Shown piece after piece: positions 1 to 64,000 of a stretch of 64,000 nucleotides of DNA. The stretch's first letter is position 1; each line of letters starts with the position of its first letter. This stretch comes from Rhodospirillum sp. (GTDB taxonomy: Bacteria; Pseudomonadota; Alphaproteobacteria; Rhodospirillales; Rhodospirillaceae). Location of the stretch: NCBI GenBank assembly GCA_021741145.1, contig JAIOYK010000006.1, forward strand, positions 62,001 to 126,000, read 5' to 3'. The position numbers were made by a program, and so were the translations under genes. A model generated the notes under the pieces. The model worked only from the letters and a program-made list of their open reading frames with translations, did no database searches and was not told the DNA's origin.

Positions 1-1
1 C

Positions 2-706
2 ATGCTGATCGTCAAGAACGCCTTTGGCGTCGACAGCGCCATCGCCGGAGGCATGGGCGCGGCCATCGCCCAGGGACTGCGCCGTGGCCTGTTCTCCAAC
101 GAGGCCGGTTTGGGCTCCGCCCCTAACGTGGCCGCGGTCGCCTATGTGCGCCACCCCATCAGCCAGGGCATCGTGCAGTCCCTATCGGTCTTCATCGACA
201 CCATCATCATCTGTTCCTGCACGGCCTTCATCATCCTCCTCGGCAACGTCTACGTGCCCGGCGCGGCGGATGTAAACGGCGTGGCCCTGACCCAGCAATC
301 CCTGGCCTCCCATGTGGGGGACTGGTCCAAGTACTACCTGACGGTTGCGATCCTGCTCTTCTCCTTCAGTTCGATCATCTACAACTACTACCTAGGAGAG
401 AACGCCCTTTCGGTCATGACCAAAAGCCCCTTGGCCCGCCATGGCCTGCGCGCCCTGGTGATCGCCTTGGTGCTGGTCGGCGCGGCGGCCCCGGGGGCGA
501 CATCGGTTTTCTTCTTCTCCGACCCGATGATGGGCATTCTCGCGGTGGTCAACCTGGTGGCGCTGACCATGCTTTTCCCCATCGGCATGCGTCTGTTGAC
601 CGATTACCGGAAGCAACTTAAGGCCGGGATCTTGCATCCCCTCCTCAACCCCGATGACTACGCCGACCTAGATATCGACCGCACCGCCTGGAATGGCGAG
701 CAATAG
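2..706 (+). CDS. Sodium:alanine symporter family (AGCS) protein, C-terminal part (gene truncated by window start)
   Basis: Translation has the AGCS-like segment '[53 protein letters not shown]' and several hydrophobic helices; 5' end lies outside the window. Confidence 0.9.
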
Positions 707-813
707 CGGTCCCCGGAAGTAGCCCAACGACCAATCGCGCCCCCGGTTCTGTTGACCACCGGGAGCGCGACTCTTACAGTCGCGTTTTCCTTCCTTCCCT
801 GGACAGCGCGACC

Positions 814-1968
814 ATGAACAAGCCCAATGCCCGCCCGGCCAATCCCAACTTTTCCTCCGGTCCCTGCGCCAAGCGCCCGGGCTGGTCGCCCGAGGTGTTG
901 AGGGACGCCCTCCTGGGTCGCTCCCACCGGGCGCCCGAGGGCAAGGCCCGCCTGGGCGCGGTCATCGACATGTCCAAATCCGTCCTTGGCATGCCCCGGG
1001 ACTACCGGCTGGGTATTGTCCCCGCCTCCGACACGGGCGCGGTGGAGATGGCGCTCTGGTCCCTGCTCGGCCCCCGGGGCGTGCAGATGCTGGCCTGGGA
1101 AAGCTTCGGCTCGACCTGGGTGGCCGATGTTCTCAAGCAACTCAAATTGCCCGACGTGACGGTGCTGGAGGCCGAATACGGCGACCTTCCCGACCTGTCG
1201 GTGGTGGATTTTTCCCGAGATGTGGTCTTCACCTGGAACGGCACGACCTCCGGCGTGAAGGTCCCTAACGGCGATTGGATTCCCGATGATCGCGAGGGCT
1301 TGACCCTCTGCGACGCCACCTCGGCGGCCTTCGCCATGGACCTGCCCTGGGACAAGCTCGACGTGGTCACCTGGTCCTGGCAAAAGGTCCTGGGTGGCGA
1401 GGCCCAACACGGCATGATCGCCCTCTCCCCCCGGGCCGTGGCGCGGCTGGAAAGCCATGTCCCCGCCTGGCCCATGCCCAAGCTGTTCCGCATGACCGCT
1501 GGCGGCAAGCTCATCGAGGGTATTTTCGAGGGCGAAACCATCAACACCCCCTCCATGCTCTGTGTCGAGGACGCGCTGGACGGGCTCGCCTGGGCCGAAC
1601 AGGTCGGGGGACTGCGGGGCCTGATCAGCCGCTCCGAGGGCAACCTGAAGGCCGTGGCCACCTGGGTCGACGCCCATGACGGCGTCGAATTCCTCGCCCG
1701 GGATCCGACCACCCGGTCCAACACGGCCATCTGCCTGCGGCTGATCGCCCCCTGGATCACCGCCCAAGCCGACGGCGGCGCCAAGGTGGCCAAGCGGGTC
1801 GCGGCCCTCGTGGCCGAGGAAAACGCGGGATTGGACATCGCCAGCTACCGGGATGCCCCCGCGGGCCTGCGGATCTGGGGCGGCGCCACCGTGGAGCGGA
1901 GCGATATCGAAGCCCTGTTGCCGTGGATCGACTGGGCCGTGGATCAGGTCCGCGCCGAGCTGGGCTAA
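814..1968 (+). CDS. serC: Phosphoserine aminotransferase
   Basis: 384 aa, '[15 protein letters not shown]', PLP-lysine context '[19 protein letters not shown]'; alphaproteobacterial SerC type. Confidence 0.93.
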
Positions 1969-1975
1969 GTCCCCC

Positions 1976-2761
1976 ATGGCCCCCGAAGCCACCTTGGGCT
2001 GGCGGGTGGAGGAGCTGTTCCTCAACGCCTTCCCCGCCCCCGTCCAGGTTTTCGTCGGCGCCATGGTCGCCCGCCTGGGCGGCGGAGTCTCCCGCCGGGC
2101 CTGTTCCACCAGCCCCCTGCACGGCCAAATCCACGACCTTCAAGGGACCGTGGAGACCTGCGAGCGGCTTTACCTCGCCCGGGGACTCTTCCCCCGGTTC
2201 CGGATCCCCGACCTGCTCGATCCCCCCCTCGATCGCTTGCTGGCGTCCCGGGGTTACGCCGTGGAATGCGACGTGCGCACCCTCCTGGCGCCCGCGTTGG
2301 CCCCCAAGTTGACTCCGGAGGAGACATCCAACCCCGCCATCACGCTCCTCCCCCACCCCGACGCCGCTTGGCTCACCGCCCTGGACCGGCTGAAAGGCCT
2401 TTCCCCGACCCAGTCGGCGGACTACCGGGCCAGCCTCGCCGCCATCGGTCTGCCCAGCCTGTTCGCCGCCCTCTGGGAGGACGGTGCCATCACCGCCCTT
2501 TGTTTCGGCGGAATCCAGCATGGCCTGCTGGCGGTGGAGGGGGTGGTCACCGACCCTGCCCGACGCGATGGAGGACGGGGGCGTCGACTGGTGGGGGCCC
2601 TGATGACGCGCGCCCAAACCCTGGGCGCGGAGGCCGCCACCCTTCAGGTCGAGGCGGAAAACGCCCCGGCCCTTGCCCTGTACACCCGCCTGGGCTTTTC
2701 CCAGGACCTGCACCGCTACCACTACCGGCGAAAAGACATCGGGGCCCCTAAGACTTCCTAA
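1976..2761 (+). CDS. GNAT family N-acetyltransferase
   Basis: ATG at 1976 just after the serC stop; C-terminal GNAT pattern 'VEGVVTDPARRDGGRGRRLVGALMTRAQTLGAEAATLQVEAENAPALALYTRLGFSQDLHRYHYR'. Confidence 0.85.
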   Translation: MAPEATLGWRVEELFLNAFPAPVQVFVGAMVARLGGGVSRRACSTSPLHGQIHDLQGTVETCERLYLARGLFPRFRIPDLLDPPLDRLLASRGYAVECDVRTLLAPALAPKLTPEETSNPAITLLPHPDAAWLTALDRLKGLSPTQSADYRASLAAIGLPSLFAALWEDGAITALCFGGIQHGLLAVEGVVTDPARRDGGRGRRLVGALMTRAQTLGAEAATLQVEAENAPALALYTRLGFSQDLHRYHYRRKDIGAPKTS

Positions 2762-2836
2762 TCCCCATTTCCGTTTGCCACCCGGCGTGGTTCCGCGCTA
2801 AGGAAGGGACCCAATCACTCCCCAAACGCCAGTGCC

Positions 2837-3991
2837 ATGACCACGATCCAGAAGACCGACAGCCGGGCCTTGCTGCCCAATGGCCTGCGAGACATCCTCC
2901 CGCCCAACGCCGCCTTCGAGGCCGCGACGGTGGAAAGCCTGTTGGCGACCTTCTCCGGCCATGGCTATGACCGGGTCAAGCCGCCGCTGATCGAGTTCGA
3001 GGAGGGGCTGCTGACCGGCTCGGGTAAGGCCACCGCGGCTCAAACCTTCCGGGTAATGGACCCCATCACCCAACGCATGATGGGTTTGCGCGCCGATATC
3101 ACCATCCAGATCGCCCGCATCGCCGCGACCCGGCTGGCGGATGCCCCCCGTCCGCTGCGGCTGGCCTATTCCGGGCAGGTGGCCCGGGTAAAGGGCACCC
3201 AGCTTCGCCCCGAGCGCCAGTTCACCCAGGCTGGGGTCGAATTGATCGGCGCCGGTGGCGTGGACGCCGACGCGGAAGTCATCTTGCTGGCCCTGGAAGC
3301 CCTCGGTGGTCTGGGCATCGGCAAGCTGACCGTGGACCTGAACAGTCCCCGGCTGGTCCCCACCCTCTGCGCCGCCCTGGGCCTCGACGCCGCCCCCACC
3401 GAGGAGCTCCGCAAACTGCTGGAGCAGAAGGACATCGCCGCGGTCGCCGCCCTGGCCGGAGACAAGGCCGCCCCCCTGCTCGCCCTGGCCGAGGTCGTGG
3501 GCCCCGCGGAGACGGTGCTCGCCCGCCTCGACGCCCTGGACCTGCCCGGAGAGGCCGCGGCCCACCGGGAGTCCCTGGCCGCCCTCACCCGACAGATCAT
3601 GGACAAGGCGCCCGAGGCCGACGTAACCCTCGACCCCCTGGAACACAAGGGGTTCGAATACCATACGGGGAACAGCTTCGCCCTCTTCGCCCGGGGTGCC
3701 CGAGGAGAGCTGGGCCGGGGCGGGGAATATGTCTCCGACCTGGGAGAAAGCTCCGAACGGTGCCGGGGCGTGACCCTCTACCTGGATTCGGTGCTGGATG
3801 TGACCCCCCGGCCCGGCCCGGTTCGTCGCCTGCTGGTGCCATCGGACCTGAACCGGGACACCCGGCGCGCCCTGGTGGCCGATGGCTGGGTGACCCTGCC
3901 CGCCCTGGGAACCGAAGCCAATGCAACGGAAGCAAAAAGGTTGGGCTGCGACCATCTGCTCGACCAGACCGGAACGCCAAGGCCGGTCTGA
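2837..3991 (+). CDS. hisZ: ATP phosphoribosyltransferase regulatory subunit
   Basis: HisRS-like 'ALLPNGLRDILPPNAAFEAATVESLLATFSGHGYDRVKPPLIEFEEGL', no anticodon-binding domain; upstream of purA. Confidence 0.9.
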   Translation: MTTIQKTDSRALLPNGLRDILPPNAAFEAATVESLLATFSGHGYDRVKPPLIEFEEGLLTGSGKATAAQTFRVMDPITQRMMGLRADITIQIARIAATRLADAPRPLRLAYSGQVARVKGTQLRPERQFTQAGVELIGAGGVDADAEVILLALEALGGLGIGKLTVDLNSPRLVPTLCAALGLDAAPTEELRKLLEQKDIAAVAALAGDKAAPLLALAEVVGPAETVLARLDALDLPGEAAAHRESLAALTRQIMDKAPEADVTLDPLEHKGFEYHTGNSFALFARGARGELGRGGEYVSDLGESSERCRGVTLYLDSVLDVTPRPGPVRRLLVPSDLNRDTRRALVADGWVTLPALGTEANATEAKRLGCDHLLDQTGTPRPV

Positions 3992-4149
3992 CCCCGAGAG
4001 CACGTCACGGCCAAACGGGGACACGCGAAATTCGCTCGGCATCCGATGCTGATGCCTGCGTTTGGGTCGATGCACGAGCGGGGGTGGAGGCGTAAGCCCC
4101 GATCCATGAATGACCAGACTATTTCTCGAGAAGACGGGATTATGAAGCG

Positions 4150-5439
4150 ATGACGAATGTGGCCGTGGTGGGCTCCCAATGGGGAGACGAAGGCAAGGGC
4201 AAGGTGGTGGACTGGCTGTCCGAACGCGCCGATGTGGTGGTGCGCTTCCAGGGCGGCCATAACGCCGGTCATACCCTGGTCATCAATGGCGTGACCTATA
4301 AACTCAGCCTGCTGCCCTCGGGCGCGGTGCGGGGCAAGCTGTCCATCATCGGCAACGGCGTGGTCATCGACCCCTGGGCTCTGTTCGACGAAATCGGCCG
4401 GATCCAGGACCAGGGTGTGACCATCACCCCCGAGGTTCTGCGCATCGCCGAGAACGCGGCGCTGATCCTGCCCCTGCACGGCAACCTGGACCGCGCCCGC
4501 GAAGCCGCGGCCGGAACCTCAAAGATCGGCACCACCGGGCGTGGCATCGGCCCGGCCTACGAGGACAAGGTGGCCCGCCGGGCCATCCGCGTCTGCGACC
4601 TGACCGACGAGGACGTTCTGCGTTTCAAGGTCGACCGCATGCTGACCCACCACAATGCGCTGCTGCGTGGCCTGGGCGAGCCCGAACTGGTGGCCGACAA
4701 CCTGATCGCTGCGCTACTGGAGATGGCGCCCCGCCTGCTGCCCTTCGCCTCCCCCGTCTGGAAGATCCTCGACGAGGCCCGTAAGGCGGGCAAGAAGATC
4801 CTGTTCGAAGGTGCCCAGGGCGCCCTCTTGGACGTGGACCACGGCACCTATCCCTTCGTCACCAGTTCCAACACCGTTTCCGCGGCCGCGGCCTCGGGGT
4901 CGGGCGTGGGACCGGGCAGCGTTGGCTACGTACTGGGCATCACCAAGGCCTATACCACCCGCGTCGGTTCCGGCCCCTTCCCCACCGAGCTCTTCGACGA
5001 GGTGGGCAAGACCCTGGGCGAGCGGGGCCGGGAGTTCGGCACGGTCACCGGTCGGCCCCGCCGATGCGGCTGGTTCGACGCCGTTCTGGTGCGTCAAACC
5101 CTGAAGGTCGGCGGCATTAAAGGCATCGCGCTGACCAAGCTGGACGTGCTTGATGGCATGGAAGAACTGAAGGTCTGCGTGGGCTACAAGCTGAATGGCG
5201 CGGTCCTCGACTATCTCCCCGCCTCGATGAAGGCCCAGGACTCCGTGGAGCCCATCTACGAGACCCTGGAAGGCTGGAAGGAGAGCACCTACGGCGCGCG
5301 GTCCTGGGCCGATTTGCCCGCCACCGCGGTGAAATACATCCGCCGTCTGGAGGAACTGATCGAGACCCCCGTGGCCCTGCTCTCCACCAGCCCGGAGCGC
5401 GAGGACACCATATTGGTTCAAGATCCCTTCCAGGGATAG
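4150..5439 (+). CDS. purA: Adenylosuccinate synthetase
   Basis: '[21 protein letters not shown]' P-loop, '[23 protein letters not shown]', C-term '[18 protein letters not shown]'. Confidence 0.98.
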
Positions 5440-5552
5440 ATTGGTTCAAGATCCCTTCCAGGGAGAGATTGGTTCAAGATCCCTTCCAGGGAGAGATTGG
5501 TTCAAGATCCCTTCCAAGGGAGAGATTGGTTCAAGATCCCTTCCAGGGAGAG
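5412..5552. repeat. 28-bp tandem repeat, five near-identical copies (one is 29 bp), first copy overlapping the purA 3' end and stop codon
   Basis: Unit attggttcaagatcccttccagggagag at 5412, 5440, 5468, 5496 (29 bp, extra a) and 5525; a degenerate sixth copy starts at 5553. Confidence 0.95.
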
Positions 5553-5683
5553 ATTGGTCCGGGGTCCCGTCCAGGAATGGGCGGGCCTTCGTCACGCAAC
5601 ATTCACCTCAGCGTCAAAAGGGCAATAGGGAAAGCCGGGTAAGGTGAGCACCCATGCGTTCCCCGTCCTCGTGGAGGTCCCCT

Positions 5684-6925
<1,242 letters not shown>

Positions 6926-7016
6926 GGCCCAGAGGGACCCGCGATCGGTAGCGTGACTGCGAAGGGCTGGGAAGGCCCTCTCCTCATCCAGGATCCATTC
7001 CGAGGATCAAACATTG

Positions 7017-7050
7017 AAAAAGGCTCCCGCGTTCGGCGGGAGCCTTTTTT
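7017..7050. terminator. Rho-independent terminator between convergent GDPD and MCP genes (possibly bidirectional)
   Basis: aaaaaggctcccgc gttcg gcgggagcctttttt: near-perfect GC stem flanked by an A-run and a T-run. Confidence 0.93.
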
Positions 7051-7138
7051 CTCTTATCTCGACAGTGCCGGAATCCCGATCGGTCGCCCTGTCCAACCGC
7101 GAAAGCAGGTCCCCTTCCGCCGACAATGCGCCAGCGTC

Positions 7139-8818
7139 TTAAGCGGATCGCACATTCGTGAGGAAAGCCTCGACCTTACTCCGCAAGTCGTCGGTTTCCC
7201 GAGACATTTCACCGACGGCGGACAAAACATCCTTCGCCGCCTCTCCGGTGGACGATACCGCCTGTGTCACGTCCCCGATATTCGAGGACACATCCTGGGT
7301 TCCCACCGCCGCCTGCTGAACATTGCGGGCGATTTCCTGGGTCGCCGCCCCCTGCTCCTCCATGGCGCTGGCGATACTCGTGGAAATTTCGTTGATTTGG
7401 CCAATAACATGACTGATGCCGCCGATGGCCTCCACCGCATCCTTCGTCGCCTGCTGGATCCCGGAAATTTGACTGGTGATCTGGTCGGTTGCCTTGGCCG
7501 TTTCGTTGGCGAGGCTCTTCACTTCGGAAGCCACCACGGCGAAGCCCTTCCCGGCATCCCCCGCCCGCGCCGCCTCGATCGTCGCGTTCAAGGCAAGAAG
7601 GTTGGTCTGACTGGCGATATCATTGATGATATTCACCACATCTCCGATCTTCTGCGCGGCCTCGGCCAGCCCCCGCACCTGCTGGTTGGTCCGTTCCGTC
7701 TCGCTAACCGCCGTTTCGGCTATTTGCGTTGACTTGCTCACCTGCCGGGTGATCTCGGTGATCGAAGCACTCAGTTCCTCGGCCGCGGTCGCGACGGTTT
7801 GCACATTGGCCGAGGCCTGATCGGAGGCGGAGGCGACAGCCAGGGATTGACGGCTGGTCTGTTCCGCCGTGGCGGTCATCGAGGTCGCCGTCCCCTGGAG
7901 GGATGACCCGGCCATCGCCAGGGATTTCAGGATGACGGACACATCCACGTCGAACCCCCCGGTCAAGGCTTCAAGCGCGGCGGCCCGCTTGCGTTGGGTC
8001 TCGATCTCGGCGTCTTCCTTGATCTTGGCTTCGATGGCCCTGATCATGTTTTCCTTGAAGACCTCGACGGCCTTGGACATGGCACCGATTTCATCGCCCC
8101 GGTCCGTCCCTGGGATTTCCGTTTCCGTATCCCCCGCGGCCAATTGTCCCATGGCCCCCGTCATGGCCTGAATCGAACCGGACACCGTGCGGATAATATA
8201 CCATGCGGCTCCAGCGCCGAGCAGGACGGAGACCACGAGCAGGGCAATGATCAGGCCGCGCGCGAGGAAATAGATCCGATCTCCCGCCTCACTCGCCAAA
8301 GCCGCGCTCCGATCATTCAAGTCGATCAAATCGGTCAAGGTCTTGCTCGCGGCGACGAAGACGGTCTTAGAATTCTCGCGGAACATGCGTGCCGCCTCTT
8401 CGTTCTGGTTTCCCCGGGACAGGGCAATCAGCTTCTTGTTAAGATTGAGGTAATCAGCCCACTGCTCCTGAAATTCCACGAACATCGCCCTCTCCTTTTC
8501 CGAGGAGATGAGCTTATCGTAAGCTTTTATCTCATTCTCAAGAAGGGTTCCCTGCTCTTTCAACGCCACCTCGGCTTGTTCCATGATCGCGGCATTCGTG
8601 GACATCACATGACGCCCTTCCTCGATACGGAAGTCACTCGTGGTGGTGTTGAGAGCACCCACAGCCCGCACGCTGGGAAGCCAATTCTGAGCGATTTCCG
8701 TGGAGGCGTCATTGACCACCGAAATCCGGTTCACGGCGAAAAGCCCCAGACCAACAGTCAAGACAATGAGTAGGGAAAACGCCACTATTAGCTTTACTCG
8801 AATGGTCACATTACGCAT
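7139..8818 (-). CDS. Methyl-accepting chemotaxis protein
   Basis: Two TM helices, HAMP, signalling hairpin 'INDIASQTNLLALNATIEAARAGDAGKGFAVVASEVKSLANETAKATDQI'. Confidence 0.96.
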   Translation of the reverse strand: MRNVTIRVKLIVAFSLLIVLTVGLGLFAVNRISVVNDASTEIAQNWLPSVRAVGALNTTTSDFRIEEGRHVMSTNAAIMEQAEVALKEQGTLLENEIKAYDKLISSEKERAMFVEFQEQWADYLNLNKKLIALSRGNQNEEAARMFRENSKTVFVAASKTLTDLIDLNDRSAALASEAGDRIYFLARGLIIALLVVSVLLGAGAAWYIIRTVSGSIQAMTGAMGQLAAGDTETEIPGTDRGDEIGAMSKAVEVFKENMIRAIEAKIKEDAEIETQRKRAAALEALTGGFDVDVSVILKSLAMAGSSLQGTATSMTATAEQTSRQSLAVASASDQASANVQTVATAAEELSASITEITRQVSKSTQIAETAVSETERTNQQVRGLAEAAQKIGDVVNIINDIASQTNLLALNATIEAARAGDAGKGFAVVASEVKSLANETAKATDQITSQISGIQQATKDAVEAIGGISHVIGQINEISTSIASAMEEQGAATQEIARNVQQAAVGTQDVSSNIGDVTQAVSSTGEAAKDVLSAVGEMSRETDDLRSKVEAFLTNVRSA

Positions 8819-9119
8819 TCCCGATTCTCCGGTTCGCGATTCATTTCCACATACGATGACACCACGTCATGTCTCATGGAAATGCGTTCGCAAGAAAATT
8901 TCGACACGGCCTCTGGTCCTCTTCTATTTGTCGGCAAGACACTGTTGGCCTGTCCGTGATGTTCTTCTCGAACAAGAGAACCTTACCCTTGGCGCCAAAT
9001 GACGCATAATACCCCAATACCTCAAACTCACGTCAAACCAACCCCGTGGGGTAGGCGGTCCGATAACGATAAGTCTACACCCCTGAGACACAAACCATCT
9101 GGCAAATACGATCTACAAC

Positions 9120-9480
9120 AGAACCATTAAGATGTATCCTTATGAAGCAATGGAGTCAAACGATTCGTTAAGTCAATCTTCATTTCATAATTTTTTACTG
9201 GAAATAACATTTTATTATTAAAGCGAAAATTAAGAATAAATTCCACAATACTTCTAGAAATATAGATAAAACTTCTTATATTAAATAATATTTTCAAGAT
9301 AACTTTCATTCAGAAGAATATATAGATGATTAATACATTAAATGTGAAATATATTTTTGTTATAATTTCAGAATTTTCGGTAAATTTACTGTTCATTATC
9401 GATTTATGGAACGAACAACCCCGTTGTTATAAATATTTATACTAAATCTATATTTCACAAATAGGCTCATTCCTTCACGG
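9120..9480. other. AT-rich intergenic island in a high-GC background
   Basis: Long A/T-dominated stretch (e.g. 'ttaaatgtgaaatatatttttgttataatttcagaattttcgg'); contrasts strongly with flanking coding DNA. Confidence 0.85.
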
Positions 9481-9775
9481 CTTCCCAAAAGGAACCCGAC
9501 GGGAGACAGATATTCGGGCGGAGAGGTCGGCGGGGATCATCCCATGAACGGTCCGTCTCCCCCTCCCCGGCCGGACATGGCCCCGCGTGCGAAATCCTTC
9601 GGAAGCAAGACAATAACCGCTAGGCGACTCGCGCAGACACCGCATACCATGGTATCGGTTGGGAAACCCTATGAGGAACTGGCGAGGCGCCGGGAAGGCA
9701 GCACAAAACCTTGCCCCCCTTCACAATCCGCCCTTCAACGGGTGGCGCGGTTCAACCCCGGACTTTGGAGTAGGC

Positions 9776-11824
9776 ATGGCCCAGGAAGACGGCTCAGACA
9801 AGGGATCGGACAAGGGATCGGGATCGGCCAAATTCGACCCGGTGATCCTACGGGACCGCTACCAGATCGATCCGGCCCAGCATATCCCCGACCTGGACAT
9901 GCCCAACGCGCGCGCCTTCGTCGCCACCGACAAGCGCAACAACCAGCGGAACCTCTACGCTTTGGTCTGCGAAGGGCATTTGCCACCGCGCATCAACCTG
10001 ATGCGTAAGCTGCGCGGCGTGACCTCCCCTGGCCTGATTCCCCTGATCGAATGGGGCACGGTGGACTGGCCACCGATCGAGGGCCGCTGCGTCTCTGTCG
10101 TCTACGAACGCCCCATGGGCGGTCGGGTCATGAAGTCCATGGACGCGGTCTTCCAGCCCGTACCGGATCAACAGTTCATCAAGACCATCGTCAAACCCCT
10201 GATCGCCGCGCTGACGGAAATCCAGTCCCATTCCACGGTGCACCGGGCCATCCGCCCCACCAACCTGTATTGGATCGACAAGGAACAGACCAGGATCGCC
10301 CTTGGGGATTGCACAACCTCGCCCCCCGGCTATCACCAACCCATGATCTGCGAAACCGTCGAAAGCGGCATGGCGGCGCCCGAGGGACGGGGCGCGGGTT
10401 ACTACCCGGAAGACATGTACGCCCTGGGCGCGACCCTGGTGGCCATCTCCATGGGACGGTGCGCCCTGGTCCACGAGAGCGACGACACCATCCTGACCCA
10501 CAAAATCAATAATGGATCCTACGCCACGGTGGTGGGGGAGGAACGGGTGCCGCTGGGCATCATCGAGTTGGTGCGTGGCATGTTGGTGGACGACCCGGAC
10601 CAGCGTTGGACCCTCGAAGCCATCGACATGTGGATGAACGGGCGGCGCATGAACCCCATGCAAACCAAGCAGGACAAGCGCTCCCAACGGCCCTTCATGT
10701 TCCGCAACACGGAGTATTTCACCCGCCGCGCCCTGGCCCATGCCCTGACCCGGGATTGGGAGGCTGGCGCCACGCCCCTGATGGAAGGCAAGGTGGAAAT
10801 CTGGCTGCGCCGGGGCCTTGAACTGCATGAGTTGGCCGATTCCGTGGCGAACGTGATCCGGGCCTCCGGTGCCCGGGCCAAGGACGTGGGCATGGCCCGG
10901 GACATGGCCATGGCTTCGGCCCTGACCCTGATGGATCCCGCCGCGCCCATCCGCTATGGCCGTCTGCGTATCCATATGGAGGCCTTTGGTACGGCCCTGG
11001 CGATTTCCCTGACCAAGAAGCAGGATATCCGCCCCTACGTGGATTTGGTGCAGAAGGATTTTTCCAAGACCTGGATCGCCGCGCAAGAAAGTTTTTCAAC
11101 CGACCATGGGCGCTACGGAGCGGAATTTCGGGAAATGCAAACCTACCTGACCCAGGCGACCAAGGGCGGTGGGGTGGAGCGCTGCCTGTATGAAATGACC
11201 GAATACGTCGCCTGCCGCAGTTCCCTGTTGAAAGACCAATGTGTCCTTGAAATCGCCGACCTGTTGCCAGCCCTGGAACGGGTGTCGGGCAAGGTGGATC
11301 CAAAGACCCCGCCGACGGATCGCCATGTGGTGGCCTTCATCGCCGCGCGCTACGCAAAGGACACCATGCCCCAGATCCATGCCATGAACGACACGGATCC
11401 GCGCAAGGCCACGCTGGGCATGCTCGCGGTCCTCGCCCTGGTCCAATGGAAGATGGGGCCGCCGAGCCTGCCCGGTCTGGCGAGTTGGCTGGGAGGCTTG
11501 ATGACTCCGGTCATCGAAAGCTACCATGGCCGGGACCGGAGGCGGCAGTTGGAAAAGGAAGTCCCCAAGCTGGTGCGCAAGGGCAACTTGCCCGAACTGT
11601 TCAAGCTTCTGGACAATGCCGAGGAACGCCAAGCCGACTTCGATGATTTCGCCGTGGCCCGCCTGCAATACGCCCAGGCCGCCCAGCAGGTGGCCGCCCT
11701 GGAAAGCGGGAACTTCCGGGTCAGTGAGAATTCCGAGAAGCTGGGCCAGCAGGTCGCGGCGTCCATTTCCGCCGCGGTCTCCATTCTTGCGGTCATTTTC
11801 GTCCTTCTCGCCCATTTGGTATAG
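9776..11824 (+). CDS. Protein-kinase-like (pseudokinase-like) protein with C-terminal TM helix
   Basis: C-lobe features 'HSTVHRAIRPTNLYW' (HRD-loop equivalent), 'ALGDCTTSP' (DFG equivalent), 'GMAAPEGRG' (APE), 'PEDMYALGATLVAI'; C-terminal TM 'AAVSILAVIFVLLAHLV'. ATG at 9776; ORF open from 9659. Confidence 0.75.
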   Translation: MAQEDGSDKGSDKGSGSAKFDPVILRDRYQIDPAQHIPDLDMPNARAFVATDKRNNQRNLYALVCEGHLPPRINLMRKLRGVTSPGLIPLIEWGTVDWPPIEGRCVSVVYERPMGGRVMKSMDAVFQPVPDQQFIKTIVKPLIAALTEIQSHSTVHRAIRPTNLYWIDKEQTRIALGDCTTSPPGYHQPMICETVESGMAAPEGRGAGYYPEDMYALGATLVAISMGRCALVHESDDTILTHKINNGSYATVVGEERVPLGIIELVRGMLVDDPDQRWTLEAIDMWMNGRRMNPMQTKQDKRSQRPFMFRNTEYFTRRALAHALTRDWEAGATPLMEGKVEIWLRRGLELHELADSVANVIRASGARAKDVGMARDMAMASALTLMDPAAPIRYGRLRIHMEAFGTALAISLTKKQDIRPYVDLVQKDFSKTWIAAQESFSTDHGRYGAEFREMQTYLTQATKGGGVERCLYEMTEYVACRSSLLKDQCVLEIADLLPALERVSGKVDPKTPPTDRHVVAFIAARYAKDTMPQIHAMNDTDPRKATLGMLAVLALVQWKMGPPSLPGLASWLGGLMTPVIESYHGRDRRRQLEKEVPKLVRKGNLPELFKLLDNAEERQADFDDFAVARLQYAQAAQQVAALESGNFRVSENSEKLGQQVAASISAAVSILAVIFVLLAHLV

Positions 11825-11827
11825 GCC

Positions 11828-12361
11828 ATGGCCAAGAAACCAGAAATCAAAAAGCAGAAGGACGCGGGCCTGGGCTTAGGCGCCAAGTTGATCCTGCTTA
11901 TTGTCCTCGCCGTCATGGCGCTGTTCATCATTCCCACGGTTATCCTGCTATGCGTCGCCATGCTGCCGACCTTCGTGGCGGCGATCACCGACCGCTCCAT
12001 CAGCCGGATGAGCTGGCTCTGCGTGGGTGGTTTGAACTTCTCGGGCACGGTGCCCTTCATCGCCGACCTCTGGATCCGGGGCGGCCACATGGATGCCGCC
12101 CTGTCCTTGGTCACCGATGTCTTCACCATCATGCTGATCTACGGGGCCGCGGGCGTGGGTTGGCTGCTCTATATCTCCGTCCCCCAATTGCTGGGCGCCT
12201 TCATGGCCATGACCGCGACTCACCGGATCGCGACGCTGAAGGCCCAGCAGGAAAAGCTGGGGGACGATTGGGGTCCGGAAGTCCGCGAAGGGGCCGAGGA
12301 GGCGGTGGCCGAATTCATGCGCCGCGGTCGGGTCTCGGATTTCAACACACCGTCGGGATGA
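11828..12361 (+). CDS. Conserved-type small membrane protein, partner of the kinase-like gene
   Basis: 177 aa, about three hydrophobic helices, charged N- and C-termini; starts 4 bp after the kinase-like gene stop. Confidence 0.75.
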   Translation: MAKKPEIKKQKDAGLGLGAKLILLIVLAVMALFIIPTVILLCVAMLPTFVAAITDRSISRMSWLCVGGLNFSGTVPFIADLWIRGGHMDAALSLVTDVFTIMLIYGAAGVGWLLYISVPQLLGAFMAMTATHRIATLKAQQEKLGDDWGPEVREGAEEAVAEFMRRGRVSDFNTPSG

Positions 12362-12475
12362 CCCCAGGTTCCACCGAGGCCACATTCTGGCCAAGGTCAC
12401 TCCCTAAAAATCAAGAATGACCCCAATTCAGGCACGCCCCCATTCCCCGCCCAAAGACCCCAGGGAGCCCTCTTC

Positions 12476-14572
12476 ATGAAGACCATCCTTTCCCCTTCCA
12501 TGGCCTTGGCCCTGGTCGGCGTCGCCCTGCCGGTGTTGGCTCCGCCAGTGGCGGCCCAGGAACCGGGTCCGACTCTGCGACGGATCCTCCTGTCCACCGG
12601 CGGCGTGGGACAGTTCGAATACACCGTCACGGTGGATGGAACGGCGACGGTCACTCTGCCGACCCGCCTGGACCAGGTGAACGACCTCCTGAAAAGCCTG
12701 ACGGTCAACGACCCCAAGGGCACCGCCGTCTCCGCCCGATTGGCCGTGCGCGATCCCCTGCCCGCCCTGTTCCGCGATATGCCCTTCCCGCCCGAGGCCC
12801 TGGAGTCCCCCGAGGCCCTGTTCAGCGCCCTGAGAGGGGAAGAAATCACCGTCTCCGGTCCCAAGGCCATGGCCGGACATATCGTCTCGGTCAATCGGAT
12901 CACCGAAACCACCCCGGACGGCGCCGAGATCGACCGCCATCGGGTTGGCCTGATGACCGACAAGGGCCTGCGGCAATTCATCCTGGAAGACGCAGACACC
13001 ATCGCCCTGACCGACCCGGACATGCGCCAAGATGTCACCGATGCCCTGGCGGCCCTGGCCGACCACCGACGGGAGGACAGCCGGGAGGTGGAGATCACCC
13101 TGCAGGGGAAGGGCACCCGACAGGTTACCCTGGCCCATGTGGCCGAGGTTCCCCTATGGAAGGCGACCTACCGCCTGACCCTGCCCGCCCCCGGGCAGGA
13201 AGATGCCTCGGGCGACGGAGAGTCCGCCTCCCCCAAAAGCCGCCTGACCGGCTGGGCGGTGCTGGAAAACCTGAGCGGCGTTGACTGGAAGACTGTCGAA
13301 CTGGGCGTGGTCTCGGGCACCGCGGCGACCTTCTCCCAGGACCTCTACAGCCCGTATTACGTGGCTCGACAGCAGGTCCCCGTGGAAGTCCGCGACCGCT
13401 CCCTGCCTTCCCCCGATGGGGGCACTCTACCCGAGGGCCGGACCAGCATGGAGGGAGGCGCCATGGAGGACGCCGCCCTGGCACCGCCCCTGTCCCTGGA
13501 CGCCCGGCCCGAGGCGATGATGGCCCTGTCCAAGGCCGCCCCCTCTCCCCGGGCATCCTTCGCCTCCCAAGCCCCCATGGACGCCGCGGACGCCACCCAG
13601 GTGACCGCCCAGGTGGTGTTCACCCTGCCCCAGAAGGTCACCCTTGACACGGGCCAGACCCTGCTGATCCCCCTGACCGACACGGCCATCCCCGTGCAAC
13701 GGGTGGCCCATTATCAGGCCCAAGGATCCGGCCTTCATCCGTGGGCGGCGGCCCGATTGACCAACACGGGCGCGGTGGCCCTTCCCCCCGGCGCGGTCAG
13801 TGTCACCCAGGACACCGTCGATGGGCTCGCCTACCTGGGCGACACCCGCCTGACCACCCTGCCCCCGGGGGGTGAGCGTCTGCTGTCCTTCGCCGTCGAC
13901 CAAGACATCACCGTCCACCAGGACCGGTCCGAGGACCAGCGCCTGTCGGGGCTCACCGCGGCCAAGGGCATCGTCACCCTGCGTCAGGTGGCGCGCTCCG
14001 AAACCGTCTATCGGGTGGAAAATACCGGGCCGGAGGACCGGACTCTCGTCCTCGACCACCCCAAGCGACCCGGTTGGGACCTGAAGGCACCACCGGATTT
14101 CGCGTCCCTGGGTGAAACACCCGACGCCCACCGGCTGCGCTTCGTCGTGCCCGCGGGCGGGTCCATCACCCTGCCTCTGACCCAGGAACGGACCCTGGAT
14201 GAGCGCTATGGCGGGGGAGACCTGAGCGAATCCCTCTTGGCCTCCCTGACGGCGACGGGCGGACTGACGGACAAGGAAAAGCAGGCCGTCGCCCAAATGG
14301 CCCAATTGACCGCCCGGGCCGGAGAATACAATCGCCGCGCCCAAACCCTGGATCGGGATCTGACCCAGGTGGAACAGGACCAGGGACGCCTGCGGGAAAA
14401 TCTGAAGAGCGTACCGGAGGACAGCGACCTGCACGCCCGCTTCATGGAACGCCTGGGACAGTTGGAGGACCGCCTGACCGCCCTGCGTGACCAACGGGCG
14501 GAAGCGGAAAAGGAAGCCGAGTCCGCCAGGGCGGATCTGGCGAATTACGTCGCCGGATTAACCCTCCCGTGA
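12476..14572 (+). CDS. DUF4139-type exported protein
   Basis: Signal peptide ending 'PPVAAQ'; 'GVGQFEYTVTVDGTATVTLPTRLDQVNDLLKSLTVNDPKG', 'WKATYRLTLP..LTGWAVLENLSGVDWKTVELGVVSG' as in DUF4139 proteins; C-terminal coiled coil. Confidence 0.82.
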   Translation: MKTILSPSMALALVGVALPVLAPPVAAQEPGPTLRRILLSTGGVGQFEYTVTVDGTATVTLPTRLDQVNDLLKSLTVNDPKGTAVSARLAVRDPLPALFRDMPFPPEALESPEALFSALRGEEITVSGPKAMAGHIVSVNRITETTPDGAEIDRHRVGLMTDKGLRQFILEDADTIALTDPDMRQDVTDALAALADHRREDSREVEITLQGKGTRQVTLAHVAEVPLWKATYRLTLPAPGQEDASGDGESASPKSRLTGWAVLENLSGVDWKTVELGVVSGTAATFSQDLYSPYYVARQQVPVEVRDRSLPSPDGGTLPEGRTSMEGGAMEDAALAPPLSLDARPEAMMALSKAAPSPRASFASQAPMDAADATQVTAQVVFTLPQKVTLDTGQTLLIPLTDTAIPVQRVAHYQAQGSGLHPWAAARLTNTGAVALPPGAVSVTQDTVDGLAYLGDTRLTTLPPGGERLLSFAVDQDITVHQDRSEDQRLSGLTAAKGIVTLRQVARSETVYRVENTGPEDRTLVLDHPKRPGWDLKAPPDFASLGETPDAHRLRFVVPAGGSITLPLTQERTLDERYGGGDLSESLLASLTATGGLTDKEKQAVAQMAQLTARAGEYNRRAQTLDRDLTQVEQDQGRLRENLKSVPEDSDLHARFMERLGQLEDRLTALRDQRAEAEKEAESARADLANYVAGLTLP

Positions 14573-14754
14573 GCCCCCGTCCGGAGGAGCCCCGGAACGC
14601 CCCGCGCGAGGACGCCGGGACCGGTTCCCTGGACAACCGGGACACCCGCTTCCGCAAGGGCCTAGAGGGCGCGAGCGGAGGACCTGGCTTGGCCGTGTGG
14701 GGGCTATTCGCCCTCGCCGCCTTGGTCGGCCTGTCCTTGTTCTTTGACTTTTGA
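14569..14754 (+). CDS. 61-aa single-TM protein
   Basis: GTG start overlaps the upstream TGA (GTGA); TM 'LAVWGLFALAALVGLSLFF'. Confidence 0.5.
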   Translation: MSPRPEEPRNAPREDAGTGSLDNRDTRFRKGLEGASGGPGLAVWGLFALAALVGLSLFFDF

Positions 14755-14790
14755 CGTTCTTTGACTTTTGACGTTCTTTGACTTTTGACG
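14740..14790. repeat. 17-bp tandem repeat, three perfect copies
   Basis: ttctttgacttttgacg at 14740-14756, 14757-14773, 14774-14790; first copy contains the stop codon of the 61-aa ORF. Confidence 0.97.
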
Positions 14791-15470
14791 CCTTGCGTCC
14801 CCCTCGGCGAGGAATTCCGCGTCCATATCCACCTTCAGGATCAGGGCTCCCCCCTCGATCCAGGTGATGGCGTCGTGGCGAGATCAGGTCGCCCCCAGGG
14901 GGGGACAAGTATCAGGTCCGCCCATGGGGCGAGACCACGGAGACGTCATACACCGGTGACAGCCGCGAGACCGCGCGCTCCCTCGGGTCCTCGACCCTGG
15001 CGGGGCGGGGCGGGGCCAAAGTGAAAAGCAGCCTGGCCAGAACGGGAAAAAGGCGAGGGAGCGAAGGGAACGCGACTCACCCTTGAAAAAGCGCAGCGAA
15101 TGCGGGATCGAATGGGGCAGGAAGAACGTTTAATATGCACGTTTTCAGGGTTTCCCGGAACGAACATCATAGGGAACATTGAAGGCGGAGCATGGCCTTT
15201 GCTATCTTGTGGTGATACGCGTCGCGAAGACTCCCGCGAGGGACAGGCGCGGGGAAGCTGAGGGGCAAGTCAGGCAAGGGGGAAAGCCCGGCCTCGGACC
15301 CCGGGGGAAATGAGAAAAGAGAGACCCTTTTCCGCAGGATTTCGCGCGCTTGGCGACCACGGGATCCACCCAACCTGGATCTGGACCCACCTTTCGGTCC
15401 ACTCCGGGGAGGCGATCCGACCACGCCGGGCTGACCTCGAAAAAGCATGACCGCAAGGCAAAAACAGGCA

Positions 15471-17558
15471 ATGACCGAAGACACCCTATCGCTTGCCGCC
15501 GATTTCCCGGCCCTGTCCCACGACGAATGGACCGTTCTCGTGGACAAGGCCCTGAAGGGGGCCTCGTTTGAAAAGAAGATGGTCACGAAGACCCACGAGG
15601 GCTTCTCCATCCAACCACTCTACACCCGCCAGGATTGGCCGACGGACGGTGATCCCTCCGGCTTCCCCGGCGGCGCGCCCTTCACCCGGGGCGCCACGGC
15701 CAACGGGCCCCTCCCCAGCGGCTGGGACATCCGCCAAGAGCACGCCCACCCCGATCCCACCGCCGCCAACAAGCAGATCCTCACCGACCTCGAGAAGGGC
15801 GCCAACAGCATCACCCTGCGTCTGGATATGGCCGGACGGGTTGGCCTGGACGGGGACTCCGAGGCCGCGGCCGAGATCGCCGGATGGGACGGCGTCATGG
15901 TTTCCTCCGTCGAGGACCTGGACACGGCCCTTTCCGGGGTCGTCCTCGACGGCGCGGTGGTCTCCCTTGACGCGGGCGCCGGGTTCGAGGCCGCCGCGGC
16001 CCTGATGGTCGCCCTGTGGAAAAAGCGCGGCGTGGACCCCTCCAAGGCCATGGTCGCCTTCGACGCCGACCCCCTGGGCACGCTGGCCACCATCGGCGCC
16101 CTGCCCATGTCCACGGCGCGCGCCCTGGAGCGCCTGGGCGCGCTGGCCGTCCTGACCGGAGCGACCTACCCCAAGGCCACCGCGGTGAAGGTGGATGGCG
16201 CCCCCTACCACGACGCGGGCGCCAATGAATCCCAGACCCTGGCCGCCGCCCTGGCCACCGGTGTCGCCTACCTGCGGACCATGGAGGCCGCCGGGATGGA
16301 CCTGGGGTCCGCCGCCCGGCAGATCGTCTTCTCCCTGCCCCTGGACAGCGACTTCTTCATGGGAATCGCCAAGTTGCGCGCCGCCCGCCAGCTCTGGGGC
16401 CGGATCCTGGAGGCCTGTGGGGTCGACGAGGCCGACCGGGCCATGCGGCTGCGCGCCACCACCGCCCGACGGATCCTCACCCGCCGGGATCCCTGGGTGA
16501 ACATGCTGCGGACCACGGTGACCTGTTTCGCCGGAGCCGTGGGCGGGGCGGACAGCGTGTCCGTCGCCCCCTTCGACGCGGCCTTGGGCGTGTCCACGGA
16601 CTTCGCCCGCCGCATCGCCCGCAACGTCCAGATCGTCCTGATGGAGGAGAGCAACCTGGGCCGGGTCATCGACCCCGCGGGCGGCTCGTGGTACGTGGAA
16701 ACCCTCACCGACCGACTGGCCCGGGAAGCCTGGAGCGAGTTCCAGCGCATCGAGGAGGAGGACGGGATCGTCGCCGCCCTGGAGAGTGGCTCCCTCGCGG
16801 CCCGAATCGCCGAGACCTGGGAGTCCCGCCGCGCCGCCATTGGCAAGCGCAAGGATCCCCTCACCGGTGTGTCCGAGTTCCCAAACCTGGGCGAGGCTTT
16901 GGTGGAAACCCTGCCCGTCGACCGGGATGCCCTGGTCAAGGCCGCCACCGGGCGGCTCGCCACCAGCCGCGCGTCGGCCAAGGGAGTGGTCGACTTCGCC
17001 ACCGCGGTGGACGCGGCGGGTAGGGGCGCGACCCTTGGGGGGCTGACAACGGCCCTGTCCGATGGGGTGGCCGCCCAGGTCACCGTCCTCGCGGCCCACG
17101 ATCTGGCGGAGGATTTCGAGGCCCTGCGCGACGCCTCGGACCTTTGGAAGGAAAAGCGGGGCCAGCGGCCATCAATTTTCCTGGCCAACCTGGGTCCCGT
17201 GGCCCAATACACCGCACGGGCGACCTTCGCCAAGAACCTGTTCGAGGCCGGTGGCGTCGAGGGGCTTCCCGGCGCCGGCGCCATCTCCGCCGAGGACTGC
17301 GCCGCGGCGTTCAAGGACAGCGGCGCCACCGTGGCGGTGATCTGTTCCTCGGACGGGCTCTATGCCGAAATGGCGGAATCCGTCGCCCAGGCGCTGAAGG
17401 CCGCGGGCGCGACCAAGCTCTATCAGGCCGGTGCGCCGGGCGAGGCCAAGAACGCCCTGACCGCCGCGGGCGTCGACGCCTTCATCCATGTTGGCTGCGA
17501 CGTACTTGGCACCCTGACCGACCTGCATGCCCACCTGGGCCTTACGGTGGAAGGATAA
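15471..17558 (+). CDS. mutA: Methylmalonyl-CoA mutase small subunit
   Basis: Mutase fold 'GIAKLRAARQLWGRILEACGV', 'NMLRTTVTCFAGAVGGADSVSVAPFDAALG', 'NVQIVLMEESNLGRVIDPAGGSWYVE'; paired with mutB. Confidence 0.93.
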   Translation: MTEDTLSLAADFPALSHDEWTVLVDKALKGASFEKKMVTKTHEGFSIQPLYTRQDWPTDGDPSGFPGGAPFTRGATANGPLPSGWDIRQEHAHPDPTAANKQILTDLEKGANSITLRLDMAGRVGLDGDSEAAAEIAGWDGVMVSSVEDLDTALSGVVLDGAVVSLDAGAGFEAAAALMVALWKKRGVDPSKAMVAFDADPLGTLATIGALPMSTARALERLGALAVLTGATYPKATAVKVDGAPYHDAGANESQTLAAALATGVAYLRTMEAAGMDLGSAARQIVFSLPLDSDFFMGIAKLRAARQLWGRILEACGVDEADRAMRLRATTARRILTRRDPWVNMLRTTVTCFAGAVGGADSVSVAPFDAALGVSTDFARRIARNVQIVLMEESNLGRVIDPAGGSWYVETLTDRLAREAWSEFQRIEEEDGIVAALESGSLAARIAETWESRRAAIGKRKDPLTGVSEFPNLGEALVETLPVDRDALVKAATGRLATSRASAKGVVDFATAVDAAGRGATLGGLTTALSDGVAAQVTVLAAHDLAEDFEALRDASDLWKEKRGQRPSIFLANLGPVAQYTARATFAKNLFEAGGVEGLPGAGAISAEDCAAAFKDSGATVAVICSSDGLYAEMAESVAQALKAAGATKLYQAGAPGEAKNALTAAGVDAFIHVGCDVLGTLTDLHAHLGLTVEG

Positions 17559-17564
17559 GATCCG

Positions 17565-19763
17565 ATGACCGGCATTCCTGATTTTACCAAGATCGACCTG
17601 AACGGCCACGCCCCCACCGGAACCGCCAAGGCCTGGAGCGCGAAATTCACCGAGGCCACCGGCAAGGAGCCAAAGGCGCTGGCCTGGGAGACCCCGGAGC
17701 ATATTTCCGTCAAGCCCCTCTACAAGGCCTCCGACCTAAGTGGGCTGGACTTCCTCGATACCTATCCGGGCGCCGCGCCCTTCCTGCGCGGTCCCTATTC
17801 GACCATGTACGTGAACCAGCCCTGGACCATCCGTCAGTACGCCGGGTTCTCCACGGCCACGGAATCCAATGCCTTCTACCGCCGCAATCTCGCCGCCGGT
17901 CAGAAGGGCCTGTCCGTGGCCTTCGACCTGGCCACCCACCGGGGCTATGATTCCGATCACCCGCGGGTGGCGGGCGACGTGGGCATGGCGGGCGTGGCCA
18001 TCGACAGCATCTACGACATGCGCACCCTGTTCGGCGGCATCCCGCTGGACAAGATGAGCGTGTCCATGACCATGAACGGCGCGGTCCTGCCGGTCTTGGC
18101 GCTTTACATCCTCGCCGCCGAGGAACAGGGCGTCTCGCCGGAGAAGCTGTCGGGCACCATCCAGAACGACATCCTCAAGGAATTCATGGTACGGAACACC
18201 TATATTTATCCGCCCACGCCGTCCATGCGGATCATCTCCGACATCTTTTCCTTCACCGCCGCCAATATGCCCAAGTACAACTCCATTTCCATTTCCGGCT
18301 ATCACATGCAGGAGGCGGGAGCGACCGCGGACCTGGAGTTGGCCTATACCCTCGCCGACGGCGTGGAATACGCCCGGGCGGGCATGGCCGCGGGACTGGA
18401 CATCGATGCCTTCGCCCCCCGCCTGTCCTTCTTCTGGGCCATCGGCATGAACTTCTACATGGAAGTGGCCAAGATGCGGGCGGCCCGGCTTCTCTGGGCC
18501 AAGCTGATCAAGCGGTTCGACGCCAAGAACCCCAAGTCCCTGTCGTTGCGCACCCACAGCCAGACCTCTGGCTGGTCGCTGACCGCTCAAGATGTCTTCA
18601 ACAACGTCACCCGGACCTGCGTGGAGGCCATGGCCGCCACGCAGGGCCACACCCAGTCCCTGCACACCAACGCCCTGGACGAGGCCATCGCCCTGCCGAC
18701 GGACTTCTCCGCGCGTATCGCCCGGAACACCCAGTTGTTCATCCAGCAGGAGGCCAACACCAACCGGGTCATCGACCCCTGGGGCGGCAGCTATTACGTG
18801 GAGCGCCTGACCCACGACTTGGCCGCCCGCGCCTGGACCCATATCCAGGAGGTCGAGGAAACCGGCGGCATGGCCAAGGCCATCGAGGCCGGTATCCCCA
18901 AGATGCGCATCGAGGAGGCCGCGGCCCGCACCCAGGCCCGCATCGACAGCGGTCGCCAGACCGTCCTCGGCGTCAACAAGCACAAGGTGGAGACGGACCA
19001 AGCCTTCGAGGTGCTGAAGGTCGAGAACGCCCAGGTACGGCGCCAGCAGATCGAACAGCTCGAGAAGCTGCGCGCCGAGCGGGACCCGACCAAGGTGGAG
19101 GCGGCGCTCTCCGCCCTGACCAAATCCGCGGAAACCGGCGAGGGCAATCTGCTCGCGCTCGCCGTCGACGCGGGCCGCGAGAAGGCCACCGTGGGCGAAA
19201 TCTCCTTGGCCCTGGAAAAGGTCTATGGACGCCACAAGGCGGAAATCCGCGGCATCTCCGGCGTCTATGTCAGCGAGGTGGGAGAGATGACCGATAAAGT
19301 GGACGCGCTCCACAAGATGGTGGAGGAATTCGAGGTCAACGACGGCCGTCGGCCGCGGATCCTGATCGCCAAGATGGGCCAGGACGGCCACGACCGCGGC
19401 CAGAAAGTGATCGCCACGGCCTTCGCCGACTTGGGCTTCGATGTGGACATCGGCTCCCTATTCCAGACGCCCGCGGAAAGCGCCCGTCAGGCGGTGGAGA
19501 ACGACGTGCATATCGTCGGTGCCTCCTCCCTGGCCGCCGGTCACCTGACCCTGGTGCCCGAACTGCGCCAGGAACTGGCCAAGCAGGGCCGGGAGGACAT
19601 CATGGTCGTTGTCGGCGGCGTCATCCCGCCCGATGACTTCGATGCCCTGTACAAGGCGGGGGCCGCGGCCATCTTCCCGCCGGGCACCAATATCGCCGAG
19701 GCGGCCCTCGACCTGCTCGCCAAGCTCAATGAGAAGCTGGGCTACACCTCGAAAGCGGCTTGA
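17565..19763 (+). CDS. mutB: Methylmalonyl-CoA mutase large subunit
   Basis: '[42 protein letters not shown]'; B12-binding '[34 protein letters not shown]'. Confidence 0.98.
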
Positions 19764-19817
19764 TCGGCCGCTTGCCGGATTCGTCCGCCATGTTCGGACG
19801 AATCCGGTTCCGCGTTT

Positions 19818-19911
19818 TCGTTGTTCCCGCGAAGGCGGGAATCCCGTTTCGAGGCCGGTGGCCCTTCTCCCAACCGTCGCCTGGATCCCCGCCTTCGCGG
19901 GGATGACGACG
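19818..19911. repeat. Inverted pair of REP-like palindromic units (ccccgcgaaggcgggg type)
   Basis: ttcccgcgaaggcgggaatcccg and, in opposite orientation, ggatccccgccttcgcggggatgacgac, separated by about 35 bp in the mutB-meaB gap. Confidence 0.85.
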
Positions 19912-19957
19912 TAAAAGGAAAACCACCGGTGTTCCAGTTCCAAGGTTTCCGTTCCCC

Positions 19958-20959
19958 ATGGCGCGTACGTCCCTGACCGTAGACGACTATGTCTCCGGCG
20001 TCCTTTCCGGCGACCGGGCCCGGCTCGGCCAGGCCATCACCCTGGTGGAAAGCCGCAATCCGGGCCACCAGCGCATGGCGCAAGAGGTCCTGATCAAGCT
20101 GCTGCCCCACGCGGGCAAAGCCCATCGGGTTGGCATTTCCGGCGTGCCCGGAGTGGGCAAATCGACCTTCATCGAGGCCATGGGCTGCCGGCTCTGCGAC
20201 CAGGGGCATAAGGTCGCCGTTCTCGCCGTGGATCCCTCCTCCTCGCGCACCGGCGGGTCGATCCTGGGGGACAAGACCCGCATGGAGGAACTCTGCCAAC
20301 GGGAGAACGCCTTCATCCGCCCCTCTCCCTCCGCCGGGCGCCTGGGGGGCGTGACCCGCGCCACCCGGGAAACCATGCTCGTCTGCGAAGCCGCGGGATT
20401 CGACGTGGTCCTGGTGGAGACCGTCGGCACCGGCCAGTCGGAAACCCTGGTGGCCGACATGGTGGACTTCTTCCTTGTGCTCATGTTGCCCGGGGCCGGG
20501 GATGAGCTTCAGGGCATCAAGAAGGGCATTCTTGAACTGGCCGACATGATCGCCGTGAACAAAAGCGACGGGACGAACCGGGACAAGGCGATCGCGGCCA
20601 TGCGCGAGTACAAGATCGCCCTCCATATTATGAAGCCCCCCCACCCCGATTGGACCCCTCCGGTGGTCCTCTGCTCTGGTCTGCGCGGTCAGGGCCTGGA
20701 CGAGCTGTGGTCCAAGGTGGAGGAGTATCGGGCGATCATGGGCGCCAACGGCTACCTCCAACGGCGCCGCCAAGCCCAGCAAGTGCAATGGATGTGGTCC
20801 ATGGTCGAGGACCGGCTGATGGACGCGGTGCGCGGGCATCCCGCGGTCAAGGAGGCCTTGCCGGAGCTCAAGTCTCGGGTCGCCGACGGCGGCATCACCG
20901 CCACGCTGGCGGCCTATCGCATCCTCGAAGCCTTTGGCGTGGACGCCGAGGGGCGCTAA
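19958..20959 (+). CDS. meaB: Methylmalonyl-CoA mutase-associated GTPase
   Basis: 'GISGVPGVGKSTFIEAMG', 'AVDPSSSRTGGSILGDKTRM', 'VETVGTGQSE', 'NKSDG'. Confidence 0.96.
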   Translation: MARTSLTVDDYVSGVLSGDRARLGQAITLVESRNPGHQRMAQEVLIKLLPHAGKAHRVGISGVPGVGKSTFIEAMGCRLCDQGHKVAVLAVDPSSSRTGGSILGDKTRMEELCQRENAFIRPSPSAGRLGGVTRATRETMLVCEAAGFDVVLVETVGTGQSETLVADMVDFFLVLMLPGAGDELQGIKKGILELADMIAVNKSDGTNRDKAIAAMREYKIALHIMKPPHPDWTPPVVLCSGLRGQGLDELWSKVEEYRAIMGANGYLQRRRQAQQVQWMWSMVEDRLMDAVRGHPAVKEALPELKSRVADGGITATLAAYRILEAFGVDAEGR

Positions 20960-20997
20960 GGTAAGGGGGATCATTTCACAAACCGGGAGCCCCCGCC

Positions 20998-21774
20998 TTG
21001 GCCATTCTGCCGCGCCTTGTCGCCCTCTACGAACGGGAGGGCTTTTCCATCTCCAGCGGCCTTGATGCCTCCCTGTCGGGGACCCGGCATTCCGAGTTCA
21101 CCTTTCTGTTCGACGACACCGACAGCCTGACCGGCGCCCTGGGCATCGCCCTGAAGGAAGTCTATTTCCTGGAGTGTCTGCTGGGTGGCGCCTATCGCCC
21201 GAAGCGGGTCTTCGGCGTCGGGTCCTCCTTCGGCTGGAGCAGCCTGGCCATGGCTCTGCTCCTGCCCGACAGCAAGCACGCCGTTCTGGAGCTGGGAGAC
21301 GAGGCCTTCACCAACGAATGGATCGGTCGGGTCAATACCATGGCCACGCGGGAGGGACTCCCCCTGACCGTCGTCCAGGGCGCTTCGCCGGTCGATACGG
21401 CGGCGACGGTGTGGGATCATCTGGATGGCGGCGTCGATCTGGCCTTCATCGACGGTCCCCACAACCCGGATCAGGTCAAGGCCGACGTGGCCGCGGTCCT
21501 GCCCTTCCTGACACCCCCCGGCGCCATCCTGCTGCACGACGTGATCGCCTTCAATCTGGTGGCGGCTGTCCGCGAGATCATCGCCGAGACGGGCCTGATG
21601 GGCCGCATGCTCCACGCCACGCCCTCGGGGCTGGCGGTCCTCCACGGCCCCGACTGGCCCGAGGAGGCCCGATTGGCTTGTCGGTGTTTCGGCGCCAACC
21701 GCTGGGCGCCGGTGATGCTCGACCATTTCCGGGACCAGCCCGCCGATTTCACTCTCGGGTCGGAGTTGCTGTAA
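20998..21774 (+). CDS. Class I SAM-dependent methyltransferase
   Basis: 'KRVFGVGSSFGWSSLAMAL', 'VDLAFIDGPHNPDQVKADVAAVLPFLTPPGAILLHDV'; TTG start. Confidence 0.75.
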   Translation: MAILPRLVALYEREGFSISSGLDASLSGTRHSEFTFLFDDTDSLTGALGIALKEVYFLECLLGGAYRPKRVFGVGSSFGWSSLAMALLLPDSKHAVLELGDEAFTNEWIGRVNTMATREGLPLTVVQGASPVDTAATVWDHLDGGVDLAFIDGPHNPDQVKADVAAVLPFLTPPGAILLHDVIAFNLVAAVREIIAETGLMGRMLHATPSGLAVLHGPDWPEEARLACRCFGANRWAPVMLDHFRDQPADFTLGSELL

Positions 21775-21791
21775 CCTGGAAGAGCCACCCG

Positions 21792-22316
21792 TCAGGGAGC
21801 GGGCGAGTCGGAAATGGCGTTCACGATAAAATCCGCCACGGCCTCGACGTCGTTCATATCCAGCCAATGGGCTGGGACCGCCTCGGGCCAGCCGGGGCCG
21901 TGGGTGACATTGCTCGCCACCGCCAGGATCGACGGATCGTCGGGGTACAGGGCCGCCTTGCCCGTGTCGGGCCGAAACACCTCGATCCGGGGAATCGGTT
22001 CGCGCTTAAAGCCTTCCACCAACACCAGATCCACCGGTTTGAGACGGGCCACCAGGGAAGCCAAATCCGGTTCGGGCTCGTTCTCGGCCCGGGAATGGGT
22101 GATGGCATAGCCGTTCACCGTGCTGAAGATGGTTTCATGGGCGCCCGCCACCCGGTGCCGGTCACTGTCCTTGCCCGGCGTGTCCAGCTCCGCCACATGA
22201 TGCCCGTGCTTAATGGTGGAGACGGAGAGACCACGCCCCTTCAAGACAGGAATCAATTGGACGAGCAGCGTGGTCTTGCCGCTGTTGCTTTTGCCAGTCA
22301 ACCCGAACAGAATCAT
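21792..22316 (-). CDS. mobB: Molybdopterin-guanine dinucleotide biosynthesis protein B
   Basis: 'GLTGKSNSGKTTLLVQLIPVLKGRGLSVSTIKHGHH', 'VLVEGFKREPIPRIEVFR'. Confidence 0.93.
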   Translation of the reverse strand: MILFGLTGKSNSGKTTLLVQLIPVLKGRGLSVSTIKHGHHVAELDTPGKDSDRHRVAGAHETIFSTVNGYAITHSRAENEPEPDLASLVARLKPVDLVLVEGFKREPIPRIEVFRPDTGKAALYPDDPSILAVASNVTHGPGWPEAVPAHWLDMNDVEAVADFIVNAISDSPAP

Positions 22317-22957
22317 GCCTCTTCCCCATCGAAGGTCAAGCGGAAGGCTTCCGGAAGGGCCTCGGCTCCGCCCAAGGTACAGTTCAGGTCCTCCACCAAG
22401 CCCGTTTCCAGGCCATAGCACCAGCCATGCACCTGCAAGGGATGTCCCCGTCGCCAGGCGGCTTGGACCATGGAGGTCCGGGCGACATTCATGACCTGGG
22501 CCTTCACGTTCAACCGGCACAGCAACGCCACGCGGCTATCCTCGTCGACCAGGGAGTCCAGGGCCTCCATGTGGAGGCGGGCGATATCCTTGAGGTGAGC
22601 GAGCCAATTGTCGATGGGACCATGGGCCCGGCGGGACAACGCCGCGCGGACACCACCACACCCCAGGTGCCCCACCACCAGGATATGCTCCACCTTCAAG
22701 GCATTGATGGCGTATTCGATGACCGCCAGACAATTGGCGTCCGCATGGGGAACGATATTGGCGATGTTCCGGTGCACGAACAGCTCGCCGGGCTTCATGC
22801 CGACGATCTCATTGGCCGGAACCCGGGAATCCGAACACCCGATCCAAAGAAACTTCGGGGATTGAACCTCGCTGAGGCCCTGGAAATACCCGGGGTTCTG
22901 CTTTTCCTGGGAGTCCGCCCAGGCCCGGTTGCGGTCGATCAGCGTTTGAATGTCCAT
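22313..22957 (-). CDS. Beta-class carbonic anhydrase
   Basis: Zn ligands in 'IGCSDSRVPA' and 'VVGHLGCGGV'; stop overlaps the mobB start by 4 nt. Confidence 0.95.
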   Translation of the reverse strand: MDIQTLIDRNRAWADSQEKQNPGYFQGLSEVQSPKFLWIGCSDSRVPANEIVGMKPGELFVHRNIANIVPHADANCLAVIEYAINALKVEHILVVGHLGCGGVRAALSRRAHGPIDNWLAHLKDIARLHMEALDSLVDEDSRVALLCRLNVKAQVMNVARTSMVQAAWRRGHPLQVHGWCYGLETGLVEDLNCTLGGAEALPEAFRLTFDGEEA

Positions 22958-23066
22958 GCGCGGTCACTCACTTTTTCCAACAGGGAGGCACAGGTTTCCT
23001 TCTGGGCCAAGCTCGTCGCTTTCATACCGGGCCACGCCCGTCGCCGCCAGCTTTTCAGTGCCGCGG

Positions 23067-23900
23067 TCAGCCGCCCAATCCAGCGCGAAGGGCTCGGTCC
23101 TTCAGATGCTGATCCAAGCCATCGAGAATTTGGGCCGTGAGGGCTTGAGCAGTGAGACCCGCGCCCCCCGCGTCCCCGCCAGAGAGCCCCAGACCGATGC
23201 GCAGGAAACCGCGCTTGCGGGAAATATCCTTGATTCGCAGGTTTCTTCGCTCGGCGTAGGCGGTCAGGCTGTCCAAGCCATCCACAAGGCCCAGGGTCCG
23301 CGCCCGCTCACCCAGCCAGACCTCGCCGGTGAACAGATCGGCGTCCTCCCGCGGGGGGGCGCCCTGGGCCGTCCGCCGGGTCTTCACATGGGCGATGAAG
23401 GCGCCATGGATCTGTTCCTGCAAATCCTTCAGCCAAGCCGCGTCCTCCGGCTTGACCGGGCGGAAGGGGTCCAGGCGGGATTTGCTCTGGCCCGCGGTGA
23501 TCACTCGCCGCTCCACCCCCAGCTTTTCAAGGGCGCCGGTGAAGCCGAACCCGGCGGAAATCACCCCGATGGATCCCACCAGAGAGGTCGGCAGGGCATG
23601 GACCGCATCTCCGGCCAAGGCAATCCAATAGCCACCGGACGCCGCCATGTCCTCGACGAAGGTGGTGACGGCCTTGCCGGTCTTTTCCGCCTTCAGGCGA
23701 ATGTGGTCATGGATGAGTTGGCTTTGGGCCGGGGACCCGCCGGGGCAATTCAGAACCAGGGCCACCTCGTCCCCCACCTTGAAGGCGCGGTCGATGGCGG
23801 GCCGCAGACCCGCGAGGTTCAAGGCCTGTCCGTGGGTCGCGATGATGCCAGTCAAGTGGAGGACGGCCAGGGTCTTCCGCCTGCGAAAGGGATTGCGCAT
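23067..23900 (-). CDS. S49 family (SppA-like) peptidase
   Basis: 'LNCPGGSPAQSQLI', 'VEDMAASGGYWIALAGDAVHALPTSLVGSIGVI' with catalytic Ser/Lys region. Confidence 0.92.
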   Translation of the reverse strand: MRNPFRRRKTLAVLHLTGIIATHGQALNLAGLRPAIDRAFKVGDEVALVLNCPGGSPAQSQLIHDHIRLKAEKTGKAVTTFVEDMAASGGYWIALAGDAVHALPTSLVGSIGVISAGFGFTGALEKLGVERRVITAGQSKSRLDPFRPVKPEDAAWLKDLQEQIHGAFIAHVKTRRTAQGAPPREDADLFTGEVWLGERARTLGLVDGLDSLTAYAERRNLRIKDISRKRGFLRIGLGLSGGDAGGAGLTAQALTAQILDGLDQHLKDRALRAGLGG

Positions 23901-24033
23901 GGGGCCTCGTTTCCGTTGGGGGGGGGATCAGTGCGGGTCGTCTTCCTATTTAGGAGTGGACCATGCCCTTGACCAGGGCATGTGAAGGGCTCACCGTGAT
24001 TGTCCTTTCCCGCCTGTCCGGTGAGCGCGCGCC

Positions 24034-24396
24034 ATGGAAGACTTTTCCCCCTACCCCATTCACGATATCGAGGCCCTGGAGGCCATCGCCCGGGAGACGG
24101 CGCCGGAAATCGTGCCCCGTCTGATCGAGGTTTTCCTGAAAGAAGGCCGCCGCCGCAGGGAGGTCATCGCCAAAGCCGCGGAAACCCGGGATCGTGACAT
24201 CCTTGGCATGGAAGCCCATGCCCTGAAAAGCGCCTCGGCCTCCTTTGGCTGCCTGCGTCTGGCCGCCCAAACCCGCGCCGCGGACGCCGCCTATAAGGCC
24301 AGCGAGGACGACACCTTGTTCGCCCTCGCCCCGCTCATCCTGGCCTCCCTGGAGGAGGCGGAAAGGATCCTTGGATCCGTCCGCTTGGGGGCGTAA
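24034..24396 (+). CDS. Stand-alone Hpt (histidine phosphotransfer) domain protein
   Basis: 'MEAHALKSASASFGCLRLAAQT', the canonical HxLKS..G Hpt phosphosite. Confidence 0.88.
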   Translation: MEDFSPYPIHDIEALEAIARETAPEIVPRLIEVFLKEGRRRREVIAKAAETRDRDILGMEAHALKSASASFGCLRLAAQTRAADAAYKASEDDTLFALAPLILASLEEAERILGSVRLGA

Positions 24397-24437
24397 AGCG
24401 CCCAGCCTCTGGCTCGCGCTCCCCGACCTCGGCCATT

Positions 24438-25394
24438 TCACCCTCGGCCTATGCTTGCCCCGTGGATGGCGACGATATGGCGATGGTCCGTGCCGCAACA
24501 CCCCCCCGCCACCACGAGATTGGGCACCAGGACCGACAGCGCGCCGACTTGGCGACCCAGGTCCTCCGGATCCCCTTCGTCCAGGGTGATGGCGTTATCC
24601 AGCTCCGCGTGGCTCTTGTCCGAGGCATTGACCCGCACCGCCCGCACACGGGCGATCCGGGGACCGCCGGTCTCCAACACCGCGCGGAAATGGACCGGAT
24701 GGGCGCAATTGATCTGGTAATAGGGCGGCGCTCCCCCCGTGGCATCATCCACCAGGGCGATGGCATCCCCCAGGGTCTCCCCCGAGGGTAGATGGCCATT
24801 GGTCTCCAGGGTAAAGGAGGGAACGATGGGAATACCGACCGCCACCGCGGCCTGGACCATGCCCAGGGCTTCCGCCCCATGGGTCAGGGTCATCGCCGAG
24901 ATCATATCGGTCTCCGACCGGGCGAAGGTCTCGATCTGCGCGGCGTGGTAGGCCCGGGCCTCCGCCGTGCCCACCGGCCGTTCCGGATTATATCCGTCCC
25001 CCCGGGGACCGATACAACCGGAGATCACCAGGGGTGCCTCCGCCGTCTCGTATTCGGCCCGCAGGCGCAGGAGTTGATCAACCGCGCGAAGGTTGGCCCG
25101 CTCCAGGGCCGGAGCGTCATACCCCAGTTTTTCACCCCAGTCGGCGCTGGCCCGCCAAGTCGGTGTATCGAGCAGGATCCCGATGCCCCGATCCCGCGCC
25201 AGTTGGGCGTAGGAGGCGAAGAAATCCCAGAGAACCCCCTCCCCTTCCGCCGTTTCCAGCAGGGTGAAGGCGGCGAAATGGGGCAGGCTCAGCCCCAGCC
25301 GGTAGATGAAGGTGGTGCCCATACCCCCATCCGTGATGAAGGGGTTCGTCCGGTTGGTGGACAATTGGGGCAAGGCATCGCGGTATTTGGGCAT
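24438..25394 (-). CDS. Homocysteine S-methyltransferase family protein
   Basis: 'ITDGGMGTTFIYRLG', Zn-binding 'INCAHP' and 'VVAGGCCGTDHRHI'. Likely ATG 25394; ORF open from 25436. Confidence 0.9.
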   Translation of the reverse strand: MPKYRDALPQLSTNRTNPFITDGGMGTTFIYRLGLSLPHFAAFTLLETAEGEGVLWDFFASYAQLARDRGIGILLDTPTWRASADWGEKLGYDAPALERANLRAVDQLLRLRAEYETAEAPLVISGCIGPRGDGYNPERPVGTAEARAYHAAQIETFARSETDMISAMTLTHGAEALGMVQAAVAVGIPIVPSFTLETNGHLPSGETLGDAIALVDDATGGAPPYYQINCAHPVHFRAVLETGGPRIARVRAVRVNASDKSHAELDNAITLDEGDPEDLGRQVGALSVLVPNLVVAGGCCGTDHRHIVAIHGASIGRG

Positions 25395-25509
25395 GGGAGC
25401 CGCCGTGTTCGTGAAGGATTGGAGGGACCCTATCACGGACGTGCCCCCGCTTGGAAAGGGGGACGGGCGAAAACCCGCCGGGGGGCGTCCTCCCTCCGGC
25501 GGGCCTGTG

Positions 25510-26787
25510 TCATGCGGCCGTTTCCCTCCGCGGCCGTGGTCGGTGGGTGGCGCGCTGGGTCAAGGCCCGCAACCGCGCCGCGGCGGCTTCCAGGTACAGA
25601 ACCTCCTTGGCGCCATCGGGCCAACGCAGGGTGACCGTGCCGTCCACCGCCTCCCGGGCGCCGACCGCGGCGACGACGGGGATCCCCAGGGACACGGAAT
25701 CGGCCACCTTGCGCGCCAGGCTTTCCGCCCGGGTATCCACCGTGGCCCTGAGGCCGGCGGCGATGAGCCGCTCGGTCACCTCCCACGCGGCCCGTTCCTG
25801 GTCGGGACCGATGGCGGCCACCAACACCTGATCCGGAGCCAGCCAGAAGGGCAACTGCCCCTTGTGGTGCTCCAACAGGATGGCCAGGAAGCGCTCCAGG
25901 CTACCCAGGACCGCATGGTGGATCAGGACCGGCCGGTGCCGGTCTCCATCCGGCCCGACATAGGCGCTCTCGAACCGACCCGGCAAGTTCATGTCGATCT
26001 GCACCGTGCCACACTGCCAGCGCCGCCCCATGCGGTCGGACAGGATGAACTCCAGCTTGGGTCCGTAGAAAGCACCCTCCCCAGGCTGAAGGATGGGATC
26101 AAGACCGGCCGCCGCCGCGGCCGCGGCGAGCAGCCCCTCGGCCTGGTTCCAATCGGCCTCCGTGCCAACCCGCATCGCCGGGCGGGTCGACAGGCCCACC
26201 ACGACCTCATCGAAGCCAAGCTCGCCGAGGACCCGGAGGATCAGCCCGCACACCCGCGTCACCTCCCCCGCCACCTGATCCGGGGCACAGAAGACATGGG
26301 CGTCGTCCTGGGTAAAGGCCCGCCCGCGCAGCAACCCCAACAGGGCGCCCGAGGGCTCATCCCGATGGCAGAGGCCGAATTCGGCCAAGCGGAGGGGCAG
26401 ATCCCGGTGGGAGCGCACCCGGGCGCCAAAGACCCGCATATGGCCGGGGCAACTCATCGGTTTCAAGGCAAGGTCCCGAGAGTCCGTCGCCTCCTCGTCT
26501 CCCCCGCTGATCCCGTCCGCCCTCGGGGCCTTGTCTCCGGCGATCCGAAACATGCCGCTGGCGAAGGCCTCCCAGTGACCACTGGTCTCCCACAGGCTCC
26601 GGTTCAGGACCTGGGGGGTCCGGATCTCGGCATAGCCCGCCGCGCGCATGTGAGCGCGCACGAAGCCTTCCAATTCGCGGAAAAGAGTCAGGCCCCGGGG
26701 CAGCCAAAAAGCGGCGCCGGGGGAATCCGGGTGAAAGAGGAAAAGATCCTGCCGTTGTCCGATGGTCCGGTGATCGTAGGCATCCAT
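25510..26787 (-). CDS. Threonyl-tRNA synthetase paralog: catalytic plus anticodon-binding-like domains only
   Basis: ThrRS motifs 'DHRTIGQRQDLF', 'LKPMSCPGHMRVF', 'RLAEFGLCHRDEPSGAL', 'FTQDDAHVFC', 'CGTVQIDMNLPGRF', 'LIHHAVLGSLERF'; protein begins at the catalytic domain. ORF open from 26865. Confidence 0.88.
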   Translation of the reverse strand: MDAYDHRTIGQRQDLFLFHPDSPGAAFWLPRGLTLFRELEGFVRAHMRAAGYAEIRTPQVLNRSLWETSGHWEAFASGMFRIAGDKAPRADGISGGDEEATDSRDLALKPMSCPGHMRVFGARVRSHRDLPLRLAEFGLCHRDEPSGALLGLLRGRAFTQDDAHVFCAPDQVAGEVTRVCGLILRVLGELGFDEVVVGLSTRPAMRVGTEADWNQAEGLLAAAAAAAGLDPILQPGEGAFYGPKLEFILSDRMGRRWQCGTVQIDMNLPGRFESAYVGPDGDRHRPVLIHHAVLGSLERFLAILLEHHKGQLPFWLAPDQVLVAAIGPDQERAAWEVTERLIAAGLRATVDTRAESLARKVADSVSLGIPVVAAVGAREAVDGTVTLRWPDGAKEVLYLEAAAARLRALTQRATHRPRPRRETAA

Positions 26788-27178
26788 GGCCCATGCTCCG
26801 AGTTCTGGCCCGTTGGGCGGTCCGGAGAGGGTCTGGGAAAGTGAGAGGATCCCGTTTCGCCCCATCCGTTCGCCGGATGGGCCGTGGGGTGATCCCTGTC
26901 TTTGGTGGTGTCCTTGTCAGACGATACCAGACACGTCGCGGCCCCACGACCCATTCCCATGGGCCACGGTAGTCCAATTGGCTTTATAAGCCGGTCGGAT
27001 GGCTGCTTGTGTCATGAACGGGATGGTATCGTGACCTTCCGGTCCCGTCAACTCACAGGAACAGGGAATTGGGTGCCCGCCCATGCGCGGGTTCATACAG
27101 TGCCTTTGACCAGCATTTCATGGGGAGAACCTTCTTCCGGCCAGGATAGCGCCGGTTGACGGGAGGACAATCCCCGAA

Positions 27179-27215
27179 CAAAAAAAGCGGCTCCGGAGAG
27201 CCGCCTTTCTTTTTT
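27179..27215 (-). terminator. Rho-independent terminator of gltA
   Basis: Minus strand gcggctc tccg gagccgc followed by a T-run. Confidence 0.93.
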
Positions 27216-27265
27216 GTCCAATCTGGACCTTTTCTCTTCTGTCCAATCCGGACAAGGCGCCGGAA

Positions 27266-28567
27266 TCAGCGCTTGTCCATGGTGACGAATTCCCGGTGAT
27301 CGGACCCGGTGAAAAGTTGACGGGGACGGCCGATCTTTTGGTCGGGATCCTCGATCATTTCCTTCCACTGGCTGATCCAGCCCACGGTCCGCGCCAGGGC
27401 GAACAGGCAGGTGAACATGGACACGGGGATGCCCATCGCCTTGAAGATGATACCCGAGTAGAAGTCCACGTTCGGGTACAGCTTCTTCTCGATGAAGTAC
27501 TCGTCTTCCAGGGCGTACTTTTCCAGACGCATGGCGATCTCGAGCAGGGGATCGTTGTCGATGCCCAGTTCCGCCAGCACTTCCTTGCAGGTTTCGGCCA
27601 TGATCTTGGCGCGCGGGTCGTAGTTCTTGTAGACCCGGTGGCCAAAGCCCATCAGACGGAACGGATCGTTCTTGTCCTTGGCTTTATTGACGAACTCGTC
27701 GACGCGGTCCGGGGTGCCGATTTCGTTCAGCATCTTCAGAACCGCTTCGTTGGCGCCCCCGTGGGCGGGACCCCACAGGGAGGCAATGCCCGCGGCGATA
27801 CAGGCGAACGGGTTGGCGCCCGAGGAGCCCGCCAGACGCACCGTGGAGGTCGACGCGTTCTGCTCGTGGTCAGCGTGCAGGATCAGAATCCGGTCCATGG
27901 CGCGGGCCAGGACGGGACTGACCTTGTACTCCTCGCAGGGGGTCGCGAACATCATGTGCAGGAAGTTCTCGGCGTAGGTGAGATTGTTCCGCGGGTACAT
28001 GAAGGGCTGGCCCTGGCTGTACTTATAGGCCCAGGCGGCGATGGTCGGCATCTTCGCGACCAGCCGGTGCTGGGCGATCATGCGCTGGATCGGATCGGTG
28101 ATGTCCAAGCTGTCGTGGTAGAAGGCGGACAGGGCGCCGACCACGCCGCACATGATGGCCATCGGATGGGCATCACGGCGGAAACCGTCGTAGAACTTGT
28201 GAAGCTGCTCGTGCACCATGGTGTGATAGGTGAGCGTCTTCTCGAAGTCCAACAGTTCGGGTTTGGTCGGCAATTCGCCACGCAACAGCAGGTAAGCCAC
28301 TTCCGGGAACTGGCATTTGGTGGCCAGATCGGAGATATGATAACCCCGGTGCAGCAGTACGCCCGCGTCGCCGTCGATATAGGTGATGGCCGAGGAACAG
28401 GACCCCGTGGAAGTATATCCCGGGTCATAGGTAAACATGTTGGTATCGGCATAGAACTTGCGGATGTCCACGACGTCGGGACCAACGCTGCCGCTCAGAA
28501 CCGGGTATTCCCAAGATTTTCCGGTTTGATTGTCGGTAAAAGTCACCGTCTTCTTGGTGTCCGTCAT
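27266..28567 (-). CDS. gltA: Citrate synthase
   Basis: '[14 protein letters not shown]', '[47 protein letters not shown]', '[14 protein letters not shown]'. Confidence 0.98.
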
Positions 28568-28697
28568 AGGCTATTCCCCCTTGCTATAGAGAATGTGGAA
28601 GGGTCCAGCGGGCATCCGTGGAGCAACGATTGTGTGGTGCACAATACACCAAGCTCCGTCTCCGCGATTAGATTTTTCTCAATCCTCGCAACCCGCC

Positions 28698-30107
<1,410 letters not shown>

Positions 30108-30296
30108 GGCTCAACTCGGTTGGTGTTGGCCGCCTGACGGGGCGGGCGGCCCGGAAAAAGGGCGGTTTATCGAGACCCAATCCGCGTAAGGCGTGTATGA
30201 TCGCGCTCAACGGGTGCGCCGCGGGGACCCGGTCGGTGCCGGTGTGTAGCATGGAACGCCAATGGGTGACCAGACGCGGGATAGGGGTAAAGCCGC

Positions 30297-32474
30297 ATGG
30301 CGTATTTAGGTTGGAAATCCACCGAGGGAAAGGGGTCCCGGGGCTGGATCGAGGAGGCGGGCGACCGGGATTGGGACAACGGGGAGGAAACGGACCGGGG
30401 ATCGGGTCCCCTTGCCCGCCCCTTCCTCGCGGAGCGGACTCAATGGGGCCTTTGGTTGGCCGTCGCCCTGGGGGCCGGTGTGGCGCTCTATTTCTCGCTC
30501 CCCTCGGAGCCCGCGGCCTGGATCGCGCCGGTTGCCCTGGCCGCCTGCGTGGTTCTGGCCCGGGGGTCCCTGGGGGACGGCCCTCGAGCCGTGCTGTGGG
30601 GGGCCGCGGCCCTGGCCGCCGGGACCTCCCTGGCTCAGGGATGGAGCCAATCCATCGCGGCGCCGGTCCTCGCCCGTCCCCTCGGTCCCGTGACCGTCGA
30701 AGGGCGGGTCCGCGCCGTCGAGCCCCTGGACCGGGGGTGGCGGGTGATCCTCGATAGCCTGACCGTGGAGGGTCTCCCTGCGGCCCAAACACCGGAGCGG
30801 GTCCGGATTCGCCTTCTGGCCGAGGAAACCGAGGGGACCGTCCCCCGCCCGGGGAGCCACCTGTCGGTTCCGGGAAAGCTTCTCCCGCCGCCGGAGCCGG
30901 TAGCGCCAGGGGCCTTCGACTTCGCCCGCCGTCTGTGGTTCGAACGCATCGGCGCCGTCGGCTACGCCCTGGGTCCCATCGCCCCCCTCGCTCCCACTCC
31001 CGCCCGGTGGGGAGACCACATGGCCCTGGCGCTCCAGGCCCTCCGGTCCCAGGTTTCGGCCCGCCTGTTGGCCGCGGAACCGGGGCGGGACGGCCCCCTG
31101 CTCGCCGCCTTGCTGGTGGGGGAGCGGCGGTCCGTATCCGAACCCATTCAGGAGGATCTCCGAGCCTCTGGCCTGGCCCATCTGCTGGCCATTTCCGGAC
31201 TGCACATGTCCATGGTCGGGGGACTGCTGTTCGTGGTTGTCCGGGGCGCTCTGGCCCTCTGGCCCCGGGCGGCCCTGACCCTACCCATCAAAAAAATCGC
31301 CGCGGCGACCGCGCTGCTCGCCTGCCTGGGGTACCTTGGGCTCTCGGGGGCGAATGTCCCAGCCCAGCGCGCGTTTATCATGACCGGCCTGGTCCTTGTG
31401 GCGATCCTGGTGGATCGGACGGCGCTCTCCATGCGCACGGTCGCGCTCGCGGCGACCCTGGTCTTGGCACTGGCTCCCTGGAGCCTGCTCGGCCCGAGTT
31501 TCCAGATGTCCTTCGCCGCGGTGGTCGCCCTGGTCGCCTCCTACGAAGCCCTTTGGCCCCGTTTGGGCGGCTGGCGGGCGGAGCGGGGGGGAGGCCTGGG
31601 TCCCGCGGCGCTCGCCTATCTGGCCGGGGTAATCTTCACCACCCTGGTGGCGAGCGCGGCGACCCTGCCCTACGCCGCCTACCATTTTCACCGGGTCGCG
31701 CCCTATGGCTTGGTCGCCAACCTGATCGCCGTGCCGCTGATGGGCTTTTGGGTCATGCCTTGGGCCCTGGTCACCCTGGCCCTGCTGCCCCTGGGTCTGG
31801 AGCATTGGGGGGTCTGGATGGCGGGTTGGGGGTTGGAGGGGATCCTGGCCAGCGCCCATTGGGTCGCCGGATGGGAGGGCGCGACCCGGTCCGTGCCCGC
31901 CGGACCGGCCTGGGGGCCGGCTTTGGCGACCCTGGGCGGTCTGTGGCTCTGTTTGTGGAAGCGGTCCTGGAGGCTTCTCGGACTGGCTCCCCTGGCCCTC
32001 GGGCTGTCGGTGCCCTGGTGGGTGGCCCAACCCGATGTGCTCATCAGCCGGGGCGGCAAGCTGATCGCCGTCCGGGCCGAGACCGGGGGCCTGATGGTCA
32101 GCGATGGCCGCAAGGACCAATTCACCCGCTCGGTCTGGGAGGAGTCCCACGGTGGCGCGGCGGGGCTGTTCCCGGAGCGGGGAACCTCGCCGGACCACCG
32201 TTTGGACTGCGGAAGTGGGGGATGCCTCTACACCGTGAACGGGCGGCGGGTTGCCCTGCCCCAAAACGACGCCGCGGCCTGGAGAAGCGCCTGGACCACC
32301 GACGTGGTGATCGCGACGGGCCAGGAGCGCCCCCAGGGTCCCGCCCTGGTCATCGACCGCCGCGCCCTCTGGCGGGAGGGCGCCCATGCCCTGTGGCTCG
32401 ACGGAGATGGATCCATCCGGGTCGACACCGTTGCCCGTCAGAGGGGGCAACGCCCCTGGACCGGCTCCCGTTAG
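30297..32474 (+). CDS. ComEC/Rec2 family competence-type membrane protein
   Basis: Multi-TM with 'LLAALLVGERRSVSEPIQEDLRASGLAHLLAISGLHMSMVGGLLF' and 'LGLSGANVPAQRAFIM' as in ComEC; C-terminal DUF4131-like region. Confidence 0.93.
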   Translation: MAYLGWKSTEGKGSRGWIEEAGDRDWDNGEETDRGSGPLARPFLAERTQWGLWLAVALGAGVALYFSLPSEPAAWIAPVALAACVVLARGSLGDGPRAVLWGAAALAAGTSLAQGWSQSIAAPVLARPLGPVTVEGRVRAVEPLDRGWRVILDSLTVEGLPAAQTPERVRIRLLAEETEGTVPRPGSHLSVPGKLLPPPEPVAPGAFDFARRLWFERIGAVGYALGPIAPLAPTPARWGDHMALALQALRSQVSARLLAAEPGRDGPLLAALLVGERRSVSEPIQEDLRASGLAHLLAISGLHMSMVGGLLFVVVRGALALWPRAALTLPIKKIAAATALLACLGYLGLSGANVPAQRAFIMTGLVLVAILVDRTALSMRTVALAATLVLALAPWSLLGPSFQMSFAAVVALVASYEALWPRLGGWRAERGGGLGPAALAYLAGVIFTTLVASAATLPYAAYHFHRVAPYGLVANLIAVPLMGFWVMPWALVTLALLPLGLEHWGVWMAGWGLEGILASAHWVAGWEGATRSVPAGPAWGPALATLGGLWLCLWKRSWRLLGLAPLALGLSVPWWVAQPDVLISRGGKLIAVRAETGGLMVSDGRKDQFTRSVWEESHGGAAGLFPERGTSPDHRLDCGSGGCLYTVNGRRVALPQNDAAAWRSAWTTDVVIATGQERPQGPALVIDRRALWREGAHALWLDGDGSIRVDTVARQRGQRPWTGSR

Positions 32475-32532
32475 TCCGGAATGAGGAAAAGTGTCCGCGG
32501 TTTTCCGTCCCGTTCCGCTCTCAATATATGAT

Positions 32533-32589
32533 TTAGATCACGTTTATGAAATCAGGTCTAATCGACCTGATTTCATAAACGTGATCTAA
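32533..32589. repeat. 26-bp perfect inverted repeat (hairpin, 5-nt loop) between convergent comEC-like and lysR genes
   Basis: ttagatcacgtttatgaaatcaggtc-taatc-gacctgatttcataaacgtgatctaa, arms 32533-32558 and 32564-32589. Confidence 0.97.
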
Positions 32590-33503
32590 GCGTCGTCCCC
32601 TTTCCTCCCATCGGCCTGGGTACAGACCAGGCCGTGGAACGCCCTGGCCGCCGGGGAGAGGGTTCGCCCGGTGGCCCAGACCAGACCGATCCGCCGGATC
32701 ATCGACGGACTTCCCAGCGGCCGGATCACCAGCTCTGGGCGCCCCAGAACCGGCAAGGTCATCGTGGGCAGGGCCGTCACCCCCAGACCCGCGGCGACCA
32801 GGGCTCCCGCCGTGGTCAGGTGGGACACCTCGAACCGGGCGTGAAGCAGGCCCCCTGTCTGAGCGACGGCCGCTTCGGTCAGGGCCCGCACACTGGTCCC
32901 CCGGGCCATGGCGATGAAGGGATGCCCCAGGAGCTCCGCCCAGGAATAGACCCGATCCTCGGCCAGGAACTCCAGCGTTCCCAGGGCGACGAAGGGATCC
33001 TGAAACAGGGGACGGAAGGACAGCCGATCCGAACTGTCCATCATCCCCGCGGTAAACCCCAGGTCCGCCCGTCCCTCGGACACCGCGGCGACAACCCCGT
33101 CGGACAGGGCGTCCTCGATATGGACCTCCACCTCGGGATGCTCCCGCGTGAACCGGGCCACCAGGGGCGGCAGGACTCCCGCGGTCACCGAGGGCAACCC
33201 CGCCAAGGTCACCCGGCCCCGGGCGGCATCCAGGAAGCCCGTGAATTCCTTCATCGCATCCTCGGTTTCCCCAAGGATACGAACCGCGGCACGGCGCAGG
33301 GCCACCCCCTGGGGGGTCAGGGCGACATTCCGCGTGTCCCGGTCAAACAGCCGGGCACCAACCCGGGTCTCGATCCGCGCCACCATGCGACTGAGAGCTG
33401 GACCGGACAATCCCACGTCCTGGGCGACGGCGCGGAATCCCCGCTCCTCGGCGAGGCGCAGGAAGACCTGAAGCTCGAACAAATCCAGATTGATGCGTTT
33501 CAT
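32586..33503 (-). CDS. LysR family transcriptional regulator
   Basis: N-terminal HTH 'LDLFELQVFLRLAEERGFRAVAQDVGLSGPALSRMVARIETRVGARLFDRDTRNVALTPQG'. Confidence 0.95.
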   Translation of the reverse strand: MKRINLDLFELQVFLRLAEERGFRAVAQDVGLSGPALSRMVARIETRVGARLFDRDTRNVALTPQGVALRRAAVRILGETEDAMKEFTGFLDAARGRVTLAGLPSVTAGVLPPLVARFTREHPEVEVHIEDALSDGVVAAVSEGRADLGFTAGMMDSSDRLSFRPLFQDPFVALGTLEFLAEDRVYSWAELLGHPFIAMARGTSVRALTEAAVAQTGGLLHARFEVSHLTTAGALVAAGLGVTALPTMTLPVLGRPELVIRPLGSPSMIRRIGLVWATGRTLSPAARAFHGLVCTQADGRKGDDA

Positions 33504-33505
33504 GC

Positions 33506-33518
33506 ATCAATTATTGAT
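33506..33518. promoter_or_regulatory. Candidate LysR-type operator in the divergent lysR/TRAP intergenic region
   Basis: Perfect palindrome atcaat-t-attgat directly upstream of the lysR start codon, between divergent genes. Confidence 0.55.
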
Positions 33519-33647
33519 ATACATTCACTTCACGCACAAGTTCCCATTGGCGATGATGGTCCCTGGATCCCCCGCGATCCCCAAAACAATCAAGACCGAC
33601 CGGCCCAAAGGGCGGGCGGCCCCCAATGGAACACGGAGAAACGTCCC

Positions 33648-34631
33648 ATGACATTCCCACGCGCCCCCCTGGGCAAAACCCTTCTGTGCGGCCTGACCGC
33701 GGCCCTGATCGCGACCCCGGCCCTCGCCACGGACAAGCTGCTGATCGGCTCGACATCAGGCTCGTCCAGCCACTACGGCTATTTCGTCGCCGTCGGCAAG
33801 CTGATCAACGACAGCGTCAAAAACGTCGAAGCTTCCGTCGTGGAGACCGGCGCGACCCTGGACAACCTGCGACGCCTGGAGCGCGATCAGGTGGACCTCG
33901 GTCTAGTGACCACCAACGTGGCCCAGCACGCGGTCGCCGGAACCGGGGAATTCGAGGGTCACCCCATCGACCTGCGCCTGCTCTGGGTCTACACCGGCGC
34001 GCCCCAGAACGTGGTGGCCCGGGCCGACGCGGGACTTTCCACCTTGGCGGACCTGACCGGCAAGCGCTTCAACCCCGGGATCCGCGGCTCGGCCACGGAA
34101 AGCACGACCGAGGCTGTCCTCGCCAAGCTGGGCATCGCGCCGGACTACGTGCGTGGCTCCACCTCGGACATCGTCAATATGATCAAGGATAATCGGCTGA
34201 ACGGCTACGTGAAGTCCGGCTCCGGCCAGCGACTGGACGCTTCCACCATCGACATCGCCACCTTCACCGATATCAACATCCTCTCCCTGGACCCGGGTCA
34301 GGCCGCGACCCTGAAGGCCGAGATGCCCGACATCTCCGTCGTCGACATCCCGGCGGGCGCGGGCGAGGGCATCCCCGCCTATACCACCTGGAGCTTCGGC
34401 GTGGGCGCGGCGACGACCCCGGAGATGGACGAGGACACCGCCTACCAGATCGTCAAGGCGGTGATGGAGGACAAGTCCGCCCAGGCCGCGGCCATGGCCA
34501 GCCTGAAGGGCGCCGATCTGGCCGAGCTGACCCTGACCTATGGCACCATTCCCCTGCACCCGGGCGCGGCGCGTTACTTCAAGGAACGGGGTCTGGATAT
34601 TCCCGACCGCCTTCTGCCGCCCGCGAAGTAG
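33648..34631 (+). CDS. TAXI family TRAP transporter solute-binding subunit
   Basis: Signal peptide; 'LLIGSTSGSSSHYGYFVAVGKLINDSVKNVEASVVETGATLDNLRRLERDQVDLGLV'. ATG at 33648 within a longer ORF. Confidence 0.92.
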   Translation: MTFPRAPLGKTLLCGLTAALIATPALATDKLLIGSTSGSSSHYGYFVAVGKLINDSVKNVEASVVETGATLDNLRRLERDQVDLGLVTTNVAQHAVAGTGEFEGHPIDLRLLWVYTGAPQNVVARADAGLSTLADLTGKRFNPGIRGSATESTTEAVLAKLGIAPDYVRGSTSDIVNMIKDNRLNGYVKSGSGQRLDASTIDIATFTDINILSLDPGQAATLKAEMPDISVVDIPAGAGEGIPAYTTWSFGVGAATTPEMDEDTAYQIVKAVMEDKSAQAAAMASLKGADLAELTLTYGTIPLHPGAARYFKERGLDIPDRLLPPAK

Positions 34632-34667
34632 CGCGACCCAATCCCCGCTCCGGGAGGACTCCAATCC

Positions 34668-36548
34668 ATGTTGAACCGACTTGCCACGGCGCTCGCGCTG
34701 GGGATGGGCGGCTTTGTCTTCTACACGACAGCCACCGGCCCCTTCGAGGCCCTCGTCCAGCGCGCCCTCTTCCTTGCCCTGGTCGTCTGCCTTGGCCTCA
34801 CCCTCTATCCCCTGGGCAAGGGCAAGGCCTGGCGTCCCCTCGGAGCGGCCCTCGACCTGACCGCGGCCGCCGTCACCCTGGCGGCCTGCGGCTATATCAT
34901 CGTCACGTACCAGACCATCATGACCAGCCTGCCCTGGGCCACCACCCTGGACATGATCCTGACCGCCGGTCTGGTGGTCACCGTTCTGGAACTGGGGCGC
35001 CGCGCCGTCGGCCTGTTCTTCCCCGCCCTGGTCGGCGTCGGATTGGCCTACGCCCTGTTCGGTGACCTTCTGCCCGGCCGCCTGGGCCACCGGGGGTTCG
35101 ACATCGGCTTCGTTACGGAAACCCTGTTCCTGGGGGACTTGGGGGTTTGGGGCATGCTCATGGGCGTGGCCGCGACGGTCATTTCCGCCTTCGTCCTCTT
35201 CGGGGCCATGCTGCTCCATACAGGGGGCGGTCAGGCCTTCATGACCCTCGCCATGCGCCTGGGCGGCAAAAGCCCCGGTGGCGCGGCCAAGATCGCGACG
35301 ATCGCCTCGGGCCTCTTCGGCATGGTCAGCGGCAGCGCCGTGGCCAATGTGGCCACGACCGGCAATCTGACCATCCCCCTGATGCGGCGTCTGGGCTACC
35401 CCGCCCCCTTCGCCGGAGCCGTGGAAGCCGTCGCCTCCACCGGTGGGCAGATCGCCCCACCGATCATGGGGGCCGCGGCCTTTGTCATGGCCGAGATCCT
35501 GAACGTCAGCTATGTGACCGTCATGGTCGGCGCCATTCTGCCCGCCCTCCTTTTCTACCTGTCGGTTTTTATCACCGTGCATTTCGTCGCCCTGCGGCGG
35601 AATCTGGCCACCGTGCCCGAGGAGGACATGCCCTCCTGGGCCGAGATCGTCGCCCCCCGTCATGTCCTGCCCACGCTCGCCGCCCTGGGTGGCCTGTTCC
35701 TGGGCATCTTTCTGGGGCGGTCCATCGGCACCTCGGCGTTCTATGGCATTGTTGGCCTTTTGGTGGCCTTCGTGGGAACCAATTGGGGCCGCCTGACGCC
35801 CCGGGAGATGGCCGAGCACGTCCTCGCCGGGCTGACCGACGCGGGCAAGGGTCTGGTCATCATCGGCGTCATGCTGGCCGGTGCCCAGATCCTGGTGTCC
35901 ATGATCAATCTCACCGGAGTGGGCGTGGTTTTGTCCTCCATGATCGTCTCCCTGGCCGGGGATTCCACTATTCTGGTGGCCCTCATCGTCGCCCTGGTCT
36001 GCCTGATCATGGGCATGGGTCTGCCGACCACCGCGGCCTATGTGCTGGTCGCCGCGGTCCTGGCCCCGGCCATGACCGGCATGGGGGTCGATCCCCTCTC
36101 GGCCCATCTGTTCGTCTTCTACTACGCCACCATCTCGGTCATCACGCCGCCGGTCTGCATCGCCGTCTTCGTCGGCGCGGGCATCGCCAATGCCCATTGG
36201 GTGCCAACGGCGGGAGAAGCGGTCCGCCTGGGCGCCATCACCTATGTCGTTCCCTTCCTCATGCTCCTCTATCCAGGCATGACCGGACAGGGGGGCGCGT
36301 TGGCCATCCTCGACGCCGCCTTGACCGGCCTGATCCTGGTGGCCACCCTGCCCGCCCTGTTGAGCGGCCAGCCCCTCTTCGGCAAGCGGCTTCTGGACGG
36401 CGCCTTCTATCTGGCGATCATGGCCCTCGCCATCCTGCCCCATTGGGCCGCCCCCCTGGCCGCCGCGCTCCCCCTGGCCTACGCCGTCACCGTCTGGCGC
36501 CGCCAGGGCGCGGCGCCCGCCCCGATCCTGGAAGGAGACCGGGCATGA
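34668..36548 (+). CDS. TRAP transporter permease (fused small+large subunit, TAXI type)
   Basis: 626 aa, highly hydrophobic; 'GSAVANVATTGNLTIPLMRRLGYPAPFAGAVEAVASTGGQIAPPIMGAAAFVMAE', 'MGMGLPTTAAYVL'. Confidence 0.95.
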   Translation: MLNRLATALALGMGGFVFYTTATGPFEALVQRALFLALVVCLGLTLYPLGKGKAWRPLGAALDLTAAAVTLAACGYIIVTYQTIMTSLPWATTLDMILTAGLVVTVLELGRRAVGLFFPALVGVGLAYALFGDLLPGRLGHRGFDIGFVTETLFLGDLGVWGMLMGVAATVISAFVLFGAMLLHTGGGQAFMTLAMRLGGKSPGGAAKIATIASGLFGMVSGSAVANVATTGNLTIPLMRRLGYPAPFAGAVEAVASTGGQIAPPIMGAAAFVMAEILNVSYVTVMVGAILPALLFYLSVFITVHFVALRRNLATVPEEDMPSWAEIVAPRHVLPTLAALGGLFLGIFLGRSIGTSAFYGIVGLLVAFVGTNWGRLTPREMAEHVLAGLTDAGKGLVIIGVMLAGAQILVSMINLTGVGVVLSSMIVSLAGDSTILVALIVALVCLIMGMGLPTTAAYVLVAAVLAPAMTGMGVDPLSAHLFVFYYATISVITPPVCIAVFVGAGIANAHWVPTAGEAVRLGAITYVVPFLMLLYPGMTGQGGALAILDAALTGLILVATLPALLSGQPLFGKRLLDGAFYLAIMALAILPHWAAPLAAALPLAYAVTVWRRQGAAPAPILEGDRA

Positions 36549-37882
36549 GGACCCTGCGCCTGGGGGCCGGAGCCGGGTTCTCCGGCGACCGGATCGACAC
36601 CGCCGCGGAGTTGGCCGAGAATGGCGCCCTTGACTATCTGGTCTTTGAATGCTTGGCCGAGCGCACCATCGCCATCGCCCAGCAGGCCAGGCGAACCGAT
36701 CCCACGGCCGGATACGACCCACTCCTGAAGGCGCGCATGGAGGCGATCCTGCCCATCCGCGCGAAAAAAGGCTTCCGGATCGTCACCAACATGGGCGCGG
36801 CCAACCCCCTGGCCGCGGCCGAGACCGTGGCGGAGGTGGCCCGGAGCCTCGGCCTCCAGGGGCTCCGCGTCGCCACGGTGACCGGCGACGATGTCCTTGC
36901 CGAAGTGCTCCAGGGCGAGCACCGGGTGATCGAGACCGGAGCGCTTCTGGCGGAGACAAGCGGGACCATCCTCTCGGCCAATGCCTATCTTGGCGCGGCG
37001 CCCATCGTCGCGGCGCTTGAAACCGGCGCCGATGTGGTGATCACGGGGCGGGCGGCGGATCCGGCGCTCTTCCTCGCCCCTCTGATCCATACCTTCGGTT
37101 GGGCCATGGATGATTGGACCCGCCTGGGCCGGGGCACCCTGGTGGGCCACCTTCTGGAATGCGCCGGGCAGATCACCGGCGGCTATTTCGCCGACCCCGG
37201 CCACAAGGACGTCCCGGATTTGGCGCGCCTTGGCATGCCCATCGGCGTGGTCTCCGAAAACGGAGAGGTGGTCATCACCAAGACCCAGGGATCGGGTGGA
37301 CTGGTCACCCCGGCGACCTGCAAGGAACAGCTCCTGTACGAGATCCACGATCCGGCCCGGTACCTTCAACCCGACGTGGTCGCCGACTTCTCCGGTGTCC
37401 GCGTGGAGACCGAGGGGCCGGACCGGGTCCGCCTGTCGGGCGCGGGTGGCGCGCCGCGAACCGGTAAGCTCAAGGTCTCCGTGGGATTGGTCGAAGGCTG
37501 CGTGGGAGAAGGCCAGATCTCCTACGCCGGTCCCGGGGCCGTGGCACGGGGGCGCCTGGCCCTGGAGATTTTGCGGGAACGCATGGACCTCCTATCCATC
37601 CCCTGTTCCGAAGTCAGGGGAGACCTGATCGGTCTCGACTCGGTCCTGGGGACACCCCGACCGGCGTGGGAGGATCCCTTCGAGGTCCGGGTCCGCTTCG
37701 CCGCGCGCACAAACAGCCTGGAGGACGCCCGCCGGGTCGCCCGCGAAGTCGATGCCCTCTACCTCAATGGGCCAGCGGGTGGGGGCGGCGTGGTCCATGG
37801 CGCACGCGAGGTTATTGGCATCCTCTCCGTCCTCATCCCCGAGGACCGGGTCCACCCCCAAGTCCATATCCGAGAGGCCTGA
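36545..37882 (+). CDS. Acyclic terpene utilization AtuA family (DUF1446) protein
   Basis: 'RLGAGAGFSGDRIDTAAELAENGALDYLVFECLAERTIAIAQ', 'DVVITGRAADPALFLAPLIHTFGW', 'ECAGQITGGYFADPG'; ATGA overlap with the permease gene. Confidence 0.9.
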   Translation: MRTLRLGAGAGFSGDRIDTAAELAENGALDYLVFECLAERTIAIAQQARRTDPTAGYDPLLKARMEAILPIRAKKGFRIVTNMGAANPLAAAETVAEVARSLGLQGLRVATVTGDDVLAEVLQGEHRVIETGALLAETSGTILSANAYLGAAPIVAALETGADVVITGRAADPALFLAPLIHTFGWAMDDWTRLGRGTLVGHLLECAGQITGGYFADPGHKDVPDLARLGMPIGVVSENGEVVITKTQGSGGLVTPATCKEQLLYEIHDPARYLQPDVVADFSGVRVETEGPDRVRLSGAGGAPRTGKLKVSVGLVEGCVGEGQISYAGPGAVARGRLALEILRERMDLLSIPCSEVRGDLIGLDSVLGTPRPAWEDPFEVRVRFAARTNSLEDARRVAREVDALYLNGPAGGGGVVHGAREVIGILSVLIPEDRVHPQVHIREA

Positions 37883-37884
37883 CC

Positions 37885-38193
37885 ATGCGGCTCCGCGACA
37901 TCGCCCACGCCCGGGCGGGAGACAAGGGCGACATCTCGAATATCTCCGTGATCGCCTTCGATCCAGCCAACTTTCCATACTTGGAACGCTTGGTGACCGA
38001 AGACCGGGTCCGCGCGATCCTGGGGCCCTTGATTCGGGGAGGAATCGAACGGCACGCCCTGCCGGGTCTCGGAGCCTTGAATTTCGTGCTCCATGGGGCC
38101 CTGGGAGGCGGCGTGACCCGCTCCCTGGCCCTGGACGCCCATGGAAAATGCCTGGGACCCGCGCTTTTGGACATGGAGTTGCCCGACCGGTGA
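37885..38193 (+). CDS. AtuA-like ferredoxin-fold small protein
   Basis: 'RLRDIAHARAGDKGDISNISVIAFDPANFPYL', typical partner of AtuA/DUF1446. Confidence 0.88.
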   Translation: MRLRDIAHARAGDKGDISNISVIAFDPANFPYLERLVTEDRVRAILGPLIRGGIERHALPGLGALNFVLHGALGGGVTRSLALDAHGKCLGPALLDMELPDR

Positions 38194-38239
38194 CCGGCGG
38201 AACACAGATCAATGTTCTTGCTTTATTCCTTGCGAACAA

Positions 38240-38254
38240 GAACAAAACATGTAC
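38240..38254 (-). promoter_or_regulatory. Putative alphaproteobacterial LexA (SOS) box upstream of recA
   Basis: Reverse complement GTAC-ATGTTTT-GTTC, one mismatch to GTTC-N7-GTTC; about 90 bp upstream of recA. Confidence 0.45.
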
Positions 38255-38345
38255 TCTGATCCCAGGTTGCGCACCACTGGTGCCCATGGGATAACGGAGG
38301 CCCGACATGTCTCAAAGCGTTTTGCGTCTGGTGGATAAGGATACG

Positions 38346-39389
38346 ATGGACAAACAAAAGGCATTGGAAGCGGCCGTGAGCCAGATCGAGCGCGCTTTCG
38401 GCAAGGGCTCGATCATGAAGCTCGGCCAGCGCGAGAACGCCGTTGAAATTGAATCGATCAGCACCGGATCCCTCGGCCTGGATATCGCACTGGGCATCGG
38501 CGGCCTCCCGCGGGGCCGTATCGTCGAGATTTATGGTCCGGAAAGCTCCGGCAAGACCACCCTGGCTCTGCATGTGATCGCGGAAGCCCAGAAAAAGGGC
38601 GGTCAGTGCGCCTTCATCGACGCCGAGCACGCCTTTGATCCGCTCTATGGCCGGAAACTGGGCGTGAACTTGGATGACCTTCTGGTCAGCCAGCCGGACG
38701 CCGGTGAACAGGCGCTTGAGATCGCCGATACCCTGGTGCGCTCCGGCGCCATCGACGTGCTGGTCGTCGACTCCGTGGCCGCCCTGGTTCCCAAGGCGGA
38801 ATTGGAAGGCGAGATGGGCGATACCCATGTCGGCCTGCAAGCCCGCCTGATGAGCCAGGCCCTGCGCAAGCTCACCGGCTCGGTGTCGCGGTCGAACACC
38901 TTGATCATCTTCATCAACCAGATCCGCATGAAAATCGGTGTCATGTTCGGCAATCCGGAAACCACCACCGGCGGGAACGCGCTGAAGTTCTACGCCTCGG
39001 TCCGCCTGGATATCCGCCGCATCGGCTCGGTCAAGGATAAGGAAGAGGTAGTCGGGAACCAGACCCGGGTGAAGGTGGTGAAGAACAAGGTCGCCCCACC
39101 CTTCAAGGTGGTGGAATTCGACATCATGTATGGCGAGGGAATCTCCAAATTGGGCGAAATGCTCGACCTCGGCGTCAAGGCGAATATCGTCGAGAAGTCA
39201 GGGGCTTGGTTCTCCTACAACTCGACCCGGATCGGGCAGGGGCGGGAAAACGCCAAGCAGTTCCTGCGGGAAAACAAAGCCATGGCCGAGGAGATCGAGA
39301 ACGCCGTGCGTGCCAACGCCGGGCTAATCGCCGAGGACATGATCGGCGGCCCCAACGACGAAAACAGCCCGGAGCCCGAGGACGCATAA
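38346..39389 (+). CDS. recA: Recombinase RecA
   Basis: '[27 protein letters not shown]', '[23 protein letters not shown]', '[29 protein letters not shown]'. ORF open from 38307. Confidence 0.98.
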
Positions 39390-39427
39390 TTCCTTCGGAC
39401 TCGGAAAAAGACGGCGCCAAGGAATGG

Positions 39428-39455
39428 GGGGCTCGGATGACCGACGCCCCTTTTT
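39428..39455 (+). terminator. Probable rho-independent terminator downstream of recA
   Basis: ggggc-t-cgg atga ccg-ac-gcccc ttttt. Confidence 0.7.
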
Positions 39456-39571
39456 CCTTGTCGGAGGCCCCCAGCCGCATATACATGGGAGAGCCCGCGA
39501 CTTGAGCACCCCAGTGCATGGAAAAGGGAGCCCGGGATGGTAAGCGTGACTTTAATTTGGATGGACCCAAC

Positions 39572-42223
39572 ATGAGCACCACGTCGGAAATCCGCCGGAC
39601 GTTCCTCGACTATTTTGTGAAGAACGGACACCAGGAAGTGGCGTCCAGCCCCCTGGTCCCCATGAACGATCCGACCCTGATGTTCACCAACGCGGGCATG
39701 GTCCAGTTCAAGAACGTCTTCACCGGCGCCGAAACCCGGTCCTATGACAGGGCGACCACCTCACAGAAATGCGTGCGAGCGGGTGGCAAGCACAACGACC
39801 TCGACAACGTGGGCTATACGGCACGCCACCACACCTTCTTCGAAATGCTGGGGAACTTCTCCTTCGGCGACTACTTCAAGGATGACGCCATCCGGTTTTG
39901 CTGGGACCTGATCACCCGGGAATACGGCTTGCCCAAGGACAAGCTGCTGGTGACGGTCCATTCCACCGATGAAGAGGCCGCGGGCATCTGGCGCAAGGTC
40001 GCGGGGCTTTCCGATGACCGGATCATCCGCATCCCCACCAGCGACAATTTCTGGTCCATGGGCGATACCGGCCCCTGCGGCCCATGTTCGGAAATCTTCT
40101 ACGACCATGGGGAAGACATTCCCGGTGGTCCACCGGGCAGCCCGGACGAGGACGGGGATCGCTTCATCGAAATCTGGAATCTGGTGTTCATGCAATTCGA
40201 GCAGGTCACCAAGGACGAGCGGATCGACCTCCCTAAACCCTGTGTCGATACGGGCATGGGGCTGGAGCGTCTCGCCGCGGTCCTCCAGGGCAAGCATGAC
40301 AACTACGACATCGACCTGATGCGCACCCTGATCGAGGCCATCGCCAGCGCCGCGGGCACCGATCCGGATGGACCGCATAAGACCTCCCACCGGGTGATCG
40401 CCGATCACCTGCGCTCCTCCTGTTTCCTGATCGCCGATGGCGTCCTGCCCTCGAACGAAGGCCGGGGCTACGTGCTGCGGCGGATCATGCGCCGGGCCAT
40501 GCGCCACGCCCATATGATGGGCTGCTCCGACCCCTTGCTGTACAAGCTGGTCCCCTCCCTGACCCGGGAAATGTCCGGCCAGTTCCCCGAACTGACCCGG
40601 GCCAACGCCCTGATCACCGAGACCCTGAAGCTGGAGGAAACCCGCTTCAAGCAGATGCTCGACCGGGGCCTGCGTTTGCTCGCCGACGAGACCGGCACCC
40701 TGACCGAGGGCGACGAACTGCCCGGTCAAGTCGCCTTCAAACTCTACGACACCTATGGCTTCCCCCTGGATCTGACCCAGGACGCCTTGCGCACCAAGGG
40801 CATTTCCGTCGATACCGGCGGCTTCGACTCCGCCATGGCCAAGCAGAAGGCGGAGGCCCGCAAAAGCTGGGCCGGGTCCGGCGAAACGGCGACGGAAGCG
40901 GTCTGGTTCGACATCCGCGACAGGGTCGGCGCGACGGAATTCCTCGGTTACACAGGAACCGAAGCCGAGGGGCGGATCGTCTCCCTGGTGGTCGACGGCA
41001 CCCCCGTGGATAAGGCCGAGGCCGGAACCCACGTGGCTCTGATCGCCAACCAGTCCCCCTTCTATGGCGAATCCGGCGGCCAGATGGGCGACAACGGCAC
41101 CATCACCACCGAAAGTGGAGCCAGGATCACCATCACCGACACCCAGAAGAAGCTGGGCGCCCTGCATGTCCACCTGGGGACAGTCGAAAGTGGCTCGGTC
41201 TCCGTTGGCGAAGCGGCCCATTTCTCCGCCGACCCCACCCGGCGGGACGCCCTGCGCGGCCACCATTCGGCCACCCACCTGCTGCACGAGGCCCTACGCC
41301 GCCGCCTGGGCGACCATGTGACCCAGAAGGGGTCCCTGGTGGCGCCGGAGCGTCTGCGCTTCGACATCAGCCACCCCAAGCCCCTGACGGGGGAAGACCT
41401 GCGTCAGGTGGAAGAGGACGTGAACCGCGAAATCCGCGCCAACGCCGATGTGGTCACCAAACTGATGGATCCCGAATCCGCCATCGAGGCCGGCGCCATG
41501 GCCCTGTTCGGCGAGAAATACGGTGACGAGGTCCGGGTGGTCGGAATGGGCTCCACGCCCGACGGCGCCCCCCATCCCTTCTCCGTCGAACTCTGCGGCG
41601 GCATCCATGTGAACCGCACGGGCGATATCGGCTTCTTCAAGATCATCGCCGAGGGGGCCGTGGCCTCCGGCGTGCGGCGGATCGAGGCGGTGACCGGTCA
41701 GGCTGCCCTGGACTATGTGGAGACCCAGGACAAACTGATAAGCGACTCCGCGGCCCTGCTGAAGGTCGCCCCCGCCGACCTGCCCGAACGCATCCAGGCC
41801 CTGCTCGACGACCGGCGCAAGCTGGAGCGGGAGCTGGCCGATGTCCGCAAGAAGCTGGCCACTGGCGGTGGCGGCGGCGCGGCGCCCGAGATCAAGGACA
41901 TCGGCGGCGTGCGGTTCATCGGTCGCCTGTTCGAGGACGTGCCCGCCAAGGAACTGAAGGGCATGGCCGATGAGATGAAGAAACAGGTCGGCTCCGGCGC
42001 CGTGGCCCTGATTTCCGTGGCCGAGGGCAAGGCCTCCCTGGTGGTGGCCGTGACCGAGGATCTGACGGGCAAGGTGGATGCCGTCGCCCTGGTCCGCGCG
42101 GGCTCCGCCGTGGTCGGCGGCAAGGGCGGCGGTGGCCGTCCGGACATGGCCCAGGCCGGTGGCCCCGATGGGGACAAAGCGGGTGAAGCCATGGCCGCTA
42201 TCGAAGCCGCGCTGGCGGGCTGA
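39572..42223 (+). CDS. alaS: Alanyl-tRNA synthetase
   Basis: '[47 protein letters not shown]', editing '[26 protein letters not shown]', C-Ala domain. Confidence 0.98.
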
Positions 42224-42296
42224 CGCCCGGATGGGGGCCTCGACCACCCCCATCCCCCCCGAACCGGGAGGCCCAAGGCCCTCCCGGACCCTCCGG

Positions 42297-42539
42297 TTAG
42301 AATTCCAGCTTTCCCCCGATGCGACAGGCATGGTCCCGGGCTCCCTGGGACCACCCCTCCACCGAAGGTGTCAGCGCGAACCCCTCGCCCAGGTTCAGCG
42401 TCTTGGCGAACCCCACCCCCAGGTGAGATTGTGCGCGGAAATCCACCTGGGACTCATAGGTCAGGTTCGCCGACCCCGCGCCACTTTCTTTCCAGGATCC
42501 CTCCCGCGTCACCGACAGCGATTGCCCTCCAAGCCCCAT
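42297..42539 (-). pseudogene. Possible C-terminal remnant of an outer-membrane beta-barrel protein
   Basis: 80-aa ORF ending '..GARDHACRIGGKLEF' (alternating pattern, terminal Phe), no signal peptide, start overlaps the araC-type gene 3' end. Confidence 0.4.
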
Positions 42540-43537
42540 CCGGCGGCCCGATGCGGCATCCGATTGAGGGTTTCAGACGGGGTCTCCCCGAACAAATCCC
42601 GATAGGCCTTGGCGAAATACCCCAGGTGAAGGAACCCCCACCGCATGGCCACATCGGTGACGGTGATATCCGCGCTGGAGGGGAAGGTCAGGTCCAGACG
42701 CGCCTGATTCAACCGGGTGACCCGAAGGTAGGCGACGGGCGTCATGCCGACTTGATCCTGAAAGCTGTACTGAAGGGTGCGCTCGGAAACCCCCACATGG
42801 GCACACATGTCCGATAGGGTCGGCAGTTCATCCCGGGCCAGACTCACCCGGATATACCGGCGGACCGCGCGCATCGTCGCAACGATGCGCGAACCCGATG
42901 GCCGCCCGGGATCCCCTTCCCACCCCTGGACGTCGAGGGTCTGGGCGGCGGTACTCACAACCATGCGCTCCAGGCGCGCAAGATCCGGCAGCACCCCTCG
43001 GCCCAATTGGACAGAGACGAGATCGAACAGGGAGCTCATGGTCTCCACGAAATTGGCCCGCCGATCGGTATCGATGACCAAGGCACTGGTCGGGATCTGG
43101 TCCCACCGACCCGGGTTCAGGTGGCGCGCCTCGGTAAATAAACGATCCTGGTCCAGGGCCAAATAGAGGGTCGCCGTTCCCCCGGGGATCATGATGTCGC
43201 ATTCGGTGCCGGTCGGCAGGAAAAAGACATGCCGCCCGGCTTCGTGCCCAAACTGGGAAAACCGCATGGCGGGGTCGATATCCTCGACGATGGACAGGGT
43301 ACACAGGTTATCGGGCATGCTCCCGACCTTATAGACCGTGGCGTTCTGGAATTCCCGCACGACGCGGATCCCTCCCAGTTCCACCACGCCAATGCCCCCT
43401 TCAAACTTACCGGGGAGCAGTTGCTGGCAGTCGAGTCTCGCCCAAGGTTGGGTGGCGACCTGTTGGGACACATCCTCGAGCCGATGGATCCGGGCCGTCA
43501 ATGTCGGCAACAGGCGTTGCTTTCCCGCGTCGCCCAA
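42509..43537 (-). CDS. AraC family transcriptional regulator
   Basis: C-terminal double HTH 'LPTLSDMCAHVGVSERTLQYSFQDQVGMTPVAYLRVTRLNQARLDL..VAMRWGFLHLGYFAKAYRDLFGETPSETL'. Confidence 0.93.
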   Translation of the reverse strand: MGDAGKQRLLPTLTARIHRLEDVSQQVATQPWARLDCQQLLPGKFEGGIGVVELGGIRVVREFQNATVYKVGSMPDNLCTLSIVEDIDPAMRFSQFGHEAGRHVFFLPTGTECDIMIPGGTATLYLALDQDRLFTEARHLNPGRWDQIPTSALVIDTDRRANFVETMSSLFDLVSVQLGRGVLPDLARLERMVVSTAAQTLDVQGWEGDPGRPSGSRIVATMRAVRRYIRVSLARDELPTLSDMCAHVGVSERTLQYSFQDQVGMTPVAYLRVTRLNQARLDLTFPSSADITVTDVAMRWGFLHLGYFAKAYRDLFGETPSETLNRMPHRAAGWGLEGNRCR

Positions 43538-43731
43538 AACACTGTTCTCCGATACCAGCCCACCCCCTAAGCTCCTATGAGACCATGGTTCTCATACCTT
43601 GTCCATCGCCCAGGGGCACGGCTCGTCGCCGGACCAAGTCCCATCTCGCCAGAGCGAAATATTTTTGACAAAAGGGACCGGAAAGATGCGCGAAACCGCA
43701 TTATCACATTGTTTCATATAATTTTTTTCTC

Positions 43732-43805
43732 TTGTGCACTGCACCATAATTCCCTTGACTTTCCCGCTCGATCCACTACATTAAGGTCATGTTGCGGCGC
43801 ACAAG
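43732..43805. promoter_or_regulatory. Putative PhaR-type operator region upstream of the phasin gene
   Basis: Two imperfect palindromes, TTGTGCactGCACcA (43732-43746) and TGTTGCggcGCACAA (43790-43804), flanking the likely promoter. Confidence 0.35.
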
Positions 43806-43878
43806 AGATGGTTAGGCGCCGCCCATCGCGAACCGACACCATCACGCACCAAACTTGACCGAGAGAGAGAGAAACCCC

Positions 43879-44229
43879 ATGATGAAGTCATACGAAGACA
43901 TCGTTAAGTTCAACAAGGACAACATGGACGCCGTTGTCGCCGCTGGCACCACCTTCGCCAAGGGCGTCGAGGATCTGTCCAAGGAATACTTCGGCTACGC
44001 TGGCAAGTCCTTCGACACCGCCATGGAAGCCACCAAGGCTCTGACCTCCTGCAAGTCCCCGACCGAGGCCGCCACCCTGCAGCAGAAGATGGCCAAGGAA
44101 GGTCTCGAAGGCTTCATGAGCGAGTCCAAGAAGCTGTCCGAGATGACCACCGCCCTGTTCAAGGGTGCGTTCGAGCCCGTTGGCGCCCGCGCCAAGGTGG
44201 CCATGGACTCTGTTGGCATCAAGGCCTAA
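43879..44229 (+). CDS. Phasin family protein (PHA granule associated)
   Basis: 'MKSYEDIVKFNKDNMDAVVAAGTTFAKGVEDLSKEYFGYAGKSFDTAMEATKALTSCKSPTEAATLQQ'; strong RBS. Confidence 0.95.
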   Translation: MMKSYEDIVKFNKDNMDAVVAAGTTFAKGVEDLSKEYFGYAGKSFDTAMEATKALTSCKSPTEAATLQQKMAKEGLEGFMSESKKLSEMTTALFKGAFEPVGARAKVAMDSVGIKA

Positions 44230-44272
44230 TCATCCCCTTACGGATGCGCGGCGCGGTCTCGCGCCGCTGGTC

Positions 44273-44316
44273 GAACGGGCCGTTCCCCTTAGGGAGCGGC
44301 CCGTTCCCTTTTGAGC
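44273..44316 (+). terminator. Rho-independent terminator downstream of phasin
   Basis: gaacgggccgttccc ctta gggagcggcccgttc followed by ccctttt; 15-bp stem (one G-U). Confidence 0.88.
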
Positions 44317-44363
44317 GGGATCGTGTAGACTTGCGGCATTCCCGCCACCGCCAAGGACGGCCC

Positions 44364-45050
44364 ATGTCCGACAACTCCCCCTCCCACGATCCATCCCCCT
44401 CTTGGGAGGCCAACGCGGCCTCCTGGACCCGGGCCGTGCGCGAGGGGTGGATCCCCAGCCGGGCCCAGGCCACCGACACGGCCGTCCTTGATCGACTGAA
44501 GGCGCTCGCGCCGAAAACCCTCCTCGACCTGGGATGTGGCGAGGGTTGGCTGTGCCGGACGATCCGCGAACACCGTTCCGTCTCGACCTACGGCATCGAT
44601 GCCGTCCCCGCCCTGGTGGCGGCGGCCCAATCCGCCGACCCAGAGGGGACCTACGCCACCGTGTCCCAGGCGGCCATCGCCAGCGGCGCCTGGGCGCCCT
44701 CCGGGCTGTTCGACGTCATCTGCGCCAATTACGCGCTTTTCACCGAGGATCTGTCTCCCCTGCTCACCGCCTTGGGACATGTGCTCGCCCCCGGTGGACA
44801 TCTGGTTATCCAGACCCTCCACCCCTGGTCGGCCTGGACCGAGGGGGATTACCAAAGCGGCTGGCGGACCGAGGATTTCTCCGGCTTCGCGGACGGGACT
44901 TGGACTCCCATGCCCTGGTTTTCCCGCACCCTGGAAGACTGGATGTCCGTTCTGCTCCGGTCCGGCCTGCGCCTCCAGGACCTGCGGGAACCCCTCGGCG
45001 GTACACCCCGCCGCCCCCTCTCCCTGCTGATGACCTGCGCGAAGGGGTGA
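44364..45050 (+). CDS. Class I SAM-dependent methyltransferase
   Basis: 'LLDLGCGEGWLCRTIREHRSVSTYGIDAVPALV', 'LGHVLAPGGHLVIQTLHP'. Confidence 0.88.
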   Translation: MSDNSPSHDPSPSWEANAASWTRAVREGWIPSRAQATDTAVLDRLKALAPKTLLDLGCGEGWLCRTIREHRSVSTYGIDAVPALVAAAQSADPEGTYATVSQAAIASGAWAPSGLFDVICANYALFTEDLSPLLTALGHVLAPGGHLVIQTLHPWSAWTEGDYQSGWRTEDFSGFADGTWTPMPWFSRTLEDWMSVLLRSGLRLQDLREPLGGTPRRPLSLLMTCAKG

Positions 45051-45116
45051 CTCCCGCCGCGCCATACGCTACCGTACCGTCTTGATATCCCATCAGGCCG
45101 AAGGACGCGAGGCGCC

Positions 45117-45962
45117 ATGAAATTCACCGGCACGGACAGCTATGTGGCCACGGAAGACCTGATGGTCGCGGTCAACGCCGCGGTCACTCTGGGCCGCCCC
45201 CTGCTCATCAAGGGTGAGCCGGGAACGGGCAAGACCGTCCTGGCCGAGGAAGTCGCCAAGTCCCTGACCCTGCCCCTGCTCGCCTGGCACGTCAAATCCA
45301 CCACCAAGGCCCAACATGGCCTTTATGAATACGACGCCGTCTCCCGCCTGCGGGATTCCCAATTGGGGGATGAACGGGTCCATGACATCGCCAACTACAT
45401 CAAGCCCGGCAAGCTGTGGGAGGCCTTCGAGGCCGGAGGGGCCGTCCTGCTGATCGACGAGATCGACAAGGCCGACATCGAATTCCCAAATGACCTGCTC
45501 CAGGAACTGGACCGCATGGCCTTCGACGTCCACGAGACGGGCAAGACCGTCGCCGCCAAGGTCCGCCCGGTGGTCATCATCACGTCGAACAACGAAAAGG
45601 AGCTGCCCGACGCCTTCCTGCGCCGCTGCTTCTTCCACTACATCCGATTCCCAGACGAAGAGACCATGCGGGCCATCATCCAGGTCCACCACCCGGATAT
45701 CCAGGAGCGACTGGTGCGCGAGGCCCTTCAGGTCTTCTACAAACTGCGCGAGGCGCCGGGCCTGCGCAAGCGCCCCTCCACCTCCGAACTGCTGGATTGG
45801 CTCAAGCTTCTCATGGCCGACGAGATTTCGCCGGAAGCCCTGCGTGCCAAGGCCGATACGAAAAGCCTGATCCCGCCCCTGCACGGCGCCCTGCTGAAGA
45901 GCGAGCAGGATATCCACATGCTCGAACGTCTGGCCTTCCTGGCCCGGCGGGACGGCCGGTAG
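45117..45962 (+). CDS. MoxR family AAA+ ATPase
   Basis: Walker A 'LLIKGEPGTGKTVLAEEVAKSL', Walker B 'VLLIDEIDKADIEFPNDLLQELDRM'. Confidence 0.95.
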   Translation: MKFTGTDSYVATEDLMVAVNAAVTLGRPLLIKGEPGTGKTVLAEEVAKSLTLPLLAWHVKSTTKAQHGLYEYDAVSRLRDSQLGDERVHDIANYIKPGKLWEAFEAGGAVLLIDEIDKADIEFPNDLLQELDRMAFDVHETGKTVAAKVRPVVIITSNNEKELPDAFLRRCFFHYIRFPDEETMRAIIQVHHPDIQERLVREALQVFYKLREAPGLRKRPSTSELLDWLKLLMADEISPEALRAKADTKSLIPPLHGALLKSEQDIHMLERLAFLARRDGR

Positions 45963-45976
45963 GGGCGGCGCGGGCC

Positions 45977-47170
45977 ATGTTCCTCTCCCTTTTCCTGGAG
46001 CTGCGCGCGGCCAAGGTGCCGGTGACCCTGAACGAATACCTGATGCTGCTCGAAGCCATGGAGGCCAATGTCGCGGCCTATTCGGTGGAGGATTTCTATC
46101 ACCTCTCCCGGGCGGCCCTGGTCAAGGACGAGCGGAATCTGGATCGCTTCGACCGGGTCTTCGGTCAAGTCTTCAAGGGCTTGGAGCCAACGGAGAGCGC
46201 CAAGGACGGCGGCGTTGCCCCCGTGGACATCCCCGAGGACTGGCTGCGCAAGCTCGCCGAGAAGACCCTGTCGGAGGAAGACAAAAAGCAAATCGAATCC
46301 CTGGGCGGCTGGGACAAGCTGATGGAGACTCTCCGCAAGCGGCTGGAAGAGCAAAAGGGCCGACACCAGGGGGGTAACAAATGGATCGGCACCGCGGGCA
46401 CCTCGCCCTTTGGCGCCTTTGGGTTCAACCCGGAAGGGGTGCGCATCGGCCAGCACCAAAGCCGCCACCGCCGGGCCGTAAAGGTCTGGGACAAACGGGA
46501 CTTCAAGGATCTGGACGGCGACGTGGAGATCGGCACCCGCACCATCAAGGTCGCGCTGCGCCGCCTGCGGCGCTTCGCCCGCGCCGGGGCGGAGACGGAG
46601 CTGGACCTGGATGGCACCATTCGTTCGACCGCCCACCAGGGCGGGCTCCTGGACCTGAAGATGCGACCCGAGCGCCACAACGCCGTGAAGGTCCTGATGT
46701 TCCTGGATATCGGCGGGTCCATGGATGATCACGTGCGCATCTGCGAAGAGCTGTTCAGCGCCGCCCGAACCGAGTTCAAACACCTGGAGTTCCACTATTT
46801 CCACAATTGCGTCTACGAAAGCGTCTGGAAGGACAACCGCCGCCGCCATGCCGAACGGATCGACACCCTGGACCTGATCCACACCTATCCCCGGGATTAC
46901 AAACTGGTCTTCGTCGGCGATGCCTCCATGAGCCCCTATGAGATCGCCACTCCGGGCGGCTCGGTGGAGCACTACAATCCGGAACCGGGGCAACAGTGGC
47001 TCGCCCGGATGCTTGAGGCCTGGCCCTCCGCGGTCTGGCTCAACCCCGTGGAGAAGGGCCATTGGGACTACACCCATTCCATCGGCATGATCCGCGAGAT
47101 CATGGGAGACCGCATGTTCCCCCTGACCCTAAAAGGCCTGGACGCGGCCATGGGAGAGTTGACGCGCTAG
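45977..47170 (+). CDS. VWA domain (CoxE-like) protein
   Basis: 'NAVKVLMFLDIGGSMDDHVRICEELFSAARTEFKHLEFHYFHNCVYESVW' and 'VFVGDASMSPYEI'; paired with MoxR ATPase. Confidence 0.9.
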   Translation: MFLSLFLELRAAKVPVTLNEYLMLLEAMEANVAAYSVEDFYHLSRAALVKDERNLDRFDRVFGQVFKGLEPTESAKDGGVAPVDIPEDWLRKLAEKTLSEEDKKQIESLGGWDKLMETLRKRLEEQKGRHQGGNKWIGTAGTSPFGAFGFNPEGVRIGQHQSRHRRAVKVWDKRDFKDLDGDVEIGTRTIKVALRRLRRFARAGAETELDLDGTIRSTAHQGGLLDLKMRPERHNAVKVLMFLDIGGSMDDHVRICEELFSAARTEFKHLEFHYFHNCVYESVWKDNRRRHAERIDTLDLIHTYPRDYKLVFVGDASMSPYEIATPGGSVEHYNPEPGQQWLARMLEAWPSAVWLNPVEKGHWDYTHSIGMIREIMGDRMFPLTLKGLDAAMGELTR

Positions 47171-47217
47171 ACAAATCGCGGGAAGGAAGAGGGGACTTTT
47201 CTTCCGGAGTACCGTGC

Positions 47218-48246
47218 ATGCGCATTTTCCATTCCGCCACCCAGCTTACCCACGCCCCCGCCCTGGAATTCAGCCGGGGCGAGGCCATGCCCCACCGGGA
47301 AAGCCCTGTCCGGGTGGAGAGCATCCTGGCGGCCCTCGCGGCGGCCGGTTTCCCCTCGGCGGAATGTCCGGAGGATTTCGGGCTCGGCCCCCTGACACGG
47401 GTGCACGCGACGGATTACGTGGAGTTCCTGCGCACGGCCTGGAGCATCTGGAAGTCAGACATGGGAGAGACGCCAGCCTATCCCACGGCTTGGCCCGTCC
47501 CCGGCGTGGGAAGCCGCAAACCCCAATCCATCGAAGCCCTCTTGGGTTGGTACAATTTCGATTCCGGCACACCCATCGTTCAAGGCACCTGGGAGGCGGC
47601 GAAGGCCTCGGCCATGGCGGCCATTGGCGCGGCCCGGGCCGTGCAAGCGGGCGAGCGGGTGGCCTATGCCCTCTGCCGTCCGCCGGGACACCACGCCGCG
47701 GCGGCCATGATGGGGGGCTACTGCTACCTGAACAACGCCGCCATCGCCGCCCAATCCCTAAGGGATAACGGGGTCAATCGGGTTGCCATCGTCGACGTGG
47801 ACTACCACCACGGCAACGGCACCCAAGCGCTGTTCTACGACCGGGCGGATGTCTTCTTTGGCTCCTTGCACGCCGATCCCTGTTTTGGCTTCCCCTATTT
47901 CATGGGTTACGCCGACGAGACCGGCATGGGCGCGGGAGAAGGCACGACCGTGAACCTCCCCCTGCCCGAGAACACGGGCGAAACGGCCTGGATGGCGGCG
48001 CTGGATCACCTTCTGAAGCGGGTCCAGGCGTTCGGGGCCGACGCCCTTGTGGTCTCCCTTGGGGTGGACACCTGGGAGGGGGACCCCCTGTCGAGTTTCC
48101 TCCTTCCCGCCACGACCTTTCCCCGCATCGGCGACCGCTTGGCGGGCCTTGGTCTGCCCACGGCGATCATCCAGGAAGGCGGCTACGCCACCGCCGAACT
48201 GGGTGAAAACGTGGTCGCCGTGCTGAGGGGGTTCGAGGCGGCGTAG
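47218..48246 (+). CDS. Histone deacetylase / acetylpolyamine amidohydrolase family protein
   Basis: 'CRPPGHHAAAAMMGGYCYLNNAAIAAQ', 'VAIVDVDYHHGNGTQALFYDRADVFFGSLHADP', 'LVVSLGVDTWEGDPL'. Confidence 0.94.
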   Translation: MRIFHSATQLTHAPALEFSRGEAMPHRESPVRVESILAALAAAGFPSAECPEDFGLGPLTRVHATDYVEFLRTAWSIWKSDMGETPAYPTAWPVPGVGSRKPQSIEALLGWYNFDSGTPIVQGTWEAAKASAMAAIGAARAVQAGERVAYALCRPPGHHAAAAMMGGYCYLNNAAIAAQSLRDNGVNRVAIVDVDYHHGNGTQALFYDRADVFFGSLHADPCFGFPYFMGYADETGMGAGEGTTVNLPLPENTGETAWMAALDHLLKRVQAFGADALVVSLGVDTWEGDPLSSFLLPATTFPRIGDRLAGLGLPTAIIQEGGYATAELGENVVAVLRGFEAA

Positions 48247-48307
48247 GACATCTGGCGGAAAAGGGGGACCCGTTTTTCGCGGGTAAATTTCCCCCAATGG
48301 CCCCCAT

Positions 48308-49444
48308 TTAGGACACTTTTGGCGATCCTGTCGGACCCAGGAACAGCACCGCGGTTCCGATCGTTAACGCGGCCTGGGCGGCGACAAGACGGGCATCAAT
48401 CCCAAAGCCAAAGGCGGCCAGGGCCGACCAAGCCGCGACTCCGCAATTCATGGCGCTGGCGCCCAACGCCATGAGAACCCCTCGTTTTGCCTCCGACAAA
48501 CCCGCCAAATGGGTTTGTAGGCCAGGAGCACCCAATCCCCCCAGAAAAGCCCAAATGGCCAAGGGCAAGCAGACGATGAGCACCGACGGAGAAAGCGCGA
48601 ACACCACCACTATCGCCACCAAAACACCCCCAAGACACCAGCGCATGAGGCGGCGACCATCGCCCACCCTCCCCATCGCGACCGGCATTGCGACGTTGCC
48701 CAAAAGGGTCAGCAAGCCAAACCCGGCGTAAATCAACCCGATCCAGCCGGTTTCCAAGTCACCAAGTCGCCGAAGACGTTCTCCGACCAGCGCATAGACG
48801 CCAATCGCGCCGCCAAGCCCCAAGCCCATGGCGAGGAGCGCGCCCGTCGCGCCGGGGGGCCAGGGCTCTGGCGGAAGATCCGGCGTTTTCGCCACCGTCG
48901 CCCGAGACCCAAGTCCCGAGACCCCACAACCAACCGCGATGAGGCCGGCGAGGATACCCAGGGTCGCGAAGGCGGCTCTCCACCCCAAAGCGTCCGTCGC
49001 CCAGGCTCCATACAGGGGCGCGAAAATAATGCCCGAGGTCAATCCCGCCTGGACCGCGGCCACGCCCTTCGCCACCCGATGACCGCCCCCATCGGCGGCC
49101 ATGGCGAAGGCCAAGGGCAGCATTCCCGCCGCGCCGATCCCCGTCACCACACGTCCCACCAAAGCGAGCGTATAGCTGAGTCCAGCCGCCGTCAAAAGGG
49201 AGCCCAGACAGAACAGGAGCACCGAGGGGAAGAGAAGAGCACGCCTGCCATACTGGTCCGACAGGTGCCCCAACAGCGGAGCGAGAAGGGCCAGGGGCAG
49301 GGCGTAGGCACCAATGAACAGGGTGACCCGTTCCGGGGAAACACCAAGGTCCCGCCCGATGGGAGTCAAAATGGGGCCGAGGAGGAATTCATCGCTTCCC
49401 ACCAGCAAGGCGATCAGAAACAGCAACAAGGTTCGTGGATTCAT
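48308..49444 (-). CDS. MFS transporter
   Basis: 12-TM-type hydrophobic protein, 'GHLSDQYGRRALLFPSVLLFCLGSLL'. ORF open from 49594. Confidence 0.9.
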   Translation of the reverse strand: MNPRTLLLFLIALLVGSDEFLLGPILTPIGRDLGVSPERVTLFIGAYALPLALLAPLLGHLSDQYGRRALLFPSVLLFCLGSLLTAAGLSYTLALVGRVVTGIGAAGMLPLAFAMAADGGGHRVAKGVAAVQAGLTSGIIFAPLYGAWATDALGWRAAFATLGILAGLIAVGCGVSGLGSRATVAKTPDLPPEPWPPGATGALLAMGLGLGGAIGVYALVGERLRRLGDLETGWIGLIYAGFGLLTLLGNVAMPVAMGRVGDGRRLMRWCLGGVLVAIVVVFALSPSVLIVCLPLAIWAFLGGLGAPGLQTHLAGLSEAKRGVLMALGASAMNCGVAAWSALAAFGFGIDARLVAAQAALTIGTAVLFLGPTGSPKVS

Positions 49445-49826
49445 ATCCGGTCTCTTCCCTTTCCGAGTTATGAGAAAGGGCGTCCCGGAACAGGGCAATC
49501 CGGTCCCGCGTCGTGGCTCGGCGCGCCTGAAGGTCGGCGATAAGTCGGTCGATCTGCGACAACTTATGTTCCAGATCCGAGAGGCCGGACTCACAGGCTC
49601 CCGCCCCGTCGTCGGTCAGACAAGGCGCCATGGCCAAGATTTCTCGGGTAGAGAACCCCGTGGCCACCATGTCGCGAATCCGGCCCGCGCGACGCAGATC
49701 CACCGGCCCATAGGACCGATAGCCGTTCTCGTCACGGGAAGGGGTCAACAGGCCCCCTTTCTCGTAGTGTCGCAGACTCCGGGGACTGATCCCCAAATGG
49801 GCCGCTGCTTCCTGGATCCGCATCAT
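49389..49826 (-). CDS. MerR family transcriptional regulator
   Basis: 'MRIQEAAAHLGISPRSLRHYEKGGLLTPSRDENGYRSYGPVDLRRAGRIRDM'; overlaps the MFS start by 56 bp. Confidence 0.93.
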   Translation of the reverse strand: MMRIQEAAAHLGISPRSLRHYEKGGLLTPSRDENGYRSYGPVDLRRAGRIRDMVATGFSTREILAMAPCLTDDGAGACESGLSDLEHKLSQIDRLIADLQARRATTRDRIALFRDALSHNSEREETGYESTNLVAVSDRLAGGKR

Positions 49827-49856
49827 GAACTCCCTTTCCCGGATAGGTCTGCCACA

Positions 49857-49878
49857 TTGACATTAGTGGAAAGGTCAA
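49857..49878. promoter_or_regulatory. Candidate MerR-type operator/promoter
   Basis: TTGACattagtggaaagGTCAA upstream of the merR-type gene. Confidence 0.55.
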
Positions 49879-49966
49879 GGACTGGTTTCACCATCCCCTT
49901 TTCACTCCCCACCGCCCACGCGCGCTCCTCTCCTTGCCAAGGAGGAGGGAAACGGGAATAGTGTCT

Positions 49967-50125
49967 GCGTTTTCAGGTCGGGGTGGAAGTCCCCACCGGC
50001 GGCATGCGGTGAAATCCGCGAGCCCGCGAGCGCCTTTTCCATGGGGAATGCCGCGAAGGAAAAGGGTCAAGCAGATCAGGTGAGAGACCTGAGCCGACGG
50101 TCATGATCCAGATGGAAGAGAACGC
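49967..50125 (+). ncRNA. FMN riboswitch (RFN element)
   Basis: Conserved blocks 'ggtcggggtggaagtccccaccggcgg', 'gcccgcgagcg', 'ggtcaagcagatcaggtgagagacctgagccgacggtcatgatccagatggaagag'; P1 gcgttttc/gagaacgc. Confidence 0.96.
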
Positions 50126-50173
50126 GCGGCCTTCCCGCCCCATTCCCGTGGCGCGGGGCGGAAGGTTCCGCGC

Positions 50174-50470
50174 GTGATCGCCCGGGATCTGGCGATGACG
50201 GGCCGTTACGGCGCGGTGGTGGCCGCGGCCTTCGTAGTCGACGGCGGCATCTACCGCCATGACTTCGTGGCCCAGACGGTGGTGGATGGCCTGATGCGGG
50301 CGGGGCTGGACAGCGGCGTCCCGGTCCTGTCCGTCTCCCTAACCCCGCATCACTACCAGGAAACGGATCACCACAAGGCGATCCAACGCGACCATTTCGT
50401 GGTCAAGGACCGGGAGGCCGCCGAAGCGGCGTTTCAGGTCCAACGGACACGGGCGAGGATCGCGGCCTGA
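50174..50470 (+). CDS. RibH2-type 6,7-dimethyl-8-ribityllumazine synthase, N-terminally truncated (98 aa; possibly a pseudogene)
   Basis: 'TGRYGAVVAAAFVVDGGIYRHDFVAQTVVDGLMRAGLDSGVPVLSVSLTPHHYQETDHHKAIQRDHFVVKDREAAEAAFQVQRTRARIAA' matches the C-terminal part of RibH2; GTG start at 50174 with SD-like ggaagg. Confidence 0.85.
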   Translation: MIARDLAMTGRYGAVVAAAFVVDGGIYRHDFVAQTVVDGLMRAGLDSGVPVLSVSLTPHHYQETDHHKAIQRDHFVVKDREAAEAAFQVQRTRARIAA

Positions 50471-50475
50471 CCGGC

Positions 50476-50499
50476 GTGGGAGGCCCAAGGGCCTCCCAC
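50476..50499 (+). terminator. Hairpin downstream of the truncated ribH2 (no T-run)
   Basis: gtgggaggcc caag ggcctcccac, 10-bp perfect stem. Confidence 0.5.
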
Positions 50500-50510
50500 C
50501 TCCCCGGAAG

Positions 50511-51698
50511 TCACGCCGCCCGGAACTCAATCGTATCGCCATTCCCCAGGTAGACGTCCGTCTTCGACCCGTTCCGCGCCGAGCCCCGCACCACCGGGTA
50601 TCCGGCCGCGACGAATTTCCGCGCCGTGACCTCGCCGGTGCAGTGGTTGCAGCCGACCTTCTCGAAGCCGTATTCCTTCAGGGCGTAGACCAAATCATCG
50701 TACTTGGGATCCCAGTCGTCGAAGGGGCTGATGTGCAGGCCCCCATACAGCCCATGGAACTTCTCGAACGCCACTTCCTTCAGGGCCGTTTCGGCGAATT
50801 GGATGATGCCCTGGTGGCAGCAACCGGTGATGGAGACCAGACCGGCCCCCGCCACGTTCACATAGAGGCTCTGTTCCCCATAGACCCGGCAGATGATCGG
50901 CACGGGGAAGGTATAACTCGCCACGCCGGGCATGATTTGGTGCAGACCCGCCGCGTGGGTCACCAGCTTGCCCCGGTGGCCGCTGTCGGCGATGTACTGG
51001 AGGCCCTCCTTATAGAACCCCTCGGGGATATGGGTCTCGATGGTGGGGTCGTACTTATAGGTCACCGGCAGACCCCAGAAGTGATCGAAATGCTCGTGGC
51101 TCAGCACCAGCATGTCAATCTCGTGGTTGGCCAGCATGCGGTCGATGCCCTCTCGCTGGAAGGCCTTGTCCATCCAATCGTAGGACCAACCGCTATCCAG
51201 CAGGATCCGCTTTGTCTCCCCCTCCATGGTCTCGATCTCGACCAGGGCCGCGAAGCCTCCGGCGTTCTCCGGATGGACGGCGTTTTCCATCTGGTAGTCC
51301 CAGGCCTTTTCCAGATTGCCCGGGATCAGGCTTTTGATGGGACGGATGCCGTCCTCGTAACTGCCGCTGGCCAGCTTGCCCCCCTTCGTCGAGAAGGGCG
51401 CCCAGTTGTAGGTATATTGGTTGACCAGCAGGCCCCCGGCGCCCCGGATGTCCCCCATCAGCGTGCCGTTCTCGAACCAGCTCGTCTCGCTGATGTTGGT
51501 CACCTTTACGCCGCGCACCAAACCAATGTCCTTGCGGGCCGTCTGGGCACGGGGGAAGTGCTTGTCGCGCAGGGATGAATGGGAATAGCCCGCCATCATC
51601 CCCAGAAGCCCGATGGCCGCTCCGGCCGCCGTGCCCCGGAAGAAGGCGCGGCGAGACGCGAGCGGGGTCCCGGTTTCCGTTTTCTTGTTGGTTGACAT
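50511..51698 (-). CDS. Tat-exported MBL-fold metallo-hydrolase
   Basis: Twin-arginine 'ASRRAFFRGTAAGAAIGLLGMMAG'; 'SHEHFDHFWG' HxHxDH motif; 'TGCCHQG', 'GGLH', 'GCNHCTGE'. Confidence 0.88.
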   Translation of the reverse strand: MSTNKKTETGTPLASRRAFFRGTAAGAAIGLLGMMAGYSHSSLRDKHFPRAQTARKDIGLVRGVKVTNISETSWFENGTLMGDIRGAGGLLVNQYTYNWAPFSTKGGKLASGSYEDGIRPIKSLIPGNLEKAWDYQMENAVHPENAGGFAALVEIETMEGETKRILLDSGWSYDWMDKAFQREGIDRMLANHEIDMLVLSHEHFDHFWGLPVTYKYDPTIETHIPEGFYKEGLQYIADSGHRGKLVTHAAGLHQIMPGVASYTFPVPIICRVYGEQSLYVNVAGAGLVSITGCCHQGIIQFAETALKEVAFEKFHGLYGGLHISPFDDWDPKYDDLVYALKEYGFEKVGCNHCTGEVTARKFVAAGYPVVRGSARNGSKTDVYLGNGDTIEFRAA

Positions 51699-51767
51699 GA
51701 TCTGTCTCCCTGTTCACCCCGCTCCTTTCCCCCTCCCAAGGACGGGGAAAGGAGCGGATCCGATGAC

Positions 51768-51887
51768 TTACGTGATGATCCAGGGCAGGGCCGCCAGTTT
51801 GGGCAGCAGAGCCACGATGGCGAAGTAGACGGCGACACCGAGCAGGAGTCCCAATCCCGCGCCACCCAGGAAAGCCGTGTTCTTCAT
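51768..51887 (-). CDS. 39-aa single-TM microprotein
   Basis: Own translation: MKNTAFLGGAGLGLLLGVAVYFAIVALLPKLAALPWIIT; RBS-like ggagaa upstream; sits between two co-oriented genes. Below the ORF-track length cutoff. Confidence 0.65.
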   Translation of the reverse strand: MKNTAFLGGAGLGLLLGVAVYFAIVALLPKLAALPWIIT

Positions 51888-51914
51888 GGCCGTTCTCCTT
51901 TCAGGGTCCAGCGG

Positions 51915-53252
51915 TCACTCGGCGGGTGCCGGAGTTCCGGGGTCTTGGGTCGTGGCCTTCGCCTCGGCGGTGGCCCGGGCCGCCCGCTCGGCGGCCTTGG
52001 AGGGGACCAGTTTCCAACCGGGGTAGTTGTCCATGAACCAGTGATTGATCAGCAGGATGTTGATGTACCAGATGGTCGGGATCATCGGGAACTGCTGGGG
52101 ATGGCTGTAGCCCTTCTGGGTGCCCAGAACGAGGTGGGAGAAGTTGTAGTACAGCCAGTAGATCACCGCGGCGCCCACCACGGTCACCAGGGTGCGGATG
52201 ACAACCCGGGCGATGGGGCTCTCCAGCTTGGTGGGCCAGTTGTTGAAGTAGAAGGTCAGCGCCAGGGCGGGCAGCAACCAGAAGATCATCATCTCGCCCA
52301 CGTGCAGCCAGCGCCAATCGGGCGCGAAATCCCGCCGCGTGCCGCGCACGGCCTCGCCCCACCACAGGTCCTGGGCGAAGTACAGGAACAGGTGGCAGGC
52401 CCAAGCGATGGCGATGATGCCGAAAAACGTGGCCAGCCGCCGGGTCCAGTCATGCGTGATCAGCTTGAAGGGATAGCGCTCCCAAATGGTCTCCACCAGC
52501 CAGACCACGACCGTGCAGCACATGATCCAGGAAATGTGGAAATTACCGCTGACCGTGTCGGCGAAGGTCTCCCAATAGGGCGGGGTGATGCCAGTGAATT
52601 CCTGCCAAGGATAGTACAGGATGGCCATGTGACTGTGCATGGTCATGAAGTACACGATCGTCGACAGGAAGAAGGTGATCAACAGGATGGTCAACCCTTG
52701 CACGGGTTGGCCCTCGTTCTTCCACGGCGCGCGTTCCATGGCCACCACCCAGGAGGGTGACAGCCAGCTCGCGATGGCCGCGAACATGAGGATGGCGAGC
52801 GCCGAATACTCCTCGGCGAAGAATTCCGTCACCCGGTCCAGCTTGGCCAGTTGGTCGGGGTTGAAATAGGCGATGGCGAAATTGCCGAGCAGGTATTCGA
52901 AGAAGCCCTTGATCACCAGAAGCAACAGTGCCACGGAAATTCCGGTGAGCACGACCCCCTTGAGGACCGGATGGGCGGTCTCCAGCCAGACCCGTTTGAA
53001 GGGCCAGTAATTGAAGATATAGACCATCCAGATCAGCATGATCAGCAACCAGCGGGTGTAATTGTACCCCACGTAGGGGGTGTACAACCGCATCAGCCCC
53101 CGGGGATCCTGGAAGATCCACCAGGTGGCGTAAAACAGGGCCGTGACCACGATCAGATTCACGATTTGTGGCAGGGGCGCGGGCCAGCGCGGGACGAGGG
53201 TCCTCTCCTCCAGATAGCCCTCCCCATACCGTTCAAGCGGTTGGGTCGACAT
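51915..53252 (-). CDS. Multi-pass membrane protein of unknown function, rich in Trp/Tyr/His
   Basis: 445 aa, about 10 or more hydrophobic segments; His in or near TMs ('MTMHSHMAILYYPW', 'GNFHISW', 'WACHLFLYF', 'WRWLHVGEMMIFW', 'NFSHLVLG', 'LLINHWFMDNYPGW'). Confidence 0.85.
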   Translation of the reverse strand: MSTQPLERYGEGYLEERTLVPRWPAPLPQIVNLIVVTALFYATWWIFQDPRGLMRLYTPYVGYNYTRWLLIMLIWMVYIFNYWPFKRVWLETAHPVLKGVVLTGISVALLLLVIKGFFEYLLGNFAIAYFNPDQLAKLDRVTEFFAEEYSALAILMFAAIASWLSPSWVVAMERAPWKNEGQPVQGLTILLITFFLSTIVYFMTMHSHMAILYYPWQEFTGITPPYWETFADTVSGNFHISWIMCCTVVVWLVETIWERYPFKLITHDWTRRLATFFGIIAIAWACHLFLYFAQDLWWGEAVRGTRRDFAPDWRWLHVGEMMIFWLLPALALTFYFNNWPTKLESPIARVVIRTLVTVVGAAVIYWLYYNFSHLVLGTQKGYSHPQQFPMIPTIWYINILLINHWFMDNYPGWKLVPSKAAERAARATAEAKATTQDPGTPAPAE

Positions 53253-53298
53253 GATGGCCTCCTACTGTCCAGATGGGACACGTGGGCCGCTCCACGGG

Positions 53299-53676
53299 TC
53301 AGCCGATAGGGTCCTCCTTCACGGGGCTGGCGGGTGGGGGGGCCGGTTCGCGCGCGGGAACGGGGGGCCGTTCCTGGCGCGAGAAAATCTCGCGGGCCAG
53401 ATCGATGGGATCCCTGCCCCGGGGGTCGATGCCCAGGCGGGCGACCTCCTCGGCGAGCAGGGGCCGGATCTCGGCCAAAAGGGTGTGGCAGTTTTCGAAG
53501 GAGCCGAAAAAGACATCCATGGAATCGGCTTCGGATCCAGATGCCGATCCGGTATCCCGGTCGCTATCCTCGCCGATATCCTCGAGGGCGGCCAAGGGCT
53601 CCTGGACGACCTCCAGGGCGCGGCTCAGGCCGCCCCGCAGCAGATCGCGCCGGGGCAAGGGGGGTGGGGGTGTCAT
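53299..53676 (-). CDS. Small hypothetical protein (N-terminal PRRDLLRGG, Pro-rich C-term)
   Basis: ATG at 53676 overlaps the upstream gene stop (ATGA); co-oriented in the cluster. Confidence 0.65.
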   Translation of the reverse strand: MTPPPPLPRRDLLRGGLSRALEVVQEPLAALEDIGEDSDRDTGSASGSEADSMDVFFGSFENCHTLLAEIRPLLAEEVARLGIDPRGRDPIDLAREIFSRQERPPVPAREPAPPPASPVKEDPIG

Positions 53677-54512
53677 GGCGTCCCCTCCCCTGTCCCGTGG
53701 TGGTGGCTTTGATCGTGGTGGGGGGGGCCGTCCTCCCCGGCGCAATGGGAGCAAAAGACACCGTCGGCCCCTGTGAACCCCAGGAAGGGGGCATCCCACC
53801 AACCGGGTGGGATCCATTGGTCACCGACAGGAGGTTCCGCCGCGGGCGTGCCAAACGCCACGCGCAAGGCCGTGCCCCTGGCTTCGCTCCGACGGACCGC
53901 GGACTGGGGTCCGCCATCGCGGGCCAAGGCCTGGCCGCGGATCAGCAGATCGAGCACCCGCCACCCCGCGTGCCAAGGCGACTCCACGGGACCCCGGGGG
54001 TCCACATGGGGCGGATCGGAGGCCCCGGACAGGGTGGCGCTCAGGTGGCCCGCATGACCCAAGGTGACGGTGAGCGCGGCCATCAGAAAAGCGTCCCCGG
54101 GCAGATGGGGCAAGGCCCGGTCCGAGGGAATTCCCTCCGCGGAAAACAGGGGAGGTGTCCGCAGGGTGCGCTCGCCATGATCGAGCAGGGCGTCCGCCGG
54201 ATCGGAGCCGTCGGCCCGGGGGAAAAGATGCACCCAAAGGGCCAAGCGATTGGGTCGGGGCGCGGCGACCTCACGCAACAGAAACAGACCCGGCGCACCG
54301 TCAAGCCAGAACATCACCGCGTGGGCGCCCGCGTTGGTCACCACCGGATGAATATGACGCAGACCCGCCCAGCGCGCGGCCTTGGGCCGCATGGTCAGGG
54401 CATGTAGGCCGGTTTCCACGAACCGCCCCCAAGGGGAGGCGATGGCGCCTGGCCCAATGAGCTGGACCCGTTTGATTCCGAAGGACGATCCGACCATTGT
54501 CGCCGCTCCCAC
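53673..54512 (-). CDS. Hypothetical protein with CxxC and His-rich C-terminal tail
   Basis: C-term 'FTGADGVFCSHCAGEDGPPHHDQSHHHGTGEGTP', a potential metal-binding tail; translationally coupled to the next gene. Confidence 0.7.
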   Translation of the reverse strand: MGAATMVGSSFGIKRVQLIGPGAIASPWGRFVETGLHALTMRPKAARWAGLRHIHPVVTNAGAHAVMFWLDGAPGLFLLREVAAPRPNRLALWVHLFPRADGSDPADALLDHGERTLRTPPLFSAEGIPSDRALPHLPGDAFLMAALTVTLGHAGHLSATLSGASDPPHVDPRGPVESPWHAGWRVLDLLIRGQALARDGGPQSAVRRSEARGTALRVAFGTPAAEPPVGDQWIPPGWWDAPFLGFTGADGVFCSHCAGEDGPPHHDQSHHHGTGEGTP

Positions 54513-54658
54513 CTTAGGGGAATGGCCCTCCGCAAAGGACCAGAACGACGCATTTTACGCTCGGATTGAAGCACGATCATTGCGAATGATCAGTCTCCAG
54601 GGTCCCCCGTTTCACTCGCCCTCACGAAAGACCGAAGCGGGCACCGGATTATCCTGGA

Positions 54659-55546
54659 TCAGGAACAATACCGGTTCCGACCACTCCCCTTTGCGCCGTA
54701 GAGTGCGGAATCGGCCTTTTTTATCAGGTCGTCGTCACTGAGACCATCATCGGGGTAGAAGGCGATCCCGATACTCGCGCCGACCTGAACACTGTGCCCC
54801 TGAAACGCCATGGGCTTCTGGAGTGCTTCCAGAATTTTCTGGGCAACCTTCTCCACGGACTCGCGCTCATTGGGGTGAACCAGCAAGACGGCGAATTCAT
54901 CGCCTCCCAGCCGGGCGACCACGTCGGTATCCCGGCAGGCATCCACGCAACAGGCCGCGACCTTTTGAAGCACTTCGTCGCCAACCACATGACCATAGGT
55001 ATCATTTATCGTCTTGAAATGGTCCAGATCCAGCAACATCAAGGCCAAGGTCCGTGCTTCCCGTTTGGCCAACTTCAGGTTTTCGCTGAATTTTTGGTGG
55101 AACTTGCCGCGATTGGCCACACCGGTAAGGCCATCGACCGAAGAAAGAACCTCTAACAGGTCCCGCGTCTTCTTGAGCTCCATATGGTTCCGCACCCGGA
55201 CCTTGACGATTCCTGGACGGATCGGCTTGCTGATGTAATCGATCGCGCCCAGTTCCAGTCCATAGGTCTCGCCCTGATCATTGTCGAGGGAGGTCAGAAA
55301 GATCACGGGGATTTTCTCGGTTACCGGGTCCTTCTTCAGTTCCCGACAAACCTCGTAGCCGCTCAATCCCGGCATCATGACATCCAAAATAACAAGATCA
55401 GGCATTTGTTCACGGACCAGTTCCAGCGTGCGCGGGCCTTCCATGGCGAACAAAATTTCGTAATCTTCATCCAAAATATCGCTAAGAATTTCAATATTTC
55501 CAGGATCATCGTCGGCGATTAGAATCGTTCGCGTTTCCGGCATCAC
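54659..55546 (-). CDS. Response regulator with GGDEF (diguanylate cyclase) output
   Basis: REC 'LVILDVMMPGLSGYEV'; 'DLDHFKTINDTYGHVVGDEVLQ', active-site 'ARLGGDEFAVLL'. Confidence 0.96.
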   Translation of the reverse strand: MMPETRTILIADDDPGNIEILSDILDEDYEILFAMEGPRTLELVREQMPDLVILDVMMPGLSGYEVCRELKKDPVTEKIPVIFLTSLDNDQGETYGLELGAIDYISKPIRPGIVKVRVRNHMELKKTRDLLEVLSSVDGLTGVANRGKFHQKFSENLKLAKREARTLALMLLDLDHFKTINDTYGHVVGDEVLQKVAACCVDACRDTDVVARLGGDEFAVLLVHPNERESVEKVAQKILEALQKPMAFQGHSVQVGASIGIAFYPDDGLSDDDLIKKADSALYGAKGSGRNRYCS

Positions 55547-58500
55547 TCGGATCCTCTGGAGAGAGTTACATCGCCTGCGATTTCATCAAGTACACTCTTT
55601 GCGCCCGAGAAATCCAGACGTTCGACGAGATCCGACAATCTTTCTAATTTGTCCTCTCCCACATGGCCCACCAGCGCTTGGCGAAACTCTGGCAAGGCCT
55701 TTCTCGCTTTCATCCCGCCCTTCCTCAGCAAGCCATCCAACTCCTCGATCATGGCATTCAGTCGCGTCGGATCTAAGGCGGGAGGAGACGCCACTGGCCC
55801 GGGCGCCACCGGTGGAGACGGTGGCGCATCCTCTGAAATTGCCTCTTTCATGGCCCGAAGCGTTGGCGCGAGGACGGCGTCCAAGTCATCGATCAGCTGG
55901 GCGACATCGGACAAGTCCCGCTCGGCGAAGGCATGTTCCACGCACCGGGCCGCCTCGGCGATATCTTTTCCGGACAGGTTCCCCGCGGCACCCCGGACCG
56001 CGTGGGCGAGGTGCCGGGCCTCCTCCACTTCTCCCCGCTCCGCCATTCCCTTGAGGGTGGGAACGAGATCCGCGTAGCGCTTTTGGAACGTCAGAAGAAG
56101 CTTCTTCAGCAGCGTTTCCTTGCCGTTCACCCGCTTCAAGGCGTCCTGAAGGTCAAAGCCAGGGAGTCTGCTCGGCAGGACCGAATGCCCCGTCCCGCCC
56201 ACATTCCTGTCCGGGGAGAGGTCCTCGTGCGCATCGGCCGGGGTCTCGGGGGCCGGGATCTCGGGGGCCGGGGTCTCGGGGGCCGGGGTCTCGGGGACCA
56301 GAGTCTCGGGAGACGGCGCCGGGACCCGCCTGATCCACCGGAGCAAGCGGGCGAACAGGTCGTCGGGATCGATCGGTTTGTTGATATGGTCGTTCATGCC
56401 CATGGAAATGGACTTTTCCCGTTCTCCGCGCATGGCATGGGCGGTCATGGCCAGAATTGGCAAGTCCTTGAACCGGGGATCATTCCGGATTTCGGCGGTT
56501 GCACCGTACCCATCCAGAACCGGCATCTGAATGTCCATGAGCACCGCATCGAACCCACCGAGACCGCCGTCCCCTTGACCACCCAAAACCGCATCGACGG
56601 CCTCCCGACCATTTGTCACGACGGTGACGACCAGTCCCTTGTCTTCCAACAGTTCGACGGCGATTTGCTGATTGATCTCATTGTCCTCGGCCAATAGAAC
56701 GCGCGCGCCCCGCAGGGGCTCCATGGCCCGATCATTCTTGTCCTCGATCCGGGGCACGACAACGGTATCCCTGCCCCCCCGGCCGAAGGCGTTCATGATC
56801 GTGTCAAACAGGATGGAGGCATTGAAGGGTTTGAGCATGAACCCGCCCAAATCGAGGTCCTCGGCCTCGCGCATCACTTCCTCCCGGCCGAAGGCGGTCA
56901 CCATGATAATGGTCGGAGCCTTGGACAAACGGCTGTGCGCCTGGATCCGCCGCGAGGCATCGATACCGCTCATTTCCGGCATTTTCCAATCCATGAGAAC
57001 GAGATCGTAGGTCGGCGAGTCCGGCTCCGCCTCCACCCGGCTCAGTTCCCTCAAGGCGGCGGGTCCCGAATCAACGGTCCTGACGTTGAAGTTCATCGCC
57101 GTTAAATGCTCGGTCAATATGTCCCTGGAAATTTCATTGTCGTCGACCACCAGGACCCATTTCCCCCGAAGATCGGGGTCGGGAAGGTGACGTGTCGTCG
57201 TGCTGATGGCCCCAAGACCAAATTCCGCCGTGAAATAGAATGTGCTCCCCGCGCCCGGTTCACTACGGACACCGATTTCGCCCCCCATCAACTCCACGAG
57301 CTGTTTGGAGATGCTCAAACCAAGTCCGGTCCCGCCATATTTCCGCGTCGTTGAACTGTCGGCCTGGGAAAAGGATTGGAACAGCCGCTCTTTCTGCGTT
57401 TCGGTCATCCCAATTCCCGTGTCCCGGACCTCGAAAAGCAGCTCCACCGTTGCGCGGGTCGCGCGCGTCCGGTGAATGGAAAGGACAATGGATCCTTCTT
57501 CGGTGAATTTCACGGCATTGCCGCACAGGTTGATCAGCACCTGGGTTAGGCGCAACGGATCACCCAACAGAGTCTGAGGAACATCGGGCGGACAGGAAAC
57601 AACGAATTCCAGCCCCTTCTCCTCTGTCTTGGACACGATGACCGCGGCGATATTGTCCAGTGTCTTCTCGATATTGAAATTAACATGCTCTATTTCCAGT
57701 TTCCCCGCCTCGATCTTGGAGAAATCAAGAATATCGTTGATGATACCCAATAAATTATTGGAAGACGCACTGATCTTGGTCAGATAGTCGTGTTGCCGTT
57801 GGGTCAGGTCTGTCTTCATCGCCAAATGGCTCAACCCGACAATGGCGTTCATGGGAGTGCGAATTTCGTGACTCATGTTCGCCAGAAAATTGCCCCGCGC
57901 CTTATTGGCCTTGTCGGCCTCGTCCCGCGCCTGGGACAGGGCCATTTCGCGACGGTCGATCTCATCGACGAAGTAGCTGAAACTGCTGGCCATATCCGAA
58001 ATTTCATCCCGCCCCCCCATGGGGATGGGCGCGGCCCATCCTTGGGTCCGCTCGTTCATGCACCGCTGAAGCGCGACCAGACGGGAAATCACCTGACGGC
58101 GGAGATAGAAAATCACAAGTCCCGCGCCCAGGACGGAGGCGATCATTAGGGCGCTCAGCAGACGGAACAGCTGATTGAACCGGTCCTCGAAGGCGAGCCG
58201 GTCCGCGGATATTTCCTCTTCAATGCCTTTGAAGATCGCCGACGCGCCGGACACCAGACGCACGGTCAGCACATGATTCAGGCGCAACTTTCCGGTCAAC
58301 GCGCTCGCGGTATCCACCAGTTCCCTTTTCATCGGAAAAACACCGCCAGGCCCCGCGGCGACTCCATTCATTTCCGCGAAAATCGATAAAATGTCCACCG
58401 CCAGGGATTGACCGTTCAAGGCCTCGACGAGGGAACCAATCCTGTCCCGCTCTTCCCCAATGGTTCTTTCAACGGCCCGCAATTGACCAGCCGTCTCCAA

Positions 58501-59079
58501 AGTCAGGCCGGAAAACAGAGCATTGTCGATACGCCGGAAGGCGTCCTCGATCCCCTGCCCCACGGTGCCTTCGCCCCGCAGTTCATCACGCAAGGCGTCT
58601 TGTCCATGGATGATATCCGTAAGCTTGTCGAAAAGCGCCCGTTGACTCTTCTCTAACTCGATCCGTCGACCAACCAGGGCGATGATGCTCTCCAGGTTTT
58701 CCGTCATCCGTGCGATGCGCTCGCCCATGTCGATGATCGCGTCCTCCGCCAGTCCGACGCGCCGGATGTTTTGGAAAGCCTCCCCGAGGACTTGCAGTTG
58801 GTCGTCCATTTCCCGGGTCGCCTGCCGCAAATCGGCGCCCCGCACGGAGGTGGAAATGCGCGGCGCGGTCGCGGCGATGGACTCGACCCTTTGAACCAAG
58901 CGGGCGACGGCGTCCAGACGCGCCATTTTGACTTTGACGATATTATCGAAATCCGCCCGAACCCGCTCCTGCCCCCAAAGGGCCAGGCCCGCGGCGCAGG
59001 TCGTCAAGAGCGCCAAGACGATCAGACCGGAGGTGATCCGGCCCGCGACGCCAAAACGATAGGACTTGGAGTGGGCCAT
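55543..59079 (-). CDS. Hybrid sensor histidine kinase (TM, HAMP-like, HisKA, HATPase, REC, REC, Hpt)
   Basis: 'ANMSHEIRTPMNAIVGLSHLAMKTDL', 'GGTGLGLSISKQLVELMGGEIGVRSEPGAGSTF', two REC domains, Hpt 'HLAHAVRGAAGNLSGKDI'. Likely ATG 59079; ORF open from 59139. Confidence 0.95.
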   Translation of the reverse strand: MAHSKSYRFGVAGRITSGLIVLALLTTCAAGLALWGQERVRADFDNIVKVKMARLDAVARLVQRVESIAATAPRISTSVRGADLRQATREMDDQLQVLGEAFQNIRRVGLAEDAIIDMGERIARMTENLESIIALVGRRIELEKSQRALFDKLTDIIHGQDALRDELRGEGTVGQGIEDAFRRIDNALFSGLTLETAGQLRAVERTIGEERDRIGSLVEALNGQSLAVDILSIFAEMNGVAAGPGGVFPMKRELVDTASALTGKLRLNHVLTVRLVSGASAIFKGIEEEISADRLAFEDRFNQLFRLLSALMIASVLGAGLVIFYLRRQVISRLVALQRCMNERTQGWAAPIPMGGRDEISDMASSFSYFVDEIDRREMALSQARDEADKANKARGNFLANMSHEIRTPMNAIVGLSHLAMKTDLTQRQHDYLTKISASSNNLLGIINDILDFSKIEAGKLEIEHVNFNIEKTLDNIAAVIVSKTEEKGLEFVVSCPPDVPQTLLGDPLRLTQVLINLCGNAVKFTEEGSIVLSIHRTRATRATVELLFEVRDTGIGMTETQKERLFQSFSQADSSTTRKYGGTGLGLSISKQLVELMGGEIGVRSEPGAGSTFYFTAEFGLGAISTTTRHLPDPDLRGKWVLVVDDNEISRDILTEHLTAMNFNVRTVDSGPAALRELSRVEAEPDSPTYDLVLMDWKMPEMSGIDASRRIQAHSRLSKAPTIIMVTAFGREEVMREAEDLDLGGFMLKPFNASILFDTIMNAFGRGGRDTVVVPRIEDKNDRAMEPLRGARVLLAEDNEINQQIAVELLEDKGLVVTVVTNGREAVDAVLGGQGDGGLGGFDAVLMDIQMPVLDGYGATAEIRNDPRFKDLPILAMTAHAMRGEREKSISMGMNDHINKPIDPDDLFARLLRWIRRVPAPSPETLVPETPAPETPAPEIPAPETPADAHEDLSPDRNVGGTGHSVLPSRLPGFDLQDALKRVNGKETLLKKLLLTFQKRYADLVPTLKGMAERGEVEEARHLAHAVRGAAGNLSGKDIAEAARCVEHAFAERDLSDVAQLIDDLDAVLAPTLRAMKEAISEDAPPSPPVAPGPVASPPALDPTRLNAMIEELDGLLRKGGMKARKALPEFRQALVGHVGEDKLERLSDLVERLDFSGAKSVLDEIAGDVTLSRGSE
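56222..56308. repeat. Coding tandem repeat, Pro-Glu-Thr-Pro-Ala linker between REC2 and Hpt
   Basis: Protein 'VPETPAPETPAPEIPAPETPA'; DNA ggggccgggGTCTC repeated about every 15 bp. Confidence 0.8.
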
Positions 59080-59096
59080 GGCGTTTTGACCTTCGC

Positions 59097-60116
59097 TCAC
59101 CGGATGGGCGGAGACCAGATCAATCCCCCATGAACCCAAAGGTTATTAAGGCCGCGTTCGACATGCAATTGCTTCTTGATCGTACGGTCATAGATTTCAC
59201 CGTAGTTCCCCATGGCCTCCAGGGCTCTGACAGCGAAGGTCTTGTCCAACCCGAGTTGCTCACCAAGATCCCCCTCCGTCCCCAGAAGGCGGCGGACTTC
59301 TGGAACTTCCGCGGTTTTCATGTCCTCGACGTTTCGCGAGGTCACGCCCAGTTCTTCCGCGGCGATCAAGGCGTTAATCACCCACCGCACGGCGTCGGCC
59401 CAGGCGTCGTCGCCGTCACGCACCACGGCGGACAGAGGCTCCTTGCTGATCTGTGTCGGCAGAATCACATCTTCATCGGGATTGGGGGCCAGAAAGGACC
59501 AATTCGACGCCAAGGACATGACATCGGTGGTGACGGAGTCACATTGACGCTCGAAGAACGCATTGAAGGCACCTTCCACCGTCGCGAATGTCTTGACGGT
59601 CCAGTTCATGGCCTTCGTCTTGTCGTAGTCACGGACATTCGCCACGGAGGTGGTGTGATCCTCGACGCAGATCGTCGCATTCTTCAAATCGCCAATATCC
59701 TTCGCCCCGAACGCCTTATGGGCCAAAAACCCCTGACCATCGAACAAATACAGAGGCATGAAGGTCAGCCCATCGATATCGCGCCCCATGGTCCAGGTCG
59801 CCGAACTCATCAGAACATCGAAGTCTCCGTCCCGAAGGGCCGAAAACCGATCATCGGTCCCGACGACCACGAACTCGACCGCGTCCGGATCCCCAAGCAC
59901 CGCCGCCGCCGTCGCCCGACACAGGTCGGCGTAGAAGCCAACCCAATGTCCGGTCTCGTCGATGTTGGAAAACGCGGGGCCAATCTCCTGGACGCCACAT
60001 CGCAGGACTCCCGCATCCTTGACGGAGTCCAGGATGGAAGCCGCCGCGTCCCGTCCCCCGAGGCAAACCGCGAACACCGTGGCCACCATGAGCAAACCCA
60101 AACGCGCGACACCCAT
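59097..60116 (-). CDS. Amino-acid ABC transporter-type periplasmic substrate-binding protein
   Basis: Signal peptide; 'ILDSVKDAGVLRCGVQEIGPAFSNIDETGHWVGFYADLCRATAAAVLGD..FVVVGTDDRFSALRDGDFDVLMSSATWTMGRD', resembling AapJ-like general L-amino acid binding proteins. Confidence 0.9.
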   Translation of the reverse strand: MGVARLGLLMVATVFAVCLGGRDAAASILDSVKDAGVLRCGVQEIGPAFSNIDETGHWVGFYADLCRATAAAVLGDPDAVEFVVVGTDDRFSALRDGDFDVLMSSATWTMGRDIDGLTFMPLYLFDGQGFLAHKAFGAKDIGDLKNATICVEDHTTSVANVRDYDKTKAMNWTVKTFATVEGAFNAFFERQCDSVTTDVMSLASNWSFLAPNPDEDVILPTQISKEPLSAVVRDGDDAWADAVRWVINALIAAEELGVTSRNVEDMKTAEVPEVRRLLGTEGDLGEQLGLDKTFAVRALEAMGNYGEIYDRTIKKQLHVERGLNNLWVHGGLIWSPPIR

Positions 60117-60413
60117 TTTCAACTTCCTTTCTTCCGGTCCGCTTGGCGCAAAGCCGAGACGGGTCTATCCGATCCTCAAAAGTCGCACCAATCCAAACGA
60201 CAAGAGGGCAAGCGATCCGAACGTGGATTGTTGTCTTCGGCATAATATCGCTTTCGCGCACCGAGGGAAGACCTGAGAGAGATACCCTTGAAAATTCAAG
60301 CGGAATAGTGAATTCCACCCTTCCCACATAGGAAAAGGACGTGATCCAGAGATGCCTGTACCTGTTTGATACCGGTTTTTCTCGTATGAAATTCACCTGT
60401 CCCGGTTGACCCC

Positions 60414-62927
60414 CTAATTCAGCACCTCCCTGACCTTCTCGGCCAGGGCCTTCAGGCTGAAGGGTTTGGGCAGGAAATGGGTATTGGGCTGGTCAACCAC
60501 GTCGCCCTTGATCACATCCTCGGAATACCCCGAGATCAGGATGATCCTCAGACCGGGCCGGTTCTCCCGGGCCTTGACCGCCAGTGTCGCCCCATCCATG
60601 CCCGGCATGACCATGTCGGTGATCAGCAGGTCGATAACCTCTCCAGCTTCCAGCACGTCCATGGCGCCTTCGCCGCTGCGCGCTTCCAACACCGTGTACC
60701 CCTTGTTGCGCAGCGCCCGGGAGCCGAAAACCCGAACGGCGTCCTCGTCCTCGACGAGCAGGATGGTTTCCTTGCCCGACAGGTCGCGGACCTCTTCCTC
60801 CTCCCCCTTTGCCCCACCGGACTTGGCCGGTCCCGGCGCGGCGGTCTCCCCTTCCCCACCAAACATGGGGACGCTTTCGGTCGGCGGTTCGTGGCGGGGC
60901 AGGTAGATGGTAAAGGTCGCCCCCTCCCCCAGGGCGGAGTCCACGAAAATATAGCCTTCCGTCTGGCGCACGATGCCGTAGACGGTGGACAGTCCGAGAC
61001 CTGTTCCCGCCCCCGCTGTCCCCTCGGACTTCGTGGTGAAGAAGGGTTCGAACAGGCGGCCCAGGTTCTCCCGGCCGATGCCCATGCCCGTGTCGGTCAC
61101 ATCGATCACCACATAGTCCCCGGGAGGCACGGAAGTTGCCCCCTTTCGGGCATTGTCCTGGACGACGTCCCGATGGGTGGAGATGGTCACCACGCCGCCC
61201 TCGGGCATGGCGTCCCGGGCATTGACGGCCAGGTTGATGATCACCTGATCGAACTGGCCGGGATCCACCTTGATATGCCCTGGATCGTGGCCGTGAACCA
61301 TCTTCAGCGTCACCCGCTCGCCCAGCAGACGGCGCAGCAGGTGGGAGAGTTCCGACAGGCCATCGGTCACCGACAACAGGCGGGGACGCAGGGGCTGGCG
61401 GCGGGAAAAGGCCAGGAGTTGGCGCACCAGATTGGCCGCCCGATTGGCGTTCTGCTTGATCTGCATGATGTCGGCGAAGCTGGGGTCGCCAATGCCATGG
61501 CGCTGCAGCAGCAAATCCGAGAACCCGATCATGGCCGTCAGCAGATTGTTGAAGTCATGAGCCACGCCTCCGGCGAGTTGCCCCATGGCTTGCATCTTCT
61601 GGGCCTGGGCGAACTGCTGTTCCAGGTTCTTCTGTTCGGTGGTGTCGATCAGATGGGCCACCACCCCGTCGGGGAGATCCCCGGACCGCGCCGCGGCTCC
61701 CGCCCCGGTCATGGGCGACAGGAAGACACCCACGGCCACTTCCCGACTTTCCTCGCCCTGGGAAACGGTCATGCGCAGATCCATGCGCGCGCCACCCAGG
61801 GCGCCGGAGCCGATCCTGCCCACCAGCCGGGCCAGATCCGCCCGGTCCGCGGGAGCGACCAAGCTAGCAAAGGGACTGTCCAGGACCCCGGCCCGATCCG
61901 CGCCAACCATGACCAGGAAGGAGGCATTGCAATCGGTGATCGACCCTTCCGGATCCAGCAGGGCGATGCCCACGGGGGCACCGTCGAACAGCCAGGGGCG
62001 GCGACGGGTCCAGCCCCCCTCCCCCTCCCGGGCGGTGGCGGTCACCTCGGGCAGGCGGGTGACCACCGAGCGGGTTCGCAATTGCCCGGCGTCGTCGAAG
62101 GTCGCTTGACGCACTTCCGCCTCGAAGGGCGGATCGTCCAGGGGCAGGAATCGCAGCCGTCCCTCCCAGGCGCCATCGGGTTCGGGAACGGGGCCATCGA
62201 CCATGGTCCCCAGGTCCATGCCGGCCATGGCCTCGGCTTGCCTCCCCAGCCATTGAGCGAGCGCCTGATTGACATAGCGCAGACGCCCCTCGCTATCGAC
62301 CGAATAGAGGCCCACGGGCAGGAAGTAGAGGAAGTCGGCCAGTTCCTCCCGCTCCCGCAACAGAACCTCGTCGATGGCCCGGCGGGCCGTCACGTCCTGG
62401 CAGAACCACATGCGGGTCTCGGCCTCCGGGCCTGGCATGACCATCACCCGGGCCCACTCGGGTTCGCCCAGGATCACCCCGCCCTCCTCTCGCAAGGGAA
62501 GGTCGACCTCTTCGCGTAGGCCTTGCCGGGCGGCTTCCTCCAGGCGGTCCAGCGCATCCGCGGCCATCATGTCGCCATGCAGGCGCCGGCGCAGATGTCC
62601 CAGGGGGTCGCCCTCTCCCCATTGGCTCCGGGCCGAAGCATTGGCGTGCAGCACCCGCCCCTCCAGATCGCCCAGCAAGCGGGGGCCGTCCTCGGCGTCG
62701 AGCAGGGCGGCGGCCGCCCGCCCCCGTTCGGCCTCCTCGGAGAAACGAAGGCTTCTCTGGCGCAGCCCCCCCAGGGACACCAGGGAGACCAGACCGCCCA
62801 GGACCGCGCAGGCCCCCGCGACCGTCCCAACCCCCAGCAGGGTTCCCAGGCCGCCCCCCATGGCCAGTCCCGTGCCCAGAACCGCCCCCCAAAGGAAGAC
62901 ACTGCCCTTCTTCGCGGCGTCCCTCAT
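60414..62927 (-). CDS. cckA: CckA-like hybrid histidine kinase (TM, PAS, HisKA, HATPase, REC)
   Basis: 'MQAMGQLAGGVAHDFNNLLTAMIGFSDLLLQRH', C-terminal REC 'TILLVEDEDAVRVFGSRALRNKGYTVLEARSGEGAMDVLE'; adjacent to flhB. Confidence 0.92.
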   Translation of the reverse strand: MRDAAKKGSVFLWGAVLGTGLAMGGGLGTLLGVGTVAGACAVLGGLVSLVSLGGLRQRSLRFSEEAERGRAAAALLDAEDGPRLLGDLEGRVLHANASARSQWGEGDPLGHLRRRLHGDMMAADALDRLEEAARQGLREEVDLPLREEGGVILGEPEWARVMVMPGPEAETRMWFCQDVTARRAIDEVLLREREELADFLYFLPVGLYSVDSEGRLRYVNQALAQWLGRQAEAMAGMDLGTMVDGPVPEPDGAWEGRLRFLPLDDPPFEAEVRQATFDDAGQLRTRSVVTRLPEVTATAREGEGGWTRRRPWLFDGAPVGIALLDPEGSITDCNASFLVMVGADRAGVLDSPFASLVAPADRADLARLVGRIGSGALGGARMDLRMTVSQGEESREVAVGVFLSPMTGAGAAARSGDLPDGVVAHLIDTTEQKNLEQQFAQAQKMQAMGQLAGGVAHDFNNLLTAMIGFSDLLLQRHGIGDPSFADIMQIKQNANRAANLVRQLLAFSRRQPLRPRLLSVTDGLSELSHLLRRLLGERVTLKMVHGHDPGHIKVDPGQFDQVIINLAVNARDAMPEGGVVTISTHRDVVQDNARKGATSVPPGDYVVIDVTDTGMGIGRENLGRLFEPFFTTKSEGTAGAGTGLGLSTVYGIVRQTEGYIFVDSALGEGATFTIYLPRHEPPTESVPMFGGEGETAAPGPAKSGGAKGEEEEVRDLSGKETILLVEDEDAVRVFGSRALRNKGYTVLEARSGEGAMDVLEAGEVIDLLITDMVMPGMDGATLAVKARENRPGLRIILISGYSEDVIKGDVVDQPNTHFLPKPFSLKALAEKVREVLN

Positions 62928-63994
62928 CGCTGGGTGGACTTTTTCAGGCGCATCACATAACCGATGATCTCCGCCACCGCCTTATAGTGTTCGGCGGGAA
63001 TTTCATGGTCAAGCTCGACCGCGGCGAACAGACCACGGGCCAAGGGCGGGTTTTCCACGATCGGCACTTCGTTTTCCTCGGCGATTTCGCGGATTTTCAG
63101 GGCAATGAAATCCTGCCCCTTGGCCACCAGCACCGGCGCGGCCATGCTTTCCATATCGTATTTCAGGGCGACGGCGAAGTGGGTCGGGTTGGTGACCACG
63201 ACGCTCGCCTCGGGCACCTTGGTCATCATGCGCTCCCGCGAGCGCTGCAAGCGCAACTGACGGATTTTACTTTTGATCTGGGGGTCGCCCTCGGCATTCT
63301 TGTGCTCGTCCTTGACCTCCTGTTTGGTCATTTTCAGGTCTTCGTTGTGCTTGTACTTTTGGAAGGAAAAATCGGCCGCGGCGATGGCCGCCACCATCAC
63401 CAGCACCGCGACAAGCAGCAGGATCAGCAATTCGTGCAATTCGACAAGCGTTACCGCCATGTCCTGGTCCATGAACCGTTCCGGGTTGGACAGACGGGGG
63501 CCGAGCAGCGCATAGACCACCACCAACACGAGGCAGATTTTCAAGATGCCCTTGAACCCCTCCATCAGGGTCCGTATCGAGAGCAACTTCTTCAGGCCAC
63601 CAATAGGACTGATCTTGTTGAATTTCGGGGCCATCCGTTTGGGCGCCCACAGAAAGCCGAATTGCGCCACGCTGGCGACCACGGCAAGCAGGATGAGCAG
63701 ACCGAAAGGCAGGACCATGAGGACGCCCACCTGGATCAGCATGGTCGTCAACAAATCACGTAGACCCTCCGCATCCAGGTGAAACATGTGGGGGCGGTCC
63801 AGGAAGGCAATGGACATCAGGGCGATGCGGTCGGTAATCCAGGGCGCCAGGATGGCGACGATGACCAAGGCTCCGGCCAGCATGGCGAAGCTCTTGATCT
63901 CCGGCGATTGGGCGACTTGCCCGTCCTCCCTGGACTTGGAAAGCTTTTTCGCCGTCGGGTCCTCGGTCTTTGAGTCCTTGTCCTCGTCGGCCAT
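62924..63994 (-). CDS. flhB: Flagellar biosynthesis protein FlhB
   Basis: 'DKDSKTEDPTAKKLSKSREDGQVAQSPEIKSF', autocleavage 'VVVTNPTHFAVALKYD'; stop overlaps the cckA start. Confidence 0.98.
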   Translation of the reverse strand: MADEDKDSKTEDPTAKKLSKSREDGQVAQSPEIKSFAMLAGALVIVAILAPWITDRIALMSIAFLDRPHMFHLDAEGLRDLLTTMLIQVGVLMVLPFGLLILLAVVASVAQFGFLWAPKRMAPKFNKISPIGGLKKLLSIRTLMEGFKGILKICLVLVVVYALLGPRLSNPERFMDQDMAVTLVELHELLILLLVAVLVMVAAIAAADFSFQKYKHNEDLKMTKQEVKDEHKNAEGDPQIKSKIRQLRLQRSRERMMTKVPEASVVVTNPTHFAVALKYDMESMAAPVLVAKGQDFIALKIREIAEENEVPIVENPPLARGLFAAVELDHEIPAEHYKAVAEIIGYVMRLKKSTQR

Positions 63995-64000
63995 GGCGCC

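Follow-up and report, generated by a model that had tools for sequence, protein, structure and literature searches.

What does a bacterial membrane protein do if it has kept the fold of a protein kinase but has lost the residues of the usual phosphotransfer, and does the small membrane protein encoded directly behind it share that task? This question is raised by two adjacent genes in a stretch of 64,000 nucleotides of Rhodospirillum sp. (contig JAIOYK010000006.1), which was analysed as a whole and is hereafter called the window. Both open reading frames proposed in the initial annotation are present, and the locus is laid out as follows:

4150–5439 (+), purA, the ancestral upstream neighbour (open reading frame list, Pfam, neighbourhood comparison)
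9776–11824 (+), gene of a tail-anchored pseudokinase of 682 aa (open reading frame list, Pfam, alignment, AF2, Foldseek)
11828–12361 (+), gene of its partner, a membrane protein of 177 aa (AF2 model, family alignment)

The pseudokinase reading frame begins with the ATG at 9776, which is preceded by GGAG about 8 nt upstream and is also the start used in close homologues, and it ends with the TAG at 11822–11824; the partner follows after 3 nt, its reading frame beginning at 11828. In the window, genes for a GDPD and a chemoreceptor lie between purA and the pair. Directly downstream (12476–14572, +) is a gene for a 698-aa protein with weak DUF4139/MuiA-like similarity (TIGR02231, E 3e-7, under the cut-off) and a coiled-coil-like C-terminal stretch, which is foreign to the usual neighbourhood. 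The sole Rfam match within the window is an FMN riboswitch at 49965–50127 (+; RF00050, 87.9 bits).

The 682-aa protein had been recognised as kinase-like from short motifs, and this is confirmed at the level of the predicted structure. The AF2 model, built from an alignment of 74 sequences, has a pLDDT of 92.8 and a pTM of 0.87, and it contains strands β1–β5, a short αC (73–79), αE (131–151) and αF (210–226). The protein is divided as follows:

9839–10651 (+), kinase-fold domain, residues ~22–292 (AF2, Foldseek, Pfam Pkinase)
10691–10951 (+), post-kinase module 1, residues ~306–392, a β hairpin and helices (AF2, profile comparison)
10952–11710 (+), helical C-terminal region, residues ~393–645 (AF2, profile searches)
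11756–11818 (+), C-terminal tail anchor, a hydrophobic helix at residues ~661–681 (AF2, family hydrophobicity)

The best Foldseek matches of the model are PknB/PknA, with TM values up to 0.76 of the target; WNK kinases are also among the matches, and EssB/YukC and MviN domains are absent from the top 50. Comparison with viral structures returned generic kinases only and was set aside. In Pfam, residues 107–283 match Pkinase with an E of 3e-7 and 30.5 bits, just below the cut-off of 31.7, and no other domain of the collection is found in the protein. The matches from NCBIfam and PADLOC are short and confined to the surroundings of the kinase domain, and those from NCBIfam score far under their cut-offs.

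The decisive positions were followed through alignments of 183 family proteins, with an earlier set of 153 members where stated, and they are located in the window gene as follows (family alignment):

9965–9967 (+), Val64, at the position of the β3 (VAIK) Lys
10241–10249 (+), H156-R157-A158, HRA in place of HRD
10262–10264 (+), Asn163, the Asn of HRDxxxxN
10304–10312 (+), G177-D178-C179, the DFG equivalent

The substitutions that had been read from this one protein turn out to be properties of the family. The β3 position is occupied by Lys in none of the 183 proteins and, with the exception of one Arg and one gap, always carries V, I, L, A or M; position 158 is Asp in a single protein and otherwise mostly A, S, G or N; and the Gly-rich loop, said to be missing here, is missing from the family alignment as well. 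A search of the alignment for residues that could restore a catalytic Lys or Asp found none: no Lys is conserved within the N lobe (positions 22–124), where R28 and R72 are the only basic residues with strong conservation. Meanwhile, Asn163, which corresponds to a metal ligand in active kinases, is kept in 177 of 183, and position 178, whose Asp had been described as retained, holds Asp in 119 proteins and Glu in 50 (169 of 183 together). R72 is conserved in 176/183 and R160 in 146/153. Since Asn163 and Asp/Glu178 are kept while the Lys and the HRD Asp are lost, the loss is ordered and not a random decay. One landmark did not hold up, namely the 'APE' at residues 201–203, whose E203 is conserved in only 35/153; judging from conservation, E193 (151/153), just ahead of a helix at 195–199, is more likely the APE Glu. 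Some genomes carry second, more diverged pseudokinase copies with HGA/HGG and GEC/REC motifs and no adjoining partner (L230, L231, L232 and L233).

The region beyond the kinase fold had been described as long and without a recognisable domain, which agrees with the absence of any Pfam family from residues ~306–645, about 350 aa. In the model this part is mainly helical, with two small β hairpins (307–314 and 392–399). An internal repeat of 306–392 against 392–475, with the same hairpin spacing, was considered, and profile comparison did not confirm it, the pieces overlapping at their ends. At the profile level, the helical C-terminal region finds matches in Alphaproteobacteria only; against PDB sequences it gave designed armadillo repeats and other short matches, which were taken as chance. 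The terminal transmembrane helix is a hydrophobic helix in 147/153 members and lies within a model helix at 646–681. Since most members have no other strongly hydrophobic stretch besides this terminal helix, the protein is predicted to be tail-anchored, with its bulk in the cytoplasm.

The second gene had been described as encoding a small membrane protein, and its AF2 model (pLDDT 93.3, pTM 0.70) is that of a helical membrane protein, with helices at 17–44, 46–54, 62–83, 88–96, 98–148 and 150–170, the main ones being 17–44, 62–83 and 98–148. The partner is taken to be integral to the membrane, with about three helices. Near-invariant residues are P47, N70, G73, G111, P119, W148 and G149. The partner of the window has no match in Pfam, NCBIfam or PHROGs; its profile and model found no relative in the PDB, and the fold search gave nothing under an E of 2. 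Isolated Pfam matches occur in 6 of 79 members of the partner family, one each and all to different families, and were taken as chance.

Whether the two proteins belong together was addressed through their distribution. Among 61 related genomes, the pseudokinase is present in 53, covering 42 of the 47 sampled genera of the order, nearly always once and mostly with 34–68% identity over its length, and the partner is present in 51. A scan of the genome contigs with single sequences gave no match, probably owing to over-specific back-translated patterns, while an alignment query gave matches. Profile queries against 385 sampled genomes of the class gave 135 matches per gene, from which four kinase-domain-only matches and two weak partner matches were dropped; 131 genomes then carry both genes, none carries the pseudokinase alone, and two carry the partner alone, both of these being incomplete assemblies (84% and 75%). 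The 131 genomes do not count as 131 independent events, since the co-occurrence follows phylogeny, and a Fisher p-value calculated for it has formal meaning only. Conservation of the pair across about 100 sampled genera takes it far beyond chance. Across sampled genomes of the phylum, full-length homologues were confined to Alphaproteobacteria, and carriers known by name include Pararhodospirillum, Roseospira, Rhodospira, Telmatospirillum, Magnetospirillum, Novispirillum and Azospirillum. The pair is kept even in small genomes of 1.4–2 Mb. Several contigs titled 'Candidatus Marinimicrobia' (L130, L131 and L132 among others) carry the locus with an identity of about 45%, as Rhodospirillaceae do, and the taxon in their titles is probably wrong.

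The usual order, compared over 60 neighbourhoods, is serC – serA – hisZ – purA – pseudokinase – partner, followed on the opposite strand by rpoH and a gene for an RluD-type pseudouridine synthase; the same order is seen with annotation in Azospirillum thermophilum. Pseudokinase and partner are adjacent in about 139/153 members, and they co-occur even when unlinked, so the outcome that the initial annotation named as refuting, a pair not shared by other genomes, did not arise. Pseudokinases with no partner nearby are found at several Magnetospirillum/Phaeospirillum-type loci and in Roseospira visakhapatnamensis. In all nine genomes of this kind the partner is located elsewhere; at one of these loci (L288), the relocated partner still lies beside rpoH. 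The two genes are also apart, on different contigs, in G363, G278 and G091. In addition, both genes have been duplicated together, in tandem in G192 (L118), G336 (L090) and G413 (L234) and as dispersed pairs in G187 and G103. This separation with retention, together with the joint duplication, is the best evidence that the two genes work together.

Several observations run counter to a strict pairing: in a few genomes a second pseudokinase lacks an adjacent partner of its own, and lone extra partners also exist. Two genomes of one genus, G074 (L244, L245, L246) and G206 (L247, L248, L249), have three extra partner copies each with no pseudokinase nearby. The neighbours of these orphan copies, and of the relocated partners of Magnetospirillum, have no shared functional context. 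Co-variation between the two proteins was also calculated over 139 pairs; the signal of a first run was rejected as an artefact of invariant columns, and the co-variation, driven mainly by conserved columns and common ancestry, showed no regional preference and was not counted as evidence.

The closest kinase-plus-module proteins outside the class were found in three other Pseudomonadota loci (L209, L210 and L211; profile E about 1e-30), in which the VxK Lys and HRDIKPGN are kept. These are active-looking kinases with canonical VxK/HRD residues, followed by the post-kinase module of about 85 aa (L209:6843–9482, −; L210:3502–5490, +; L211:1024–3333, +); the module is repeated in L210 and L211 and is absent from Pfam, and no relative of the partner was found in the fetched loci. 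The kinase region and module 1 are also shared by kinase-DUF4011-helicase fusions (L212, L213 and L216), of which L212 and L213 also carry MTES_1575. The fusions L212:2120–8446 (−) and L213:6537–13637 (+) are 2100–2370 aa long, DLHK or Mokosh-like, and are ordered as a cysteine-rich N-terminus, a degenerate kinase, the post-kinase module, DUF4011, an AAA_11/AAA_12 helicase and an MTES_1575 nuclease. In a tree of the kinase C lobe and module 1, a branch with support of 98/94 parts the family from its nearest outsiders; some branches are long and the bootstrap has not settled. Judging from these sequences, the ancestor was likely an active kinase with the module, and catalysis was likely lost before the alphaproteobacterial family spread.

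Bacterial Ser/Thr kinases have been sorted into 42 constraint-defined families, seven of them rich in pseudokinases according to a 2025 review (PMC12599244). By the general definition of a bacterial pseudokinase, a kinase fold with one or more of the three catalytic motifs missing, the present family belongs to this group, while it departs from canonical bacterial Ser/Thr kinases, whose fold it has, in the β3 Lys (0/183) and the HRD Asp (1/183). Compared by their descriptions, none of the seven families appears to fit all the features considered, and the alphaproteobacterial family may already be labelled among the 42. The GLW pseudokinases of proteobacteria (O'Boyle et al.) have GLW in the place of HRD (PMC12599244), whereas here positions 156–158 read HRA, HRS or HRG and the Asn is kept. 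Both have a C-terminal transmembrane region, here in 147/153; the helical C-terminal domain and the membrane partner are not mentioned for GLW proteins. DLHK proteins, whose description fits L212 and L213, share the kinase region and module 1 (E about 1e-17 over the joint stretch), the loss of the Lys and an Arg in the catalytic loop (HRDLR in DLHK, HRAIR here). They keep the HRD Asp, lose the DFG Asp, have no transmembrane region and are often helicase-linked (PMC12599244); the present family is the reverse, with the HRD Asp lost, the DFG Asp/Glu kept, a tail anchor present and no helicase. SelO, an AMPylating enzyme, has lost the HRD Asp and kept the Asn and the DFG Asp (HGVMNTDN/DYG) (PMC12599244). 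The membrane pseudokinases EssB/YukC, of type VII secretion, and MviN are described as non-catalytic scaffolds or non-ATP-binding domains (PMC12599244). They differ from the present family in architecture and phylum and no sequence relation was found; they serve as a works-like analogy of a membrane-bound scaffold. For the Mokosh, PD-T4-6 and MADS6 defence kinases, profile matches cover the kinase-domain stretch only and not the full length, the MADS6 profile reaching 35 bits where the NCBIfam cut-off is 460. The literature searched contained no functional study of the locus; the R. rubrum locus tags were guessed from gene position, which makes the search weak for that species. We regard the proteins as a family of their own among the bacterial membrane pseudokinases, with a membrane partner that looks obligate.

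The reading we prefer, with a probability of about 0.5, is a two-protein module of the inner membrane in which the pseudokinase would act as a non-phosphorylating, possibly nucleotide-gated scaffold. With both the β3 Lys and the catalytic Asp lost across the family, the head is very probably without the usual phosphotransfer to proteins. An ordinary active Ser/Thr kinase with displaced catalytic residues is accordingly very improbable: RefSeq names the Azospirillum protein 'serine/threonine protein kinase', and WNK, with its relocated Lys, is among the structural matches, but no N-lobe Lys is conserved at 22–124 in the 183 proteins and the HRD Asp is missing from 182 of them. The RefSeq name is probably wrong. 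A pure structural scaffold is harder to dismiss and may be held as a possible, if doubtful, alternative, in which the pocket would be empty and the retained residues would hold the fold or a protein contact. It would agree with the absent Gly-rich loop and β3 Lys and the short αC, and with the precedents of EssB as a scaffold and of an MviN domain that does not bind ATP; the near-invariance of exactly the two metal-ligand positions in 183 proteins argues instead for a ligand.

That near-invariance also bears on catalysis of another kind. A 'signalling or scaffold' role and the strict term 'non-catalytic', both from the initial annotation, are here inferred as well, and for the latter the retained metal-ligand Asn and Asp/Glu leave room for unusual chemistry. 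AMPylation or another ATP-dependent modification of the partner or of a membrane substrate would match the SelO-like pattern of a lost HRD Asp beside a kept Asn and DFG Asp/Glu, and phosphate binding could fall to Arg72 and Arg160, as proposed for the DLHK arginines. Such an enzyme is nonetheless unlikely, for SelO retains its β3 Lys (WHLK), which occurs in 0/183 here, and position 158 (mostly A, S, G or N) offers no conserved alternative acidic base; SelO is not known to have a comparable tail-anchor/partner arrangement. Its more specific form, a membrane-tethered transferase that would modify the partner or a membrane substrate through Asn163, Asp/Glu178 and the conserved arginines, is slightly less probable again; it would put the kinase fold to a new enzymatic use, shared by much of the Alphaproteobacteria. 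We give as little credence as to the active kinase to an anti-phage or stress defence module akin to kinase-helicase (DLHK or Mokosh-like) systems. The kinase region and module 1 are indeed common to the kinase-DUF4011-helicase-MTES_1575 fusions, and the PADLOC profiles MkoA and mad6 match the kinase region. Defence genes are usually patchy and mobile; the present family mostly has one copy, commonly in a fixed core position between purA and rpoH, in 42 of the 47 sampled genera of the order and always with a partner, the PADLOC matches are limited to the kinase domain, and PHROGs gave no match.

In the scaffold module that we favour, the pseudokinase head and the helical C-terminal domain would lie in the cytoplasm and be held at the membrane by the C-terminal tail anchor. 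The head would most likely bind a metal-nucleotide or another phosphorylated ligand as a conformational switch; ligand binding is the most likely use of the pocket because Asn163 and Asp/Glu178 are conserved together with Arg72 and Arg160, and R72, judged by sequence, probably sits in or near the pocket. The pseudokinase may then bind and control its partner, and in this way scaffold or regulate a core process of the envelope. Given the tail anchor and the constant membrane partner, a ligand-gated membrane scaffold or regulator is the simplest reading, and by analogy the protein would work like EssB/YukC while standing outside that family.

It can be seen above that the partner is found in essentially every genome with the pseudokinase, which suggests that the pair takes part in a shared basic cell process, and the single copy, the fixed core location and the retention in genomes of 1.4–2 Mb point to a possible housekeeping role. 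Bacterial pseudokinases, membrane-bound ones included, were known already; those with a known job are few, and this family is old, mostly single-copy and has one dedicated partner. The pair is present in the genetically tractable genera Rhodospirillum, Azospirillum and Magnetospirillum, and its near-invariant metal ligands beside lost catalytic residues would allow a clean test of what the pocket of a pseudokinase is for.

Follow-up and report, generated by a model that had tools for sequence, protein, structure and literature searches.

The window, that is, the whole 64,000-nucleotide stretch of Rhodospirillum sp. DNA that was analysed, carries at 50511-54512 a compact cluster of five genes (Table 1). 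A preliminary description of this DNA had listed five co-oriented genes here, the second translationally coupled to the first and the first encoding a 279-aa protein with a CxxC/His-rich tail. All five open reading frames (ORFs) were confirmed on the minus strand at these coordinates, the small gene and the 279-aa gene share a 4-base ATGA overlap, and the tail is present (CSHCAGEDGPPHHDQSHHHG). The window membrane protein and MBL protein share 54-75% identity with homologs across many genera. Because the membrane protein, the MBL protein, the small protein, the N-domain protein and the microprotein all recur in other genomes, sequence comparison indicates that the five ORFs are not chance ORFs. 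Beside the cluster lies an FMN riboswitch with a lumazine synthase (ribH) ORF immediately after it (49965-50470). This ORF matches only profile positions 63-158 of 166 and, because the match is partial and the same genome yielded no second ribH copy, the gene may be cut short here or the assembly may be in error.

Table 1 Genes of the cluster and their predicted products (positions in the window)
Product	Position	Strand	Length	Features
N-domain protein	53673..54512	-	279 aa as first listed; likelier start is the ATG at about 54498	Stand-alone form of a ~300-aa domain found elsewhere ahead of a COG0523 G3E GTPase; C-terminal CSHC/His-rich tail
Small protein, RRxFF/RRDLL type	53299..53676	-	125 aa	Family present at this position in 46/81 loci
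Polytopic membrane protein	51915..53252	-	445 aa	10 predicted TM helices, the 11th from the microprotein
Microprotein	51768..51887	-	39 aa	Last TM helix of the membrane protein, on a separate ORF
MBL-fold metallohydrolase	50511..51698	-	395 aa	Tat motif RRAFF; HEHFDH; GCNHCTG

To describe the distribution of the cluster, we followed its genes through other genomes. Of 148 related genomes, 17 carry the membrane protein, and of 386 genomes drawn evenly from the class one does, namely its own. A scan at one genome per species returned 165 loci, of which 80 were fetched; the counts below are over these 80 plus the window, and several of the absences among the 81 are contig ends. Judged by the record titles of the 80 fetched loci, the carriers are mostly sulfate-reducing or syntrophic deltaproteobacteria, and the others include alphaproteobacteria, Campylobacterales/Sulfurospirillum, Deferribacteraceae, Spirochaetia, Bacteroidales, Parasutterella and Accumulibacter. 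The carriers appear to be scattered and mostly anaerobic bacteria. Anaerobic ribonucleotide reductase, tried as a marker of anaerobic life, was present in 5 of 17 relatives with the membrane protein and in 10 of 131 others, and was set aside as too weak. No homolog of the membrane protein was found in viral contigs and plasmids.

In other genomes, the cluster is larger and includes genes for a GntR/FCD regulator, a PAS protein, a GTPase domain and ExbB-ExbD-TonB. Most commonly, a PAS protein and a GntR/FCD regulator come first, then the small protein, the membrane protein and the MBL protein, followed in some loci by a small predicted periplasmic protein and then by an N-domain/GTPase fusion, ExbB, ExbD and TonB. 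The MBL gene directly follows the membrane protein gene in 80 of 81 loci and the N-domain accompanies the membrane protein in 71; a GntR/FCD regulator gene adjoins in 49, a PAS protein gene lies on the same strand in 33, and ExbB, ExbD and TonB are each present in 16. Some deltaproteobacterial loci have a Nitro_FeMo-Co-type gene and an adjacent PAS-sigma54 regulator in place of the GntR gene. In L024, the N-domain/GTPase fusion (5576-7534, minus strand) lies upstream on the opposite strand rather than downstream of the MBL gene. The predicted periplasmic protein between the MBL protein and the GTPase fusion has ~100 aa per repeat, sometimes doubled; it is present in L028, L030, L034, L035, L038, L042, L044, L049, L056, L057, L060 and L072 and matches no Pfam family above cut-off. 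ZIP-transporter islands lie upstream of the cluster in L062, L024 and L042, and the L062 island also holds Nitro_FeMo-Co-like, MinD-like ATPase, radical SAM and MOSC genes, and the gene immediately ahead of the small protein there encodes a cytosolic MBL protein.

Presence and absence tell the same story as gene order. Among the 148 related genomes, 17 contain a strong MBL match (>450 bits) and 16 of these also contain the membrane protein; the 17th (G061) has the MBL protein and the N-domain, and its MBL match begins at a contig end. The N-domain is absent from every one of these genomes that lacks both the membrane protein and the MBL protein. Weak MBL matches in the other related genomes are solo paralogs without a Tat signal or short partial matches. 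Three solo MBL paralogs (L122, L123 and L124), all in one related family, are non-exported proteins without a Tat signal, with unrelated neighbours and no membrane protein nearby. The co-occurrence of the cluster genes, on which the preliminary description had staked its reading, is therefore borne out both by the neighbourhood of the 81 loci and by the 148 related genomes. We also considered that an orphan MBL gene might simply lie next to unrelated membrane genes, as the window genes outside the cluster are indeed unrelated to it; however, the order is conserved in about 80 loci and presence and absence are shared across the 148 genomes, and we rejected this extremely improbable explanation.

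The MBL protein scores 26.1 bits against Pfam Lactamase_B (cut-off 22.7) and contains HEHFDH, placing it in the MBL superfamily; its relatives among PDB sequences are 7dck, 2p4z and 3h3e (E 9e-13 to 7e-7). The MBL fold noted earlier stands, and the Cys-rich GCNHC is part of the conserved family motif GCNHCTG. The N-terminus has a twin-arginine motif, kept in 79-80 of 80 sequences, and a hydrophobic helix, and on this signal the protein is a predicted Tat substrate. Within the Tat region, G22, G26, G30, M35, S39 and Y40 are kept in 78-80 of 80 MBL sequences, and the complete pattern of RR, G22-G26-G30 (GxxxGxxxG) and M35-G-x-Y-S-Y is kept at 76-80 of 80, except for Y38 (65, otherwise mostly F). 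Such a pattern is unusual for a cleaved signal and suggests that the predicted signal stays uncleaved as a packed membrane helix or anchor. An AxA-like triplet is present where cleavage would fall in 39 of 79 MBL proteins, about half of them, so that the signal may instead be cleaved.

The 445-aa membrane protein matched nothing in Pfam, NCBIfam, PHROG or PDB sequences. To look for relatives by fold, we modelled the fused relative L048 with AlphaFold2 from a 79-row alignment (pLDDT 85.8, pTM 0.88); the best Foldseek match in the PDB had an E-value of 0.084 and a TM-score of 0.18, which is no fold match, and viral models gave none. It therefore falls in no known family of polytopic transporters or enzymes by Pfam, NCBIfam, PHROG, PDB sequence or fold, and the match to a characterised transporter or enzyme that would have spoken against the preliminary description was sought and found by neither sequence, profile nor fold. 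The 39-aa microprotein had been described as a component in its own right. Its ORF is real; in most homologs its helix is part of the membrane protein, at residues about 437-465, and a 36-41-aa ORF lies at the same place in seven other loci with a short (split) membrane protein. By this correspondence of sequences, the microprotein is the detached last TM helix of the membrane protein rather than an independent subunit.

The helix boundaries of the model and the count of positive residues (K+R 16.5 in inner versus 6.5 in outer loops) predict an N-in topology. With this topology, the conserved E148, H206, H208, R314, H317 and E320 of the window protein lie on the predicted periplasmic side, as do all of E143, H201, H203, H234, H312 and E315 in L048 numbering. 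Positions conserved at ≥97% account for 87 of 204 positions on the outer side but for only 58 of 206 on the inner side (p=0.0027). In the distant locus L099, with a membrane protein of only 27-29% identity, identical positions are likewise more frequent in outer loops (24 of 79) than in inner loops (8 of 79; p=0.0026). Because in an alternating-access transporter conserved polar residues would be expected all the way across the membrane, we infer that the outer-side conservation fits an active or docking site better, and its concentration towards the periplasm favours an enzyme or a docking site over a transporter. It also bears on the possibility that the membrane protein carries an organic substrate, which the MBL protein would first hydrolyse in the periplasm and the product of which an FCD-type GntR regulator would sense for control. 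The polytopic protein, an MBL hydrolase on the outer side and the FCD-type GntR gene adjoining in 49/81 loci agree with this idea, but it is at odds with the conservation concentrated at the outer face and with the lack of any transporter fold match, it leaves the N-domain/GTPase protein unexplained, and we regard it as improbable.

L099 keeps the MBL protein, the membrane protein and an N-domain protein with a His tail; the small protein between them matches marginally. Next to its MBL gene lie genes for a c-type cytochrome (CxxCH) and a Crp/Fnr-type regulator; the cytochrome (7624-8109) is short, has one CxxCH and gives a weak SorB-like match (E 0.005, below cut-off). Because of these two genes, we kept open a redox reading, namely an anaerobic respiratory or redox enzyme in which a quinone- or heme-linked membrane oxidoreductase has the MBL protein as subunit or maturation factor. 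The His-rich outer face and the carriers, which are sulfate reducers, syntrophs, purple bacteria and epsilonproteobacteria, would suit such an enzyme. However, the cytochrome and the Fnr-type regulator were recognised in L099 only, and of the conserved His only H201, H203 and H312 (L048 numbering) are kept there. Moreover, there was no sequence match to heme-copper or cytochrome-type oxidoreductases and none among the best fold matches listed, and neither sequence nor fold matched heme-copper, NrfD or cytochrome b proteins (NrfD-like TM-score 0.18). We consider this reading unlikely, if slightly less so than transport of an organic substrate.

The window N-domain protein has four orthologs, in loci of Roseospira/Rhodospira, and more distant counterparts in L064 and L099; Cys/His-rich tails end the orthologs in L019-L022 as well as both of these counterparts. 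The GTPase fusions gave no match in a direct BLAST with the 279-aa protein, and the kinship is seen by profile methods only: in a profile-profile comparison, the ortholog profile matched the N-domain of the GTPase fusions with an E-value of 1.4e-12 and 97.7% probability. The fusions match Pfam cobW and CobW_C, and among complete N-domain fusions 61 have the GTPase Walker A motif and 60 the C-[VIA]-C-C motif; they are COG0523 G3E GTPases, while the window protein has no Walker A/CxCC domain and carries its Cys/His tail in the GTPase's place. On these profile matches, the 279-aa protein is a ~300-aa domain that occurs here by itself but is mostly found joined to a COG0523/CobW-type G3E GTPase. 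Because COG0523-like GTPases are encoded elsewhere in the window's own genome, a GTPase could act in trans. The N-domain was modelled with high confidence (pLDDT 95.6, pTM 0.92) and had no match among PDB folds (best E 0.043, TM-score 0.14). Thus, as modelled, both the membrane protein (compared with the PDB and viral models) and the ~300-aa N-domain (compared with the PDB) look like folds without a solved relative.

The GTPase domain in the fusions invites a further explanation, in which the cluster acquires a metal, for example zinc: TonB-ExbBD would drive uptake across the outer membrane, the MBL protein would free the metal from a carrier or store it, the 11-TM protein would take it through the inner membrane, and its recipient would be the N-domain/GTPase protein. 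ExbB-ExbD-TonB in 16/81 loci, a ZIP transporter gene near three loci, a Fur-like gene (identified from sequence) near three loci and the Cys/His tails on stand-alone N-domain proteins are all consistent with this explanation. By contrast, most of the conserved polar residues sit towards the periplasm instead of running through the membrane, the operon maps inspected contain no gene for a receptor or a siderophore, the main regulator linked to the cluster is of the GntR/FCD type and not Zur, and most bacteria without the cluster get metals by other routes. We therefore hold metal acquisition to be a minority possibility, albeit the strongest of the alternatives.

Our working hypothesis, to which we assign a probability of about 0.5, is that the products of the cluster form, at the periplasmic side of the inner membrane, a membrane-bound metallohydrolase complex with dedicated metal delivery. 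Starting from the observed linkage, domain identities and conservation and from the predicted folds, metal loading, anchoring, complex formation and catalysis might proceed as follows. Because the Tat system exports folded proteins, the MBL protein would be loaded with metal in the cytoplasm, where the N-domain protein would help as a dedicated metallochaperone. The loaded MBL protein would then be exported by Tat, and its uncleaved Tat helix would hold it beside the 11-TM protein; physical contact between the two is inferred from their linkage and the conserved GxxxGxxxG helix. The 11-TM protein would bind or position a substrate, perhaps at a His/Glu metal site of its own, and the MBL protein would hydrolyse the substrate held there. 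The small protein is possibly an accessory or assembly factor and, in some lineages, ExbB-ExbD-TonB may provide energy, e.g. for moving substrate or metal across the outer membrane. Against the proposed complex we count that the window has neither a GTPase domain nor the ExbBD-TonB set. The general proposal of the preliminary description, a dedicated membrane-associated metal-dependent enzyme or transporter with assembly factors, remains the best reading apart from its details on the microprotein and the Cys motif, and its metal-delivery part is strengthened because the N-domain is fused to a GTPase elsewhere. More tentatively, the cluster could represent an undescribed class of membrane enzymes, in which a new-fold 11-TM protein with a periplasm-facing His/Glu metal site and a Tat-anchored MBL protein form a two-part active centre for a reaction used mainly by anaerobes, and a metallochaperone that has a new domain at its N-terminus does the loading.

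The gene set is not described in the libraries searched (Pfam, NCBIfam, PHROG) or in open-licence literature, although a description under another name is possible. Open-licence literature on COG0523 with MBL, TonB, Desulfovibrio or Tat contained no description of the operon, and the words "fusion" and "Desulfovibrio" are both absent from the COG0523 survey of Haas et al. 2009 (PMC2770081). At least 80 species-level genome records, spread over several phyla, contain the conserved operon. It centres on a membrane protein and a domain without recognisable fold relatives and brings its own metal-delivery protein, which points to an as yet undescribed biochemical function. The system can be tested in culturable carriers with names, such as Roseospira, Rhodoplanes, Pseudovibrio, Malonomonas and Desulfogranum.

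Several known systems resemble parts of the cluster. By E-value, the top Foldseek matches of the membrane protein were NrfD-like subunits of alternative complex III; at E=0.084, a TM-score of 0.18 and an rmsd of 21 Å, the NrfD-like subunits are not a match. SoxH-like PQQ-linked zinc metallohydrolases (TIGR04558) are MBL proteins named in a multi-gene quinoprotein relay system, but the match here (E=0.095, 11.8 bits) is far below the curated cut-off of 300 bits and no quinoprotein was seen. The MBL hydrolases 7dck, 2p4z and 3h3e share with the window protein HxHxDH and a motif ending in HCTG, whereas the proteins described here also have an additional region at the N-terminus and a Tat signal in which GxxxGxxxG is nearly invariant, and are strictly linked to the 11-TM protein. 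Finally, the fusions have cobW and CobW_C, Walker A and C-[VIA]-C-C in common with COG0523/CobW/G3E metallochaperones; they differ by the additional ~300-aa N-terminal domain without a PDB fold match, and in the window this domain stands without the GTPase and carries a Cys/His tail instead.
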